Made by a program: the position numbers and the translations under genes
Part shown: piece after piece, positions 1 to 64,000 of the stretch
Numbering within the stretch: the first letter of the stretch is position 1
How the letters are laid out: every line of letters begins with the position of its first letter
Assembly (NCBI GenBank): GCA_028689025.1
Contig: JAQTXA010000002.1
Coordinates: 124,001 to 188,000, forward strand
Direction of reading: 5' to 3'
DNA: 64,000 nucleotides
DNA from: Aliarcobacter sp.
GTDB taxonomy: Bacteria > Campylobacterota > Campylobacteria > Campylobacterales > Arcobacteraceae
Notes under the pieces: generated by a model
What the model was told of the DNA's origin: nothing
What the model saw: the letters and a program-made list of their open reading frames with translations, nothing else
Database searches by the model: none

Positions 1-868
<868 letters not shown>

Positions 869-869
<1 letters not shown>

Positions 870-2071
870 TAATTGTCTTCCTCAAGTACAAGTGCTTTAA
901 CACCTGGAAGAATTTTTCCTTCTATTAATTCAAGAGAAGCTCCACCACCAGTACTTATAAATGTCATTTCATCTTCATCACCTGTGATTCTTACAAGGTC
1001 AGCTGTATCTCCACCACCAACAACAGTAGTAGCAAATGAATTAGCAACTGCATGAGAAATTTTCGTACTTCCTTTTGCAAATTTATCCATTTCATAAACA
1101 CCCATTGGTCCATTCCATAAAATAGTATTTGCATCTTCTAAAGCTTCAGAAAATAACATTGCAGATGCAGGTCCAATATCAAGTCCCATCCAATCTTTTG
1201 GAATCTCTTGAATTGTTACAATTTTTGCAATTGCCTCTGCGCTAAACGTTTCAGCTGCAACAACATCAACTGGTAAATATAGTTTAACACCTAATTGTTT
1301 TGCTTCATCCATAATTTTAATGGCTTCAGGAATTAAATCTTCTTCAACTAAAGATTTTCCAATTTCATGTCCTAATGCTTTAAGAAATGTAAATGCCATT
1401 CCTCCACCAATAATAATTTTGTCAACTTTTGGAACTAAATTATGTAAAGCTTCAAGTTTTCCTGAAACTTTTGATCCACCAACAATTGATATAAATGGTC
1501 TTTTTGGATTGTGAACAATATGATGGAAAAATTTAATCTCTTTTGCCATTAAAAAACCAGCTGCTTTATGCTCCATATCAAAATATTTTGCAATTCCTTC
1601 AACTGATGAATGAGCTCTGTGAGAAACACCAAAAGCATCATTAATATACACTTCTGCCATTGACGCTAGTTTTGCACTTAATGCTTCATCATTTTTTGTT
1701 TCACCTACTTCAAATCTCATATTTTCTAATAATAAAATTTCACCTGATTTAAGTTCTTTTGCCATTTTCATAGTTTCATCACAAATAATACTAGGAGCCA
1801 TTTGTATCTCTTGTTTTAAAAGAGTATGTAATCTTTTTGCAATTGGTGCTAAAGAAAACTCTTCTTCAAATCCACCTTTTGGTCTTCCAAAATGTGAAGC
1901 TAAAATAACAGAACAATCATTATCGATACAATATCTAATAGTACTTAATGCACTTCTAATTCTTCTATCATCTGTAATATTATTATATTCATCCATTGGA
2001 ACATTAAAGTCACATCTAATAAAAATTTTTTTACCAGATATATCAATATTTTTAATTTCTTGTAATTTCAT
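869..2071 (-). CDS. pgk: Phosphoglycerate kinase
   Basis: Pgk transfers phosphate from 1,3-bisphosphoglycerate to ADP. The 400-residue length is normal. Visible signatures are RCDFNVP (19-25), SHFGRP (59-64), ENMRF (116-120), NDAFG plus HRAH (144-154), the hinge GGSKVSGK (198-205), GGGMAFTF (222-229) and the nucleotide-side STGGGAS loop (373-379). The gene lies 8 bases after gap and overlaps tpiA by one base, so the three enzymes form one transcription unit. No residue needed for catalysis appears to be missing. Confidence 0.97.
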
Positions 2072-2079
2072 CTCAAACC

Positions 2080-3078
2080 TTATTTATTAGCTACAAAAAC
2101 GGCCATATCAATTAATCTTGATGAATAACCCCATTCGTTATCATACCAACTCATAACTTTTATCATATTTCCACCAATAACTTGTGTTAAATCTGATGCT
2201 ACTATTGTTGAATTTGTATTTCCAATTAAATCACTTGAAACTAACATATCATTATCAACTGCAACAATTCCAGCTAACTCTTTTGATTTTGCTTCAAATA
2301 AAGCATTTATTTCTTCTTTAGTTGTATCTTTTTTAATTATAAAATTTACATCAACCATAGAAACATTTGGAGTTGGAACTCTAACACTTTGACCATGTAA
2401 TTTACCATCAAGTTGAGGCATAATTAATTTCATAGCTTTTGCAGCTCCAGTTGATGTAGGAATCATATTAGCAGCACCAGCTCTTGCTCTTCTTTTATCT
2501 GATTTATGTTTTACATCTAAAATATTTTGATCATTTGTATAAGAGTGAATTGTTGTCATTAAACCTTTTTCAATTCCAAAAGCATCATCAATAATTTTTG
2601 CTATTGGTCCTAAACAGTTTGTTGTACATGATGCATTTGAAACTATTGTTTGTCCAGCATAAGTTGATTCATTAACACCCATTACAAAAGTTGGTGTATT
2701 ATCTTTAGCAGGTGCAGACATTACAACTTTTTTTGCTCCATTATCTATATGAACTTGACACTTTTCTATTGTTAAATAAGCACCTGTACACTCTAAAACA
2801 ACTTCAGCTCCACAATCTTTAGTGAATGATAACTCTTTTGCATCCCTAGTTGAATAAAGTTTTGCATTTATTTTTCCCATTCTTAAATAACCATTTTCAA
2901 CTTTAACATCACCATCAAAAGTTCCGTGAACAGTATCATACTTTGTTATATACTCCAACATTTCTGGTGCTGCTGTATCATTTATTGCAACTAATTCAAC
3001 ATCTTCTCTTGTTGCGATAATTCTTGCAACACATCTACCTATTCTTCCAAAACCATTTATTGCAACTTTAATAGCCAT
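2080..3078 (-). CDS. gap: Glyceraldehyde-3-phosphate dehydrogenase
   Basis: This 332-residue enzyme oxidises glyceraldehyde 3-phosphate with NAD+ and phosphate. The Rossmann start INGFGRIGR (8-16) and the acidic residue in INDTAAPEM point to NAD rather than NADP. The active-site SNASCTTNC places the catalytic Cys at 151, and His178 lies in TTIHSYT. It is the first gene of the leftward operon gap-pgk-tpiA-fabI, with an AAAGGG ribosome site just before the ATG. It is divergent from nadD across an 88-base AT-rich gap. Only one gap gene is visible here, so whether a second paralogue handles gluconeogenesis is unknown. Confidence 0.96.
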
Positions 3079-3124
3079 TTGTTCCCTTTAAATAAATCTA
3101 ATTGTAGATATTTTATCGAAAAAT

Positions 3125-3133
3125 TGCTATAAT
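3125..3133 (+). promoter_or_regulatory. Candidate promoter for nadD-rsfS
   Basis: TGCTATAAT (TG-C-TATAAT) is an extended -10 element, 33 bases before the GTG start of nadD. No clear -35 is seen, which is normal for Campylobacterota promoters. Confidence 0.55.
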
Positions 3134-3166
3134 AATATTTAAGTATATTACAAAGGTTTTAATTAG

Positions 3167-3718
3167 GTGCGAATTGCAATATTTGGTGGAAGTTTTGACC
3201 CAATACATACAGCTCATGTTATAGTTGTAAAAGAGGCTTTAAAGAAACTTCATATTGATATGGTAATTGTTGTTCCAACATACTTAAATCCTTTCAAGAG
3301 TAGCTTTTACTTAGATCCAGAAACTAGATTTAAACTACTAGAAAAAGTTTTTAAAGACTTTGAAAGAGTTCGAATTTGTGATTATGAAATAAATCAGCAA
3401 AAAACTAGCTATTCAATTGATACTGTGAATTATTTAAAGAATTTATATAATCCCTCAAAAATTTATCTAATAATTGGTGAGGATAATTTAAAAACTTTGG
3501 ATAAATGGCATGAAATTGATAAACTAAAAGGACTTGTTGAATTTGTAGTTGCCTCAAGAAAAGGTTTTGAAAGTAAAGAAGCAAAAGAGTTTAAAAATTT
3601 GGATGTAAATATAAATATTAGTTCTAGCTCATTAAGAGATAAAATTGATTTAGATTACATTCCAAAAGAAATTAAAGATGATATATTAAATCTTCAAGAA
3701 AAAGGTAAAAGTTTTTGA
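3167..3718 (+). CDS. nadD: Nicotinate-nucleotide adenylyltransferase
   Basis: NadD adenylylates nicotinate mononucleotide to deamido-NAD in NAD biosynthesis. It is a 183-residue nucleotidyltransferase with the N-terminal GGSFDPIHTAH signature (7-17), a T/HxGH-type ATP site in which the third position is Ala, and the C-terminal ISSSSLR (151-157), a form of the ISSTxxR motif. The start is GTG, about 11 bases after AAAGG; no upstream ATG is in frame. Its last four bases overlap the TTG start of rsfS. The nadD-rsfS pairing is common in bacteria and supports both calls. Confidence 0.94.
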   Translation: MRIAIFGGSFDPIHTAHVIVVKEALKKLHIDMVIVVPTYLNPFKSSFYLDPETRFKLLEKVFKDFERVRICDYEINQQKTSYSIDTVNYLKNLYNPSKIYLIIGEDNLKTLDKWHEIDKLKGLVEFVVASRKGFESKEAKEFKNLDVNINISSSSLRDKIDLDYIPKEIKDDILNLQEKGKSF

Positions 3719-4038
3719 ATACTAGATTAGAAAACATAAGAAAAATATTAGATGACAAAAAAGCAGAAAATATAGAGATAATTGATTTAACATCAAAAGA
3801 CTATATAGTTGATTATGTTGTAATTGCTACAACATTAAATCCAAAACATGGATTTGCATTATTAAACTACTTAAGAACAGATTTAAAACCAACTGGTGAA
3901 GAATTTTTAAGAGTTGATGAAGATGACGAATGGACAATTATTGATTTAGGTGATATGTTTATTCACTTAATGAGTGAGAAATATAGAAATAAATACTCTT
4001 TAGAAGAGTTTTTATCTGAAATAGCAACTAAACAATAG
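3715..4038 (+). CDS. rsfS: Ribosomal silencing factor RsfS (Iojap family)
   Basis: RsfS binds ribosomal protein uL14 and blocks subunit joining when nutrients are short. The 107-residue protein shows the family core: IEIIDLTSKDYIVDYVVIAT near the start, then the DDEWTIIDLGDMFIHLM block and a short tail. It starts at TTG inside the nadD stop (four-base overlap), which makes coupled translation likely. The stop codon lies in the left arm of a 24-base palindrome that also contains the stop of the converging 39-residue gene. Confidence 0.93.
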   Translation: MNTRLENIRKILDDKKAENIEIIDLTSKDYIVDYVVIATTLNPKHGFALLNYLRTDLKPTGEEFLRVDEDDEWTIIDLGDMFIHLMSEKYRNKYSLEEFLSEIATKQ

Positions 4039-4056
4039 AATTTAAAAATTCTATTG
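4033..4056. terminator. Palindrome shared by two converging stop codons
   Basis: Two perfect 11-base arms (CAATAGAATTT and its complement) flank a 2-base centre. The left arm contains the rsfS TAG stop and the right arm the TAG stop of the small minus-strand gene. It is AT-rich and has no strong T-run, so it may end transcription only weakly; the bidirectional terminator role is inferred. Confidence 0.5.
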
Positions 4057-4170
4057 TCCAGGTCTTAAAATTTTATTATAATTTCCAGCAGCATCTCTAG
4101 CACCACCCATATTATTTGTATAGATAGCATATCCCACAATTACAATTAATATTGTTATAATCCATTTCAT
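4051..4170 (-). CDS. 39-residue single-span membrane protein, unrecognised
   Basis: This short reading frame follows argS with a TAATG junction: its ATG shares one base with the argS stop. The product starts MKWIITILIVIVGYAIYTNN and ends with a polar stretch, GGARDAAGNYNKILRPGQ. It has one hydrophobic span at about residues 3-17 and a glycine- and charge-containing tail. The junction fits translation coupled to argS, and the stop sits neatly in the intergenic palindrome. I do not recognise a family. The tight junction and clean membrane pattern make it likely real, but conservation is unchecked. Confidence 0.6.
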   Translation of the reverse strand: MKWIITILIVIVGYAIYTNNMGGARDAAGNYNKILRPGQ

Positions 4171-5759
4171 TACATCTGTTCCTTAGCTTTAATTCCAAGA
4201 AGTCCCAACCCAACATTAATACTTAATGCTGCCATTGCCAACACTTTTAAATATACGTTCTGCTCATCACTACCAATAACTTTATGTTCATTATAAAATT
4301 TATGTACGCTTGAAGCCAATGAATATAAATATTCAGTAATTTTTTGCATATCTCTTTTAGTAAATGCTTCTGTTAATATTGATTCCAATAAAAGTGATTC
4401 ATATACTAAATTTAATCCATCTTGATTTAAATCTGAAAAATCAACATCATTTATATCTTCAAAATTGATTTCTGCTTTTTTAAATACTTGATTTATTCTC
4501 GCATGGGCATAATTTATATAAAAAATTGGATTTGATGAATCTTGATTTTTTAACATATCAATATCAAATTCTAAATGAGTATCACTTTTTCTTGTTAAGA
4601 AAATAAATCTTAATGCATCCGCACCTATTTCTTCAGTTATGTCTGACATCAAAATAACATTACCAGCTCTTTTTGACATTTTATAAGGTTCTCCACCTTT
4701 TAATAACTGAACCATTTGAGATAAAATCACTTCTAATTTAGAAGAATCATTCCCTAAAAACTCAATTGCAGCTTTTACTCTTGAAATATAACCATGGTGA
4801 TCTGCACCCCAAATGTTTATATATTTATCAAATGGTCTATCATATTTATTTTTGTGATAAATAATATCTCCAGCTAAATATGTAGGTATCCCATTATCTC
4901 GAACAACAACTCTATCAGAGTCATCACCATACTGAGTTGATTTTAAGAATATTTTTTCATCTTTTTCAAAAAGTGCACTATTTCTATCTAGGATTTCTTT
5001 TGTAGATTCCCATGAAGGATACAATGATTTTTCAGAAACAAAATTATCAAATTCTATCCCTAAATCTTTTAAATCTTTTACTATTATATCCATAACTAAA
5101 TCTTTTGAGAAAAAAGCTATTTCTTTAAATCTGCTATCATCATAGATTATATCTTTACCAAATTTCTCTATAACAATATTAGCAATATCTATTAAATATT
5201 CACCTCTATAATATGTTTCTGGATATGACACTTCTTCTTTAAAAATGAAATCTCTTGCAGCAAGTGAAACTGACAATCCCAATAAATCCATTTGAGCACC
5301 AGCATCATTTATATAATATTCTGTAGTAATATCATAACCTAAATATTTTCCAACTCTAGCTAATGAATCACCAGCAATTGCACCCCTAGCATGACCAATA
5401 TGTAAAGGACCAGTTGGATTTGCAGAAACAAATTCTAATAAAACTTTTTCATTTTTTGATGTTTGTTTTGCAAACTCTTCTTTATTGTTTAATGCATTAT
5501 CTACTAATGATTGTAAAAAAGAAGATGATAATTTAAAGTTTATAAAACCTTTAACCGCTTCAACTTTTTCAAACATATCTGAATCAGCTAAACTTAATGC
5601 TAATTCATCTGCTATAGCCATTGGTGATTTTTTAAGTTCTTTTGCTAGGGAAAAAGCAACTGGAGTTGCATAATGACCAAAAGAGATATCTTTTGGCTTT
5701 TCTAATACAACATTTGTATTTAATTTTTTTTCAATAAATTCTTTTACTAAATTTTGCAA
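4170..5759 (-). CDS. argS: Arginyl-tRNA synthetase
   Basis: ArgS charges tRNA-Arg. The 529-residue class I synthetase has an N-terminal Arg-tRNA synthetase domain (about 1-85), the HIGH motif at 120-123 within NPTGPLHIGHARGA, the GADHHGYISR region (318-327), KMSKR at 360-364 and a C-terminal DALR anticodon-binding domain with YAHARI before it. It starts 9 bases after tatA, a pairing often seen in Campylobacterota. Nothing is missing relative to the family. Confidence 0.97.
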   Translation of the reverse strand: MQNLVKEFIEKKLNTNVVLEKPKDISFGHYATPVAFSLAKELKKSPMAIADELALSLADSDMFEKVEAVKGFINFKLSSSFLQSLVDNALNNKEEFAKQTSKNEKVLLEFVSANPTGPLHIGHARGAIAGDSLARVGKYLGYDITTEYYINDAGAQMDLLGLSVSLAARDFIFKEEVSYPETYYRGEYLIDIANIVIEKFGKDIIYDDSRFKEIAFFSKDLVMDIIVKDLKDLGIEFDNFVSEKSLYPSWESTKEILDRNSALFEKDEKIFLKSTQYGDDSDRVVVRDNGIPTYLAGDIIYHKNKYDRPFDKYINIWGADHHGYISRVKAAIEFLGNDSSKLEVILSQMVQLLKGGEPYKMSKRAGNVILMSDITEEIGADALRFIFLTRKSDTHLEFDIDMLKNQDSSNPIFYINYAHARINQVFKKAEINFEDINDVDFSDLNQDGLNLVYESLLLESILTEAFTKRDMQKITEYLYSLASSVHKFYNEHKVIGSDEQNVYLKVLAMAALSINVGLGLLGIKAKEQM

Positions 5760-5768
5760 TAGTTTCTC

Positions 5769-5996
5769 TTATACTTGTTTTGTTTCATTTTTTTCAGATG
5801 ATGATTCTGATTTTTTCTCAATTTCATCTGCTTTACTATTTTGTACTATTTCATCTTCATCATCTTTTATAGCTTTTTTGAAGTTTTTAATACCTGAACC
5901 TAAACCTTTTGCTAATTCTGGTATTTTTTTACCCCCGAATAACAATAATACAACTAATGCTATTAATAACCATTCTGTACCACCTGGCATACTCAT
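5769..5996 (-). CDS. tatA: Twin-arginine translocase subunit TatA/E
   Basis: This 75-residue protein forms the pore-lining component of the Tat pathway for folded proteins. One membrane span (about 7-22) is followed by the [14 protein letters not shown] hinge and amphipathic helix, then an acidic, Ser/Glu/Lys-rich cytoplasmic tail. TatA proteins are small and vary in the tail, so TatA versus TatE cannot be separated. tatB and tatC are not in the window. It is the promoter-proximal gene of tatA-argS-small ORF. Confidence 0.92.
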
Positions 5997-6023
5997 GATA
6001 TATCCTTTTATTGATTTTGCATT

Positions 6024-6029
6024 ATTATA
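6024..6029 (-). promoter_or_regulatory. Candidate -10 element for tatA-argS
   Basis: A perfect TATAAT on the minus strand lies 28 bases before the tatA ATG. The upstream region is T/A-rich without a clear -35. Confidence 0.5.
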
Positions 6030-6060
6030 ACTACATAATGCTTAAAAAAATTTGTGGAGA

Positions 6061-6447
6061 TTACTTTAAAAAGAAATGCATTAATTTGAATCCACTACCA
6101 GCTACAACTATTGTGCCAATAAGATTTAATGCAATATTTGTAAAGGCTAAATAAATTGATGTTCCAAATAAGAGATAAGATTCGATAGCAAAAGTTGAGT
6201 AAGTTGTTAATGCACCTAAAAAGCCTGTTGTCAAAAATGCTTTTAGATTTATAGAAACAGTATAATGAGAGAAATAAGCAAATAAAATACCAATAATAAA
6301 TGAGCCTATTAAATTAACTAATAATATACCAAGGGGAAATTCTAATGGAAAAAATTTATTAGTAAAGTGAACAGCATATGCCCTTGCAATTGCTCCGAGA
6401 AATCCTCCAAGTCCAATTGCTAAAACCATAGACCAATTAAGAGACAT
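6061..6447 (-). CDS. crcB: Fluoride exporter FluC/CrcB
   Basis: A small four-span dimeric fluoride channel of the inner membrane. Hallmarks are GGFLGAIARAY near the start, NLIGSFIIGIL in the second span and GFLGALTTYSTFAIE in the third; the last holds the conserved GxLTTxSTF pore motif. I chose the ATG at 6447-6445 (128 residues, starting MSLNWSMVLAIGLGG) because family members usually start just before the first span. An ATG at 6477 would add ten residues and deepen the overlap with the acyltransferase gene. With the chosen start the overlap is 11 bases. No fluoride riboswitch is visible because the leader is coding. Confidence 0.9.
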   Translation of the reverse strand: MSLNWSMVLAIGLGGFLGAIARAYAVHFTNKFFPLEFPLGILLVNLIGSFIIGILFAYFSHYTVSINLKAFLTTGFLGALTTYSTFAIESYLLFGTSIYLAFTNIALNLIGTIVVAGSGFKLMHFFLK

Positions 6448-7123
6448 AATTTTTTGACTCTTTATTAAAAGCTTCATTCATTTGTTCTTCAACTTTTTCA
6501 AACCAATCTGTATTTTTATCAGCTTGAATTGGTTCTAAATAAATTACTTTTACAATTCCTGGTGTTGCCAATAATTTTTTTGAATCAACAATATTTCTTG
6601 TATTAAATAATACTATTGGTTGAACTCTTAAATTATATTTATTTGCAACCATTTTAGCACCTGGTTTGAAACTTAACATTAATTTGCCATTACTTCTTGT
6701 TCCTTCTGGAAACATTGCAATTGGTCTTCCTTTATCTAATCTATCTTTTGCTTCTTTTAAAAGATTGATAATTCCAGCTTTATTTTCTCTATCTATGCTA
6801 ATCATTCTTGGAGCTTTTATTATATGACCAAAAAAGAATAAATCAGTAATCTCTTTTTTTGCTACCCAAGCTAAATCTCTTGAATGTATATATTCCATAA
6901 CTATAATATCAAGTAATGATTGATGATTCATTAAAATCATGTCACATGATTCATCAAGTGAACCTTGTGTTTCTAATTTTATTCCCAAAACAAACATTTG
7001 AAATGTCATCCACACTTTTATTACTTGATGTGTATGTTTTCTAAATATATACATAAGAACCACAGTAATTGCAACTGTAATTGAAAATTGTATTAAAAGT
7101 ATTATTCCTCTAATTCTCGCCAA
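6437..7123 (-). CDS. plsC: 1-acyl-sn-glycerol-3-phosphate acyltransferase (PlsC family)
   Basis: The product probably acylates lysophosphatidate to phosphatidate in phospholipid synthesis at the inner membrane. The 228-residue protein has an N-terminal membrane span (about 8-27), the catalytic NHxxxxD motif (NHQSLLD, His67/Asp72) and the FPEGTRS substrate motif (138-144). Family members can use other acyl acceptors, so the exact substrate is inferred. It overlaps the upstream gene by 14 bases and crcB by 11 bases, so the three are cotranscribed. Confidence 0.9.
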   Translation of the reverse strand: MARIRGIILLIQFSITVAITVVLMYIFRKHTHQVIKVWMTFQMFVLGIKLETQGSLDESCDMILMNHQSLLDIIVMEYIHSRDLAWVAKKEITDLFFFGHIIKAPRMISIDRENKAGIINLLKEAKDRLDKGRPIAMFPEGTRSNGKLMLSFKPGAKMVANKYNLRVQPIVLFNTRNIVDSKKLLATPGIVKVIYLEPIQADKNTDWFEKVEEQMNEAFNKESKNYVS

Positions 7124-8180
7124 AACTTTCTTCCTTTATCCAACCAATAAAATCACTATCACTACCTAGAACCTTCAGAAAGCCATTCTTTTTCTCTAGT
7201 ACTTCAATTTTCTGTTCATTTTCTATTTTAAAAAATACAGTTGAATTTTTAGTTGGTAATATATATACAAACGAATCTTTTTTTACTATTCCTTTAGGAT
7301 TAGGTAAAAGATAAACTATTGAAATAATAAGAAATATCACAGATAATATAAGAAGTACTCTTTTTCTTTTCCAAATAAATAATAATAAAAATATTAAAAA
7401 AACAAAAACTGCAGCAACTTTTTTATACTTTTCAAAACTCGAATCATTTGGATTTAAATCTGTTTGAGTACTAACAAGTTCATTTTGCAATAATAATGGG
7501 ATTATTACATCTTTAAAACTTTTTGTTTTAGTGTTATAGTATGTAATAACTAATTTCTTTTTATATATTGGAGTAACAAAATAGTAAACTAAATTCTCTT
7601 TTTCATTATAATCTTTTATACTAGAAATTGCTTGATCTTCAATATCTTTTAATTTAAAATCTTCTAAATTAGAATTAATTGCATCAACATCAATTATTGT
7701 TAAAGCTTCTTTATTATTATATTGTTTAGTTTTATAAGCTTTTAAAAAGAAATCATCTGCAATTACACCTGAAAATCTTTCATCACCTTTTCCAATATCT
7801 GAATATCTTATAGCTGGAGCAGATAATTCTGTAGAATCAATCATTGTTCCATTATTCATTAGAACAACACTAATATCTGGGAATTTAAAGTTTCCTTGTT
7901 TTACTTTAAAATAATAACTATTTTCATAAGTATCATTTGAGACTTTTCTCCAAGGATTTTTAGGGTTTAAAATTGTAATGTTTGAAGAATTTGAAAAAGT
8001 AGTTGCTAATTCATCAAAATTATTAGTAGTAATTAAAGCCTTAACTACAACTTCAAACTTTTGATTTTTGTAGACATTTGTAGGTATTTTATTATATGAA
8101 ATATATAAATTTTTAGCTGCAAAAAGATTAATACATAAAAATATATTTAATAAAATTGCAAGTTTTAATATTTTTTTCAT
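7110..8180 (-). CDS. Membrane-anchored periplasmic protein, BatD-like with C-terminal SH3-like domain
   Basis: This 356-residue protein has a signal peptide (about 1-21, ending LFAAKN) and a beta-rich periplasmic region. The early part (NVYKNQKFEVVVKAL to YYFKVKQGNFKFPDISVVL) resembles the Ig-like modules of BatD/oxygen-tolerance proteins. Two membrane spans follow at about 257-295, and the last 50 residues look like a bacterial SH3 fold ending in DFIGWIKEESF. I cannot assign a precise role; cell-envelope scaffolding or wall binding is inferred. It overlaps plsC by 14 bases and lies 29 bases after purQ. Confidence 0.6.
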   Translation of the reverse strand: MKKILKLAILLNIFLCINLFAAKNLYISYNKIPTNVYKNQKFEVVVKALITTNNFDELATTFSNSSNITILNPKNPWRKVSNDTYENSYYFKVKQGNFKFPDISVVLMNNGTMIDSTELSAPAIRYSDIGKGDERFSGVIADDFFLKAYKTKQYNNKEALTIIDVDAINSNLEDFKLKDIEDQAISSIKDYNEKENLVYYFVTPIYKKKLVITYYNTKTKSFKDVIIPLLLQNELVSTQTDLNPNDSSFEKYKKVAAVFVFLIFLLLFIWKRKRVLLILSVIFLIISIVYLLPNPKGIVKKDSFVYILPTKNSTVFFKIENEQKIEVLEKKNGFLKVLGSDSDFIGWIKEESFGEN

Positions 8181-8185
8181 TTTAG

Positions 8186-8222
8186 TTTTTACAATAGGGA
8201 ATTAACTCCTTATTGTAAAAAA
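8186..8222. terminator. Inverted repeat at the end of purQ
   Basis: Arms of about 15 bases with a single mismatch surround a 6-base loop; the repeat overlaps the purQ stop. A T-run after the stem is lacking on the minus strand, so it may act as a partial terminator or 3' end stabiliser. Confidence 0.4.
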
Positions 8223-8881
8223 CCCTTTAACATATTTACACCATCAATAGAACCTAATAGTTCTTCAATAGCTCTTTCTGGATGAGGCATTAAACCAAAA
8301 ACATTTTTTTCTTTGTTACAAATACCCGCAATATTTAATACAGAACCATTCATATTTACTAGATTTCCATCTTTATCACAATATTTTAAAAGTATTTGAT
8401 TATTATCTTCTAATTCTTTTAATCCATCGGCATCAATATAATAGTTTCCATCATGGTGTGCAACTGGAATATTAACAACTTGATCTTTTTCCATCAAAGA
8501 TAAAAATTCATTATCAGTATTGATTACTTTTAAAGTATGATATTTTGAAATAAAATGTAATGAATCATTTCTTTTCATAGCACCTGGCAATAATCCAGCT
8601 TCAAGTAAGATTTGGAATCCATTACAAATTCCTAAAACTTTTCCGCCCTTTGCTGCATATGATTGAACTGATTCCATAACATTTGCAAATCTTGCAATTG
8701 CTCCACTTCTTAAATAGTCCCCATAAGAAAATCCACCAGGAATTACAAGTAAATCAGTGTCAGTAGGAATATTTTTCTCTTTATGCCAAATGATTTCTAC
8801 ATCACAACCTAATTGTTCAAATGCATATTTTGTATCATATTCACAGTTTGTTCCAGGAAATTGTAATACTGAAATTTTCAT
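8210..8881 (-). CDS. purQ: Phosphoribosylformylglycinamidine synthase, glutaminase subunit PurQ
   Basis: PurQ supplies ammonia from glutamine to PurL for the fourth step of purine synthesis. At 223 residues it is the stand-alone class I glutamine amidotransferase form. The nucleophile elbow GICNGFQ gives Cys86, and the His/Glu pair lies in MPHPERA (His200, Glu202). It starts one base after purS. PurL is not in the window. PurS-type architecture implies a small PurL elsewhere, forming a PurLQS complex. Confidence 0.96.
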   Translation of the reverse strand: MKISVLQFPGTNCEYDTKYAFEQLGCDVEIIWHKEKNIPTDTDLLVIPGGFSYGDYLRSGAIARFANVMESVQSYAAKGGKVLGICNGFQILLEAGLLPGAMKRNDSLHFISKYHTLKVINTDNEFLSLMEKDQVVNIPVAHHDGNYYIDADGLKELEDNNQILLKYCDKDGNLVNMNGSVLNIAGICNKEKNVFGLMPHPERAIEELLGSIDGVNMLKGFLQ

Positions 8882-8882
8882 A

Positions 8883-9128
8883 TTAACCTACTATTTCTAT
8901 ATCGTAATCTTCAATAACTGTATTAGCCAAAAGTTTTTGACACATTTTTGTAACTTCTTCTTTAGCAGATGCTTCATCAGTTGAGTTTAATTCAATAATA
9001 ATTTGTTTACCAATTCTTACATTTTTAACTAAATCTTTGAATCCTAATGTATCTAGTGCATGATGAGTTGCTTTACCTTGGTCATCAAGAACACCTTGTT
9101 TTAATCCTACATTTACAATTGCTTTCAT
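8883..9128 (-). CDS. purS: Phosphoribosylformylglycinamidine synthase subunit PurS
   Basis: An 81-residue PurS starting MKAIVNVGLKQGVLDDQG, the standard family opening, followed by a central VRIGKQIIIELN strand pair. PurS bridges PurL and PurQ in the three-part FGAM synthase. It has its own candidate promoter (TATAAT at 9161-9156) and an AAGGTG site 6 bases before the ATG. purQ starts directly after it. Confidence 0.95.
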   Translation of the reverse strand: MKAIVNVGLKQGVLDDQGKATHHALDTLGFKDLVKNVRIGKQIIIELNSTDEASAKEEVTKMCQKLLANTVIEDYDIEIVG

Positions 9129-9155
9129 TTATCACCTTCAATTTATATTTTTGCG

Positions 9156-9161
9156 ATTATA
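9156..9161 (-). promoter_or_regulatory. Candidate -10 element for purS-purQ
   Basis: TATAAT on the minus strand in GATATAATCG, 28 bases before the purS ATG, lying between purS and the purC terminator hairpin. Confidence 0.5.
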
Positions 9162-9190
9162 TCTAAAACTGCCTTATAGCAATTTAGAGA

Positions 9191-9211
9191 TGAAGAGCTA
9201 AATGCTCTTCA
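9191..9211 (-). terminator. Hairpin after purC
   Basis: A perfect 8-base stem (TGAAGAGC with GCTCTTCA) and 5-base loop lie 7 bases after the purC stop. The following T content is modest, so termination may be partial, and purS may receive read-through. Confidence 0.5.
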
Positions 9212-9217
9212 TTAAGA

Positions 9218-10171
9218 CTATTTACTTAATCTATTAAGAATAGTTGTATATCCATCTAAAATTTTATCTTTGATAGATTGGGGAACATTTACTTCTAATT
9301 TCTCACCAGATTTTAAAGCCTTAGATTTTTCTTTCCAGTTATTTTCTTTTCCAAAATCTCTAAGAATTTGTTTATCCATTGAGATATAATTTGCAGCATC
9401 AAAATCTTCTTTTGAAATAAATCTTGAACTCTCAGGTGTTAAAACTTCATCACCTAAAACCCATTCACCTTTTGAATTAACAAATATTTCAAATTTAGTA
9501 TCAACAACAATAATACCTCTATCTTCTGCAAACTTAGTAAAATCTTTGAATAATTTTTCAAGACTCGAAATAATATCAGGGAATAATTCTCTAACTTTTA
9601 AAGAAGTTAAAGGCTCATCTTTGATACCTTTTGTAGTTGGTGTAAAAATTGGCGTTTCAAATTTATGCCATTGTTTTAAACCTGTAGGTAAATTTAAGCT
9701 ATATGGATCTAAACCATTTTGACAAGCATCAAAAAGTGAACCAGTTAAATAATTTCTAAAGATTAATTCAAATTGAACAATATCTCCATCAATTTGTGCT
9801 TCTAAAGGTTTACATAATTCCATAAGTTGACATCTTGGCGCAATTGCTAAAGATTGATCAACTGTTTCTGATAAAATTGCTGTTCTAATTCCAGATTCTT
9901 TTGCAAACATTGCTCCATTGTTAGAAATAGCTGTTTGAGAAACACCTTTTCCCTCAATTAAAAGATTTAATGGAATATCAAATACAGAACATCTATCACT
10001 TCTTACAAGTAATACTTTTGCTTCATCACCAGCACAAGTATAAAGATCTGCATTTTTACCAATATAAAACAGGTTATATCCTAACTCTTCAAGTTCAGGA
10101 ATACCCTTTTGAGTTGTAGTTTTCTTTGATTCAGGCCAAAGTCCAAGTGCTACGATTTCACTTATTTTCAT
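9218..10171 (-). CDS. purC: Phosphoribosylaminoimidazole-succinocarboxamide synthase
   Basis: PurC joins aspartate to CAIR in purine synthesis. At 317 residues this is the longer SAICAR synthetase type rather than the roughly 240-residue E. coli type. Both signatures are present: VVDTKFEIF (222-230) and GDEVLTPESSRF (240-251). It starts 14 bases after ctpA and ends at a hairpin before purS, so ctpA-purC and purS-purQ are neighbouring units on one strand. Confidence 0.95.
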   Translation of the reverse strand: MKISEIVALGLWPESKKTTTQKGIPELEELGYNLFYIGKNADLYTCAGDEAKVLLVRSDRCSVFDIPLNLLIEGKGVSQTAISNNGAMFAKESGIRTAILSETVDQSLAIAPRCQLMELCKPLEAQIDGDIVQFELIFRNYLTGSLFDACQNGLDPYSLNLPTGLKQWHKFETPIFTPTTKGIKDEPLTSLKVRELFPDIISSLEKLFKDFTKFAEDRGIIVVDTKFEIFVNSKGEWVLGDEVLTPESSRFISKEDFDAANYISMDKQILRDFGKENNWKEKSKALKSGEKLEVNVPQSIKDKILDGYTTILNRLSK

Positions 10172-10185
10172 TTAGTCTCCTACTT

Positions 10186-11478
10186 TTATTTATTCATAAT
10201 TATTAAACTTTTTAAAATTGCAATAGAAGTATTTAATTGATTATCTCCTAGTACATCTTCACCTGTGATTACTTTTTTAGTTTCATCTGCAATAACTTTT
10301 TCTTCTTTTTTTACATCATTTACTTTTTCAAGTTCTCCTTCAAGATGTTTTTTTAAGTCAGCTTCTTTTATTTTAAATGCATTATCTTCCGCTTGTGTAA
10401 CTTTTCCAGCAGTTACCACAACATCTGGGGTAACTCCTACTGCTTGGATTGTTCTTCCACTTGGTAAATAATATTTTGCAATAGTTAATTTAATATTTTC
10501 ACTTCTATCATTTTCAATTGGTAAAACTGCTTGAACTGAACCTTTACCAAAAGTTTTTTCACCAATAATAACTGCTCTTTTATGATCTTGTAAAGAACCA
10601 CTTACAATTTCAGATGCAGATGCTGAACCTTCGTTTACAAGAACAACTAAAGGTAATTTAGTTTTAGTTTTTAATAAACTTGCTTCAAACTTCTCTTCAT
10701 CATCAGGATTTCTTCCTTTTTGAGAAACAATTACTCCACTATCAACAAACAAATCAACTACTCCAATAGCTTGAGAAAGTAAACCACCTGGATTATTTCT
10801 TAAATCTAAAATAAACCCTTTTGCAGTTTTGTTAGCCGATATAATTTTTTCTAAATCTTCCGTAACTTTTGTATCAAAACTTGAAACTCTTAAATACATT
10901 AAATCTGTATTCTCAATTGTTTTTGCAAAAACCGATTGAATTTTAATTATATCTCTCTTCATTTTTATTTCTAAAGGTTTTAGTTCACCTTTTCTTACGA
11001 GAGTTAAAGTAATGTCTGTTTGAGGATTCCCTCTCATTAAACTAACAGCTTCATCTAAAGTCATACTAATTGTTGATGTATTATTAATTTTTAAAATAAT
11101 ATCTGAAGCTTTTACTCCTGCTTTAAATGCTGGAGTATCATCAATTGGTGAGATTACAGTTAATGCACCATCTCTCATTCCAACAGTAATTCCTAATCCA
11201 CCAAACTCACCTTGTGTTTGAATTGACATCTCTTTTGATGCTTTCTTATCCAAATACGATGAATGGGCATCTAATTCTTGCATCAAACCTTTTAATGCTT
11301 TATCCACAATCTCTTGTAGTTTAATGTCATCAACATAATATTTTTCAACAGTTCCAATAACTTTTGTAAGTTTTGATAAAGACTCAAATCTTGTTTGTTC
11401 AGGAGCCACTTCCTCTTTTGCAAAAAGATTTTGCGATATAACCAATGTAAGTGTAGAAGCTAATAATAATCTCTTCAT
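10186..11478 (-). CDS. ctpA: C-terminal processing protease CtpA (S41A)
   Basis: A periplasmic serine protease with a signal peptide (1-20), a PDZ domain (about 85-165, with EFGGLGITVG) and the S41 catalytic core. The Ser/Lys dyad is Ser287 in NEGSASASEI and Lys312 in TFGKGSVQ; DLRNNPGG (225-232) is the conserved core strand. A Lys/Glu-rich C-terminal tail follows. Substrates are unknown; in related bacteria such enzymes trim envelope proteins and cell-wall hydrolases. Promoter TATAAT lies 34 bases upstream, and purC follows closely. Confidence 0.94.
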   Translation of the reverse strand: MKRLLLASTLTLVISQNLFAKEEVAPEQTRFESLSKLTKVIGTVEKYYVDDIKLQEIVDKALKGLMQELDAHSSYLDKKASKEMSIQTQGEFGGLGITVGMRDGALTVISPIDDTPAFKAGVKASDIILKINNTSTISMTLDEAVSLMRGNPQTDITLTLVRKGELKPLEIKMKRDIIKIQSVFAKTIENTDLMYLRVSSFDTKVTEDLEKIISANKTAKGFILDLRNNPGGLLSQAIGVVDLFVDSGVIVSQKGRNPDDEEKFEASLLKTKTKLPLVVLVNEGSASASEIVSGSLQDHKRAVIIGEKTFGKGSVQAVLPIENDRSENIKLTIAKYYLPSGRTIQAVGVTPDVVVTAGKVTQAEDNAFKIKEADLKKHLEGELEKVNDVKKEEKVIADETKKVITGEDVLGDNQLNTSIAILKSLIIMNK

Positions 11479-11511
11479 ATTTTTAGTAACCTTATAAATT
11501 TATAGAGAATT

Positions 11512-11517
11512 ATTATA
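11512..11517 (-). promoter_or_regulatory. Candidate -10 element for ctpA-purC
   Basis: TATAAT on the minus strand, in the context TTGTATAATA, 34 bases before the ctpA ATG. Confidence 0.5.
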
Positions 11518-11592
11518 CAAAAAGTTAGATAAAAGTAAGATTTTATCAAAAATTTTGTACCATATCAACTACTTTTCAAAAAGGTTATAAAA

Positions 11593-12174
11593 ATGAGTAT
11601 AAAAGAAAATGTTGATTATGTTAAAACGGAGCTAAGTAGCGAAGAGAAATTTTTAGAAAATTTCGTAAAAGGTGAAAGGTTTTTTAAAAAATATAAAACA
11701 TTAATCTTTGCATTTGTTGCAATTTTATTAATAGGAATTATTGCTTTTTTTATTAAAAATAGTCTTGCACAATCAAACAAAATTGAAGCTAATATTGCAT
11801 TTAACAAAGTTCTTGAAAATAGTAATGATACACAAGCACTTGCAAATTTAAAAGAGAAAAATCCTCAACTTTACGATGTTGCTTTGTTTTTACAAGCAAA
11901 AAAAGATGCTAAATCTGCAGATATAAATGTTCCTTTATTAAAAGAACTATCAAAATACCAAGTAGCATTAGCAAATAAAAATATATCTGAACTAGATAAT
12001 TTATCTATGCAAAATGATTTTTTATTAAAAGATTTTGCAATTTTTAACAAGGCGCTTTTTCTGACAAATGAAGGGAAATTTAATGAAGCAAAAACAGCTT
12101 TGGCATTGATTCCACAAACTTCAAAAGCCTTTGAATTAGCTAAATTACTAAATCACTATCTACTTACAAAATAA
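11593..12174 (+). CDS. YfgM-like single-span protein with TPR-type periplasmic domain
   Basis: This 193-residue protein has a cytoplasmic N-terminus, one membrane span (about 36-55) and an alpha-helical periplasmic part whose end (NEGKFNEAKTALALIPQ) resembles a tetratricopeptide unit. It lies 9 bases before a BamB-like lipoprotein gene, matching the yfgM-bamB order of Enterobacteria. YfgM there works with periplasmic chaperones around SecYEG. The name is inferred from topology and neighbour rather than clear sequence identity. Confidence 0.65.
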   Translation: MSIKENVDYVKTELSSEEKFLENFVKGERFFKKYKTLIFAFVAILLIGIIAFFIKNSLAQSNKIEANIAFNKVLENSNDTQALANLKEKNPQLYDVALFLQAKKDAKSADINVPLLKELSKYQVALANKNISELDNLSMQNDFLLKDFAIFNKALFLTNEGKFNEAKTALALIPQTSKAFELAKLLNHYLLTK

Positions 12175-12183
12175 GGAAAAACT

Positions 12184-13167
12184 ATGAAATATCTTTTGAT
12201 TTCGTTATCTGCTATATTTTTATTTACAGCTTGTTCAGGAAAAAAATACTTTGAACCTGAAGATGTAAGTAGCAATATAGAATTAAATAAAGAGTCTATG
12301 TCTTCATCAATAGAATCGATGAACAAAATTGGTGCTACACTAGAAAATAAACAAATCATAACAGATAAGGGAATTTTATCTTTTGAATTACCAGAAAATT
12401 TTGAATTTTTAAATGTAAGTGCCGATGGAAAAATAATTGCTACAAATTATATTAATAAAATATTAATTGGCAATGAAGAGAGAGTTGTTAAAGATGTTGT
12501 TGTTGCTGCATCTTTAAAAGATAATAAACTTGCACTTGTTTATTCAAATAATACAATTGAATTAATTGATATTAAAACAAATAAAACTTTATTTAAAGAG
12601 TATTTACCAATTTCACTTGCAAATGATACTAGAATCACTAATCCATATTTTATGGGTGGTTTAATACTTTTCCCTACTTTAAATGGAAAAGTTGTAATTG
12701 TTTCTGCTAGTACAAATGAATCAATAAAAAATATTTCTGTTGATCCAGACAGTGAATTTAACAATATCATTTCATTAAATGTTGTTGAAAGTACACAAAC
12801 TCTAATTGTTGCAAGTCCAAATAAAGTTGTATCAATTTCTCCAAAAGAGATAATTGCGAAAAGTTATGAAGTAAGAGATATTATTGTAAAAAACAATGAT
12901 GTTTATTTAGCTACTATTGATGGACAAATTATCAAACTAACTCCAAGTTTAGCTGAAGTTGCTAAGAAAAAATACAAATATGCAAAAATCCATGCATTAG
13001 CATTTTCAGATTCATTATATGCTGTTGAATCACAAGGTTATTTAATAAATTTAAATCAAGATTTCACAGATGATAAAATTTATAAATTTAGTTTTGATAA
13101 TGAAGAAAGAATGATTGCTATTGGAAATAAAATATATTATGGTTCAAAATATATAACTCTTCCATAA
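12184..13167 (+). CDS. BamB-like beta-propeller lipoprotein
   Basis: The signal peptide ends in a lipobox (LFTAC, Cys17), so this 327-residue protein should be lipidated. The rest is a chain of short beta blades such as NKLALVYSNNTIELIDIKTNK, GKVVIVSASTNE and NDVYLATIDGQIIKLTP, as in PQQ-type propellers. Together with the YfgM-like neighbour this suggests an outer-membrane assembly (BAM) accessory. Repeat similarity is weak by eye, so another propeller lipoprotein is possible. A strong hairpin terminator follows. Confidence 0.65.
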   Translation: MKYLLISLSAIFLFTACSGKKYFEPEDVSSNIELNKESMSSSIESMNKIGATLENKQIITDKGILSFELPENFEFLNVSADGKIIATNYINKILIGNEERVVKDVVVAASLKDNKLALVYSNNTIELIDIKTNKTLFKEYLPISLANDTRITNPYFMGGLILFPTLNGKVVIVSASTNESIKNISVDPDSEFNNIISLNVVESTQTLIVASPNKVVSISPKEIIAKSYEVRDIIVKNNDVYLATIDGQIIKLTPSLAEVAKKKYKYAKIHALAFSDSLYAVESQGYLINLNQDFTDDKIYKFSFDNEERMIAIGNKIYYGSKYITLP

Positions 13168-13182
13168 TAAAATTATAAAACT

Positions 13183-13221
13183 AAAAAAGGGCTATTTGGA
13201 TTTTCCAAATAGCCCTTTTTT
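13183..13221. terminator. Strong bidirectional terminator
   Basis: A perfect 18-base stem with a 3-base loop. The GGGCTATTTGGA core is flanked by A-run and T-run on either side, so it can work in both directions between the converging BamB-like gene and truD. Confidence 0.9.
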
Positions 13222-13238
13222 TATGCCTAAATATAATT

Positions 13239-14237
13239 CTAAGAGAAATTCTTATTAGCTAAATATTCAACTAAAACTGTAGCATATGAACCTTTAGGAA
13301 GAATGAAATCTAAATTACATATCTTATTAGCTGCATCATATTTACAACTTATATCTCTTGGGAAGACAATAGCTTCTCTTCTATACCCTTTTTCTTGAAT
13401 ATATAGATCGTCATACTTCTGTTCAATTACAGAAGCCTCACCAACAGATTTGAATACTTTTCTTCCAGGAAGTAATCCTGTTGGAGTAATTTTAAAATTG
13501 TTAAAATCATTTATTATATTTGCAGTTATAACTTTCGGAGTAAAAAGTTTATCTTTTTGCAAATCTAAAAAAACATCACCATCTAAAAGTTTAAATTCAT
13601 CATTTGATAATTTTAGTCTTTCAACTAACCATGCATTAAAAAAGCTACTTTGATAAGCAGCAATTAGCATTTTAGATAATTTCTTATCTTTTACTATTTC
13701 TTCACCATAAACTACATCTTTTGCTTTTGCAAGATTATCAACAACTTCTTTTCCAAATCTTTGATAACCAAAATAGTTTGGCATTCCTTCTTTGATAATT
13801 AGTTTTATGATTTTTTGAATATGATTTATATCAGCTACTTCTACATTATGAAGATTAATTTTAAATCTATTTCCTTCTAAATCACCAATATTTAGTTTCT
13901 CATTATGTAAAGTAGTATCAAGAATCTCAATCTTTTTATTTCTGAAAAGTTTTATCTCTTTGGAGTATTTTTTGGGAATAGTAATATACTGAGTTGTTGT
14001 GGCTCGTTTATCTTTAAGTCCAGCATAACCAATCTCATTTGAAAAGACATTTAAAAATTTTGCTAATCTATCAATTAATTCCCAAGTATCGCAGTTGTCT
14101 TTTTTGATTTTTAAAACTAAAAAACTACCTGCGCCAGAAAATTTTATTGGTTGTTCTTCAACTATAAAATCCTCTTCATTTTGAACAAATTTAAAATTTA
14201 AAGTTTTATCATTCTTAGGATAAAATCTTTTTATCAA
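13239..14237 (-). CDS. truD: tRNA pseudouridine(13) synthase
   Basis: TruD makes pseudouridine 13 in tRNA-Glu and others. The 332-residue protein has the active-site segment GYAGLKDKRATTTQY with catalytic Asp76, and NYFGYQRFG, the conserved core motif. The TRUD insertion domain is shorter than in E. coli. It overlaps dksA by four bases (ATGA). Confidence 0.95.
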   Translation of the reverse strand: MIKRFYPKNDKTLNFKFVQNEEDFIVEEQPIKFSGAGSFLVLKIKKDNCDTWELIDRLAKFLNVFSNEIGYAGLKDKRATTTQYITIPKKYSKEIKLFRNKKIEILDTTLHNEKLNIGDLEGNRFKINLHNVEVADINHIQKIIKLIIKEGMPNYFGYQRFGKEVVDNLAKAKDVVYGEEIVKDKKLSKMLIAAYQSSFFNAWLVERLKLSNDEFKLLDGDVFLDLQKDKLFTPKVITANIINDFNNFKITPTGLLPGRKVFKSVGEASVIEQKYDDLYIQEKGYRREAIVFPRDISCKYDAANKICNLDFILPKGSYATVLVEYLANKNFS

Positions 14238-14605
14238 TGTTTAGCTCTTTTTACAAACTCATTTTCATAAACAGTTCTACACTCTGTACAAAATTTTGCA
14301 AATGGTTTTGCTTTTAATCTTCCTAATGGAATTACAACTCCACACATGTCACAAATTCCGTAAGTCCCTGCTTCTATTTTTTTAAGAGAGTCTTCTATTT
14401 GTTTTAGCTCTTCAAGTTGATGATTTGCAATCATTCCTTCTGTAAAAGAATCACTTACAAGTTCAGCATAATCTAATTCATCATTAATTTCTTGTTCTTT
14501 TAATTGATCAATATTTGCTCTGCTATTATTTATGTTTGATAAAATATTCTCTTTTCTTTCAAGTAAAATTACTTTTAACTCATCAATCTGCTGTTTATTT
14601 GGCAT
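14234..14605 (-). CDS. dksA: DksA/TraR zinc-finger transcription factor
   Basis: A 123-residue DksA-type protein: long N-terminal coiled coil (about 5-75) with acidic ELDYAELVSD near the tip, then a four-cysteine zinc finger (CDMC 85-88 and CTEC 106-109). It would bind the RNA polymerase secondary channel and act with ppGpp in the stringent response. The usual length is about 120-150. An AAGGAG site precedes the ATG and a TATAAT lies 25 bases upstream; truD follows in the same unit. Confidence 0.93.
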   Translation of the reverse strand: MPNKQQIDELKVILLERKENILSNINNSRANIDQLKEQEINDELDYAELVSDSFTEGMIANHQLEELKQIEDSLKKIEAGTYGICDMCGVVIPLGRLKAKPFAKFCTECRTVYENEFVKRAKH

Positions 14606-14629
14606 AGTTTCTCCTTAAATATTCGCGCA

Positions 14630-14635
14630 ATTATA
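14630..14635 (-). promoter_or_regulatory. Candidate -10 element for dksA-truD
   Basis: TATAAT on the minus strand, 25 bases upstream of the dksA ATG, next to a GCGCGAAT stretch. Confidence 0.5.
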
Positions 14636-14716
14636 TACTTTTTTACATATATTATTACTTAAATAAGACTTAATTGCCTATTTAAAGGGCTTTTTATTAA
14701 TAAAAATAATCATTAA

Positions 14717-14725
14717 TGATATAAT
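14717..14725 (+). promoter_or_regulatory. Candidate extended -10 promoter for the ABC cassette
   Basis: TGATATAAT fits the extended -10 form TGnTATAAT. It lies about 80 bases before the Shine-Dalgarno site of the first cassette gene, so a leader of roughly 75 bases is expected. Confidence 0.5.
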
Positions 14726-14807
14726 TAAATTAGTTTTTTGTATTTTTTGTTTAACTGTTAATTAACTAAAAAAAGATAAAATACTTGAGTTCGCATAGGA
14801 GTTTATT

Positions 14808-15065
14808 ATTACTACTTTATCAAAAAGATTTATTTTCTTTATTACTCTTCTTATTTTTACCTTTATTTTTTTTGTTTTTTTTCATGCAAAATTAAATAAT
14901 AGAGTTAACTATTCCACAAAAATAAGTTCTATTACAAAACTTCCAAATTTAAGTTATTCAAATAATATTTATGAGCCAAGAATTTATGAGTACAAAGATT
15001 TTTCGAATACTCTTTTTCCTATGAATATACAAATCAATTATAGGAATTTTGTTTATGAAAAATAG
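14808..15065 (+). CDS. 85-residue single-span protein with apparent ATT start
   Basis: An open frame runs from just after an in-frame TAG (14796-14798) to TAG at 15063-15065. It has no ATG, GTG or TTG near its 5' end. A perfect AGGAG (14797-14801) sits six bases before the ATT at 14808, so ATT is the best start. The product has a hydrophobic span (about 8-26), a short basic linker and a roughly 55-residue outer part rich in Asn, Tyr and Ser. It overlaps the permease gene by 11 bases. I do not recognise the family; the position suggests a small subunit or accessory of the ABC transporter. Confidence 0.6.
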   Translation: MTTLSKRFIFFITLLIFTFIFFVFFHAKLNNRVNYSTKISSITKLPNLSYSNNIYEPRIYEYKDFSNTLFPMNIQINYRNFVYEK

Positions 15066-16227
15066 TGTATTTTTTAATTTCTTGTTTCTTTTACTACTAA
15101 AACACAAATCAAAACATATTGCTATTTTTATTATCTCAATTTTAATTGTTTTTTTGATTTCTAGTGTTTTATTTATTTCTAATAGTTTAAAAAAAGAAGT
15201 TTTTTTTACTTTAGAAAATCAAAGTGATTTTATAATTCAAAAAATAAATAGCGGGAAGATTTTAGATATTCAAACTTCATGGATTGATGATTTCTCTTCA
15301 ATAAATGGAGTTACAAATACTCAAGCTAGAGTTTATGGTTTATACTATTTTATGTCAGAAAATGTATATTTTACAATTATTGGAATTGATTTATTTGAAG
15401 AAAACACAAATCTAAAAGAACTTCTAAAAACTCTAAATATCTCTGATTTTTTACAAAATGATTCTATGATTATTGGAAATGGAATTAAAAAAATATTTGA
15501 TAAATATCACTATTTTGATTCTTATGATTTTAAACTTTTTAACAATGAAACTACAAATGTGAAAATATTTAAAGATTTACCAAAAGAGTCAAATTTAGTA
15601 GCAAATGATTTGATAATTATGGATATAAACCTTGCAAAAAAGATTTTAAATATAAAAGAAGATGAAGCAAGTGATATTATTTTAAATGTTCCAAATAATT
15701 TAGAGAGACAAAATATTAAAGAACAACTTATTTTAAAACACTCAAATATTAGAATCTTACAAAAAGAGAATCTGAAAAAAGAGTATGAAAACATGTTCAA
15801 CTATAAAGGTGGAATTTTTTTAGTTCTGTTTATAGTTGTTATATTTACTTTCATTTTGATTTTATATCAAAGATATTCAATGATTAGCTCAAGTGATAAA
15901 AAAGAGATTGGTATTTTAAAAGCTGTTGGTTGGAGTATAAAAGATATTATAAAACTAAAAATTATTGAGAACTTTATTGTGGGATTTATGGCTTTTATTA
16001 TTGGAGTTATAATTTCATATATTTTTGTATTTATTTTAAATGCTCCAATATTAAAAAACATTTTTATTGGATTTTCAAATATTCAAAATGATTTTGTTTT
16101 AAATCCAAGTGTTGATTTTACAACTCTTGTAACACTATTTTTATTTTTTATAATTCCTTTTTTAAGTGCTGTTTTAATTCCTGTTTGGAAGATTTCTGTA
16201 ATTGATGCAAATGAGAGTATGAAATGA
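15055..16227 (+). CDS. ABC transporter permease, FtsX/MacB type
   Basis: A 390-residue permease. One span near the N-terminus (about 20-42) is followed by a roughly 200-residue extracytoplasmic domain and three C-terminal spans (about 250-271, 300-325, 355-378). The segment IGILKAVGWSIKDIIKLKIIEN between spans is the FtsX-type coupling region. I start it at the ATG at 15055, eight bases after AGGAA. Such proteins more often act as mechanotransmitters or lipoprotein/peptide exporters than as importers. It overlaps the ATPase gene by four bases. Confidence 0.85.
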   Translation: MKNSVFFNFLFLLLLKHKSKHIAIFIISILIVFLISSVLFISNSLKKEVFFTLENQSDFIIQKINSGKILDIQTSWIDDFSSINGVTNTQARVYGLYYFMSENVYFTIIGIDLFEENTNLKELLKTLNISDFLQNDSMIIGNGIKKIFDKYHYFDSYDFKLFNNETTNVKIFKDLPKESNLVANDLIIMDINLAKKILNIKEDEASDIILNVPNNLERQNIKEQLILKHSNIRILQKENLKKEYENMFNYKGGIFLVLFIVVIFTFILILYQRYSMISSSDKKEIGILKAVGWSIKDIIKLKIIENFIVGFMAFIIGVIISYIFVFILNAPILKNIFIGFSNIQNDFVLNPSVDFTTLVTLFLFFIIPFLSAVLIPVWKISVIDANESMK

Positions 16228-16895
16228 TAAAAATCACAAATCTAAATAAAATATTTAATGAAAATACAAAAAGAGAATTTCACGCTTTAAAAAATATCAA
16301 CTTAGAAATAAAAAACTCATCTTGTGTTATTTTAAAAGGGATAAGTGGAAGTGGAAAATCTACGCTTTTATCAATTATAGGAACTTTATCAAAACCAACA
16401 AGTGGAAGTATTCAAGTTGAAAATGAAAACATTGCAAAACTTCCAGATTTGCATGCTTCAAATTTTAGAGCAAAGAAACTTGGTTTTATTTTCCAATCAT
16501 ATAATCTGTTTGATACATTAAGTGTAAAAGATAATGTCTCTATTGCTTTAATTCCTTTAGGATTTAATCAAACCAAAATTGATGAAATGGTTTTAAAGGC
16601 TCTCTCTTTAGCAAATATAAAACACAAAAAAGATGAGTTAGTTTATAATCTTTCAGGTGGTGAGAAACAAAGATGTGCAATTGCTAGAGCAATTGTTAAT
16701 AATCCAGAGATTATCCTTTGTGATGAACCTACTGCTAATTTAGATTATGATAACTCTCTTATTTTTATTGAAAGTTTAAGAACTCTAAAAAATCTGAATA
16801 AAACGATAATTGTGGCAACCCACGACCCAATATTTGATAATCTTGATTTTGTAGATAACGTAATAAATATTAAAAATGGAAAAATTTGTGAGTGA
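16224..16895 (+). CDS. ABC transporter ATP-binding protein, LolD/MacB type
   Basis: A 223-residue ATPase with Walker A GISGSGKST (39-47), Q-loop Gln91, signature LSGGEKQR (143-150), Walker B IILCDEP (163-169) and switch His in ATHD. The sequence class is that of LolD/MacB/FtsE partners of FtsX-type permeases, which agrees with the gene before it. It overlaps the permease by 4 bases and the next gene by 20, so the cassette is translated as a unit. Confidence 0.92.
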   Translation: MIKITNLNKIFNENTKREFHALKNINLEIKNSSCVILKGISGSGKSTLLSIIGTLSKPTSGSIQVENENIAKLPDLHASNFRAKKLGFIFQSYNLFDTLSVKDNVSIALIPLGFNQTKIDEMVLKALSLANIKHKKDELVYNLSGGEKQRCAIARAIVNNPEIILCDEPTANLDYDNSLIFIESLRTLKNLNKTIIVATHDPIFDNLDFVDNVINIKNGKICE

Positions 16896-17856
16896 AATAC
16901 TTTTATCAAATGAGATAATAATCTATTTATTTACACAAACTATTTTATTTATTCTTCTTTTTATAGCTTTTTATTTCTCTATTTTTATAATCAAAAAATG
17001 GAATTATGAAAAAACAACATCAGCACAATATAAACTTGAGAAAACCTCATATTTAGTAATACTTATAATATTTTTTACTTTAGTTGTAAAAATATTTTTG
17101 ATGCCCTATTTTGCTTATAGTTTAGATAGTTTGTCTCATATAATTCCAGGTGCTATGTGTGCAGCTGGTGTTGTAAAAGCAAATAATTATGGAGAAATAT
17201 TACTGGCTTTAAAACTTATTATTCTATTTTGTATTGGAGTTTGGTTAATAATTAATAGTTTAGATTTAAAAGAAAAAACATATCCATATACAAAAAAGAA
17301 ATTTATTTTTTATATTTTTATATTTTCTTTGATTTTAATTGAAACAACTCTTGATATATTATATCTGTCAAATATCTCAACAAAAGAGCCCGTAATGTGT
17401 TGTTCTGTGATTTTTGGAGCTAATTCGATTGGGAGTAAAATTCCTTTTGATTTATCAATTCCAATGCTTGTAGGACTATTTTATTTACTTTATTTATTAA
17501 CAATTTTCACAAATATTCAAAAACAAAAAACATTAAATTTTATTGTAAATATATTTTTCCTATATATCTCTTATTATGCAGTTACTTATTTCTTTTCAAC
17601 TTATATATATGAACTTCCAACCCATCAATGTCCATTTTGTATGCTTCAAAAAGAGTACAATTTTATAGGATATTTTATTTGGTCAACACTATTTTTGGGA
17701 ACTTTTTTTGCAATTGCAAGTTTTATAGTACCTAAGTTTATAAATAAAAATTTAGATTATAGTTTTAAATATTCGATTTTATTTAATTCAATTTTTGTAT
17801 TTTTATGTTCTTTTTATCTACTTAGATATTATTTTGTAAATGGAGTTTTTTTATAA
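16876..17856 (+). CDS. Polytopic membrane protein with three cysteine motifs, unrecognised
   Basis: A 326-residue protein with about eight membrane spans. Cysteines sit in three places: PGAMCAAG (Cys95), EPVMCCS (Cys175/176) and HQCPFCMLQ (Cys252/255). The last recalls the CxxC of DsbB/VKOR-type membrane oxidoreductases, but length and span count do not match those families, so this is only a hint. It overlaps the ATPase gene by 20 bases and must belong to the same system. A thiol-redox, metal or heme function is inferred. Confidence 0.55.
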   Translation: MEKFVSEILLSNEIIIYLFTQTILFILLFIAFYFSIFIIKKWNYEKTTSAQYKLEKTSYLVILIIFFTLVVKIFLMPYFAYSLDSLSHIIPGAMCAAGVVKANNYGEILLALKLIILFCIGVWLIINSLDLKEKTYPYTKKKFIFYIFIFSLILIETTLDILYLSNISTKEPVMCCSVIFGANSIGSKIPFDLSIPMLVGLFYLLYLLTIFTNIQKQKTLNFIVNIFFLYISYYAVTYFFSTYIYELPTHQCPFCMLQKEYNFIGYFIWSTLFLGTFFAIASFIVPKFINKNLDYSFKYSILFNSIFVFLCSFYLLRYYFVNGVFL

Positions 17857-17859
17857 AAG

Positions 17860-17889
17860 TTCCGTGATAATTTATAAATTAACACGGAA
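17860..17889. terminator. Near-perfect 30-base palindrome between converging genes
   Basis: TTCCGTG and CACGGAA arms enclose an AT palindrome; the whole 30 bases differ from perfect symmetry at one pair only. It lies four bases after the membrane-protein stop and nine before the stop of the lipoprotein gene. A bidirectional terminator is likely, though no strong T-run is present. Confidence 0.5.
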
Positions 17890-17897
17890 TAGTAAAA

Positions 17898-18110
17898 TTA
17901 TTTAGTTTCTTCTTTTTTTTCTTCAGTTGCAGGAGTTAATACTTCTTCTTTTTTCACTTCTTCTGTTGTTTGAGTTTGAACTGGTGTTGTTGTAGTTTCA
18001 ACTTTTTTTACTTCTTGAGTTGCTTGAGTTTCAGCAGGTGCTTTTTTTTCTTCTGTACAACCTGTTAATAATAGTAAAGCTACAGTTGTTCCTAATAAAA
18101 TTTTTTTCAT
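17898..18110 (-). CDS. Small low-complexity lipoprotein
   Basis: 70 residues: a lipoprotein signal peptide (MKKILLGTTVALLLLTGC, Cys18), then only Glu, Lys, Thr, Pro, Val, Ala and Gln in short repeats such as EEVKKEE and TTTTPVQTQ. The mature part is likely unfolded and charged. No family is recognised. Lipid-anchored spacer or peptidoglycan-facing roles are possible but unsupported. Confidence 0.75.
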   Translation of the reverse strand: MKKILLGTTVALLLLTGCTEEKKAPAETQATQEVKKVETTTTPVQTQTTEEVKKEEVLTPATEEKKEETK

Positions 18111-18218
18111 GGATTGCGTCCTTTTTCATATATAATTTTTATGTTCCTCATAAGAAAACATTAGTGAAATAGTACCAAAATGATTGTATATTAATTGTGT
18201 TTGAAAATAATTTTTACA

Positions 18219-18247
18219 TTGCACAAATTGTAAATTTAGTTTATAGT
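18219..18247 (+). promoter_or_regulatory. Candidate sigma-70 promoter for the DUF475 gene
   Basis: TTGCAC, a 17-base spacer and TATAGT, 40 bases before the ATG. The region also holds TTTACA/TGTAAA arms (18214-18235) around the -35, a possible operator. Confidence 0.5.
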
Positions 18248-18286
18248 TGATAGGATTCTAATTAATTCGAGCAAAGGAACAAAATT

Positions 18287-19393
18287 ATGAACGAACAAAT
18301 TGTTCAAAAATCTGCTGTAAGTTATTTCAATTCATTTTTCATATTTTTCACTATTTCAGTTATCATTGAATTACTTTATATGGGATTATTAGGTGTTATT
18401 CAAGGTACAACACTTACAATTTTAGAGTTAAGTTTATCTTTTGATAATGCTGTTGTTAACGCACTTATTTTAGTAAATATGCCACCATTATGGAGAAAAA
18501 GATTTCTAACTTGGGGTATGGTTATTGCGGTATTTGGAGTTAGATTAATTTTTCCTATTTTAATTGTTTTTTTATCAACTGAATTAACTCTTGTTGAATC
18601 GATTAGTTTAGCTTTTAATAATCCTATTGAATATGAAAAAATAATTATTGCATCACATCATATTGTTATGGCCTTTGGTGGAATGTTTTTATTAATGATA
18701 TTTTTGTCATTTTTATTCAATGAAAACAAAGATGTATATTGGATAGCTTTTATTGAAAAATATGCATCAAGATGGGCAAGTATCGGAGACTTAAAAATTT
18801 TAATTGCTATTTTAACTATTGCACTTATTGGAATTTATGCACCAACTCAAATATTAGTGGAAGAAGTATTAAAAGATATTGATAAAAGTGAAATTATTTT
18901 AGCCATGATATATGGTATTTTATTATATCTTTGTATAGAGTTTTTAAGGGGAATTCTTGAAGATGATGGACAAAAACATGCCAATAAAGATGCCCAAAGC
19001 GAAAAGGAAAAAATTGAACATGTTGCCAATTCAAAACTAGCAAAAGGTGGATTAGCTTCATTTATTTATTTGGAACTTATTGATATGTCTTTCTCTTTTG
19101 ATGGAGTTTTAGGAGCATTTGCTGTTAGTCAAAATATCATAATTATTATGTTAGGTTTAGGTGCTGGTGCATTTGCTGTTAGAAATCTTACAATATTAAT
19201 GGTTGATAGAGGAATAGTTGCTGAATACAAATATTTAGAACATGGTGCAATGTGGTCAGTTGGACTTCTATCAATAAGTATGATTATTCAGATTTTTGTT
19301 CATTTACCCCATGGTTTAATAATTGCCTTTGCAATTATTCCAATAGCTGTAGCATTTATTCAATCTATTAGAGAAAATAAATTAAATATGTAA
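18287..19393 (+). CDS. TerC-like integral membrane protein (DUF475)
   Basis: A 368-residue protein with about nine spans. Two symmetric acidic motifs, ELSLSFDNAVVNAL (47-60) and YLELIDMSFSFDGVLGAFA in the second half, are the hallmark of TerC/DUF475 proteins. A charged cytoplasmic loop (DDGQKHANKDAQSEKEKIEH) separates the halves. TerC relatives export or load metal ions such as manganese for exoenzymes; the substrate here is unknown. It stands alone between two terminators. Confidence 0.85.
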   Translation: MNEQIVQKSAVSYFNSFFIFFTISVIIELLYMGLLGVIQGTTLTILELSLSFDNAVVNALILVNMPPLWRKRFLTWGMVIAVFGVRLIFPILIVFLSTELTLVESISLAFNNPIEYEKIIIASHHIVMAFGGMFLLMIFLSFLFNENKDVYWIAFIEKYASRWASIGDLKILIAILTIALIGIYAPTQILVEEVLKDIDKSEIILAMIYGILLYLCIEFLRGILEDDGQKHANKDAQSEKEKIEHVANSKLAKGGLASFIYLELIDMSFSFDGVLGAFAVSQNIIIIMLGLGAGAFAVRNLTILMVDRGIVAEYKYLEHGAMWSVGLLSISMIIQIFVHLPHGLIIAFAIIPIAVAFIQSIRENKLNM

Positions 19394-19442
19394 AAAGTTT
19401 GGATTGATTAAATTGAGAAAGTTTTTAAATATTATTTAAGAG

Positions 19443-19467
19443 AAATGGAGAGTTAAACTCTCCATTT
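19443..19467. terminator. Bidirectional terminator
   Basis: A perfect 10-base stem (AAATGGAGAG) with a TTAAA loop between the converging DUF475 gene and glnK; A- and T-rich flanks suit both directions. Confidence 0.75.
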
Positions 19468-19479
19468 ATGAAGTCTGTA

Positions 19480-19821
<342 letters not shown>

Positions 19822-19840
19822 TTACCCTCTTTAGCTATTT

Positions 19841-21160
19841 TTATAGATTAAAGCCACGTTCACCGTGAACTGATTCATCCAAACCTTGACTCTCTTCTTC
19901 TTCACTAACTCTTGATCCACCAGTTAATAGTGATGCGATATAGTAAACAACTACTGTTCCAACTAATGTATAAATACCTACTATTAATGCAGATTCACAT
20001 TGAACAAAAATTTGTCCTAATCTATCATCATCAGCTTTTAGTGGTCCGTCCCATAAAAGAGCTTTGTCATTAAGAGCGAATATACCTGTTGCAATTGCTC
20101 CCCATAAACCAGCAAGGAAGTGAATTCCAAATGCATCTAAACTATCATCATAACCAAGTTTTTTCTTAAGTACCGCAACACCAAAGAATGCAACAATAGC
20201 TCCAACAATACCGATAATTAAAGCACCACCAACACTAACAAATCCAGCTGCAGGAGTAATTGCAACTAAACCAGCGATAGCACCAGATGCAGCACCTAAT
20301 AGTGTAGGTTTTTTATACACAAGTGCTTCAATTGCCAACCATGCAAGTGTAGCAACAGATGCAGCAACAGTTGTAGTAAGGAATGCAACACCAGCAATAG
20401 CATTAGCACCAAATGCAGAACCTGCATTAAATCCATACCATCCGAACCATAAAAGACCAGCACCAACAGCTGTTAAAATAATACTTGCAGGTTTCATTGC
20501 AACTTTTGAATAACCAGCTCTTTTACCAACAAGAATAGCAAGAACTAAACCAGCTAAACCACCATTCATATGTACAACTGTACCACCTGCGAAGTCAAGT
20601 GCACCTTCGTTGAAAAGGTATCCACCACCCCAAACCATGTGTGCAATTGGAGCATATACTACGATTGTCCAAATAGCCGCAAAAATCATCCATGTTGAGA
20701 ATTTCATTCTTTCAATTACTGCACCAGATGCAATAGCAATTGTAATTGCAGCAAAAGTACCCTGGAAAGCTACGAAGATAAATTTAGGATATAATTGCCC
20801 TAAATCAACACTAGCGAACTCAGTCCAGCTAATACCATCAAGCATTACATTACCAAAACCACCCATAAATTGGTTCATAGAACCTTCAACTGTACCGAAT
20901 GCAACAGAGAAACCTGCTACAACCCATGCAATGATTGCAATTGCAAAAGCACCAAATACCATTGAAAATGTATTTAAGATATTTTTTGATCTCGTCATCC
21001 CACCATAAAATAGTGCTAACCCAATTGGTGTCATTAACATTACAAGTGCTGTTGACATCATCATCCATGCTGTATCACCTGCATTAAGTACAGGTTCAGC
21101 CGCTTCTTCTGCAAATGCTAAAGTGCTAAGTAACGAAGTTGTTAAAAGCCATTTTTTCAT
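19841..21160 (-). CDS. amtB: Ammonium transporter
   Basis: A 439-residue Amt channel. The start at 21160 gives a signal-like N-terminus (MKKWLLTTSLLSTLAFA) and has AGGAG seven bases before it; a longer frame from 21202 adds 14 residues without a ribosome site. Family markers: LALFYGGMTRSKN, FQGTFAAITIA, the first pore histidine in GGTVVHMNGG and the second in FGIHFLAGLWG. Cotranscribed with glnK. The AT-rich 200-base upstream region holds a TATACAT/ATGTATA palindrome (21280-21296) but no obvious sigma-54 site. Confidence 0.95.
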   Translation of the reverse strand: MKKWLLTTSLLSTLAFAEEAAEPVLNAGDTAWMMMSTALVMLMTPIGLALFYGGMTRSKNILNTFSMVFGAFAIAIIAWVVAGFSVAFGTVEGSMNQFMGGFGNVMLDGISWTEFASVDLGQLYPKFIFVAFQGTFAAITIAIASGAVIERMKFSTWMIFAAIWTIVVYAPIAHMVWGGGYLFNEGALDFAGGTVVHMNGGLAGLVLAILVGKRAGYSKVAMKPASIILTAVGAGLLWFGWYGFNAGSAFGANAIAGVAFLTTTVAASVATLAWLAIEALVYKKPTLLGAASGAIAGLVAITPAAGFVSVGGALIIGIVGAIVAFFGVAVLKKKLGYDDSLDAFGIHFLAGLWGAIATGIFALNDKALLWDGPLKADDDRLGQIFVQCESALIVGIYTLVGTVVVYYIASLLTGGSRVSEEEESQGLDESVHGERGFNL

Positions 21161-21361
21161 TTGTTCTCCTTTGATTTTTTTTATACAAGAGAATTGTAAC
21201 ATTAGATTAGATAAAAATCACCAATCAAACTGATTAAAAAGTATACAGTATAAAATAATATTATACTATCCTATTTTTTTATACATTATATGTATAAATA
21301 AATAAAATTTCCTTTTCATACTATTTTATAAAGATATGATTGCATATTATTAATTTATAGT

Positions 21362-22663
21362 TTATTTAATCTCATTTAATTGTTTTGATATTTGCTTAAA
21401 TAAAGGTCGTTCAATAGAGACTTCATTCATACATAATATTTGTAATTGAAGTAAAGATTCTCTTATATTTTTATCTTGATTATCATACTTTGAAAGTTTT
21501 AATAACTCTTCAATTAAACAGCCAAATGCTCTTACTTCAAATTGTTCTAAGATATTACATATTTCTGGCTCTTCTGATTCATAATATGATGCACCACCAA
21601 AATCACCTAAAATACTATTGTAATTTTTGTCTATCATGATATTGTGTGCATAAAAATCCCCATGCATAATGCCTCTTTCATGCATATGAACAGCAGCATT
21701 TGCCATTCCCTTTAATATTTTTAAACTCCCTTGAGTTGAAAGTTTAAAATCAATTGGGTAAACATCCCTAGTACAACTATCTAAACTAGGTGGTAAACCT
21801 AAATTAAAAAACGAAGAAGGTATTAACTCTAACATTAAGACATCTTTTCCTTCTGGATGGTTTGATACTTGTGCTAAAACATCAATTAGATTTTTATGCA
21901 CACCCATAGAAATATTAATATCCATCTCTTCTTGTGGCAGTCCATCTGATGTCATTTCACCTTTAAATATTTTTATAGCAACTTCCTTTTCATCGTATAT
22001 TGCTTTGTAAATATTTCCAGATGCTCCCTCGCCTAAAAGTTCTTTGATTATAAGTTCATTCCATTTTACTGTTTGTAATTCCATCTTAGAATCTGGATGT
22101 TTTTTACAAAAAGGATTTCCACTATATGCAAGCCACGAAAGTTTAGGCAATGATAAAAGAGCTGTTGGGAAAGATGCAAGATTATTTGCTGCAATTCTCA
22201 AAAGTTCTAAATTAAAACATTTACTCAAAGAGTCAGGCAAAAAAGTCAATTTATTACCAGAAAGCATACATTTCTGAAGTAATTTTAAATCTCCAATAGA
22301 TTGGGGTAATGATGTCAATTCATTATCTGTAAGTATTAACCATCTAGTACTTAATGGTATTGAATTTTCTTCAAATATTTTGATTTTGTTATTGCGCATT
22401 CCAATCATTGATAAAACAGGAAGTTTAGCTAATATTTTTGGAACATGATTAAATTGATTATTAGACAAAAAAACTCTTTTTAGTTTTTTAAATCTATGGA
22501 AATCATCTGGAAGAGTAGACAAATTATTATCAGTTAAATCTAAAACTTCTAGTGTATCTACTAATATATATAGCTCTGTGGGAAAAGTGTAAAGTCCAGC
22601 TGCAATTTTAATGTATGTTGAATCTTTTAAATTACCTAATTCTAATTCTTTTAATATTTCCAT
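21362..22663 (-). CDS. Leucine-rich-repeat protein kinase (LRR plus Ser/Thr kinase fusion)
   Basis: A 433-residue soluble protein. Residues about 35-185 hold seven LRR units (for example LEVLDLTDNNLSTLPDDF and LQKCMLSGNKLTFLPDSL). Residues 203-433 form a eukaryote-type kinase: glycine loop GEGASGNIY (211-219), ATP Lys231 in AIKIF, catalytic loop HGDFYAHN (Asp336, Asn341; HGD replaces HRD) and DFG (354-356). All phosphotransfer residues are present, so it is probably active. There is no signal peptide or membrane span. It stands alone upstream of amtB on the same strand. Substrates are unknown. Confidence 0.88.
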   Translation of the reverse strand: MEILKELELGNLKDSTYIKIAAGLYTFPTELYILVDTLEVLDLTDNNLSTLPDDFHRFKKLKRVFLSNNQFNHVPKILAKLPVLSMIGMRNNKIKIFEENSIPLSTRWLILTDNELTSLPQSIGDLKLLQKCMLSGNKLTFLPDSLSKCFNLELLRIAANNLASFPTALLSLPKLSWLAYSGNPFCKKHPDSKMELQTVKWNELIIKELLGEGASGNIYKAIYDEKEVAIKIFKGEMTSDGLPQEEMDINISMGVHKNLIDVLAQVSNHPEGKDVLMLELIPSSFFNLGLPPSLDSCTRDVYPIDFKLSTQGSLKILKGMANAAVHMHERGIMHGDFYAHNIMIDKNYNSILGDFGGASYYESEEPEICNILEQFEVRAFGCLIEELLKLSKYDNQDKNIRESLLQLQILCMNEVSIERPLFKQISKQLNEIK

Positions 22664-22715
22664 TTTGTTACTGTATTCCTAAATTTTATTTTTAATGTAT
22701 TTTACTTAATTTCCT

Positions 22716-22741
22716 ATGCATATGCACTTACGATGCATATG
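22716..22741. repeat. Repeated ATGCATATG element before the LRR-kinase gene
   Basis: Two copies of ATGCATATG (22716-22724 and 22733-22741), 17 bases apart, about 50-80 bases upstream of the LRR-kinase ATG. Each contains palindromic ATGCAT and CATATG. This may be a regulator site. Confidence 0.35.
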
Positions 22742-22827
22742 TATAAGTTGAGTTCATTATGTAAAATATCATATTTAAAATGAAATTTAAAACTACTAGT
22801 TATCAATAATAAAAATATATAGTTTAT

Positions 22828-23028
22828 TTAACCAACAGAAATAACATAGTTATCATCTACTTCAGTTACGGCAAACTCATGTTCACCACAAAATGTTTCA
22901 TTTAATTCATTTGCCCAAGCTCGTGCTATTCTATGTGCACTATCTTTATCATCAAATGATTTTATTTGAGGCATATTTTTTCTTTTTGCGCATTCGCATA
23001 ATTCTTCAACTACTACATGGTATTTCAT
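22828..23028 (-). CDS. Small cysteine-containing protein, paralogue of the gene at 60058
   Basis: 66 residues. Cysteines at 11 and 13 (CEC) and 47 (FCGEHEF), then VTEVDDNYVISVG. The same pattern (CxC near residue 10, a helix, FCxxHEF, and a terminal strand NxVIS) recurs in the 79-residue protein at 60058-60297, so the two are paralogues. AAGGAG lies before the ATG. No family name is known to me; a metal-binding or ferredoxin-like role is speculative. Confidence 0.75.
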   Translation of the reverse strand: MKYHVVVEELCECAKRKNMPQIKSFDDKDSAHRIARAWANELNETFCGEHEFAVTEVDDNYVISVG

Positions 23029-23229
23029 AAATACTCCTTATTTTTTTATTAGCTTTCATTAAGTGTTCCGTGAGAGAATATATGATATTTAAAATCTAAC
23101 ATCTCTCAAATGCAATTAATTAAATTGCTTTTACTTGTTGTTTTAAATAAGAAGAGAATATTTTAAAAATTTTATTCATAATTTTGAAAAAGGTATACTA
23201 TCAGTTACATTAAAAATGGGAAAAACACA

Positions 23230-23685
23230 ATGAGAATACTTGGCAATTTTTTATGGTTTATTTTAGGTGGAGTTTTTATGGGAATTCTTTGGTGGATAAT
23301 GGGTTTGATTTGTTTTATATCAATCATTGGAATACCTTGGGCTAAAGCTTGTTTTGTAATAGGACAATTTACTTTCTTTCCCTTTGGTAAAGAAGCTATT
23401 AGTAGAAAAGAGTTGCATCAAACAGAAGATATTGGAACAAGTGGATTTGGTGTAATTGGGAATATCATTTGGTTTTTACTATTTGGATTATGGTTAGCAA
23501 TCGCACACATCGCTAGTGCAATATTTTGTTTCATAACTATCATAGGTATTCCATTTGGTATTCAACATCTAAAACTAGCGGCTATTGCACTTTTTCCAAT
23601 TGGTCAAACAATAGTTGATAAAGAAGTTGCAGCTGAAGTTAGAGCACAGAATGCTAAAGAAAAAGTTACTCAATTAAGAAACTAA
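23230..23685 (+). CDS. yccF: YccF-family inner membrane protein
   Basis: A 151-residue YccF domain protein, made of two similar halves: GNFLWFILGGVFMGILWW with FISIIGIPWAKACF, and GNIIWFLLFGLWLAIAH with FITIIGIPFGIQHLKL. Four hydrophobic spans and a charged tail. The molecular role of the family is not established. It marks the end of ordinary core DNA before the decayed island. Confidence 0.9.
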   Translation: MRILGNFLWFILGGVFMGILWWIMGLICFISIIGIPWAKACFVIGQFTFFPFGKEAISRKELHQTEDIGTSGFGVIGNIIWFLLFGLWLAIAHIASAIFCFITIIGIPFGIQHLKLAAIALFPIGQTIVDKEVAAEVRAQNAKEKVTQLRN

Positions 23686-23711
23686 TAAAAACCTTTATAA
23701 ATTTTATCCCC

Positions 23712-23917
23712 CATGGAGTTAGTGAACTACTGAATATTAAATTGAAAATATACTTGAATCTTTAGCAAGTGTTGCAGTTGAGAATAAGATACCAATACCT
23801 ACTGTATCAAAATGCTTAGGTCATAGTATTTTAAGTACCACAGATCGATTTTATCTTCAGTTTGGGAATGCAAATCAAGATGATATTAAAACACAACTTG
23901 AGAGTTTAACTGCATAA
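23712..23917 (+). pseudogene. Tyrosine recombinase (integrase) remnant
   Basis: Two pieces in different frames. The first (23712-23744) reads HGVSELLNIKL, like the box I segment of phage-type integrases (G-R-VSELLNL), with the catalytic Arg lost. The second (23741-23917) reads on to IPIPTVSKCLGHSILSTTD, then RFYLQFGN to a stop at 23915, matching the box II LGHSSxxTTxxY region. The part between, with the HxxR site, is deleted. It is non-functional and is evidence for past integration. Confidence 0.6.
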
Positions 23918-24547
23918 ATTATAAAGGGTAGATAATTTGGTTTTTCTACTCTTTTTTTTAGCAAAAAATTAACTAGTTCCCACCCTTGATTTTTATGGGC
24001 GAGTTCGGTGACATTTTTATAAAATTACTCAAAAAATCTTAACAAAATCATAAATTAAGACATTTTTTAGGCAGAGAAAAAGATCGAAATCAGAAATATA
24101 GCCTATTTTTCGAACCTTTTGATATGTACCTCGCCGGATAAGGAATTTGGATGGATTATTTTCCATCTAAATTTATTTCAATAATAAAATTCGAGAAAGT
24201 TCCAAAATCTACAGGTTATTGAATTTGTTTTTTTAACTTATCTTTCTAGCAATTTTCTATCCACATTACTCCTTATAATATATTTAACATTTTGCAGGTT
24301 TATTACGATATCACCTTAATATACATACATTATGTACTATTATCGTCTAAATATCCACATTAAACATACATAAAAAGCATATCATAAAGTTAAAATTTAT
24401 TTAAGAAGCATCTCAATTTCCAATGTTTTTTATAGTAACATCTACAAACACCTTAGTTAAAGTGTTTGTCGGCATTTTTGATATACGACACTTTTTGTGC
24501 ATATTATTTGTTGTTAAGAGATGGATCAAAAGTTTTAAAAAAGTGGG
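23918..24547. other. Non-coding or decayed stretch of about 630 bases
   Basis: No open frame with a recognisable product is present on either strand. A hairpin with 8-base ACAAACAC/GTGTTTGT arms lies at 24444-24469. On the minus strand around 23950-24020 a short frame reads TELAHKNQGWELVNFLLKKK, possibly a leftover of a coding region, unidentified. Confidence 0.5.
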
Positions 24548-24646
24548 TCAATTTTCAGTCAAAAAATTCACTCCATCTCTACAAGATTGAACCCACTTCT
24601 GGATCATTGACTGTTGAGACTGCTTTGAAAATCTCTTCTTTGCCAT
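24548..24646 (-). pseudogene. Possible transposase N-terminal remnant (IS66 OrfA-like?)
   Basis: A 32-residue frame starting MAKKRFSKQSQQSM and continuing IQKWVQSCRDGVNFL. Its basic start and the WVQSCRDGV segment resemble the beginning of small IS66-type accessory proteins. It stops soon afterwards, and no downstream transposase genes remain. An alternative frame from 24653 (MTYGKEEIFKAVSTVNDPEV) is equally short. Weakly supported. Confidence 0.3.
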
Positions 24647-24716
24647 AAGTCATTTTCTTCCCTCTTTTATTTTTATAAATTGTAGCAAGTAAAAGAGATA
24701 TTAGCGTTGGTTTGAA

Positions 24717-26969
24717 TCAATAAATTTTTTTGTATAAACTCAATAAAGCAGGAAGTAAAACCAAATCCAACACTAAGGCTAAATTTAAAGCACATACCGT
24801 AACTATTGCAAAATTTATATTAGGGACAAAACTACTAACACCAAAGATAGCAAAAGTAACTGATAAAATAAAGGTTGTCAAGATCATCGCATTTCCACTA
24901 TGACTTATCACATAATCTATCGCTTCTTCAAAACTCATAGTTTTTATAGCATAAAAATATTTACTAAGAAAATGTATTGTATCATCAACCGCAATGCCCA
25001 AAATAACTGCCGCACTAATCGCAACTCCAATATCTATATTAATACCCAAATATCCCATCACACCAGCGACTAAAACAATTGGAGCAATATTTGGCAGTAT
25101 AAATAGTGGGAGCATTTTGAACTTTTTAAATACCAAAAACATAGCAAGAACCACTAAAAAAAGTGTCGCTGATATGGAAGTGATTAAAGTATCAGTCACA
25201 TCTCTTTGCATATAGGCAAATATGGTTGCTTGTCCTTGAATATTGGCACTATAGTTTGTATTGTTTTTCCAATAGTTTTCTATCCACTCTATCATTTGTA
25301 AATCTTTTGAAGTATCTTGAATAATACTATTGATTGAGAGTCGTAAATAGCGTTGATTTATATCCACTTTGTCATTGAGTTCAAAACCTTGAGGCAAACT
25401 CATAGAATACAAAAGCAAATATTGGGCTACAAGATTTTTATCTTGTGGTAAAAACTCTTTGGCTTTAGAGTTGAGTTTTTGTTGCATCCTTGCAACTATA
25501 TCTTTTAAAGAGGTGGTAAAAGTGATATTAGTATATCGCTCTTTTAAAATTCTTTCAAATTTTACTATCTCACTTAAAAACTGTGGTTCTTTTATCCCAT
25601 CGTTTATTTTTGAGTCTAAAACTATTTCGTATATCATACTTCCAGTAAGATTTTTCTCTACAAAATCACTTCCACTACGCACCGTTGTATCCTCTTTAAA
25701 ATATTTGATACTATTACTATCCACTTTTAATTCTTTTAATCCAAAAGCCAATAGAACAAACACTATACTAAAAAGTATCACTATTTTTTTATCATTTTTG
25801 ACTATAAAATCCCCATACCCCTTGGTATTCAAAAGGTTGATAAATCGTAATTTTGGAACACTATAATCTTCTTTTAATAGAAGTAAAATAGCAGGGGCAA
25901 GAGTGATACTCAAAATAAAAGCTATCAAAGCACCACTTGTGATGGCTATCCCTAAAGTTGAAATTGGTTCAATATCACTCAATCCCAAGGTTGCAAAACC
26001 AATAGCGGTGGTCAATGATGTCATAGTAATAGGAAGCATATTGGTTTTTAAAGCATGGTAAACCGCTTCTTTATTTCTATAGTTTTTATTTTTATAATAT
26101 ACCCAAGCTAAAAATAGGTGCATCGAATCTGCAATAGCAATCGCACTGATAAAGGAAGGGATATTTACCGTAAAATTATTAAGTTTATATCCCAAAATCA
26201 TCTGCAAACTCAAAACAATCAAAAAAGTAAAAACAATCACAATAGATGGAACTAACACTCCTATCATATTTCTAAAAAGCAAAAACAAAAGGGACACTAC
26301 GCAAATAACCGCTAGTGGCATCAATACTATCGCATCTCTTTTTGATACAGTGACCAATGAAGCAGTAATCGCAGGAGCTCCAGAGATATAAAATCTATAT
26401 CCAGTCATCTTCTCATATTTTTTGGTAATAAGCTGAATTTTCTCCATCACTTGTATATTTACATCTCCATCACTTCCAATAGTTGAAGAGAGTCGTAAAG
26501 CCAATAAGGTTGTTGTTGCATCTTGTGAAATCAGTTGATTCAAGATGAGATTATCTTGAAGTGCTAACTCTTTTTTAGCTTCTAAATGGGTGGTATCAAC
26601 TATAAAATTTTCCACCATAATCTCATCATCAATACTTTGGATATATTGGTAGTTTGTAAGGCTATCTACTTTTTGTACCCCTTGTATTTGTTGAAACTCT
26701 TTTGTTAAATCCAAAATAATCTCTATAGGTTTTTGTCGAAAAATCCCTTGTTCATCTTTAAAAGCTACGATAAAAGTATCATCTCCACTAAATCTATTTC
26801 TAAACGCATCATACTCTTGCATAATTTTTGAATCTTTATCAAACCAGATACGATAACTTCCCTCAAATACCAAATCTTTTAAAGAGATACTTAACAATGC
26901 TACAAATATAGTACAAACTATGATGAGTTGGTATTTATAGTTATCTAATAAATTGATATAATTTTTCAT
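24717..26969 (-). CDS. RND-superfamily exporter (MMPL/HpnN type)
   Basis: A 750-residue inner-membrane protein of two homologous halves. Each half has one span, a large periplasmic domain and five further spans. Motifs include SAIAIADSMHLFLAW in the first half and AAVILGIAVDDTIHFLSKYF in the second, the acidic proton-relay segments of MMPL-type RND pumps. Such proteins move lipids or hydrophobic molecules. It is the last gene of a three-gene unit with a beta-barrel and a LolA-like protein, which together could span the envelope. Cargo is unknown. Confidence 0.88.
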   Translation of the reverse strand: MKNYINLLDNYKYQLIIVCTIFVALLSISLKDLVFEGSYRIWFDKDSKIMQEYDAFRNRFSGDDTFIVAFKDEQGIFRQKPIEIILDLTKEFQQIQGVQKVDSLTNYQYIQSIDDEIMVENFIVDTTHLEAKKELALQDNLILNQLISQDATTTLLALRLSSTIGSDGDVNIQVMEKIQLITKKYEKMTGYRFYISGAPAITASLVTVSKRDAIVLMPLAVICVVSLLFLLFRNMIGVLVPSIVIVFTFLIVLSLQMILGYKLNNFTVNIPSFISAIAIADSMHLFLAWVYYKNKNYRNKEAVYHALKTNMLPITMTSLTTAIGFATLGLSDIEPISTLGIAITSGALIAFILSITLAPAILLLLKEDYSVPKLRFINLLNTKGYGDFIVKNDKKIVILFSIVFVLLAFGLKELKVDSNSIKYFKEDTTVRSGSDFVEKNLTGSMIYEIVLDSKINDGIKEPQFLSEIVKFERILKERYTNITFTTSLKDIVARMQQKLNSKAKEFLPQDKNLVAQYLLLYSMSLPQGFELNDKVDINQRYLRLSINSIIQDTSKDLQMIEWIENYWKNNTNYSANIQGQATIFAYMQRDVTDTLITSISATLFLVVLAMFLVFKKFKMLPLFILPNIAPIVLVAGVMGYLGINIDIGVAISAAVILGIAVDDTIHFLSKYFYAIKTMSFEEAIDYVISHSGNAMILTTFILSVTFAIFGVSSFVPNINFAIVTVCALNLALVLDLVLLPALLSLYKKIY

Positions 26970-26978
26970 AAAACCCCT

Positions 26979-28145
26979 TTAAAATGTGTAGGTAAGAGCT
27001 ATCATACTTCGGGTATGATTTCCAAGATTTGTTAAAACAGTATTTTGTTTTGATAAGATATTTAAAATTTCGCCACTTAGTACCAATCCATCTATGATTC
27101 TTTGTTGAAACTCTAGCTTGAAAACTTTTTCACTATTGTTTCTATCAAATAAGATTCCACTTTTCACACTCGTACTTTGAGGGTCATTGAAATTAAACTT
27201 TAAAGCGACAAAAATATCATCATCATACACTTCACTTATATCGACATTTTTTATTTTTCTATCATCTTTATATTGGTATTTATAATATTCCGTATAAAGA
27301 TTTATATCCACTCCCCCTATATTATAAAACCCATTTTCCATCCCAAAAGAGAGTTGCCAATAATCACTCATAAGCCTATCACTTATTACATCGGTATAAC
27401 TTGTTTCAAATTTAAAAATAGTATCCCAATAAACAATATTTGATAAAAATAAAAGTTTATTTACTTTGTAAGCATAAGAGGAGATGATGGATTGATTTTG
27501 TGGTATAAAATATCGTTTATTATCATAGCCGTTTAACATCATTATTTTATTATCACTTTGCACTTTTTCATCGGTTAAAAAATTATATTTTAGATAGATT
27601 GTTGGAGAGTATCTTGAGGATTGTGTTTTTAAATTTTTATCATAATTTAAAGAGGAGATATCATAAGGATTACCAACTTTTGGATACTCTTTATTCTCTT
27701 CATACAACTTCAATCCAAGTTCAAAACTATCATTTTGGATATATTTTGTCCCACTTACAATAAAAGAACCATTTTTGGCACTTTTATCAAACGGGTCAAA
27801 GTGGTAATCTTTTTGATTAAAAATATCGGCTATATTATACCCCTCTAACTCCCCTTGAAATTTGATAATTTTTCCAAACTCTATTTTTGCATCTTCATAC
27901 TCTTTTGTAAGATACAATTCATCCAGATCTAAACTTCTTTTTTGAGTATATTGATTACTATACCAATATTTGATTTTACTATTGATACTAAACTTATCAG
28001 CGATATACTCTAACTTAGTATCTCCATAATAGAGAAGTTCATTTTGAAAATCATCATAATTAATATATTTTATTGAAAGATTTGTTTTCTGTTCAATCGC
28101 CCAACAATTTACCATAAAGAGAAAAATAAGAAAAATATTTTTCAT
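26979..28145 (-). CDS. Outer-membrane beta-barrel protein (DUF1302-like)
   Basis: 388 residues with a signal peptide (ending MVNCWA). Alternating-polarity strands rich in Tyr, Phe and Asp follow, and the chain ends in aromatic Phe (MIALTYTF), as expected for an outer-membrane barrel. LDELYLTKEYEDAKIEFGKI resembles the barrel start of DUF1302 proteins that often accompany MMPL exporters. It overlaps the LolA-like gene by four bases and lies nine bases before the RND gene. Confidence 0.7.
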   Translation of the reverse strand: MKNIFLIFLFMVNCWAIEQKTNLSIKYINYDDFQNELLYYGDTKLEYIADKFSINSKIKYWYSNQYTQKRSLDLDELYLTKEYEDAKIEFGKIIKFQGELEGYNIADIFNQKDYHFDPFDKSAKNGSFIVSGTKYIQNDSFELGLKLYEENKEYPKVGNPYDISSLNYDKNLKTQSSRYSPTIYLKYNFLTDEKVQSDNKIMMLNGYDNKRYFIPQNQSIISSYAYKVNKLLFLSNIVYWDTIFKFETSYTDVISDRLMSDYWQLSFGMENGFYNIGGVDINLYTEYYKYQYKDDRKIKNVDISEVYDDDIFVALKFNFNDPQSTSVKSGILFDRNNSEKVFKLEFQQRIIDGLVLSGEILNILSKQNTVLTNLGNHTRSMIALTYTF

Positions 28146-28888
28146 TTTAAAACCCTTTTGGTAAAATCATTTTCTTTTAAATCTGCATTGATACTATCCT
28201 CCTCCCAAATCAGCATACTTTGTTTACCATTTTGTACATTTATCATATTGATTTTTTTGATTCTGTAGATACTATCTATTTTTTGATATTCTAAAAATTC
28301 CACTTTTTTTAGCAGTCTATGTTGTTTATCAAAATACTCCCCAAATCTTGCTAGATAAGAGGTGCACTCTATCCAAACAATTTGTTTGCTATAACCGCTA
28401 TTTTTATCTATTGGAACCCTTATAATCTCAAAATACTCAATACCATCTTTCAAAACTTTTTTTGCATCACTAGGATAAGTATAGTTTTTATAATTTTGAG
28501 ACGATATATCTTCATAGCTAAATTCACTTGCCATAAAAGAACCAGATTTGTTTTGTGAACTAATTGTTTTGATTCTTTTTAAAGCGGGTAAAAAAAGCCA
28601 TTGTTGGTCATCTTCTCCTATGATTTCATAGCTTAAAAGTTTTGTATCTTTTATATCCATTGGGTATAAAAAATCTATTAAAGATTTATCCCCCTCACTA
28701 TTTTCTAGTTTTTTTATCTCTAGTTTTCGTACACTTTCATCTCCATTACTATTTTTTAATATCATGGTAGTTTTTGAAATACTACTTCCATAGCCACTCA
28801 TCACTTCATAAGATTTTGAAGCCACTTCAAGTCCGCTTGTGGCATACATATATAGACTCAATCCCATAAATACAATAATATTTTTCAT
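28142..28888 (-). CDS. LolA-like outer-membrane lipoprotein-sorting domain protein
   Basis: A 248-residue periplasmic protein. I start it at the ATG at 28888, which gives a proper signal peptide (MKNIIVFMGLSLYMYATSG) and has GGAG nine bases before it; a longer frame to 28930 runs through the operator. The body has the half-barrel strand series of LolA/LolB-like proteins (DESVRKLEIKKLENSEGD, QWLFLPALKRIKTI, FEIIRVPID). In MMPL clusters this domain is thought to carry a lipid substrate across the periplasm. First gene of the TetR-controlled unit. Confidence 0.8.
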   Translation of the reverse strand: MKNIIVFMGLSLYMYATSGLEVASKSYEVMSGYGSSISKTTMILKNSNGDESVRKLEIKKLENSEGDKSLIDFLYPMDIKDTKLLSYEIIGEDDQQWLFLPALKRIKTISSQNKSGSFMASEFSYEDISSQNYKNYTYPSDAKKVLKDGIEYFEIIRVPIDKNSGYSKQIVWIECTSYLARFGEYFDKQHRLLKKVEFLEYQKIDSIYRIKKINMINVQNGKQSMLIWEEDSINADLKENDFTKRVLK

Positions 28889-28920
28889 CACTTTTGCTCC
28901 AATAAATTTAAAAGTAAACA

Positions 28921-28952
28921 ATGTTAACATAAAATGTAAACATTGTCAACAT
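28921..28952 (-). promoter_or_regulatory. Promoter of the LolA-barrel-RND unit with triple TetR-type operator
   Basis: On the minus strand TTGACA (28949-28944), a 17-base spacer and TAACAT (28926-28921) form a good sigma-70 promoter. Three copies of TGTnAACAT (28922-28930, 28935-28943, 28944-28952) cover the -10, spacer and -35. Binding of the divergently encoded TetR protein would block the promoter. The operator role is inferred from position and repeats. Confidence 0.65.
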
Positions 28953-28972
28953 CAAATAAATAACACTATTTA

Positions 28973-28981
28973 TGTTATAAT
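28973..28981 (+). promoter_or_regulatory. Extended -10 promoter of tetR, probably giving a leaderless mRNA
   Basis: TGTTATAAT (TG-T-TATAAT) ends five bases before the tetR ATG at 28987. Transcription would start at or next to the ATG. No Shine-Dalgarno sequence lies in the gap, and an in-frame TAA is at 28978-28980. Confidence 0.5.
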
Positions 28982-28986
28982 CCAAT

Positions 28987-29649
28987 ATGAAAAAAAACGA
29001 CTACCACCATGGCAATCTTAAAGATGATTTTTTAAAAATCGCGTTTGAATTTATAGCAAATGAAGAAATAGAAAAACTCACTCTGCAAATCTTGAGTGAC
29101 AAAACAGGAACTTCAAGAAGTGCCATCTATCGACACTTTAAAAATAAAGATGAGCTTATAGAAACTATGATACTTCAAGGTTTTGATACTTTTGATAAAG
29201 CACTCTCTCCACTTTTACTTGATAGTTCAAAACCACTTCTTGATAGATTTTATGTCAGTGGGAAACGATTGATTGATTTTGCTATAGAAAACCAAAATCT
29301 TTACCGACTCCTATTTGGAAAAAGATATGCCTATATTCGACAAGAAATAATAAGTATCCAAGATGAAAATTGTAGTGGTTTTCATGCTTTAAAAACGGCT
29401 ATCGAAGAGGGGCAAAAATCTGGTATCTTAAAAAAAGATGATAGCTATAGACAAAGTATCGTGATATGGGCTTCTTTACATGGATTGGCTAGTTTGATTA
29501 TAGATGGTTTTATGAATATTGAAGATTTATATGAACAACTTTATGACGATATGTTTCAAAGTTTACTCGCAGGAATTGTAGCCAATAAAGTTAAAATTAT
29601 CTCGACAATCCCTTTTGTGAACAAACTATTACAGCCTATACGGTACTAG
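28987..29649 (+). CDS. TetR-family transcriptional regulator
   Basis: A 220-residue repressor. The N-terminal domain has the usual YHHGNLKDDFLKIAFEFIANE opening, and the helix-turn-helix LQILSDKTGTSRSAIYRHFKNKDELIETM (about 36-64). The C-terminal ligand domain is all helical. It is divergent from the LolA-barrel-RND unit, with the triple TGTnAACAT operator between, so it very likely represses that unit and may respond to the exported molecule. The start at 28987 is fixed by the stop just upstream. Its last 14 bases overlap a decayed minus-strand gene. Confidence 0.9.
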   Translation: MKKNDYHHGNLKDDFLKIAFEFIANEEIEKLTLQILSDKTGTSRSAIYRHFKNKDELIETMILQGFDTFDKALSPLLLDSSKPLLDRFYVSGKRLIDFAIENQNLYRLLFGKRYAYIRQEIISIQDENCSGFHALKTAIEEGQKSGILKKDDSYRQSIVIWASLHGLASLIIDGFMNIEDLYEQLYDDMFQSLLAGIVANKVKIISTIPFVNKLLQPIRY

Positions 29650-29860
29650 ATTGACTAAAGCCAATCATAAAAACTATATCTTTCAATAAAAACATAGCTC
29701 CAATTACCAAAAAACTCACTCCACTTAAAAATAGAGTTTACATTTGCAATAAAAGAACTACGCCAACCATACTAAAACCAACTGTACTGAATAAAAACTG
29801 CATATTTGCACTTCTTACAGGTACTATATCGGTTTGATCTGTCAGCAAGAAATAGGACAT
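29636..29860 (-). pseudogene. Decayed membrane-protein gene fragment
   Basis: A frame from the ATG at 29860 encodes MSYFLLTDQTDIVPVRSANM and a hydrophobic span (FLFSTVGFSMVGVVLLL). After an in-frame TAA (29740-29738) it continues as a second span (GVSFLVIGAMFLL) to a TAG at 29636. Two adjoining spans in one frame broken by a stop indicate a dying gene. The frame probably began further upstream, near 29881. The family is not recognised. Confidence 0.45.
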
Positions 29861-29881
29861 AAAATTATGAACAGTCTCATC

Positions 29882-30202
29882 CTAAACCTCTAGGTTTTGG
29901 AACATAGTCAGCCATTATGAGTTTTCAGTGTTATATAAAGTGTTCAAAAAGTTAAAATGACAAAGTTCCACAACCTTTAAGAAAATTTGGAAAAAAAAAT
30001 TGAAGTTTCTTTTTAAAGCTCAGTGTAATCCAAAAGTATGAGAGTATCATTTTTTATAAGTATTAATCTCTGTAGATAAATAGATATTAACTGGCACACA
30101 ATGAAAATTCAAAACTGAGGATAAAAGGAACTACGCTAGCCTTAGTTGATTAAACTAGCTTTCCAGATTAGCTGATTGAAAAAAAGAGCATATAAATTTC
30201 CC
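29882..30202. other. Decayed intergenic stretch
   Basis: No coding frame, tRNA or clear regulatory element is seen in these 320 bases between the decayed membrane gene and the first direct-repeat copy. Confidence 0.4.
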
Positions 30203-30244
30203 TGACAAAATCTGGTCAAAAATAGGTCTAATTTGTGAAAAAAA
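30203..30244. repeat. Direct repeat, copy 1
   Basis: A 42-base segment starting TGACAAAATCTGGTCAAAAA, matching 30437-30477 with only a few differences. On the minus strand it lies just downstream of the damaged tRNA-Ser, as copy 2 does for tRNA-Cys. This suggests a duplicated tRNA-plus-flank unit. Confidence 0.7.
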
Positions 30245-30267
30245 GTTTGAATGAGTAGTTGTATATA

Positions 30268-30354
30268 TGGCAGACAATGTCGGATTTGAACAACGGTAGA
30301 TTTCTCTACTCTATCATTCCAAGATAGTGGATTAAACCGCTCTCCCAATTGTCT
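30268..30354 (-). pseudogene. tRNA-Ser(GGA) with a damaged T stem
   Basis: The minus strand folds as a class II tRNA: perfect 7-bp acceptor (AGACAAT/ATTGTCT) with encoded CCA, a GGA/TCC D stem around GAGCGGTTTAA, and anticodon stem CTATC/GATAG with loop TTGGAAT (anticodon GGA). A 5-bp variable stem (GTAGA-GAAA-TCTAC) follows. In the T arm GTTG-TTCAAAT-CCGAC is one G short of the expected GTTGG, so the stem cannot pair fully. It may be a recent pseudogene, a poor tRNA, or a sequencing error. Confidence 0.65.
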
Positions 30355-30381
30355 GTATAAAAAAAGTAAGTTACATTATAA

Positions 30382-30405
30382 CTCGCCGGTTATAATAACT
30401 GGTAC
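30382..30405 (-). pseudogene. tRNA-Ser anticodon-arm remnant
   Basis: CTCGCCGGTTATAATAACTG plus GTAC closely matches the variable/anticodon part of the intact tRNA-Ser(TGA) (30698-30722), but the loop is altered and no acceptor or T arm remains. Confidence 0.4.
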
Positions 30406-30436
30406 ATATAAAGTTAAAAGTCTTGTAATTCTGCCA

Positions 30437-30477
30437 TGACAAAATCCGGTCAAAAATAGTCTAAATTGTGAAAAAAA
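30437..30477. repeat. Direct repeat, copy 2
   Basis: A 41-base partner of 30203-30244 with substitutions and an indel, lying between the tRNA-Ser remnant and tRNA-Cys. Confidence 0.7.
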
Positions 30478-30514
30478 TTGATTGTTTTTAAAATGATTAT
30501 TTGGATAGGAAAAG

Positions 30515-30590
30515 TGGAGGAGGTAGTCGGACTCGAACCAACGCATGTCGGATTTGCAATCCGAGGCATTACCAGCTTTGCTATACCTCC
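30515..30590 (-). tRNA. tRNA-Cys(GCA)
   Basis: 76 bases with encoded CCA. Acceptor GGAGGTA/TACCTCC pairs fully; anticodon stem CGGAT/ATCCG with loop TGCAAA region gives anticodon GCA; T arm GTTCGAGTCC is normal. It is the third gene of the Leu-Ser-Cys tRNA operon, reading leftward. Confidence 0.92.
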
Positions 30591-30658
30591 AACAGAAATG
30601 TATAGTCTATTTTTAAATCATTTAAAATTGAAAAAGTTTAGATGATTTGTTTGAATAA

Positions 30659-30747
30659 TGGCAGAGGGCAAGGGATTCGAACCCTCGGAGGCTTTCACCT
30701 CGCCGGTTTTCAAAACCGGTACGATAGACCAACTCTGTCAACCCTCT
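30659..30747 (-). tRNA. tRNA-Ser(TGA)
   Basis: 89-base class II tRNA with CCA. Acceptor AGAGGGT/GCCCTCT, anticodon stem CCGGT/ACCGG around TTTGAAA (anticodon TGA), a long variable arm (GAGG-TGAAAG-CCTC) and T loop GGTTCGAATCC. Intact, between tRNA-Leu and tRNA-Cys. Confidence 0.93.
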
Positions 30748-30756
30748 ACATTATAA

Positions 30757-30843
30757 TGGTGCGAATGATCGGAATCGAACCGATACTCCGAAACCGGAAT
30801 TGGATTTTAAGTCCAACGCGTCTACCTGTTCCGCCACACTCGC
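30757..30843 (-). tRNA. tRNA-Leu(TAA)
   Basis: 87-base class II tRNA with CCA. Acceptor GCGAGTG/CATTCGC (one G-T pair), anticodon stem TTGGA/TCCAA with loop CTTAAAA (anticodon TAA), variable arm and T loop GGTTCGATTCC. First gene of the tRNA operon, about 48 bases after a consensus -10. Confidence 0.93.
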
Positions 30844-30890
30844 ACACTTGTAAGTCAATTTAAAGTATGTTCTACTTAAATTGGACTGGA

Positions 30891-30919
30891 ATTATAATAG
30901 GTTTTTATTTATTTGTCAA
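30891..30919 (-). promoter_or_regulatory. Consensus sigma-70 promoter of the tRNA operon
   Basis: TTGACA (30919-30914), a 17-base spacer and TATAAT (30896-30891) on the minus strand. Both boxes are perfect, unusual for this AT-rich genome and fitting for strong stable-RNA transcription. Confidence 0.85.
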
Positions 30920-30989
30920 GATATTTTGAAAAAAATTTTGAAATTCTAATAAAATCATATATTTAATAAAAATTGAACTGCAAAAAATG

Positions 30990-30995
30990 TATAAT
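30990..30995 (+). promoter_or_regulatory. Candidate -10 element for ilvD
   Basis: TATAAT in AATGTATAATCT, 38 bases before the TTG start; a second TATAAT lies at 31003-31008. Confidence 0.45.
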
Positions 30996-31032
30996 CTAGC
31001 CATATAATTTATGCATATTTAAAGGATTAAAA

Positions 31033-32721
31033 TTGAGAAGTGATGAAGTAAAAAAAGGGTTTGATAGAACACCACATAGATCATTATTAAGAGCTACTGG
31101 CCTTAAAGATGAAGATTTTGATAAACCATTTATTGGTGTTGCAAACTCTTTTATTGAGTTGATTCCTGGACACTTTTTCTTGGATAAAGTAAGTGCCATA
31201 ATAAAAGAAGAAATAAGAGCAAATGGTTGTGTGCCATTTGAGTTCAATACTATTGGTGTTGATGATGGAATAGCAATGGGACATGATGGGATGTTATTTT
31301 CATTACCATCAAGAGAATTAATTGCAAACTCTATTGAAACAGTAATGAATGCTCATAAACTTGATGCAATGATTGCTATTCCAAACTGTGACAAAATTGT
31401 TCCAGGTATGATTATGGGAGCTTTAAGAGTTAATGTTCCAACAATCTTTGTTTCAGGTGGACCAATGGAAAAAGGTTACACAAAAGATGGAACTCCAATA
31501 GATTTAGCAACTGCATTTGAAGCTGTTGGAAAACATGAAGCTGGACAAATGAGTGATGAAGAGTTAAAAGATATTGAGTGTAACGCATGTCCAAGTGGTG
31601 GTTCATGTTCTGGAATGTTTACAGCAAACTCTATGAATACACTTATGGAAGCTATGGGAATTGCACTACCTGGAAATGGAACTATTTTAGCTTTAACTCC
31701 TGAGAGAGAAGTTTTATATAGAGCCGCTGCTAGAAGAATTTGTGAAATTGCACTTGATGAACAAGCTAGAGAAAAATATAAATTAACAAATATTTTAAAT
31801 GAAAATGCTGTTAGAAATGCTTTTGCTGTTGATATGGCAATGGGTGGAAGTTCAAACACTGTATTACATATGTTAGCAATCGCAAAAGAAGCAAAAGTTA
31901 ATTTTAACCTTGAAGATATTAATAAAATTTCTAAAAGAGTTTCGCATATTGCAAAAATTTCTCCATCTTTATCAACTGTTCACATGGAAGATATTAACAA
32001 AGCTGGTGGTGTAAATGCTGTTATGAAAGAGATGACAAAAAGAGGTGATGATATTTTAGCTGATAACATTACAATCTCTGGAGAAACTGTATTAGAAAAA
32101 ATCAAAGATTCTTATATTAAAGATACAAATATTATTCACACTATTGATAATCCATATTCACAAGTTGGTGGATTAGCGATTCTTTACGGAAATCTTGCAG
32201 AGCAAGGTGCTGTTATTAAAACTGCGGGAATCACAGGTTCAAGAGTATTTACTGGAACTGCTGTATGTTTTGATGGACAACCAGAAGCTGTTAAAGGAAT
32301 CATTAGTGGTAAAGTAAAAGCTGGTGATGTTGTAGTTATTAGATACGAAGGTCCAAAAGGTGGTCCTGGAATGCAAGAGATGTTAGCACCAACTTCATTA
32401 ATCATGGGAATGGGACTTGGAGATAAAGTGGCACTTATTACAGATGGAAGATTCTCAGGGGCAACTAGAGGAGCTTCAATTGGTCACGTTTCTCCAGAAG
32501 CAGCTGAGGGTGGAATGATTGGATTATTAAAAGATGGTGATGAGATTCACATTGATGTTGACCAATATATTTTATCTGTAAATCTTACATTTGAAGAGAT
32601 TGCAAAAAGAAGAGATGAGTTTGTACCTCTTAAAAAACCACTTAACTCTTCTTGGTTAGGACAATATAGAGCACTTGTTACAAATGCAAGTAGCGGAGCT
32701 GTTTTAAAAACTGATTTATAA
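31033..32721 (+). CDS. ilvD: Dihydroxy-acid dehydratase
   Basis: IlvD dehydrates dihydroxy acids in isoleucine and valine synthesis using an Fe-S cluster. The 562-residue protein shows [12 protein letters not shown] (77-88), the cluster segment [10 protein letters not shown] (Cys119) and [17 protein letters not shown] (Cys186, Cys192), and the C-terminal [19 protein letters not shown]. The start is TTG, six bases after AAGGA; no in-frame ATG is nearby. It is a single-gene unit with a strong terminator. Confidence 0.97.
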
Positions 32722-32749
32722 TAAATAGGCCTAAAAAGCCTATTTATTA
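32719..32749 (+). terminator. ilvD terminator
   Basis: Perfect 12-base stem (TAATAAATAGGC) and 7-base loop overlapping the ilvD stop; the 3' arm supplies TTTATTA. Confidence 0.75.
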
Positions 32750-32834
32750 ACTAAACATTAACCTTTGATTGAAAAACAGTTTACACTTATACTTCATAAT
32801 GTCACTATAAAAAATTAAAAAGAGGATATACAAA

Positions 32835-34265
32835 GTGAAGAAAAAACTTCTACTTATTTCTACATTAATTGCTACTCAATTGTTTTCTAAGACAATTGAT
32901 TTCGAAATGATGGATTCAAATCCTACAAGAACTTCTCCAAATTCTACAAATGAAATTTTATCTTTTAATAATAGTATCAAAGATTCTATACACTCGATTG
33001 TTAATATTTCTGCTAAAAAACATGTAAATGATGGAGTTGAAAATATTCCTTTACAAATGTTTAATGACCCATTCTTTAAAAGATTTTTTGGTGACCAATT
33101 TGGGAATCAATTTAAACAAAATAGAGTACAAAGATCACTTGGTTCTGGAGTAATTATTTCAAAAGATGGATATATCGTTACAAATAACCATGTTGTTGAA
33201 AATGCTGAAGAAATCACAGTAACAATTGGTGATGAAACTACAGAATATAATGCAAAATTAGTAGGTCGAGATGCGGATAGTGATATTGCCGTTATTAAAA
33301 TTGAATCGAATGTTTCTTTAAAACCTATAAAAATTGCAGATTCTAACTCTTTATTAGTTGGAGATGTGATTTTTGCTATTGGTAATCCTTTTGGTATTGG
33401 AAGTACGGTAACTCAAGGAATTATTTCAGCTTTAAATAAAAACAAAGTTGGAATAAACAGATATGAAAACTATATTCAAACTGATGCTTCTATAAATCCT
33501 GGAAATTCTGGTGGTGCTTTAGTTGATTCAAGGGGTGCTTTAATTGGTATAAATACTGCCATTATCACAAAAAGTGGTGGAAATAATGGAATTGGTTTTG
33601 CCATTCCAGTTGCCATGGTTAAAGATGTTGTTGGAAAATTAGTTGCAGATGGGAAAGTAACAAGAGGTTATTTAGGTGTTGCAATATCTGATATTGATAG
33701 TGAATTATCAAAAGTTTACAAACGAAATGAAGGTGCTTTAGTTTTAGATATTTCAGCAGATACACCAGCTGCTAGAGGTGGTTTAAAAAGAGGTGACTTA
33801 ATCTATGCAATAAATGGTAAACTAGTTAAAGATAAGACAACTTTACAAAATACAATTGCTGCTTTTAAACCTAATGAAAAAGTAAAAATCCAGGTTGAAA
33901 GAGACGGAAAAGATATTGAACTAAACATTGTTTTAGCTGATAGAGCAACTGTATTAGATACAACTCCTGCACAAGTAAATAACAATATTTTCCTTGGTGG
34001 ATTAAAACTAAGTACAATAGATAGTGAAACACAAAAACAATTTAGATTATCTTCAGATGTAACAGGAATATTAATCTCAGATGTTGAAGTAAAATCAAAA
34101 GCTGAAAAAGCTGGTTTCCAAGCTGGTGATGTTATTATTCAAATAGAAGATGTTGAGATAAAAAACTTTGCTAATGTTGAAGCTGCATTAAAAAAATATG
34201 ATAAAAAATATAAAAGAGTATATGTAAATAGATATGGGCAAACTATTCTATTTATCATTCAATAA
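32835..34265 (+). CDS. htrA: Periplasmic serine protease HtrA/DegP
   Basis: A 476-residue protease/chaperone for misfolded envelope proteins. Signal peptide (1-18), trypsin-like domain with His119 (NNHVV), Asp150 (DSDIAVIK) and Ser225 (NPGNSGGALV), then two PDZ domains (about 275-365 and 385-476). Starts at GTG after AGAGGA. A response regulator and a kinase follow, the order I recall for htrA-cprR-cprS in Campylobacter jejuni. Confidence 0.96.
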   Translation: MKKKLLLISTLIATQLFSKTIDFEMMDSNPTRTSPNSTNEILSFNNSIKDSIHSIVNISAKKHVNDGVENIPLQMFNDPFFKRFFGDQFGNQFKQNRVQRSLGSGVIISKDGYIVTNNHVVENAEEITVTIGDETTEYNAKLVGRDADSDIAVIKIESNVSLKPIKIADSNSLLVGDVIFAIGNPFGIGSTVTQGIISALNKNKVGINRYENYIQTDASINPGNSGGALVDSRGALIGINTAIITKSGGNNGIGFAIPVAMVKDVVGKLVADGKVTRGYLGVAISDIDSELSKVYKRNEGALVLDISADTPAARGGLKRGDLIYAINGKLVKDKTTLQNTIAAFKPNEKVKIQVERDGKDIELNIVLADRATVLDTTPAQVNNNIFLGGLKLSTIDSETQKQFRLSSDVTGILISDVEVKSKAEKAGFQAGDVIIQIEDVEIKNFANVEAALKKYDKKYKRVYVNRYGQTILFIIQ

Positions 34266-34275
34266 AGGATAACCA

Positions 34276-34953
34276 ATTATTAAAGTACTTATGATAGAAG
34301 ATGATTTAGAATTAGCTCAAATCATCACTGATTATTTAAAGGCATTTGACATTGAAGTAATAAACACTGATAGTCCTTATAATGGTCTATCAATGCTTAG
34401 TGTTCATAAAGATTATCAACTTATTATTTTGGATTTAACTCTTCCTGAAATTGATGGTTTAGAGTTGATTCCAAAAATTAGAGAAAAATCTGATATTCCA
34501 ATTATTATAAGCTCAGCAAGAGATGATATTTTGGACAAAGTTATGGGACTTGAACGTGGAGCTGATGATTATCTTCCAAAACCTTATAATCCAAGGGAAC
34601 TTCAAGCTAGAATCAAAACTATTTTAAAAAGAGTTGATTCAAATAATGAACCAAAAAAACCTGAACAAAACTCACTTTTTGAAGTAAGAGAAGATGATAT
34701 GCAAATTTTATTTAAAGATACAGCTTTAACTTTGACACTTGCAGAATATGACATCTTAAAACTATTAATTCAAAGAAATCATGGAGTTGTTGCAAGGGAA
34801 GATTTTATTTACGCAAGTGATAATATTGAAGATGATTCATCTCTAAAAAATATAGATGTAATTATTTCAAGAATTAGAACAAAACTAGCAAAAATAGATG
34901 AAGACAACTCTCATATTAAATCAGTAAGAGGTATTGGATATCAGTTAATATGA
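34276..34953 (+). CDS. OmpR-family response regulator, CprR-like, with apparent ATT start
   Basis: 225 residues. The first ATG in frame (34291) would delete the first beta strand of the receiver. Starting at ATT (34276) restores the standard opening MIKVLMIEDD, and AAAGGA (34264-34269) then lies six bases before the start; an in-frame stop at 34270 rules out anything longer. Receiver residues: Asp9/Asp10, phosphoacceptor Asp53 (LDLTLPE) and Lys102 (PKPY). The C-terminal winged helix is intact (VIISRIRTKL to VRGIGYQL). It overlaps the kinase gene by four bases. Probably controls envelope genes. Confidence 0.88.
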   Translation: MIKVLMIEDDLELAQIITDYLKAFDIEVINTDSPYNGLSMLSVHKDYQLIILDLTLPEIDGLELIPKIREKSDIPIIISSARDDILDKVMGLERGADDYLPKPYNPRELQARIKTILKRVDSNNEPKKPEQNSLFEVREDDMQILFKDTALTLTLAEYDILKLLIQRNHGVVAREDFIYASDNIEDDSSLKNIDVIISRIRTKLAKIDEDNSHIKSVRGIGYQLI

Positions 34954-36173
34954 TAAAAAATATCTCTATTTCTACTTTTGTAAATATCATATTTTCATTG
35001 GCTTTTGTCTCTATTTTTATTACATTTGCAATGTTTTTAAATTATGACCAAGAGAAACATGAAATATCTTTACAAAATAGATATGAGTTAGTTGCTGAAA
35101 ACTTTTTAAGTACTTTACAAAATCAACCAACAGCAGAATCACTAATTGCCCTTTTCAAAAAATTTAAAGTTAAACCTCTAGATGAGAGAGAAGAAAAATT
35201 AGAGATTATAAAAAATGCTCAAGAATTAACAATCACGCAGAATTATCTAGGAACTTATAGAGTTTATAAATATAATGACGATTATTTTATCTATGTTCAA
35301 CAACACGGTTATAACCTAATGTTAAAAGATTCAAACCATCACAACTATAGTATTGCATTTATTATTGCTGGATTTATGGCATCTATTTTAACTTTTCTAT
35401 TTTTATATGAGATTTTAAAAAGAAAATTAAAACCTCTTAAACTTTTAAATAAACAACTAATAGAATTTTCAAATGGAAATAAAGATATTAAACTAAACTA
35501 TGCAAGTACAGATGAAGTAGGAACTATTGCAAAAAGTTTTAATGAAGCTATAAGTATCATAAATAATCAATCAAAATCAAAAGATTTGTTTATGCGAAAT
35601 ATGATGCACGAACTTAAAACTCCTATTACAAAAGCGATGTTTATTGCTGAGAGTTTAAATGATGAAAATAAAAGAGATACTTTACAAAGAGCTTTCAAAA
35701 GAATGGATGATATTATAAAAGAGTTAGCAACAGTTGAAAAACTAACTTCTAAAAATACAATGATTTATAAAGAAGATAACTCTTTTTCAAATATTTATAA
35801 TAGAACTTTAGAAATCATGATGATAAATCCAGTTAATTTAACAACTGAAATTGAAGATTTTGATTTTAAAGTTGATAATTCTATGATGCCAATTGCTCTA
35901 AAAAATCTAATTGATAATGGAATCAAATTTTCACCAAATAAAAAAGCAATAATCAAAGCAAATAAAGAAAAAATAGAAATCATCTCTTTAGGTGAACAAC
36001 TAAAACATGAACTTTCATATTACACAGAAGCTTTTTCACAAGAAGAAAAAAGAAGTGATGGTTTTGGTTTAGGACTTTATATTGTGAAAACAATTGTAAA
36101 TTTACATGGATATAAACTAGAATACAAATACGAAGAAGGGAAAAACTATTTCATCATAAATATGATGAAATAG
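34950..36173 (+). CDS. Sensor histidine kinase, CprS-like
   Basis: 407 residues: spans at about 8-30 and 134-153 flank a roughly 100-residue periplasmic sensor, followed by HAMP (about 155-205), dimerisation/phosphoacceptor box MMHELKTPITKA (His220), N box (LKNLIDNGIKFSPN) and G box (GFGLGLYIVKTI). The catalytic domain is short but has all boxes. Coupled to the regulator gene by a four-base overlap. The CprS name rests on gene order after htrA. Confidence 0.88.
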   Translation: MIKNISISTFVNIIFSLAFVSIFITFAMFLNYDQEKHEISLQNRYELVAENFLSTLQNQPTAESLIALFKKFKVKPLDEREEKLEIIKNAQELTITQNYLGTYRVYKYNDDYFIYVQQHGYNLMLKDSNHHNYSIAFIIAGFMASILTFLFLYEILKRKLKPLKLLNKQLIEFSNGNKDIKLNYASTDEVGTIAKSFNEAISIINNQSKSKDLFMRNMMHELKTPITKAMFIAESLNDENKRDTLQRAFKRMDDIIKELATVEKLTSKNTMIYKEDNSFSNIYNRTLEIMMINPVNLTTEIEDFDFKVDNSMMPIALKNLIDNGIKFSPNKKAIIKANKEKIEIISLGEQLKHELSYYTEAFSQEEKRSDGFGLGLYIVKTIVNLHGYKLEYKYEEGKNYFIINMMK

Positions 36174-36247
36174 TTTTTTCATCAACTACTTTTCAAAAGA
36201 ACCATATAAAAACTCAAATAAACCATACCAAAATAAACTCCTTGTCA

Positions 36248-36253
36248 TATAAT
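36248..36253 (+). promoter_or_regulatory. Candidate -10 element for the chemoreceptor gene
   Basis: TATAAT in GTCATATAATT, 65 bases before the ATG. A second TATAAT at 36299-36304 is too close to the AAAGG ribosome site to leave a usable leader. Confidence 0.35.
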
Positions 36254-36318
36254 TAAAAAAAACAACCTTGATACAAATCAAAGAAAACTATTTTAATATA
36301 TAATAAAAGGTATATACA

Positions 36319-37872
36319 ATGTCATTATTCACATTTTTAAAAACAAAAGAAGAAAAAGCTCAGTTAAATGCAATTAATAATTATTATGGGGTTATTTCAT
36401 TTAAAGCAGATGGAACAATTCTTGATGCAAACCAAAACTTTTTAGACACGCTAGGATATGAGAAAGCTAGTGAAATTATTGGAAAACATCATAAAATATT
36501 TTGTGATACAGCCTTAACAAATAGCAAAGAATATACAGATTTTTGGAATAATTTAAACAAAGGAATTGTTCAAACTTCAGAGTTTAGAAGAATCAAAAAA
36601 AATGGTCAATCTATTTTTATCCAAGCCTCTTACACACCAATAAAAGACAATAATGGAAAAGTCTATAAAGTTATTAAGTTTGCACAAGATATTACTGAGA
36701 AAAAATTAGAGAATTTATATTTTAGTGAACAAATTAAAGCCATAGGAAAATCTCAAGCTGTTATAGAATTTGATATGGAAGGGAAAATATTAAATGCAAA
36801 TGATAATTTTCTAAATCTTCTTGGCTACAAATTAGACGAAGTAATAGGGAAACATCACAGCATATTTTGTGAAGAAACTTTAAAACATTCAAATGAATAT
36901 AAACAATTTTGGGAAAAGTTAAATGAAGGAAATTTTGATTCAGGTCAATATCTAAGAATTGGCAAAAATAAAAAAGAAGTTTGGATACAAGCTACATACA
37001 ATCCAATTATGGGATTAGATAACAAACCTATCAAAGTTGTAAAATATGCAACAGATATTACTGAGCGTAAAAAGATGATTTTTGATATTGAAAGAAATGT
37101 TCAAAAATTAACTAACTCTTTAGATAAGTTATTAAATGCTTCTGAATCAATGTCTCAAAGTGCTGAAAATACAATGAATGGTTCAAAAGAAGTTTCAATT
37201 TCTACTATGCAAATAAACCAAGCTGTTTCCGATGTTTCTGAAAAAATTGAGAATATGCTTTCATCAATTACAACTATTGCTGATTCATCAGAAAAAGGTG
37301 AAAAAATTGCATCTGAAGCTCAAAGTCAATCAAAAAGTACTACAACTTCAATGATGAGACTTAGTGAAGAATCTACAAAAATTGGAGAAACGGTTAATAT
37401 AATTACTCAAATAGCATTTCAAACAAATATTTTATCTTTAAATGCAGCCGTTGAAGCAGCAACTGCTGGAGAAGCAGGGAAAGGTTTTGCAGTTGTTGCA
37501 GCAGAAGTGCGAAACTTAGCAAATAGATCAAATGACGCAGCAAAAGCAATAACAGATGCTATTACACTTATTCAATCTCTTGTAAAAAGTTCTCTTACAT
37601 CAATAAATAGCATTGATAAAACTATAGAAGAGATTGCAAGTATGTCAGGAAGTATTTCAAACTCTATTCAAAAACAACAAATAACATCAAATGAACTTGC
37701 AAGTACAACACTTGAAGTGAGTCAAGCAGTAAATGAGATAACAAGAACAATGTCAGGAGTTTCGGATAGTGCACAAACAAGTGGGGAAGAATCAAAAGAG
37801 ACTCTAATTGCAACAAAAGAGCTAATCAAAGTTTCATCTGAATTAATAAATACATTAAAAGCACTCAATTAA
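36319..37872 (+). CDS. Soluble methyl-accepting chemotaxis protein with two PAS domains
   Basis: 517 residues, no membrane span. Two similar PAS domains (about 20-130 and 145-255), each with an IGKHHxIFC-like segment, are followed by a coiled-coil signalling domain with the conserved hairpin tip [20 protein letters not shown] and [15 protein letters not shown]. The PAS pair resembles Aer-type or heme/flavin-binding sensors, so a redox or oxygen signal is plausible. Single-gene unit; its stop codon lies in the terminator loop. Confidence 0.92.
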
Positions 37873-37887
37873 ATTGAGTGCTTTTTT
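37857..37887 (+). terminator. Chemoreceptor gene terminator
   Basis: AAAAGCACTCAATT with its complement AATTGAGTGCTTTT, then a T7 run. The TAA stop of the gene lies in the centre. Confidence 0.85.
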
Positions 37888-37889
37888 TC

Positions 37890-38324
37890 TTAAGACTCTT
37901 TAGGTCTTACATCTTTCATAACTTCAAACCAATTTCTATTAAAATTCTTCTTAATATATTTAGTCCTATGGGGCACGATACAGCTTGAACAATTTTGGTG
38001 AATATAATCTTCACCAATATATTGACTTCCATCACGTGATTTGATATTACAAACAGAAAAAAGAGTTTTTCCATCAGGTGTTTTTTCAAATCCTTCCATT
38101 TTAAATCTGAAATTTGGACAAGCACATAAATAACAATTCAAATCTTCCATATCATGGCATTTTTTATTGTCTTTATATAATGGACAAAAATCTGGCTCAT
38201 TTTTTACCATATTCTCAAATTTAAAATATTCTATTACCTCATCAACTGATTTGTCAGTCAATTTTTTCATTACATTTGCATGAAGATTACCCTGTTGGAT
38301 AAACCACTCTTCATAAGTCATCAT
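37890..38324 (-). CDS. Cysteine-rich small domain protein (PF04071-like)
   Basis: 144 residues. Cysteines at 47, 56, 64, 67, 69, 92, 112 and 115 with His57 and His119 appear in the order C-P-L-Y, C-H, N-C-Y-L-C-A-C-P, C, C-x-x-C-x-x-x-H. This is the pattern of the cysteine-rich small domain, thought to bind metal. It overlaps cbiB by four bases. The domain tends to sit near cobalamin genes, so a role in corrinoid or cobalt handling is inferred. Confidence 0.75.
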   Translation of the reverse strand: MMTYEEWFIQQGNLHANVMKKLTDKSVDEVIEYFKFENMVKNEPDFCPLYKDNKKCHDMEDLNCYLCACPNFRFKMEGFEKTPDGKTLFSVCNIKSRDGSQYIGEDYIHQNCSSCIVPHRTKYIKKNFNRNWFEVMKDVRPKES

Positions 38325-39208
38325 AAAACTCCTAAAATTAATACAATTATTATAAAAATATCTAATCTGTATTTAAAACTTACAGCTTTTAAAACATCAC
38401 TATTTTCGATATTTTCTTTTCCATCTCCAAAAAAAGGTTTATTTTTTATTTTTCCAAAATATGAAGTAGGACCGCCAAGTTTAACATTTAAAGCCAATGC
38501 AAAAGCTGATATTGGAAGTCCTGCATTAAAACTTTCATGTTTTTTTCCATATTTATAAAACTCTAAAAATGCTTTTTTACTAAAAAACAGAAGTGCAATT
38601 ATTAAAGCTGTAATTCGAGATGGAATATAATTAACCACATCATCAAGTCTTGCACTAAACTTTCCAAATTTTTCATACTTATCATTTCTATATCCAACCA
38701 TAGAATCAAGAGTGTTTATAGCTTTATACAAATAAGCTCCAACAAGGCCAAAACATAAAAGATAAAATAGTGGAGCAATAACTCCATCACTTAAGTTCTC
38801 AGCATAGGTTTCAATTGCTGCTTTGTTTACATCACTATTTGAAAGCGTTGTTGTATCACGGCTAACTAACATAGAGATTTTATATCTTTTATCTTCGATG
38901 TTATCATTTGCAATTACATCTTTTACAGCATCATAAAGCATTTTTGAAGACAGAGTAAATGAAGCCAATAATCCTTGAATAAAAATATTATCAATCAAGG
39001 CAAAAATAGAGACAATAATATAAACCACAAAAAGCAAAGAAAGAGTTAAAAGAAAACCTCTAAAAATAGAATCCTTATAAAACCTCTTTTCAAACCAAGA
39101 GATATAATCTCCCATAAAAATTATTGGATGTTTAAAATATTTGAACTTTTGAAATTCAGAAAAAATCATATCTACAATATATGCTATCAAAGCTACTTCA
39201 AAAAACAT
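38321..39208 (-). CDS. cbiB: Adenosylcobinamide-phosphate synthase
   Basis: A 295-residue CbiB/CobD membrane protein that attaches aminopropanol phosphate (or its kin) to adenosylcobyric acid. Visible: HPIIFMGDYISWFEKRFY near the start, the central SRDTTTLSNSDVNKAAIETYAENLSDGVIAPLFY motif area, and NAGLPISAFALALNVKLGGPTSYFGKIKNKP near the end. About four or five spans. First gene of a two-gene unit; the remaining B12 genes lie across one plus-strand gene to the right. Confidence 0.94.
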   Translation of the reverse strand: MFFEVALIAYIVDMIFSEFQKFKYFKHPIIFMGDYISWFEKRFYKDSIFRGFLLTLSLLFVVYIIVSIFALIDNIFIQGLLASFTLSSKMLYDAVKDVIANDNIEDKRYKISMLVSRDTTTLSNSDVNKAAIETYAENLSDGVIAPLFYLLCFGLVGAYLYKAINTLDSMVGYRNDKYEKFGKFSARLDDVVNYIPSRITALIIALLFFSKKAFLEFYKYGKKHESFNAGLPISAFALALNVKLGGPTSYFGKIKNKPFFGDGKENIENSDVLKAVSFKYRLDIFIIIVLILGVL

Positions 39209-39245
39209 GAACTGACAATTTCCCTATTTTTAAATTTTTAATTAG

Positions 39246-39254
39246 TGATATAAT
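39246..39254 (+). promoter_or_regulatory. Candidate extended -10 promoter
   Basis: TGATATAAT (TGnTATAAT) 45 bases before the start of the SDR/DUF2867 gene. Confidence 0.5.
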
Positions 39255-39298
39255 TAATTTAACGCAATAGTAACATTAGTTTATTAAAAGGAGTCAAA

Positions 39299-40720
39299 AT
39301 GAAAGTTCTACTTACAGGTTCTACTGGATATATTGGGAGAAGACTGAAAAAAAGATTACTAGAAGATAAAAATATAGATTTAAGACTCTTAGTTAGAAAT
39401 AAAAGCAGTTTATCAAATGAAGTAAAAGACAATTTTGAGATAGTTCAAGGTGACACTTTTGATTTAGAGTCGTTAAAAATTGCCCTAAAAGATGTGGATG
39501 TAGCCTATTATTTAATTCACTCTTTAAACAAAGATAATTACAGAGATTTAGATAAATTATCTGCTCAAAACTTTTTAGAGGCCGCTGCTTTTTGCAAGGT
39601 AAAAAGAGTTATATATCTGGGTGGTTTGGGTGTTAAAAATAGTGATACAAGTGAACATCTTTTAAGTCGTATAGAAACCGGAGAAATTTTAAGTTCAAAT
39701 AAAAATGTTCAAACTATTTGGGTTCGAGCAGGAGTTATAATTGGTTCAGGAAGTTCAAGTTTTGAGATTATTAGAAATATAACAGAAAAACTTCCAATAA
39801 TGACAACTCCAAAATGGGTGACTACAAAAGCTCAACCAATTGCCGTTGAAGATGTTTTATCATATCTGCATAACTCAATATATTTAAAAGAAGAAGAAAA
39901 TTTAATAGTAGATATTGGAAGTGAACAATTAAGTTATAAAAGCATGATGTTAAAAACTGCAAAAGTTTTAGGATTAAAAAGAATTATTATTCCTCTTCCT
40001 TTTATGTCAATAAATATCTCATCATATTGGTTAAATCTTTTTACTCCTGTTCCTTTTAGTGTGGCAAAAGCTTTGATTGAGGGACTAAAATCAGAAGTTG
40101 TAATTCAAAATGACAATGCAAAAAAATATTTCCCTGAGATTACTCCAATTTCCTATGAAGATGCAGTATCAAATGCAATAAAAGAGATAGAAAACGACCA
40201 AGTAATAAGTAGATGGAATGACAATTCAAATAATATTTGGGAAAAAGATGCACAAAATGAAATCTCAAAAGCTGTTTTTATAGATAGAAAAGAGATAGAT
40301 ATTTCAAATCTCGATGCTTCAAAAGTTTATCAATCATTTATAAGTATTGGTGGAACAAATGGCTGGTTTGATTTTGATTTCTTATGGGAAATAAGAGGAA
40401 TAATTGACAAAATGATTGGTGGAGTTGGACTAAAACGAGGAAGAAGAAGCCAATGTGATTTAAGAATTAGTGATTGTTTAGATTTTTGGAAAGTTGTAGA
40501 TTTAAAAGAGAATGAAAGACTTTTATTATTTGCCCAAATGAAACTGCCAGGAATGGCTTGGCTTGAGTTCAAAATCAAAGATAATAAACTAATTCAATCA
40601 GCATACTTCTATCCAAAAGGTCTATTGGGAAGATTGTATTGGTATCTTTTAGTTCCCCTGCACTATTTTGTATTTAATAACATGATAAAAAGTATAATCA
40701 AAAAGGCTAAAAGCCTTTAA
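39299..40720 (+). CDS. NAD(P)-binding SDR with C-terminal DUF2867
   Basis: 473 residues. Extended SDR domain (about 1-300) with TGSTGYIGRRL (6-16) and the atypical YLIHSL/YLGGLG core of YbjT-type proteins, then a DUF2867 domain (about 325-470; DASKVYQSFISIGGTNGW, RGRRSQCDLRISDCLDFW). The substrate is not known; quinone, lipid or hydroxyl-group chemistry has been suggested for relatives. It is the only plus-strand gene among the B12 genes, with a 4-base stop overlap with cobQ. Confidence 0.85.
   Translation: MKVLLTGSTGYIGRRLKKRLLEDKNIDLRLLVRNKSSLSNEVKDNFEIVQGDTFDLESLKIALKDVDVAYYLIHSLNKDNYRDLDKLSAQNFLEAAAFCKVKRVIYLGGLGVKNSDTSEHLLSRIETGEILSSNKNVQTIWVRAGVIIGSGSSSFEIIRNITEKLPIMTTPKWVTTKAQPIAVEDVLSYLHNSIYLKEEENLIVDIGSEQLSYKSMMLKTAKVLGLKRIIIPLPFMSINISSYWLNLFTPVPFSVAKALIEGLKSEVVIQNDNAKKYFPEITPISYEDAVSNAIKEIENDQVISRWNDNSNNIWEKDAQNEISKAVFIDRKEIDISNLDASKVYQSFISIGGTNGWFDFDFLWEIRGIIDKMIGGVGLKRGRRSQCDLRISDCLDFWKVVDLKENERLLLFAQMKLPGMAWLEFKIKDNKLIQSAYFYPKGLLGRLYWYLLVPLHYFVFNNMIKSIIKKAKSL
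40702..40718. terminator. Compact hairpin at the cobQ/SDR convergence
   Basis: AAAGGCT-AAA-AGCCTTT lies within the last codons of the SDR gene. On the minus strand a TTGATTATACTTTTT stretch follows it, so it could end the long B12 operon. Confidence 0.5.
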
Positions 40721-42108
40721 TTTATACTTTTTAGAATATATTCCACATCTAGTTTTTCTTTTAGTGTTCCTATAAAATCATCAAGAGTTTGTTTTTTGTA
40801 CTCTTGAAAATCAAAACCTATATAATCACTTTTAATTGATTTAAAATATTTTGTTCTAAACTCATTGTTATCAAAAATTTGATGTACAAAAGTTCCTTTA
40901 AAATTTTGTTTTTCAAAAGAGAGAGGATAATTTTTGCACATTCCATGATGTATTTCAAATCCCTCTATTTTTTCACCAAATAAATCATAAGTTTTTTTCT
41001 CTAAGATTTTTTCTTTTTCAAAAGTTATCACATCAGGTATAAAAGCAAAACCCTCTTCTTTTAAAGGCTCTTCATTTTCTAGGGCATAAATATCTTCAAG
41101 TGATTTAAACATCATTTCATAACCACCACAAATGGCACAAATATCTTTTTTATAGTTTTGTATTTGAGAAAAAAGTCCTGTTTGCTTTAACCATTTTAAG
41201 TCTTTGATTACAAGCTTGCTTCCTGGAAGTATCACTAAATCAAACTTTTCTAAAGAAATATTAGAACTCACAAACTCCACAAAAACCTCATCATCTGCAA
41301 TCAATGGTTCAAAATCATTGTAATTACTCATATATGGATATGCAATTACTGCAATATCTAGTTTTTTATTTCGTGGTTGTTGAACAAAGTTTGTCAAAGA
41401 TGCACTATCTTCAAATCCAAGGTTAAAAGGCAAATATGGCAACACTCCTAAAACTGGAATTTTGAAATCCTCTTCTATGATTCTAATTCCCTCATCAAAA
41501 AGTGTTAAATCACCTCTAAATTTATTTACGATTACACCTATTACATTTTTTCGTAACTTTTCAGGTAGTAGATTATAAACTCCCCAAATAGAAGCAAAAA
41601 CTCCACCTTTTTCTATGTCTGCCACTAAAATGATTTTTGTGTTGTATTCTGTAGCCATAAAAATATTTGATAAATCCTTATCCATTAGATTTAACTCAAC
41701 GGGACTACCAGCACCTTCACAAACAACACAATCATACTTTGCATCCAAATAATCAAAACATCTCTTTACAGCAGGTTTGAGTAGGTCTAAATCCCTATAA
41801 TATTCCCTAACATCTTTATTTGTAACAACTTTTCCCTCAACAATAAGCGAAGCCGAACTTCCACGACCAGATTTTAATAAAACTGGATTTAGATGATAAG
41901 AAGTTTCCACACCCAAAACCTCAGCTTGAAAATACTGAGCAATAGCAATCTCACTTCCATCATCACAAACATGAGAGTTATTTGATACATTTTGAGCTTT
42001 AAAAGGAGCAACGCTATATCCCAAATCTTGAAGTATTTTTGCAATTACAAAAGTGATTGTGGATTTTCCAGCGTCACTTGAAGTTCCGAAGATGGAGATG
42101 TTATTCAT
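40717..42108 (-). CDS. cobQ: Cobyric acid synthase
   Basis: CobQ amidates four side chains of adenosylcobyrinic a,c-diamide. 463 residues: N-terminal ATP-binding domain with GTSSDAGKST (8-17) and the ligand loop KAQNVSNNSHVC, C-terminal triad-type glutamine amidotransferase with Cys327 (ICGGYEMM) and a His in FEIHHGMC. Last gene of the operon. Its ATG overlaps the KAP NTPase gene by 8 bases, with AGGA ten bases upstream. Confidence 0.95.
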   Translation of the reverse strand: MNNISIFGTSSDAGKSTITFVIAKILQDLGYSVAPFKAQNVSNNSHVCDDGSEIAIAQYFQAEVLGVETSYHLNPVLLKSGRGSSASLIVEGKVVTNKDVREYYRDLDLLKPAVKRCFDYLDAKYDCVVCEGAGSPVELNLMDKDLSNIFMATEYNTKIILVADIEKGGVFASIWGVYNLLPEKLRKNVIGVIVNKFRGDLTLFDEGIRIIEEDFKIPVLGVLPYLPFNLGFEDSASLTNFVQQPRNKKLDIAVIAYPYMSNYNDFEPLIADDEVFVEFVSSNISLEKFDLVILPGSKLVIKDLKWLKQTGLFSQIQNYKKDICAICGGYEMMFKSLEDIYALENEEPLKEEGFAFIPDVITFEKEKILEKKTYDLFGEKIEGFEIHHGMCKNYPLSFEKQNFKGTFVHQIFDNNEFRTKYFKSIKSDYIGFDFQEYKKQTLDDFIGTLKEKLDVEYILKSIN

Positions 42109-43363
42109 TTATTAGGATTCCTGTCTCTATGAAATTGTTGATTTTTCTCAATATATTCTCGTCATTTACATTACGATGACTTTCCAGTTTTATAATATAT
42201 CTCCAATAATTCCATAACAAATTTGAATACTTTTTAGCATCATTATGTAAATCTTCTTCTTTATCCAAATATGAATATATATGATTTAAAAATTCTGATT
42301 TTATATGAAGTTCATCTTTATTAGTATTTTTTGTAGGATATAGCCCTCGAATTAGTTTTGCAGATATGTCCTCTGTTCTAAAAAAAATAGATGGCAATTC
42401 TTCATTCTTTCTCTCCTCATAAAAATCATCATATCTAAAGACTATATGATTTAATATGAAATTAATATTCACCAAAATCAAACATCTTAAAACATCATCA
42501 CTTTTATCTTGAATTTTAATCCACTCAACTAAATTATCTAAAACTTGGATATAAATTCTTGCATTTAACTCTTCTGTTTCTTTAATAGTTTTTAAAATAA
42601 TTTGTTTATATTTTCTTAATTCTAAATATTTAAACTTCTTTTTATTATCTTCTTTTCTTCCATAAAATATTAAATTAAACAAATCTTTAATACTTGGCTC
42701 ATATTTCAAAAATTTAGATACAGATTTCTCTTTTACATTTGAAAAAATCTTTTTTTCTTCACCTTCAAAAACATCATCATTTAAAATAATTACAACTTTA
42801 GAATCAAAATTTAGAGTTAATTGAGTGATAAATCCAAATAAATCATTTAAGTCTATATCTTTTGATTTTCTTTCAAAATCATCAAAACAAATAATTGCAC
42901 TTTTATTTAAATATTCAACTGTTTTTTTTATTTTTTTATTTTTTAGGAATTTTTCCAACTGCCTAAAAGAATTATCAGAAACAGTTGATAAATCTATTTT
43001 AACACCATCAATATCAATACTTTTAATAAATGACACAATTAAATCAATTGTATTTTTGGCAAGTTTTGTTCCTTTTTCTTCCAATTTAGAAGAATCTACA
43101 CTTTCAAATATTTTTAAAAACACTTCATTTCTAATCTCTTCAATAGAAGTTTTTCCATAAAGACTTATATAATGATTTGGTATTTTTTTATCTTTATCAT
43201 TATCATTTAAAACTGTTTGAATTTTATTTTTCCAAAAATGAGTTTTACCACTTCCCCATTTTCCTGAAAGCATAATAACTTTACCATTTGAAATATCACT
43301 TTTTAAGTAACCATTGATTCCAACTAAATACTCTTCCAATCTTTGTTGATTTGATTTTTCCAT
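42101..43363 (-). CDS. KAP-family P-loop NTPase
   Basis: 420 residues. Walker A GKWGSGKTH (34-42) close to the N-terminus, Walker B IICFDDFE (157-164) and a sensor-like VVIILNDD. This is the plan of KAP NTPases, many of which occur in phage-defence and plasmid loci. Unlike classic KAP proteins no transmembrane insertion is evident. It sits nine bases after an SDR gene and overlaps cobQ by eight, so it is translated as part of the B12 operon. It is the least expected gene there. Confidence 0.75.
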   Translation of the reverse strand: MEKSNQQRLEEYLVGINGYLKSDISNGKVIMLSGKWGSGKTHFWKNKIQTVLNDNDKDKKIPNHYISLYGKTSIEEIRNEVFLKIFESVDSSKLEEKGTKLAKNTIDLIVSFIKSIDIDGVKIDLSTVSDNSFRQLEKFLKNKKIKKTVEYLNKSAIICFDDFERKSKDIDLNDLFGFITQLTLNFDSKVVIILNDDVFEGEEKKIFSNVKEKSVSKFLKYEPSIKDLFNLIFYGRKEDNKKKFKYLELRKYKQIILKTIKETEELNARIYIQVLDNLVEWIKIQDKSDDVLRCLILVNINFILNHIVFRYDDFYEERKNEELPSIFFRTEDISAKLIRGLYPTKNTNKDELHIKSEFLNHIYSYLDKEEDLHNDAKKYSNLLWNYWRYIIKLESHRNVNDENILRKINNFIETGILINE

Positions 43364-43372
43364 TATAAATTC

Positions 43373-44059
43373 CTAAACATAAATCATCTTCTTTGTCATT
43401 CCACCATCTATTACAAAATCACTTCCAGTTATAAAACCTCTATTTTTTAGTAAAAATTTAACAACATCTACCACATCATCAGGAACTCCAACTCTTCCGC
43501 TTGGATGTTGGAAATTATCATTTTTTGTAGGAAGATAGTTTTCATCTGTGTTTATCCAACCAGGAGTTATTGAATTTACTTTTACTTCTGGACTTAGTGA
43601 CATTGATAAGGCGTGAGTTAAAGATGAGATTCCACCTTTTGAAGCACTATAAGCTTCAGTTCCTACTTCACTCATTAAAGCTCTTGTTGAAGAGATATTT
43701 ATGATGTGTCCTTGGGATTCTTTTAAGAAACTTGCGAACTCTTTTGAGAGAATATATGGAGCTGTAAGATTTACACTTAAAATATTTTCCCACTCTTCAA
43801 AGGTCTGTTTTTCTAGGATTTTATGTGAAAAAATCGCAGCATTATTTACAAGTGCATAAAGTGAATCTATATTTGATTTGATTTTATTAATAGTTTTTAA
43901 AAGTTGCCCTTTATCAGATATATCACATTTATGAAAATCAACTCCATCCATTTTATTTTCAACTATATCTATATTTATAATATGATATTTTTTTCTTAAA
44001 CTCTTAGCTATAACTCTACCTATTCCTTTTGAGGCACCTGTTATTATTATGTTTTTCAT
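43373..44059 (-). CDS. Short-chain dehydrogenase/reductase
   Basis: 228 residues, classical SDR: TGASKGIG (7-14), NNAA (72-75), catalytic Ser123/124, Tyr137 and Lys141 (YSASK). Cofactor preference cannot be fixed, though the Asp31 after the second strand (NIDIV) suggests NAD. The substrate is unknown. It overlaps the transglutaminase-like gene by four bases inside the B12 operon. Confidence 0.88.
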   Translation of the reverse strand: MKNIIITGASKGIGRVIAKSLRKKYHIINIDIVENKMDGVDFHKCDISDKGQLLKTINKIKSNIDSLYALVNNAAIFSHKILEKQTFEEWENILSVNLTAPYILSKEFASFLKESQGHIINISSTRALMSEVGTEAYSASKGGISSLTHALSMSLSPEVKVNSITPGWINTDENYLPTKNDNFQHPSGRVGVPDDVVDVVKFLLKNRGFITGSDFVIDGGMTKKMIYV

Positions 44060-44661
44060 CTATACTCCAATTTGTTTATTACTAATCTTTTATTATTAAA
44101 GGGGTCAACTATTGCTTCTATTTCATTAAAATTATATTTCAAAGGAAAAGCTATTTTTGAGCCAGTTGCTGTGCTTTCTAAAATATAAAACTCTTTATCA
44201 TTTATATATAATGCTTTTGAGTTTTGTAGTTTTTGCTCCATATTTACAATCACAAAAATATGTTTTGGCACTAAAACAAAATAGGCTTCATAACCTTTGA
44301 CTTTTAACATTGAAATCAAAAGATTTGATTTATCATCACAATCTCCAAAGTTTTGTGTAACTACTTGTTTTGCATTTCTGGCAATACTTTCATTTATTTT
44401 ATAGGGAATTGCTGTTACAAAATCAAGCATTGATTGAACTTCACAAACTTTGTTTGAAGCACAATCTTTTGTTAGATAAGTTGCTAGTTTTATGGTGTAA
44501 TCATCAGTTCGTACTTGATTTACATAGGTTGCATCACCAATATCTATGAACTGATTTTTTACTATAAAAAAAGAGGAGATAATTAGATAAATCACATAAG
44601 ATACAAATATTGCTGAGATTAAAAAAGAGAGATATTTTAAAAATCTATTTTCTATTAACAT
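44056..44661 (-). CDS. Membrane-anchored transglutaminase-like protein
   Basis: 201 residues: one N-terminal span (about 10-34), then an outer domain with a papain/transglutaminase-type core: FGDCDDKSNLL (Cys108) and PKHIFVIV (His134). Such proteins can be cysteine peptidases or bacterial envelope enzymes. The operon position overlaps cobD by 7 bases; no obvious B12 step needs it, so cotranscription may be incidental. Confidence 0.7.
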   Translation of the reverse strand: MLIENRFLKYLSFLISAIFVSYVIYLIISSFFIVKNQFIDIGDATYVNQVRTDDYTIKLATYLTKDCASNKVCEVQSMLDFVTAIPYKINESIARNAKQVVTQNFGDCDDKSNLLISMLKVKGYEAYFVLVPKHIFVIVNMEQKLQNSKALYINDKEFYILESTATGSKIAFPLKYNFNEIEAIVDPFNNKRLVINKLEYR

Positions 44662-45668
44662 ATCTCTTTTAAAGCCCTTTGTAAAATCTCATTTGCACTT
44701 GAACTCTTAACTGCAATTCGCACAAATCTTTCATCTAAATAGTCAAAATTTGAACAGTCTCTAACCATTATTTTATGTGGTTTTAATTTTTCTTGAAACT
44801 CTTTTGCATTTAGGTTTGAGAGTTTAACAAGTAAATAATTTGCACTACTTTCAAAAATCTCTTCGATTAAATCTGACTCTTTTAAGATATTTTCTAACTC
44901 AATTTTATTTTTTATATTTATTGCTTTTGAGATATTTTTGAAAAGCTTGTCATCTAAAGCACTTTGTAAATAGTTTGAGTCAAATTGTGATAATTTCCAC
45001 ATTGGCTCAAATCTTTTTAGTTTTTCAATATTTTGCTTTGTTGAAACTATTGTTCCAACTCGTATTCCTGCACTTGAATAAAACTTTGTCATTGATTTTA
45101 AAATATATAATTTATCGTAAGTTTCTAGGTATTTTATAGCTGAGGGTTTATCGCAAAAATCTAAAAAACTCTCATCAATTAAAATCGTGCAAGAGTTTTC
45201 AATCCAAGTTTGCATCAATTCTTCTAAGTCATAATATTTTCCATCAGGAGTTGAGGGATTTACAAATATTACTAAAGAGTTCTCTTTTACCTTTTCATTT
45301 ATATCTTCAAATCTATTTATTGTATTTAGTTCATAGCCAAAATTTAAAGAGGCTTTTTTATACTCTAAATATGCAGGTGAATAAATGGTGCAAGAGTTTA
45401 AATTTAGATGTTTAAATAGAGTAAAAATTGCACTACTTCCACCATTAAAAAGCTCGATTTGTGAGCTTTTAACTCCATAATTTGAAGATATTTTTTCATA
45501 TAACTTATCATAAGTTGGATACGATGAAATATCTAAAGTGTTAAAATCAATATTTATTTGGGGTTTTACAAAGTTTATATTTGATGATAAATCAATTATC
45601 TCATTTACACTACAGCCTAAATCAAAGGCAAATTTTTCTATTTGTCCACCGTGTTCAAATGTTTTCAT
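44655..45668 (-). CDS. cobD: Threonine-phosphate decarboxylase
   Basis: A 337-residue fold-type I PLP enzyme that makes aminopropanol phosphate for the CbiB step. Markers are FNGGSSAIFTLF (74-85), Asp165 (IDESF) and the PLP lysine Lys195 in SMTKFYSSAGIRVG. It resembles histidinol-phosphate aminotransferase, but the setting between cobS and other B12 genes decides the name. Overlaps of 4 and 7 bases with neighbours. Confidence 0.92.
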   Translation of the reverse strand: MKTFEHGGQIEKFAFDLGCSVNEIIDLSSNINFVKPQINIDFNTLDISSYPTYDKLYEKISSNYGVKSSQIELFNGGSSAIFTLFKHLNLNSCTIYSPAYLEYKKASLNFGYELNTINRFEDINEKVKENSLVIFVNPSTPDGKYYDLEELMQTWIENSCTILIDESFLDFCDKPSAIKYLETYDKLYILKSMTKFYSSAGIRVGTIVSTKQNIEKLKRFEPMWKLSQFDSNYLQSALDDKLFKNISKAINIKNKIELENILKESDLIEEIFESSANYLLVKLSNLNAKEFQEKLKPHKIMVRDCSNFDYLDERFVRIAVKSSSANEILQRALKEIC

Positions 45669-46411
45669 AATATTATCGCTAGTCCTATATTTAAAAGTAT
45701 TAATTCTGTGTGTTCAAGGGTAAAACCTAAACAATCTCCATTTACGAAGCCAAATTTGTTGTTTAAAATTTTCAAAATAAAATAAAAACTCAAAAGTGAA
45801 ATTGCAAATAAAACTAAAACATTTGAGCCAATTATAAATGCAACTATCACATAAAGTAAAGCAAAGATTTTTAACTGAAATATTCCAGAGTTTGCAAAAG
45901 CTAAAGATAAAAAACTATCTTTGCTAAATTTAAAATATCCAAGAAGATAAATCAAGTTAAGTCTTGAAAAAACGCAAACAATCAAAAAAAGCAAATACTG
46001 TTTTTCATACAAAACATAAGTTAAGATTCCCACTTTTAATAAAATAAAAGCAACACCATACAAAGCACCAATTGCTCCAATAGTCGATTCTTTCATAATT
46101 TTATAGGCATCTTTTCCACTATATGAGGCAAACCAAGCATCAACCACATCAATGATTGCTTCTGTGTGGATAAATCCATATAAAGCTAGATAAACTACCG
46201 CTGATACAAAAGAGGCGTATAAAGGATTAAAGAACTCATTTAAACCAAGATTAAGGGCTATAACTAAAGAAGCTAAAATCGCGCCAACAAGTGGTAATAA
46301 GGCTAAAGTATATTTATAAGTTTCGTTGTTTATTTCCATATTTTTCACAAATACGGGAATTATAGAGAAGTATGAAAGAGCGAATAAAAAGGCATTTAAT
46401 ATCTGTTTCAT
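45665..46411 (-). CDS. cobS: Adenosylcobinamide-GDP ribazoletransferase (cobalamin synthase)
   Basis: A 248-residue polytopic membrane protein. PLVGAILASLV and the Asp-rich GFIHTEAIIDVVDAWFASYSGKD (the usual GGLHLDGLADTADG region in altered form), with MKESTIGAIGALYGVAFILLKVG, are the family motifs. It joins the nucleotide loop to adenosylcobinamide-GDP. Four-base overlaps on both sides with cobD and cobU. Confidence 0.9.
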   Translation of the reverse strand: MKQILNAFLFALSYFSIIPVFVKNMEINNETYKYTLALLPLVGAILASLVIALNLGLNEFFNPLYASFVSAVVYLALYGFIHTEAIIDVVDAWFASYSGKDAYKIMKESTIGAIGALYGVAFILLKVGILTYVLYEKQYLLFLIVCVFSRLNLIYLLGYFKFSKDSFLSLAFANSGIFQLKIFALLYVIVAFIIGSNVLVLFAISLLSFYFILKILNNKFGFVNGDCLGFTLEHTELILLNIGLAIIL

Positions 46412-46905
46412 TTTAGTCTTCTTTCAATTCCATATTTTACCTCGTAAACTTCATCACAAAGTTTTGCTAACTCTTGGCCGATAAGTCCTGAAAAATCCAC
46501 AAATTTTCGTGATTCTTTATCTAAAGGAATTATTCCACATGAGACATCATTTAAAATAAAAATGATATTTGCATCAATTTGGCAAATCTTTTGGAGTTGA
46601 GTTTTTAAGGCTTCTTCACTATTTTCAAGATTATTAAAAAGCCACATAGAGACACAATCAATTAGATATGTTTTATTTGATTCTACAATTTTTACTAAAT
46701 CTTTTGGCTCTTCGATTGTATAAAAATTTTCTTCTCTTTCATTTATATGTTTATTGATTCTATCTTGCATAGAATCATCACCAAAAGAGTTATCATAAGT
46801 TGCCACATAATATGGTTTTTCATCTTTTGATAATTCTAAAGCCTTTTTGATTCCAGCTTTTGTTTTTCCTGATTTTTGTCCACCAAAATAAAATACTTTC
46901 ATCAT
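46408..46905 (-). CDS. cobU: Adenosylcobinamide kinase/guanylyltransferase
   Basis: 165 residues. P-loop GGQKSGKT (8-15) near the start, INKHINEREENFYTIEEP, VDCVSMWLFNNL-type Walker B and DVSCGIIPLDKESRKFVDFSGLIGQ, the CobU signature. It phosphorylates adenosylcobinamide and adds GMP. Four-base overlap with marC and cobS. Confidence 0.93.
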   Translation of the reverse strand: MMKVFYFGGQKSGKTKAGIKKALELSKDEKPYYVATYDNSFGDDSMQDRINKHINEREENFYTIEEPKDLVKIVESNKTYLIDCVSMWLFNNLENSEEALKTQLQKICQIDANIIFILNDVSCGIIPLDKESRKFVDFSGLIGQELAKLCDEVYEVKYGIERRLK

Positions 46906-47501
46906 AATCCTAAAAAGTTTTTAATACCAGTAAATACAATTTGAGCTGAAAGTGCAGCCAAAATAAGTCCAGTAATTTTTGAAATAACTAAAAGACCTTG
47001 TTTTCCCATCATTCTTTCAAAAACACTTGAACTATAAAGCATAAAACCTATTACTAAAACAGCACTAATTAAGGCTAAACTTCCCATAATCATAGAAGAA
47101 GTATTTTCAAAAGTAGCACCCATTACAAGTAAAATACCAATAGTTCCAGGTCCAACAATAACAGGAATTGATAAAGGAACAACAGCTAATTGGAGTACAT
47201 CTTTATCCCCAACTTTTGCACTATCTTTACTCCCTTTTACCAACTCAACAGCTGTTAAAAATAGTAAAGCTCCAGCTCCTATTCTAAAAGCATCTAAAGT
47301 AATTCCAAAAATTGAGAATATATGTTTACCAAAAAATAACAATATCAAACTTGTAATAATTACTGAAATAGTCACTTTAATAGCTAAAGCTTTTTTCTCT
47401 TTTGCACTTGCCTCTTGAGTAACTGTTAAAAATACTGTCAAAGCAAAAAACGGTGCCATAATAAAGAACATTTTTAAAAATGTTGAAATAAATAAATCCA
47501 T
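46902..47501 (-). CDS. MarC-family membrane protein
   Basis: 199 residues, six spans. Starts at the ATG at 47501, seven bases after AGGAT; a longer frame to 47564 would run into the hydrolase gene. MarC/UPF0056 motifs: FFALTVFL, GAGALLFLTAVELV and the PLSIPVIVGPGTIG signature. The function of the family is unknown. Cotranscribed with cobU by a 4-base overlap, so it may be a passenger in the operon. Confidence 0.88.
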   Translation of the reverse strand: MDLFISTFLKMFFIMAPFFALTVFLTVTQEASAKEKKALAIKVTISVIITSLILLFFGKHIFSIFGITLDAFRIGAGALLFLTAVELVKGSKDSAKVGDKDVLQLAVVPLSIPVIVGPGTIGILLVMGATFENTSSMIMGSLALISAVLVIGFMLYSSSVFERMMGKQGLLVISKITGLILAALSAQIVFTGIKNFLGL

Positions 47502-47514
47502 AAATAATCCTATA

Positions 47515-48135
47515 CTAAAAATATTTTTTAATTGTATCTGTCCAAAGTTTATAAGCTTTCCCATTTAAATGAAGTTCATCATAAGAGTACTCATTTTTTA
47601 GGGTTTTATTTGGAGCTAATATCGTATTTAAATCTATAAATGTTAAATTGTTTTCTTTTGCATATTTTTTTAATTTCTCGTTTAATGCTTCAACTTTTTC
47701 ATTATATTTTGCTGGTTTACTCTCTCCCACAAAAAGAGTTGATTGAATATAAACTTTGATATTTTTTTGTTGTAAATTTTCAATGATTTTTAGATAATTT
47801 GAAAAAACATAATCTACAGATTTTTCTTGAAAAAAATCATTAATACCTATCATAATAAAAGCTTGTTTTAGGTTTTTATTTACACTATCTAGTCTATCTA
47901 ATACACCATCAGTTGTATCGCCTGCGATTCCTCTGTTTTGTATTAAATCATTATTTAACAACTCATTCCATAAACCACCATCGGTTATGGAATCTCCAAT
48001 CATCACTGTTTTATATTTATCATTTTGTTCTAACATCTCAAATTGACTCTTTTTATGTAAATAGTATGGATCTAAATTGGCAGTTGCAAAAGCAAAACTT
48101 GACAATAAAGATAAACTAATAATTATATTTTTCAA
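47515..48135 (-). CDS. Secreted SGNH/GDSL-family hydrolase
   Basis: 206 residues with a signal peptide (1-18). SGNH blocks: GDSITDGG (Ser49), the Gly block RGIAGDTTDG, the Asn block IGINDF, and Asp186-x-x-His189 (DELHLNG). A periplasmic lipase/esterase or carbohydrate esterase is likely; the substrate is unknown. It lies 16 bases after cobT. Confidence 0.87.
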   Translation of the reverse strand: MKNIIISLSLLSSFAFATANLDPYYLHKKSQFEMLEQNDKYKTVMIGDSITDGGLWNELLNNDLIQNRGIAGDTTDGVLDRLDSVNKNLKQAFIMIGINDFFQEKSVDYVFSNYLKIIENLQQKNIKVYIQSTLFVGESKPAKYNEKVEALNEKLKKYAKENNLTFIDLNTILAPNKTLKNEYSYDELHLNGKAYKLWTDTIKKYF

Positions 48136-48151
48136 GGTTTTCTCCTTTTAA

Positions 48152-49216
48152 TTATCCTAAAAAACTCTCTATTTTTTTTGTAACTTGCACTTTTGTTAAA
48201 CCATTAATTGCAGCATAACATAAAGCTCCACCACAACCAACACCCTCTTTTGCTTCACCTTGGTCATAAAGTTTAAGAGCAGGATGAGAAGATTCACTAA
48301 AGTCAAAATCACTTGCATAGGCATTTATAGGAAAATCTAGTTGTTCTAAAAGTGCTTTGATATTTGAGTTTTCATCTTTATTTATCCATTTTGTTGTACA
48401 AAGTGCAAGATTTGAAGAATCAATACTTCCCTCCATACTTCTTAAAACTGAATTTACCACAAGTAAAACAGCCGCCATTTGAGTTCCACCAGCAAGGACA
48501 ATTTTCAGATTATTTGCCCTACTTCCAAGTATAAATCCAGCATTAAAAATAATCATATTATCACTAACACTTGAAAGAATTTCAAATAAATCACCTTTTA
48601 AATCAACTTTTTTTAAAGCTTTTTCAATTGTTTGATTTTTTATATCACTTGGATTATCTTTATATGAACTTGAAAAATATCCTTCACATTCATAAGCTAA
48701 AGCTAAACCTGTTGCATTTGCTGTTGTAGTTCCTGCTGGAATTGATTCTGACAAAATTACATAATCATCAGAAGTTTGAAAATTTTGACCAAATTCAATT
48801 CCTTTTTGGAAAACTTCTAAGGCTGGAATTTTTGCACCATCATCTATTCTGTTACTTGGTTTGATTGCAAAATTATGAATTTTAAAATAATCAATTTGTG
48901 GAACTACATCTAAACCTAAATTTAAAATCTCTATATTTGAATATGGTTTTAATTCGTGAACTGCTCTTGTTATTAGTGCAGGCGTAGGCACACCTTTTGG
49001 AGTTTGAGCAATATCTGGCATTGACCTTACTTCTTTTGTACATAAAAATTCAGCATCTAATGTTGGAGTTAAATATAATTTACCAGGAATTCCAGCTTGT
49101 GAAATATTTGGAATTTCACAAGTTTTTGTTACACTAGCACTTAATAAAAATGTGGCTTTTTTGCCTCTTAAATATTCTATAAAATCTACTTTTCCTAAAA
49201 TTGTTTCAAAGTTCAT
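48152..49216 (-). CDS. cobT: Nicotinate-nucleotide-dimethylbenzimidazole phosphoribosyltransferase-like CobT (TIGR00303/UPF0284 type)
   Basis: 354 residues starting at the ATG at 49216, after an AAGGG site; the frame could extend to 49255 without a ribosome site. It lacks a classical CobT look but has LAGGTQMAAVLLV, SESIPAGTTTANA and the C-terminal GVGCGGALCYA of the TIGR00303/UPF0284 group found in archaea, cyanobacteria and Campylobacterota. The setting with cobUS supports a lower-ligand activation role. Probably the first gene of the ten-gene operon. Confidence 0.85.
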   Translation of the reverse strand: MNFETILGKVDFIEYLRGKKATFLLSASVTKTCEIPNISQAGIPGKLYLTPTLDAEFLCTKEVRSMPDIAQTPKGVPTPALITRAVHELKPYSNIEILNLGLDVVPQIDYFKIHNFAIKPSNRIDDGAKIPALEVFQKGIEFGQNFQTSDDYVILSESIPAGTTTANATGLALAYECEGYFSSSYKDNPSDIKNQTIEKALKKVDLKGDLFEILSSVSDNMIIFNAGFILGSRANNLKIVLAGGTQMAAVLLVVNSVLRSMEGSIDSSNLALCTTKWINKDENSNIKALLEQLDFPINAYASDFDFSESSHPALKLYDQGEAKEGVGCGGALCYAAINGLTKVQVTKKIESFLG

Positions 49217-49273
49217 TTGAACCCTTTTTTTTATAATTTTTGGGAAGTATATCAAATGTTAGATAAATGCCTA

Positions 49274-49315
49274 TTTTATAGTAAACAATTAAAATCAAAT
49301 ATTTTTACTATAAAA
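49274..49315. repeat. 12-base inverted repeat between divergent genes
   Basis: TTTTATAGTAAA (49274-49285) and its exact complement (49304-49315), 18 bases apart, between cobT and the DASS transporter. A possible operator or hairpin; no cobalamin riboswitch features are present. Confidence 0.45.
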
Positions 49316-49372
49316 ATGAATAAATATTCACTTTTAAAACCTATTTTAAACCTTATTGTAACCTAAAAATTA

Positions 49373-49378
49373 TATAAT
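49373..49378 (+). promoter_or_regulatory. Candidate -10 element for the DASS transporter
   Basis: TATAAT, 25 bases before the ATG at 49404, followed by a strong AGGAGG ribosome site. Confidence 0.5.
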
Positions 49379-49403
49379 ATAAAAAATTCATTAGGAGGAT
49401 TTT

Positions 49404-50810
49404 ATGTCTAGTCAAACAATTAAAATGATTATTCCTGTTGCTGTTTTAGTAATCTTTTGGTTTATTCCAGCACCAGAGGGTTTAACAGCTGATGCATGGC
49501 ATTTTATGGCAATATTTTTTGCTGTTGTTGTAGGTCTTATTATTGAGCCAGTTCCCGCTGCTCTAATTGGATTTGTAGGTATTTCACTAGTAGCTGCGCT
49601 TGGGTTAATTGGAAATCCAAAAGAGAGTATTACTTGGGCACTATCAGGTTTTTCAAATAGTGTTATTTGGTTAATTTTTGCAGCATTTATGTTCGCACTT
49701 GGTTACAAAAAAACAGGTCTTGGAAAAAGGGTTTCATTAATTATGATTAAATATATGGGGAAAAGTTCACTTGGTCTTGGATACGCAGTTGCTTTTTCAG
49801 ATTTAGTTTTATCACCATTTATGCCATCAAATACAGCAAGAAGTGCAGGAACTATCTATCCAGTTGCTTCAAACATTCCTTTGATTTTTGATTCAACACC
49901 TGAAAATGAGCCAAGAAAACTTGGAGCTTATATCTCTTGGGTTGCAATTGCAACAACTTGTGTAACAAGTTCAATGTTTTTAACAGCACTTGCACCAAAC
50001 TTACTTGCAGTTGATTTAATCAATAAAGGTACAGGACATATGATTTCATGGGGAGCATGGGCTTCTATTATGTTACCACTTATGATTCCATTGTTTTTAT
50101 TAACTCCTTGGTTAGTTTATGTTGTATATCCACCTACTCAAAAAACTTCTCCTGAAGCTCCAGCTTGGGCTGCTGAAGAGTTAAGAAAATTAGGAGGAAT
50201 CACTTCAAAAGAACTTTTAATGGCAGGACTTGCTCTTGTTGCACTTGCTCTTTGGATTTTTAGTAAAGAATTAGGAATTGACTCAACAACAACAGCTATT
50301 TCAGTAGTTTCAATTATGGTTTTAGCAAATGTAATTACTTGGGATGATGTTATTTCAAATAAAGCTGCATTTAACGTATTTATTTGGTTTGCTTCACTTG
50401 TTGCAATGGCAGCAGGACTTAAAAAAGTTGGTGTTTTAGATTGGATTGGAAAAAGTACAGAAGTATATCTATCAGGTATGAGTCCAACTATGCTTATTAT
50501 TTCAATGTTATTTTTGTTCTTTATATTACACTACTTCTTTGCAAGTACAACAGCGCATACAACAGCTCTTATGCCAATATTCTTAGCAATTGCAGTAAAA
50601 CTAATGACACCTGAACAATTAATTCCTTTTAGTATTTTATTAGCGGGAAGTTTAGGGGTTATGGGTATTATAACTCCATATGCAACTGGACCATCACCAA
50701 TTTGGTATGGAGCAGGATATATATCTCAAGGAAGATGGTGGGCATTAGGTGCTATCTTTGGAGCTTTATATTTAGCAGCTATTATTATTGGGGCTTTAAT
50801 ATTTATTTAA
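49404..50810 (+). CDS. DASS-family anion (dicarboxylate) transporter
   Basis: A 468-residue permease with about 11-12 spans. Two SNT-type substrate/sodium motifs: PFMPSNTARSAGTIYP and FFASTTAHTTALMPIF; WAFAFALGYKK-like first half, and CitT/2-oxoglutarate-malate translocator style ending (GPSPIWYGAGYISQGRWW). Likely substrates are di- or tricarboxylates with sodium or in antiport. Single gene with its own promoter and terminator. Confidence 0.9.
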   Translation: MSSQTIKMIIPVAVLVIFWFIPAPEGLTADAWHFMAIFFAVVVGLIIEPVPAALIGFVGISLVAALGLIGNPKESITWALSGFSNSVIWLIFAAFMFALGYKKTGLGKRVSLIMIKYMGKSSLGLGYAVAFSDLVLSPFMPSNTARSAGTIYPVASNIPLIFDSTPENEPRKLGAYISWVAIATTCVTSSMFLTALAPNLLAVDLINKGTGHMISWGAWASIMLPLMIPLFLLTPWLVYVVYPPTQKTSPEAPAWAAEELRKLGGITSKELLMAGLALVALALWIFSKELGIDSTTTAISVVSIMVLANVITWDDVISNKAAFNVFIWFASLVAMAAGLKKVGVLDWIGKSTEVYLSGMSPTMLIISMLFLFFILHYFFASTTAHTTALMPIFLAIAVKLMTPEQLIPFSILLAGSLGVMGIITPYATGPSPIWYGAGYISQGRWWALGAIFGALYLAAIIIGALIFI

Positions 50811-50814
50811 AAGA

Positions 50815-50845
50815 ATTTAAAAGAGAGTTTTTCTCTCTTTTAAAT
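50815..50845. terminator. Bidirectional terminator
   Basis: Perfect 13-base stem (ATTTAAAAGAGAG) and T5 loop between the DASS gene and the converging TauE gene; it overlaps the TauE stop codon. Confidence 0.8.
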
Positions 50846-51586
50846 AATTGTTTGGTAAACCAAAACACAAGCTATTAAAAATAGTACTACTTTTACAACT
50901 TTTCTATAACTCTCTTGGGGAATTTTATTTTTTAATTTAAGTCCTATAAACATTGCAAATACCACAACTATCAAACTACTAAATGAAATAGTTAACAACT
51001 CTTGATTAAATGAACCATGAAGAGTAAACAGAACTATTTGAATTACTTTTCCAAATAAGAAACATAAATTTGTTGATTGAATTATCTCTTTTTTTGTATG
51101 TTTTGATTCAAGGGAATAGATGATTAGAATTGAAGCCATAACATTTGTTAAACCACCAATTATTCCAGCAACCAAACCAAATACTACCATTGATAAAGTT
51201 TTCTTTTCTCTAATCCAAAACATCTGTATTTTAAATTTTTGAATGAATAGATATAAGAATATTGAAAGAGCTAATAATAATTTAAAAAGTTCAGAACTGC
51301 TATATATCAGTATTTGTGTACCAATTGCACTTCCAATCATGCCAATAAGTGCCAAGGGATAAAATCTTTTTATGGCTTGTAAAAAATTTCCCTCACTATA
51401 TATACTAATAAGATTAATCAAAAGCGTTGGAATTGCAATATATAAAATAGCAGTTTTCATATCTGTAACCATTGCTAAAAGTGGCGTTGCAATCATTGGA
51501 AAACCAAAACCAATGCTTCCATGAACCAAAGAAGAAATGAAAATTATACTTGAAAAAATGATTAAAAAGTCAGTGTTTAAATCCAT
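50840..51586 (-). CDS. TauE/SafE-family permease
   Basis: 248 residues, eight hydrophobic spans. Both halves carry the short family motif: HGSIGFGFPMIATPLLA near the start and GLVAGIIGGLTNVMASILII in the middle. TauE/SafE proteins are implicated in export or uptake of sulfur-containing anions, but substrates vary. Single gene facing a terminator. Confidence 0.87.
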   Translation of the reverse strand: MDLNTDFLIIFSSIIFISSLVHGSIGFGFPMIATPLLAMVTDMKTAILYIAIPTLLINLISIYSEGNFLQAIKRFYPLALIGMIGSAIGTQILIYSSSELFKLLLALSIFLYLFIQKFKIQMFWIREKKTLSMVVFGLVAGIIGGLTNVMASILIIYSLESKHTKKEIIQSTNLCFLFGKVIQIVLFTLHGSFNQELLTISFSSLIVVVFAMFIGLKLKNKIPQESYRKVVKVVLFLIACVLVYQTII

Positions 51587-51636
51587 AATAAATCCTAAAA
51601 AATTTATTATAGAGAAATTTTATTAAAGAGCAGGTA

Positions 51637-51661
51637 TTAAAAGAGGAAATTCCTCTTTTAA
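51637..51661. terminator. Hairpin after dsbD
   Basis: TTAAAAGAGGA and its complement, 3-base loop, overlapping the dsbD stop. Confidence 0.65.
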
Positions 51662-53397
51662 AAATTTTTATTTATAATTTCTAACAAATCTTTTGGATTT
51701 TTATATCCAACTATTTTTGAAGATTTTATTTCATTTTTGTTTTTGTCCCAAAAGATAATTCCAGGAGGTCCAACTATTGAAAACATCTTTTGTAAAGCTT
51801 TATCTTCATCACTATTAGCTGTAACATCAGCTTGTAGAAGTGTGAAATTTTGAAGTTTTTTAATAACCTCTTCATCTTTAAAAGTTATCTCTTCAAACTC
51901 TTTACAAGCCACACACCAAGAAGCCCAGAAATCTAGGAGTACTGGTTTATCTGACTCTTTGATTGCTTGATTTAACTCTTCAATGTTTTTAATTTTTTTA
52001 AAAACTAATTTTTCACTCGAAGATTGAACAGTAGTTGATGAAGTAAATTTTTCCAAAGGATTTAGAGGATTTGTGCCACCACTTACTGCTCCCACAAATA
52101 AAATCACACCTAAAAGAAAAATCACTAAAGTAATTAATTGAGCAATGATATGTTTATAAATTTTTAAATAAATTGCACTTCCTAGAAATAAAATAGCCCA
52201 TAAATAGATAATTACACTTGCATCTAAAACTCTATCAAGAAGCCAAATAGCAACTCCTAACATTACAATTCCAAAAATTCTAGTAATTCCTTCCATCCAA
52301 CCACCAGGTTTTGGCATAAATTTACCAGCTCCAAGTCCTATAAGTAATAAAGGAACTCCCATTCCTAAACTCATAACAAACAAAGCCAATCCACCTAAAA
52401 GTGCATTACCAGTTTGACCAATGTAAACTAAAGCACCAGCAAGTGGAGGAGCAACGCAAGGTCCAACAATTAAAGCTGATAAGAATCCCATAATTGCAAT
52501 TCCAGCAATTCCTTGTTTCTCTTTTCCATCTGTAGTTTTATTTAATTTTGATTGAATACTTTGAGGAAGTTTTATCTCAAAATATCCAAACATTGAAAAT
52601 GCAAGTGCTACAAAGATAAGGGCAAAAGCCACTAAAACATAAGGATTTTGAAGTGCCACTTGTAAGTTTGCTCCAAAAACTCCTGCAATTACTCCTGCAA
52701 TTGTGTAAGCCACACTCATTGAAAGCACATAAACCAAAGATAAGAAGAATCCACGACTTGCTGTCATACTCTCTTTTTGTGAAGCTCCTACAATAATAGA
52801 AGATAAAATTGGAATCATAGGAAAAACACAAGGAGTTAAAGATAATAATAATCCAAATCCAAAAAATGTAATTAAAACAAATAAGAGATTTCCATCTTTT
52901 AAACTAGAGGCAATTGAATCTGTCTCATTTAATGAAACTATTTTTTGCTCATCTTTTTTAACTTCAACTTTTGAAGTTTTTGCTTCTAATGTTAATAAAT
53001 ATTTCTCACTAATTGGAGCATAACAAAGTCCAAGTTTTGAACAACCTTGGAATTTAACTTCTATTTCATACTGCGTTGATTCAATTTTTGATTTTAATAA
53101 CTCATAAGGAATAGTCAAATTCAAATCATCAAAATGAACAATAAACTCTTCATAAGCTACTGGCTTTGGAATATTTAACTCTTTTGTAATCTCAATTTTC
53201 TCAGGTTTAGAGATAAAAACCTTAAATTTATCATCATATAAATAGATATCTTTCCCAAGCTTTAATTTAAAATCTAAACTGTCTTGATTTTTTGTGAAAG
53301 TTGGAATAAAAGCCTCATTTGGTTCTAAAAATGATTGATTTAATCCAGCAGAAAATGAATATATAAAAATAGCTAATAGTAGTAAAATCTTTTTCAT
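51658..53397 (-). CDS. dsbD: Thiol:disulfide interchange protein DsbD
   Basis: 579 residues, the full three-part form. Signal peptide (about 1-17), N-terminal alpha domain with Cys119 and Cys125 (CSKLGLCYAP), an eight-span CcdA-like domain with SLTPCVFPMIPI and GPCVAPPLAG, and a C-terminal thioredoxin domain with Cys495-x-x-Cys498 (WCVAC). It passes electrons from cytosolic thioredoxin to periplasmic proteins, for example in cytochrome c maturation. Lies 3 bases after a secreted thioredoxin. Confidence 0.95.
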   Translation of the reverse strand: MKKILLLLAIFIYSFSAGLNQSFLEPNEAFIPTFTKNQDSLDFKLKLGKDIYLYDDKFKVFISKPEKIEITKELNIPKPVAYEEFIVHFDDLNLTIPYELLKSKIESTQYEIEVKFQGCSKLGLCYAPISEKYLLTLEAKTSKVEVKKDEQKIVSLNETDSIASSLKDGNLLFVLITFFGFGLLLSLTPCVFPMIPILSSIIVGASQKESMTASRGFFLSLVYVLSMSVAYTIAGVIAGVFGANLQVALQNPYVLVAFALIFVALAFSMFGYFEIKLPQSIQSKLNKTTDGKEKQGIAGIAIMGFLSALIVGPCVAPPLAGALVYIGQTGNALLGGLALFVMSLGMGVPLLLIGLGAGKFMPKPGGWMEGITRIFGIVMLGVAIWLLDRVLDASVIIYLWAILFLGSAIYLKIYKHIIAQLITLVIFLLGVILFVGAVSGGTNPLNPLEKFTSSTTVQSSSEKLVFKKIKNIEELNQAIKESDKPVLLDFWASWCVACKEFEEITFKDEEVIKKLQNFTLLQADVTANSDEDKALQKMFSIVGPPGIIFWDKNKNEIKSSKIVGYKNPKDLLEIINKNF

Positions 53398-53400
53398 TTA

Positions 53401-53769
53401 TTATCTTAATTTAAAATTTTCTTTTGATGCTTGAAGTAACTCTTCAGAAGTTAAAACACCAACATAATCTTTTACTACTTTACCATTTTTAAAATACATT
53501 ATAGTTGGTAGTCTCGAAACTCCATATTTTTTTGCAAGAGCTAATTCATCATCAACATTCACTTTGTAAACTTGAACATTATCTGGTTTTGTAATATCAA
53601 AATCTTCAAAATTGTTTGCAACAATTTTACAAGGAGGACACCATGGGGCATAAAAATCTACTATTACATTTTTATCTTTTATTTTATCTTCAAAATTATT
53701 TATATTTAACTCTTCGTATGCAAAAAGAGTTGCTACACTAATTAAAAATATTAAAAATATTTTCTTCAT
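53401..53769 (-). CDS. Secreted thioredoxin-fold protein
   Basis: 122 residues with a signal peptide (1-17) and the active site WCPPC (Cys44, Cys47), then cis-Pro in SRLPTIMYF. Probably a periplasmic reductant recharged by DsbD, which is in the same unit. Confidence 0.9.
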   Translation of the reverse strand: MKKIFLIFLISVATLFAYEELNINNFEDKIKDKNVIVDFYAPWCPPCKIVANNFEDFDITKPDNVQVYKVNVDDELALAKKYGVSRLPTIMYFKNGKVVKDYVGVLTSEELLQASKENFKLR

Positions 53770-53916
53770 TATTATTTGCCTTTTATTTTTTTTTATTATA
53801 TTTAATATTTGTAAAGAGTTTGTTTACATCAGATTTTATAATTTTATATTCATTCAAATATATAAGATTTTATTATAAAGTATATGTTAACATTCACTTT
53901 TATTAAAAGGAATTTT

Positions 53917-54273
53917 ATGAATAATTTAGTTGATTTACAGCCTAAGATAGTTGAAAAAATGATTGAAGATAATATTATAATGATTGATGTTAGAAGAGAA
54001 GATGAATGGAAAAGAACTGGAATTGTAAAAAATTCTCATCTAATAACTTTTTTTGATGATTTTGGTGAGTATGATATTGAAAAATGGATGGCTGAATTTG
54101 AGAAACTTGTAACTTCAAAAGACCAAACTTTTGTTTTGATTTGTGCCCACGCAAATAGAACTAGAAATATTGGAAATTTTTTAATTGAGCAAGGTTATAA
54201 AAATACAGCTCATCTATATGGTGGTATGGCGTTATGGGCTCAAGAGTTAAGAGAAACTATCCCTTATAAGTAA
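53917..54273 (+). CDS. Rhodanese-domain protein
   Basis: 118 residues, single rhodanese domain. IDVRREDEWKRTGIV near the start and the active-site loop CAHANR (Cys76 to Arg81). I start at the ATG at 53917, six bases after AAAGGA. Cytosolic; sulfur carrier or thiosulfate sulfurtransferase, partner unknown. Confidence 0.87.
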   Translation: MNNLVDLQPKIVEKMIEDNIIMIDVRREDEWKRTGIVKNSHLITFFDDFGEYDIEKWMAEFEKLVTSKDQTFVLICAHANRTRNIGNFLIEQGYKNTAHLYGGMALWAQELRETIPYK

Positions 54274-54280
54274 GACCTTT

Positions 54281-54302
54281 AAGAAGCTAACTCTAGCTTC
54301 TT
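54281..54302. terminator. Bidirectional terminator
   Basis: 9-base stem AAGAAGCTA with ACTC loop between converging genes, touching the AspA-like stop. Confidence 0.7.
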
Positions 54303-55347
54303 ATTCAATAATTTCTTCATTATGCAACTCATAAAACTCACTTTGCCGAACAGCATTTTCGTTAAAATATTCTAGTTTTGTCTCCGCACTCTCAAGATTT
54401 TTTAGTTTTGCTATATGAAAAACAGCATCCCCTTCTTGAACAAGGGGAATTTCAGTTTTTCCTATAATTACCCCATCAAATAAAGCTTTTATTTCAAAAC
54501 TATCATCACCCATAGGTTCATCAATAAAAGCAATGATTTCATCTTTTTTAACAGTATCACCTAAAGCTTTTATAGTTCGTAACATTCCACTCTCACTTGA
54601 ACGAATCCAAGTACTAAATTTTGCAACAATAGGAGATTTAAAATCTTTTTTTCTAGCAACACTAGGAAGCATACTCATTTCTCTAAGAACATTTATTATT
54701 CCCTTTACTCCGATTCGAATAGAAATCTCATGGAATCTTAAAGCTTCACCAGCTTCATAGAGTAAAATAGGAACTCCACTATCTTGGGCAACTGCTCTTA
54801 ATGAACCATCCCTTAATTCTGAATGCAAAACAACTGGTGCTTGGAAAGATTTTGCTAGATTAAAAGTGTATTCATCATCGATATTTGTTCGTAGTTGGGG
54901 AAGATTTGATTTATGAATTGAAGCTGTATGTAAATCAATTCCTAAATCACATTTACATACTATTTCATCAAAAAATATTTTTGCAACTCTACTTGCTAGT
55001 GAGCCTTTTATGCTTCCGGGGAAACTTCTATTTAAATCTCTTCTATCTGGCAAATATCGTGAAAGATTCATTATTCCATAGACATTTACAATGGGAACTA
55101 AAATCAATGTTCCTTTTAGTTTATTAAGAATACTAAGTTTTCTTAATCTTCTAATTATTTCAATCCCATTTAATTCATCCCCATGAATTGCAGCACTAAT
55201 AAAAACAACTGGCCCATCTTTTTTTCCTCTTATAATATTAATAGGAAGATTCGTAGGAGTATTATAAAGTTTTGGTAATTCTAAATTTATTGTTGTTCTA
55301 GTTCCATTTAAAATTTCTGTTCCAGCAATTATTAATTTTAAGGGCAT
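54301..55347 (-). CDS. Succinylglutamate desuccinylase/aspartoacylase-family zinc hydrolase
   Basis: 348 residues. Zinc ligands His55 and Glu58 in HGDELNGIE and a third His in DLHTAS; then YEAGEALRFHE with the likely catalytic Glu. A C-terminal lipoyl-like beta domain (about 250-330: SSESGMLRTIKALGDTVKKDEI) is common in this subfamily. Six bases after rimK. The trio RimB-RimK-AspA suggests peptide-tail or glutamate-ligation turnover. Confidence 0.85.
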   Translation of the reverse strand: MPLKLIIAGTEILNGTRTTINLELPKLYNTPTNLPINIIRGKKDGPVVFISAAIHGDELNGIEIIRRLRKLSILNKLKGTLILVPIVNVYGIMNLSRYLPDRRDLNRSFPGSIKGSLASRVAKIFFDEIVCKCDLGIDLHTASIHKSNLPQLRTNIDDEYTFNLAKSFQAPVVLHSELRDGSLRAVAQDSGVPILLYEAGEALRFHEISIRIGVKGIINVLREMSMLPSVARKKDFKSPIVAKFSTWIRSSESGMLRTIKALGDTVKKDEIIAFIDEPMGDDSFEIKALFDGVIIGKTEIPLVQEGDAVFHIAKLKNLESAETKLEYFNENAVRQSEFYELHNEEIIE

Positions 55348-55353
55348 TTCTTC

Positions 55354-56286
55354 TTATGCTCCAATATTATCTTTTTTAATTTTTCTTTTTTGTGGATTTA
55401 TTGGACATTTTGGTTTCACACTTTTTTCAATAAAAGCCATAATCTTTTCTGCAATATTTATATTTGTAGACTTTTCGATTCCCTCAAGTCCTGGACTTGA
55501 ATTAACTTCCATTACAAGTGGACCTCTTTTTGAAGGAATCATATCAACTCCACAAACTCCAAGTCCCATAGCTTTGGCTGCTGCAATTGCTGTTGTTTTT
55601 TCTTTTCTATTAAGTTTGTATGCAACTGCACTTCCACCTTGATGTAAGTTTGATCTAAAGTCTCCCTCAGCACCTTGTCTTTTCATTGCGCCAACTACTT
55701 CATTATTAACAACAAATGCTCTAATATCAGCTCCACCAGCTTCTTCAATAAACTCTTGAACAAGTAAATTTACATCCATTCCATAAAAAGCATCAAGAAC
55801 TGATTTAGCAGCTTTTTCACTATCAACTAAAACAACTCCAACACCTTGTGTTCCTTCAAGTATTTTTAGAACTAATGGTGCTCCACCACTTAAAGCAATA
55901 ACATCTTTTGCATTTGATTTATTAGAAGCAAAAACTGTTCTTGGCATATCAACACCATTTCTTGATAGAACTTGTAAACTTCTTAATTTATCTCTACTTC
56001 TTGTAAGTGCTAAATTTCCAGTTGTACTAAACACATCTAACATTTCAAAGTGTCTAACCATCGCAGCACCATAAAAAGTTCTACTTGCTCCAATTCTTGG
56101 AATTATTGCATCGGGTGTTGGTAAAACTTTACCTTCATAATTTACAACTAATTCATTTTTCATAATTTCAATTGTACATTTTAAATAATCAATTACTCTA
56201 ACTTCCCAATCTTTAGCCTTTGCTTCTTCAACTAATCTTCTAGTTGAATATAAATCTTTATTTCTAGATAAAATATAAATTCTCAT
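55354..56286 (-). CDS. rimK: RimK-type ATP-grasp ligase
   Basis: 310 residues. ATP-grasp core: KLRSLQVLSRNGVDMP, LVLKILEGTQGVGVVLV (P-loop-like), QEFIEEAGGADIRAFVV and GVDMIPSKRGPLVMEVNSSPGLEGIE with metal-binding Glu and Asn. RimK adds glutamates to ribosomal protein S6 in E. coli. The linked RimB-like gene supports that class, but target proteins here are unproven. Confidence 0.9.
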   Translation of the reverse strand: MRIYILSRNKDLYSTRRLVEEAKAKDWEVRVIDYLKCTIEIMKNELVVNYEGKVLPTPDAIIPRIGASRTFYGAAMVRHFEMLDVFSTTGNLALTRSRDKLRSLQVLSRNGVDMPRTVFASNKSNAKDVIALSGGAPLVLKILEGTQGVGVVLVDSEKAAKSVLDAFYGMDVNLLVQEFIEEAGGADIRAFVVNNEVVGAMKRQGAEGDFRSNLHQGGSAVAYKLNRKEKTTAIAAAKAMGLGVCGVDMIPSKRGPLVMEVNSSPGLEGIEKSTNINIAEKIMAFIEKSVKPKCPINPQKRKIKKDNIGA

Positions 56287-56297
56287 TTTAACCTCTT

Positions 56298-56720
56298 TTA
56301 TTTGGTTTTTGTAAGATATTCTTGTGAAACATCAACTAAAAAACGCTCTGACAAAAACTTTCTTCCTATTAACATTGGATATTTCATATCGGAACGATTT
56401 GTTAGGGAAACTACAGTTTTATACTTTTTACCAAAGAAAAGTATATCAACTTTTATAGAAGCTCTTGATTGTACAATCCCATTGGAACTTTTGACTCTTT
56501 TGAGTTTATATAATGGCATTCTCATTTTTTTACCATGGTAAGCGGGATGAATTTCATCTAATAATGTAAAATGCACGAATTTTTCATCATCAATAAAAAT
56601 ATCATCACAATGCAGGGAATTAGAATCTGCTCCAGTATCAACTTTTGCATCTAAATCAAACAGTTCTAAATCTAAAATAGATATTATTTCTCTTCTACCT
56701 ATAATCTTTTTTTGTGACAT
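56298..56720 (-). CDS. RimB-like retropepsin-fold protein (PF05618)
   Basis: 140 residues. Aspartic-protease-like DTGADSNSLH (28-37) and YPMLIGRKFL near the end, the two motifs of the ATP-dependent zinc protease/RimB family. Lies 11 bases before rimK. Known relatives modulate RimK activity. Confidence 0.87.
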   Translation of the reverse strand: MSQKKIIGRREIISILDLELFDLDAKVDTGADSNSLHCDDIFIDDEKFVHFTLLDEIHPAYHGKKMRMPLYKLKRVKSSNGIVQSRASIKVDILFFGKKYKTVVSLTNRSDMKYPMLIGRKFLSERFLVDVSQEYLTKTK

Positions 56721-56780
56721 AATAAACCTCTTTAAAAGGGGTATTATATCACAAAACTATTTCATAAAATTATATGAAAT

Positions 56781-57005
56781 TTATTTTTTGCTATCTAATG
56801 CTTTTTGTAATATTGCTATTACATCTTCTAAATTTTCATAAGGAATATGTGACTTCCATTGTACATCTTGACCATTTAAAGAGATGCCAATACTTACAAT
56901 ATCTGCAGTATCTTTTCCATAAGGTTCAGTTACATTTGAAATTGAAATTCTTCCCTTTTTAGTACCTGAAAGTTCTAATGTTCCTAATTCAGTAATAGTT
57001 GACAT
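56781..57005 (-). CDS. Conserved-looking 74-residue protein, unrecognised
   Basis: MSTITELGTLELSGTKKGRI and later VTEPYGKDTADIVSIGISL, ending in a helix (LEDVIAILQKALDS). Beta-strand-rich with a C-terminal helix and no cysteine or membrane span. AAGGAT precedes the ATG. No function can be given; sits alone between two larger units. Confidence 0.7.
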   Translation of the reverse strand: MSTITELGTLELSGTKKGRISISNVTEPYGKDTADIVSIGISLNGQDVQWKSHIPYENLEDVIAILQKALDSKK

Positions 57006-57062
57006 TTTTAATCCTTTTCTTTTCTTTTAATTCTACAACAATAAACTTTTGTTTAATTAAAA

Positions 57063-59117
57063 TTAAAAAATATCAGGTGCAGGTTCAGCTAAATAAAAAC
57101 CTTGGAATTCATCAACACCTAACTCTAAAGCAATGTTAAACACCTCTTCAGAATGGATAAATTCTGCAATAGTTTTTATATTTAAAGCTTTAGAAAAATC
57201 AATAACTGATTTTACCATTTCATATGAATTTTTATCAGAATTTAGATTTTTAATTAATGAACCATCAATTTTTATATAATTTGGTCTAATCTTTAGAATA
57301 TGGGCAAAATTAGAGTATCCTGTTCCAAAATCATCAATCGCTATTTTTATACCTTGATTTCTATATTTAATAATAAAATCTTCAAGTAAAGTATAATCAG
57401 AAATATAATCACTCTCTAATATCTCAAATACTATTCTTGATTTATTATCTCCATGAATTTTGTCTAAATTTTTATCTAAAGAGAGTATAAAATCACTATC
57501 TAATATATCTTTAAAACTTAAATTTATAGAGATTTGTTTATCTGTTTTCATTAAATCAACTAAAGCTTTTGATATTACTTGATTAGATAATTGTAAATAC
57601 TGTTTTGTTTTAACTGAAATATCAAGAAATAGATATGGACTTATATAAATCGTTTCATCATTTTCATTTGTATCTTTGATTCTCATTAAAGTTTCATATT
57701 TAACTATATTTTTATCTCTATCATAAATTGCTTGGTAAAAAGGTGTAACTTTATTTTCTTCAATTGCAATTTTTAATTTTTCTCGCCAATACATAGACTT
57801 TTCAATAATATCTTTTGTATCAATATCATTATTATAAACAAAAAATGGCATATTACTTTTTTTAGCTTTTTTAAGAGCAATTCCAGCAGTTTTTATTGGT
57901 TCTTCTTGTGCTATTGAGACACCTACAGTTATATTTATAAAAATATCAATTTGTAGTTCTTCAATAAAAATAGGTCTATTTTTAAAAAGTTTTACTAATT
58001 CTCCAATAAATTCATTATATTTTGAAAATCCCATCATTTTTTTATCTGCTAAACAATATACATTTCCATATATTCTATAAATTCCTACGCTAAATCTTGA
58101 TGAAAATTCACTTAAGATTTTACCAACTTCGATTAAAACTAAATTCCCAGTTGAAAATCCATAAAGTTCATTTATATCATCAAAAGAATCAATATCTATT
58201 AAAGCAATCGATACAAAATCGTCATCTTTAATGTCATCTTCAAGAGCATATCTATTTTTTAAATTTGTTAATTCATCATAATATAATCTATCTTGAATCT
58301 CTTTTGTTTTTACTTGAACTTGATCTTCAAAAGTTCTTCTATTTGTTTCAACTTGATCAAGTAATGTGTTAAATTGTGTAGCTAAAAATCCTATTTCATC
58401 TTTTGGTTTAGATCCATTATCAGGAGTTTCAGAATTTACACTAGCTTTTTGTACTTCCGAAAACATTTTATTAATTGGTGTAATAACTTTTACTGTAATA
58501 ACTATCCCAATTATTGCTAAAACACCAAATAGAAGCATTGAAATATTTAAAATTAAAGAATTAATACCTTGAACAAAAGAGCTAAAATCTTCTTTATAAA
58601 TAGTTGAAACTATATAACAATCTAAATTTTTATCATATTCAACCCAAGATATTTTTTTATATTTATAATTAAATTGATCATAAACTTTATTCCAATTATA
58701 TTCTAGTGTTTCTCTTTTATCATAAGCATTATGGAGTTCATCCACTAATTTTTTTCCATTCTGAGGTAACACTGCACTCAATACTTCTTGATTATGAAAT
58801 TCTCCACTTGGATCAAAAATAACTCTTCCTGAGGTATCAACTAAATAAATATGACCTGTTTTCCCCAAAGTGAAACTTGTTAACAATAACTCTAATTCTT
58901 TTTTTAACTCATTTTTGTTTTCAACAGTTCTTGATTTGTTATTTATTATTGAAACGACTTTATTAAACTGTGTTCTAGAATTCTCTATTTCTGTTTGAGT
59001 TAAATACTCATTTACTTTTGGCGATAAAAAAAATACAACAAAAAATAGATAAGATAATAAACCAATGATAAATAACCAACCGATTTTTAGAAATATTTTA
59101 TTATTCACTCTGTCCAA
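57063..59117 (-). CDS. Cache-HAMP-degenerate GGDEF-EAL signalling protein
   Basis: 684 residues. Two spans (about 10-30, 187-210) around a Cache-like periplasmic sensor (LGKTGHIYLVDTSGRVIFDP), HAMP, a GGDEF-type domain (about 285-420) and an EAL domain (about 440-680). The GGDEF motif is replaced (RIYGNVYCL), so cyclase activity is unlikely. The EAL domain keeps Glu of ETLMR, Asn of NLSF, DDFGTGYS, the Lys of IKIDGS and Gln of FQGFYLAEP, so c-di-GMP hydrolysis is likely. Thirteen bases after psd. Confidence 0.88.
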   Translation of the reverse strand: MDRVNNKIFLKIGWLFIIGLLSYLFFVVFFLSPKVNEYLTQTEIENSRTQFNKVVSIINNKSRTVENKNELKKELELLLTSFTLGKTGHIYLVDTSGRVIFDPSGEFHNQEVLSAVLPQNGKKLVDELHNAYDKRETLEYNWNKVYDQFNYKYKKISWVEYDKNLDCYIVSTIYKEDFSSFVQGINSLILNISMLLFGVLAIIGIVITVKVITPINKMFSEVQKASVNSETPDNGSKPKDEIGFLATQFNTLLDQVETNRRTFEDQVQVKTKEIQDRLYYDELTNLKNRYALEDDIKDDDFVSIALIDIDSFDDINELYGFSTGNLVLIEVGKILSEFSSRFSVGIYRIYGNVYCLADKKMMGFSKYNEFIGELVKLFKNRPIFIEELQIDIFINITVGVSIAQEEPIKTAGIALKKAKKSNMPFFVYNNDIDTKDIIEKSMYWREKLKIAIEENKVTPFYQAIYDRDKNIVKYETLMRIKDTNENDETIYISPYLFLDISVKTKQYLQLSNQVISKALVDLMKTDKQISINLSFKDILDSDFILSLDKNLDKIHGDNKSRIVFEILESDYISDYTLLEDFIIKYRNQGIKIAIDDFGTGYSNFAHILKIRPNYIKIDGSLIKNLNSDKNSYEMVKSVIDFSKALNIKTIAEFIHSEEVFNIALELGVDEFQGFYLAEPAPDIF

Positions 59118-59130
59118 CTTTTAAATTAAT

Positions 59131-59937
59131 TTATAATACTTTTGCTATTTTTTGACCATATTTTACATTTTTATTTAGTAAATCTTCAAGTTCTACCATA
59201 GATTCTTCCCATAGCATAACTACTGTTGAACCCATTTTGAAATAACCTAAACACTCACCTTTTGTTATTTCAATATTTTCATAAGTGTAAACTTTCATCT
59301 CTTTTGCATCAATGTTTGTTTCAACTCTATCTTCAAATTCAAATACCATTTGCCCGACATTTAAAGCACCCACAAAAACCATGAAGAATATTTTCCCATT
59401 GCTTTCACACTCTAAAATCACTCTTTCATTTTGTACAAAAAGCTCAAATTCTTTATTTAGATATTTTAAATTTACAGGATAAAGTTTCCCTGGAACATGA
59501 ATTAGTTTTAATAATTTAAAATCACAAGGTGCATGGTATCTATGATAATCTTTTGGTGATAAGTAAAAATTCATAAAAGAACCATTTTTTACCTTTTCAA
59601 AATTTGAAGTACAATAATAAGTTAATAACTCTTCAACACTATATTCCATCCCTTTTATTTGTAGAGCAATATCATCTTTAATTTGTCCACATTGTGTGAT
59701 TAAACTATCTGTTGGTGAAATAATTACATCTTCATTAGAATCTATCTCTCTTTTGATGATTAACTCTCTTGTAAATAAATCATTTAAAGATTTATAATAT
59801 CTAGCATTTTTAAATTCACTCATATTTAAACCCATAAGTTTTACATAACTTGCATTTATGAATTTTTGAATAAATGATGGGAACTCTTTTTTCGCGAATT
59901 TTCCAAAATTTAAAGAGATAAGATTTGTAATGTGCAT
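59131..59937 (-). CDS. psd: Phosphatidylserine decarboxylase
   Basis: 268 residues starting at the ATG at 59937 (AAGGA close upstream; a longer frame to 59958 has none). YKSLNDLFTREL, YHRYHAPCDF and the self-cleavage site GST (Gly236-Ser237, in FKMGSTVVM) that yields the pyruvoyl group. It makes phosphatidylethanolamine in the inner membrane. pssA is not in the window. Confidence 0.93.
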   Translation of the reverse strand: MHITNLISLNFGKFAKKEFPSFIQKFINASYVKLMGLNMSEFKNARYYKSLNDLFTRELIIKREIDSNEDVIISPTDSLITQCGQIKDDIALQIKGMEYSVEELLTYYCTSNFEKVKNGSFMNFYLSPKDYHRYHAPCDFKLLKLIHVPGKLYPVNLKYLNKEFELFVQNERVILECESNGKIFFMVFVGALNVGQMVFEFEDRVETNIDAKEMKVYTYENIEITKGECLGYFKMGSTVVMLWEESMVELEDLLNKNVKYGQKIAKVL

Positions 59938-60057
59938 TATTTTCCTTTTTTTAATCAATTAAGTCATTATTTTATCTGTTTTTACTTCTTAAATTGCTTT
60001 AATAAAAATTTAGCTACTCTTCCAACATTAATTTATCAAATTTTTAAGGATTTTTTT

Positions 60058-60297
60058 ATGTACAAAATAGTTGTAGCAAATCAATGTGGATGTTTTAAAA
60101 ATAGCAATTTAGAAAATAATTTAACTTTTGAATCAAAAGACGAAGCATTAAGTAAAGCAATAGAGATGAAGAATTTTATGAATAAGGAATTTTGCAAAAA
60201 ACATGAATTTGAACTTCAAGAGATGTTCAATAATTTTGTGATTTCGTTTTATACAGGAGCAAGAGATAACTGTTGTGGAAATGGTTGTTGCATGTAA
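60058..60297 (+). CDS. Small cysteine-rich protein, paralogue of the gene at 22828
   Basis: 79 residues starting at the ATG at 60058, seven bases after AAGGA. Cys10 and Cys12 (CGC), Cys46 (FCKKHEF) and NNFVIS align with the 66-residue protein at 22828-23028. It also carries an extra C-terminal tail with CC-GNG-CC (Cys72, 73, 77, 78). Seven cysteines in so small a cytosolic protein suggest metal or thiol chemistry. Unnamed family. Confidence 0.8.
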   Translation: MYKIVVANQCGCFKNSNLENNLTFESKDEALSKAIEMKNFMNKEFCKKHEFELQEMFNNFVISFYTGARDNCCGNGCCM

Positions 60298-60304
60298 GCA
60301 ACAA

Positions 60305-61426
60305 CTATTCTTTTGGCATTAAAATATACATTTTCCCTTTTTCTTTCATTTTTCCAGCATATGCAAAAGCATCTTCTCCATATCCCCAAAAAAAATCAGC
60401 TCGAATATTACCTTTTATAGCTCCACCAACATCAGCAGCTACCATCAATTGATTTATAGGTTTTTTATCAACAGGATTTTTTGTGCTAAGAAATACTGGC
60501 ATTCCAAGAGGAATAACACTTCTATCAACTGCTAAATTTCTTTTTGCAGTAAGTTGCGTCCCTAAACTTCCTGTTGCACCTTGATTCGATTTATGAAAAA
60601 ATATATAACTCTCATTTTGATTTAATATTTCATCTGCTTTTGCTGGATTCTTATCTATATATTTTTTCATACCTTGCGCTGATAATTCATCTTTACTTAT
60701 ATAACCTTTTTCAAGCATATAAGTGCCAAGTCCTTTAAATTTTCTTCCATTTTGTTCAGCATAACCAACATTAATTAATTCACCATTATCTAACAATACT
60801 TTCCCTGAACCTTGAACATGGAGTAAAAATAGATCAAATTTATTATCAACATAAGCTATAACTTCAAGATTTTTATTTAGATTACTCTCTATTTGTGCTC
60901 TTGAGTCATAAGGAACAAGCATATTATTAACTAATTTCCCTCTTAATTTATAAGGTTTAACTTCAGGATCATCAGATACATAATCGATAATCACCATATC
61001 TTTTGGAGTTTTATATATGGGATATTTATATCTTTTATTCTTTTTTAAACTTCCATAAAGAAGTGGTTCATAATAACCTGTAATAATTCCTTCATCAAAA
61101 GAGTCCTCATCTAAAAGTTTATATGGCTGAAAATTTATAGTAAAGAATTTTGCTCCATCAGTTTCATATTCTGCCTTTTGGCAAACATTTTTAAATAGTT
61201 CATTCTTTTTTGATTTTTTACAATCTTTTTTAAAAACATCAAGTGCGTGAGCTAAATCATCCCGATAAAAACCATCTATTTCATTAAAACCCACGGGTTT
61301 CATATTAGTTTTATTCTCTTTTACATCAGGCTTTGGAGTCAATTGTTCAGAAATTAATTCTTTTTTAGCAGAACATCCTGAAAATAATAACAAAATTGCT
61401 AAGAATAAAAATATAACTGATTTCAT
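60305..61426 (-). CDS. mltA: Membrane-bound lytic murein transglycosylase A
   Basis: 373 residues. I start at the ATG at 61426, which gives a lipobox (LLLFSGC, Cys18) and a four-base overlap with the gene upstream. MltA domain with YYEPLLYGS, the barrel segment VQGSGKV and the catalytic Asp region VAADVGGAIKGNIRADFFWG near the end. It cleaves peptidoglycan to anhydro-muropeptides at the outer membrane. Confidence 0.93.
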   Translation of the reverse strand: MKSVIFLFLAILLLFSGCSAKKELISEQLTPKPDVKENKTNMKPVGFNEIDGFYRDDLAHALDVFKKDCKKSKKNELFKNVCQKAEYETDGAKFFTINFQPYKLLDEDSFDEGIITGYYEPLLYGSLKKNKRYKYPIYKTPKDMVIIDYVSDDPEVKPYKLRGKLVNNMLVPYDSRAQIESNLNKNLEVIAYVDNKFDLFLLHVQGSGKVLLDNGELINVGYAEQNGRKFKGLGTYMLEKGYISKDELSAQGMKKYIDKNPAKADEILNQNESYIFFHKSNQGATGSLGTQLTAKRNLAVDRSVIPLGMPVFLSTKNPVDKKPINQLMVAADVGGAIKGNIRADFFWGYGEDAFAYAGKMKEKGKMYILMPKE

Positions 61427-61728
61427 AAGCCGCAAGAAGATGGTAATAAATTTGTAGAATGTACTTCTTTTAATCCACATGATTCACAAGTAAATTCAAC
61501 ATCTTTTACCCCTGAACATCCATGACTTTGAATAATTCTTGATTTTATAATTTCTGATTTAAAAGTAGTTTGTGTTCTTTCATTAAAAAAAGTTCTCGTT
61601 TTTTCTCCACAAGTGGGACACTCACCAGAAACTAACTTTTCAATTCTTGATGTTTTTGTTTTAAAATATAGAAGTACTGAAAATATTGAGATTAGAAATA
61701 ATATAAGTATTAAAAAAAGAGTTTGCAT
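61423..61728 (-). CDS. Membrane-anchored zinc-ribbon protein
   Basis: 101 residues: N-terminal span (about 3-22), then Cys37-x-x-Cys40 (CPTCG) and Cys81-x-x-Cys84 (CESCG), a split zinc ribbon. 11 bases after dnaK and overlapping mltA by four. No family name known; possibly an envelope stress or assembly accessory. Confidence 0.75.
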   Translation of the reverse strand: MQTLFLILILFLISIFSVLLYFKTKTSRIEKLVSGECPTCGEKTRTFFNERTQTTFKSEIIKSRIIQSHGCSGVKDVEFTCESCGLKEVHSTNLLPSSCGL

Positions 61729-61739
61729 GAAGCAGAGAT

Positions 61740-63623
61740 TTACTCTACTTCAGCGTCGATAACGTCGTCATCATCTTTTTTTGCTTTTTGGTTTGGTTGA
61801 GCACCAGCTTCACCACCCTCTTTTTTGTACATAGCTTCTGCTAATTTATGAGATTTTTCTGTTAATGCTTTTAATTTTTCTTCAATTTGTTCTTTTGAAG
61901 CATTATCGTCTTTTAAAGTCTCTTCTAAATCAGCTGCTGCATCGATAATAGCTTTTTTCTCTTCTTCGCTAACTGCACTTTCATTCTCTTCTAAAGTTTT
62001 TTTAGTTGAGTGTAATAAAGCATCTGCTTGATTTCTTACTTCAATTACAGCTTTTTTCTTAGCATCAGTCTCTTTATTAGCTTCTGCTTCTTGAACCATT
62101 TTTTCAATTTCAGCATCACTTAATCCAGATGAACCAGAAATAGTAATTTTGTTCTCTTTACCAGTTCCTTTATCTTTAGCACTTACATTTAAAACACCAT
62201 TTGCATCAATATCAAATGTTACTTCAATTTGAGGAACACCTCTTGGAGCTGCTGGAATATCTGAAAGTTCAAACATACCTAAAGATTTGTTATCTCTTGC
62301 AAATTCTCTTTCACCTTGTGAAACGTGAATAGAAACAGCTGGTTGATTATCATCAGCAGTTGAGAATACTTGAGATTTTTTAACTGGAATTGTAGTTCCT
62401 TTTTCAATTAATTTAGTCATAACTCCACCAAGAGTTTCAATTCCTAAAGATAAAGGAGTAACGTCTAGTAATAATACATCTTTAACATCACCTTTTAAAA
62501 CTCCAGCTTGAACAGCTGCACCAGCTGCTACAACTTCATCAGGATTTACACCTTTATTTAAATCTTTTCCAAAGAAATCTCTAACAACTTTATTTGCTTT
62601 TGGTAATCTTGTAGATCCACCAACCATAATAATTTCTTGAATTTCTTCTTTTTTCAATCCAGCATCTTTAAGTGCAGTTTTGATGTGCTCTAAAGTTTCA
62701 GTAATTAAATCTTCAGTCATAGACTCAAATTTTGCTCTTGTTAATGATTTAACTAAGTGAACAGGACCAGCACTTCCCATAGAAATAAATGGTAAGTTGA
62801 TTTCTGTTGATTCAGCTGATGATAACTCTTTTTTAGCATTTTCAGCAGCATCTTTTAATCTTTGTAATGCCATTTTGTCGTTTTTAACATCAAAACCATT
62901 TTCGTCTTTGAACTCTTTTGCTAACCAATCAATAATTCTATTATCGAAGTCATCTCCACCTAAGAATGCATTTCCATCAGTTGAAAGTACTTCAAATGTA
63001 CCATCACCAATTTCTAAAACAGTAACGTCAAATGTTCCTCCACCTAAATCGTAAACAAGAACTTTTTCTTCACCTTTTTTATCTAAACCATAAGCTAATG
63101 AAGCAGCTGTTGGCTCATTGATGATTCTTAATACATTAAGACCAGCAATTGTTCCAGCTTCTTGAGTTGCTTTTCTTTGTGCATCATTGAAGTATGCAGG
63201 AACTGTAATAACAGCATCAGTAACAGCTGTTCCTAAATACTCTTCAGCATCTGCTTTTAATTTTGATAAAATTTTTGCAGAAATTTCTTGTGGAGTATAA
63301 ACTTTTCCACCAATTTCAACAGCTGCAGCACCATTTCTATCAACAATTTTATATCCAACTTTTGATTGAGCAGCTTTTGCATTTGGCTCATCCATCATTA
63401 GACCCATAATTCTTTTGATTGAATAAATAGTTTTTTCTGGATTTGTAATCGCTTGTCTTTTTGCTGGATCTCCAACTAAAACTTCACCTTTATCTGTGAA
63501 TGCAACGATTGAAGGAGTTGTATTTTTTCCTTCTTTATTAGGGATAATTTTAGCTTCCCCACCTTCATAAACTGCTATACAAGAGTTTGTTGTTCCTAAA
63601 TCTATTCCAATTACTTTACTCAT
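61740..63623 (-). CDS. dnaK: Chaperone DnaK (Hsp70)
   Basis: 627 residues. ATPase domain with [22 protein letters not shown] and the [13 protein letters not shown] segment; linker [19 protein letters not shown]; substrate domain and a lid ending in VIDAEVE. Follows grpE (85 bases) in the usual order, with AAGGAT before the ATG. dnaJ is not in the window. Confidence 0.97.
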
Positions 63624-63708
63624 TTTATATCCTTATCAAGTTTTATTTTTTATTTTAATATATATCTTTTCAAATCTATCTAGTTTTATGACATCACGGT
63701 CAGATTAT

Positions 63709-64000
63709 CTACTTTTTACAGATTGAAACCATCGCTGGTCTTAACAATCTATCTTTTAATAAATAACCCTTTTGAAGTTCTTGAACAATTGCACCATCTT
63801 CATGCTCTGCACTATCAACTTGCATTACAGCGTTGTGTACATTTGGATCAAATTCACCATCTGTTTCAATTTTTGTAATGTTATGTTTTTCAAAAGTTGT
63901 ATTGAAATTCTTAATAGTTAAAGAGATTCCCTCTTTTACTTTTTCAAGTAATTCATGTGCATCTAATGGTGTATTTGTTGATGACAGAGCTAACTCTAAA
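63709..64000 (-). CDS. grpE: Nucleotide exchange factor GrpE, C-terminal part (gene runs off the window)
   Basis: About 96 residues visible. The typical GrpE ending is clear: FDPNVHNAVMQVDSAEHEDG, IVQELQKGYLLKDRLLRPAMV and SICKK. It releases ADP from DnaK, encoded next. The coiled-coil start is beyond position 64000. Confidence 0.93.
   Translation of the reverse strand, partial: LELALSSTNTPLDAHELLEKVKEGISLTIKNFNTTFEKHNITKIETDGEFDPNVHNAVMQVDSAEHEDGAIVQELQKGYLLKDRLLRPAMVSICKK

Follow-up and report, generated by a model that had tools for sequence, protein, structure and literature searches.

In the Aliarcobacter DNA analysed here, a single stretch of 64,000 nucleotides referred to as the window, a small gene at the head of an apparent ABC transporter operon seems to be translated from a near-cognate AUU codon. 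We consider it likely, at a probability of roughly 0.8, that this gene encodes a real membrane protein with a single span, that the weakness of its start is under selection, and that the weak start most likely limits synthesis of both the small protein and the permease encoded next to it. The features concerned are the following.

14755..14785, + strand: likely promoter, comprising the -10 element TAAAAT (14777-14782) and its flanks; TANAAT is kept in the 34-species clade described below
14797..14801, + strand: Shine-Dalgarno sequence AGGAG, 6 nt upstream of the start codon, read directly
14808..14810, + strand: start codon ATT (among the 34 species, ATT in 21, ATC in 13, any other in 0)
14808..15065, + strand: gene for the small membrane protein, 85 codons, one N-terminal membrane helix, without a Pfam or NCBIfam family
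15055..16227, + strand: FtsX-type ABC permease (PF02687, E 6.6e-13), with an 11-nt overlap with the small gene
16224..16895, + strand: LolD/FtsE-type ABC transporter ATPase (PF00005, E 1.4e-33; NCBIfam models below their cut-offs)
16876..17856, + strand: polytopic membrane protein with invariant C95, C175, C176 and CPFC at 252-255, of no known family

The small gene would be the first cistron of four, followed by those for the FtsX-type permease, the LolD-type ATPase and the Cys-rich membrane protein, and initiator tRNA would begin translation at the near-cognate AUU at 14808. Direct reading of positions 14796-15065 reproduced the original prediction exactly, in that an 85-codon frame is preceded by AGGAG six bases before ATT. 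The in-frame stop codon that had been placed just upstream is TAG at 14796-14798, which overlaps the AGGAG at 14797-14801 and is followed by TTTATT and then by the ATT at 14808; the frame itself closes with TAG at 15063-15065. The first and only ATG, GTG or TTG in frame is an ATG at codon 72, in agreement with the claim that none occurs until near the end, and the permease ATG at 15055 gives the reported overlap of 11 bases. The membrane span was likewise recovered, as one predicted N-terminal helix (residues 3-30), to which AlphaFold2 assigns a block pLDDT of 76-95, with the remainder of the protein modelled at low confidence. Two ATT triplets stand in tandem, at 14805 and 14808, of which the second, with its 6-nt spacing, is the one conserved in relatives; initiation at 14805, with a spacing of 3, was rejected, since that triplet is not conserved. 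Searches of Pfam, NCBIfam, PDB sequences and a fold search returned nothing convincing for the small protein, and a literature search found no report of the gene.

Judged by its letters alone, the site does not clearly exceed what chance would give. When the window was scanned mechanically for Shine-Dalgarno sequences with near-cognate frames, three sites emerged: this one and two others, each antisense to a real gene (one to pgk, the other to an htrA-like gene). It is because the site is conserved in relatives that it becomes significant. While such frames do arise by chance within the window, the same start context recurs in many assemblies made independently of one another, of which several consist of a single contig, and the idea that a sequencing error, a pseudogene or a chance open frame underlies the site has a practically negligible probability.

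Comparison of the homologous sequences establishes that the gene is real, that it starts at this position, and that its start codon is both conserved and non-canonical. Homologues of the small frame (E < 0.001, translated frame) precede the FtsX-type permease gene in 25 of the 31 genomes of the genus, a set identical to the 25 genomes in which this permease occurs, which bears out the earlier view of a genuine gene. Across a clade of 34 species (GTDB-coded genera g1, g16 and g19, including Aliarcobacter/Arcobacter and Poseidonibacter, with members such as Arcobacter caeni, Aliarcobacter cryaerophilus LMG 9065 and Poseidonibacter lekithochrous), the frame opens with ATT in 21 species and with ATC in 13, and never with ATG, GTG, TTG or ATA. 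The proposal that ATT is the true start thus withstood the comparison of 5' ends: replacement by ATG was found in 0 of the 34, and the close homologues contain neither a frame-breaking indel nor an upstream ATG. Every one of the 34 combines the non-canonical codon with a strong, AGGAG-type Shine-Dalgarno sequence 5-6 nt before it, and all share the 11-nt overlap with the permease gene and a -10-like TANAAT 23-27 nt upstream of the start codon. The alignment of the small protein is free of frame breaks, and the early codons 2-6 vary synonymously, with Ser5 written as TCA, TCT, TCG, AGC or AGT and Leu4 as TTA or CTA. In one draft genome (G071, locus L087), three in-frame stops interrupt the permease frame that follows the small gene, and this is perhaps a decayed or misassembled copy.

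A usable canonical start is absent from these genes. In three species (G092, G096 and G099), ATC follows immediately on a TAA; in three others (G007, G008 and G018), TAG is found one codon ahead of ATT; and two (G090 and G094) offer no ATG, GTG or TTG at any point of the open frame. The abutting stops also speak against the reading in which the codon is an internal Ile or Thr, reached by ribosomes from an upstream open reading frame through frameshifting or stop-codon readthrough, a reading for which the invariance of Ile1 in the genus-level protein alignment might be cited. No upstream open reading frame through the start site is conserved at the 34 loci, and the spacer of 5 or 6 nt means that the frame relation between the Shine-Dalgarno sequence and the codon varies. 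Furthermore, if transcription begins, as we infer, 6-8 nt downstream of the -10 element, the leader would be roughly 18 nt long and therefore too short for an upstream open reading frame. In the window, the leader RNA at the start folds no better than its shuffles, and initiation at AUU may be enabled by the strong Shine-Dalgarno sequence on this short, weakly structured leader.

Codon usage at the start position is similarly unlike that of internal codons. The permease genes of these 34 species encode Ile as ATT 1248 times, as ATA 716 times and as ATC 171 times, such that ATA makes up 34% and ATC 8%, as against 0% and 38% at the start position; moreover, the permease has 11 columns that are Ile throughout, and ATA is present in every one of them. 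The absence of ATA and the 38% of ATC at the start imply that its third base is confined to T or C, away from A and G. An ordinary internal codon, whether Ile in the 34 species or Thr in genus g58 (see below), was ruled out by these statistics, and entry from an upstream frame is very improbable.

Searches at order level brought up the small gene in three further families, f6, f7 and f20. In f7, the four species of genus g42 start with ATC (three) or ATT (one), again with much the same Shine-Dalgarno spacing, and in genus g58 the codon lying about 6 nt from the Shine-Dalgarno sequence is ACG in 6 of 6 species, with a variable codon before it (GTT, GCA, ACT, GAG, AAA or AAG). ACG accounts for 13 of the 121 Thr codons (11%) in the six g58 permeases, none of whose eight conserved Thr columns is all-ACG, and the g58 genes range from 28 to 54% GC with protein identities of 63-80%. 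Since ACG is rare, never fixed in a column, and found across such varied GC contents, it is evidently retained in g58 for its role as the start. For the four species of g20 and g13, ATA is the codon that agrees with the Shine-Dalgarno spacing; the three g20 cases are tentative, the start having been assigned from that spacing alone, with a badly spaced TTG as the alternative in G103. The small genes of f6 start with ATG, or in one case TTG. The orthologues from genus g15 (L102-L109) have an ATG start and no Shine-Dalgarno sequence, and are the sole canonical members inside the near-cognate clade. With the exception of that one lineage, the non-standard start has not been exchanged for a normal one in more than 40 related species.

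In the second of two trees, built from 101 permeases after four long-branch ones had been left out, the distribution of near-cognate and canonical rows needs only two changes. A single clade holds every near-cognate row, together with five g15 ATG rows, and the branch that joins the near-cognate genes of both families has a support of only 81. On the first tree, the third base switches between T and C at least 5-6 times. If the weakness of the start were unselected, an old ATG would have drifted to a near-cognate codon that was tolerated thanks to the strong Shine-Dalgarno sequence, which is indeed present in every ATT, ATC and ACG member, and the small gene may need little product. Yet the third base, for all its switching, never becomes G or A in the 34 species, ACG is held in 6 of 6 species while other Thr codons vary, and the single ATG subgroup is without a Shine-Dalgarno sequence. 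We therefore regard relaxed drift as unlikely and favor selection that would hold the start weak, with the codon moving among AUU, AUC, ACG and probably AUA, and reaching AUG only in the one lineage whose gene lacks a Shine-Dalgarno sequence.

The strength of pairing with the anti-Shine-Dalgarno sequence is in keeping with this. Duplex medians are about -7.5 kcal/mol for ATT and ATC genes and -7.6 kcal/mol for ACG genes, and the g15 ATG genes lie between -0.1 and +3.0 kcal/mol. The pattern suggests that the conserved quantity may be the total strength of initiation rather than the codon, in a trade-off that is not strict, as several ATG homologues, in f6 and in the paralogous group, combine their start with a Shine-Dalgarno sequence of moderate or good strength. 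The permease, for its part, has a weak one, with a median of -3.1 kcal/mol versus -7.5 kcal/mol for the small gene.

The original prediction went further and proposed that a weak start could set the level of the whole cassette. The 11-nt overlap and the weak permease Shine-Dalgarno sequence fit this idea, which we put forward conditionally: output would be low, and the weak start would most likely limit the small protein and, via the overlap, the permease. The same overlap, found in 34 of 34 species, and the same weak permease site could be expected of a regulatory leader that serves, when translated, only to open or couple the permease start, its peptide being dispensable. However, residues of the small protein are conserved across genera and families, including at positions well before the overlap, and a dispensable peptide is accordingly quite improbable. 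For a functional protein with a selected weak start, the comparison suggests that evolution keeps translation of the operon weak. It is possible, though we lean somewhat against it, that this selected trait amounts to an operon-wide throttle read by IF3 and kept through two families despite drift among AUU, AUC, AUA and ACG, the lineage that regained AUG having dropped its Shine-Dalgarno sequence.

The FtsX-like permease and the LolD/FtsE-type ATPase are encoded side by side, and both PF02687 and PF00005 are matched above cut-off. Membership in LolCDE was not borne out, the scores being 24 bits of 362 for TIGR02212 and 179 of 308 for TIGR02211. For the Cys-rich membrane protein, Pfam, NCBIfam, PDB and a fold search gave nothing convincing, and absence from the fold list does not equate to a new fold; the protein family, with its MC, CC and CPFC motifs, is conserved across Campylobacterales despite the lack of a family match. 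NosL is present in 25 of the 25 genus genomes with the operon versus 1 of the 6 without it (hypergeometric P ~4e-5, with genomes counted as independent of kinship), and at an outgroup locus NosL (PF05573) lies directly upstream. This linkage and co-occurrence therefore make it likely that the operon acts alongside NosL in copper or cuproenzyme maturation. Two further observations concern NosL. In the window's own genome, a protein with two NosL domains (L274:8230-9327, - strand) is encoded among genes unrelated to nitrous oxide reduction, and in genus g15 the protein after the operon (L105:199-705, - strand) is NosL-like by eye and has no Pfam NosL match.

The parallel originally drawn with infC, whose ATT start is controlled by IF3 proofreading, did not extend to these genomes. 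The infC gene starts with TTG in all readable Arcobacteraceae and f7 genomes (L032, L145-L173, L249-L269); the classical AUU autoregulation is thus absent from them, and infC was rejected as a second AUU gene. In several of these genomes, a stop codon closely precedes the TTG. By analogy with other systems, gating of the small-gene start by IF3 is plausible.

To our knowledge, no more than a handful of bacterial genes retain a start codon outside the canonical set, and annotation programs limited to ATG, GTG and TTG miss or truncate such genes. Here, one orthologous gene provides a natural series of starts, comprising AUU, AUC, probably AUA, and ACG, plus an AUG member, which lets one ask whether weak initiation is selected, how it is traded off against the Shine-Dalgarno sequence, and whether IF3 gates a NosL-tied operon.

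Among the known examples, infC starts with AUU in E. coli, AUC in Streptomyces and AUA in S. aureus (PMC5472188, PMC13009471). The small gene resembles it in having a near-cognate AUN start held by selection; however, the codon serves IF3 autoregulation in infC, whereas here it is found in a transporter operon. In S. aureus, cvfC1, ccpN and infC are all reported to pair strong Shine-Dalgarno sequences with conserved weak starts (PMC13009471). The AUU start of cvfC1 was mapped by Ribo-Ret and yields about 10% of the AUG output, and comparable S. aureus starts yield about 10% of AUG in poor medium (PMC13009471). Like the gene described here, cvfC1 encodes a small protein (61 aa) at the head of an operon, with a strong Shine-Dalgarno sequence and an AUU start conserved throughout the genus. 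The present gene is a different one in another operon, with a start predicted from sequence, and in the two families its codon has shifted between AUU, AUC and ACG. Streptomyces sigR similarly keeps a non-canonical start in 34 species (32 GTC, 2 GTT), with a conserved strong ribosome binding site and the first place in its operon (PMC5472188), but it encodes a sigma factor, its codons are GTC and GTT, and the repression of its GTC start by IF3 was shown by experiment; discrimination by IF3 has been demonstrated for both sigR and infC (PMC5472188). In E. coli pcnB, according to the account of Binns and Masters 2002 given in PMC13009471, an AUU start limits translation of a gene other than infC, although pcnB is unrelated and is not an operon-leading gene for a small membrane protein. 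The small gene thus appears, from its sequence conservation, to belong to the known kind represented by infC, pcnB, sigR and cvfC1, and to be an unusually deep and widespread instance of it, with a codon turnover that includes ACG.
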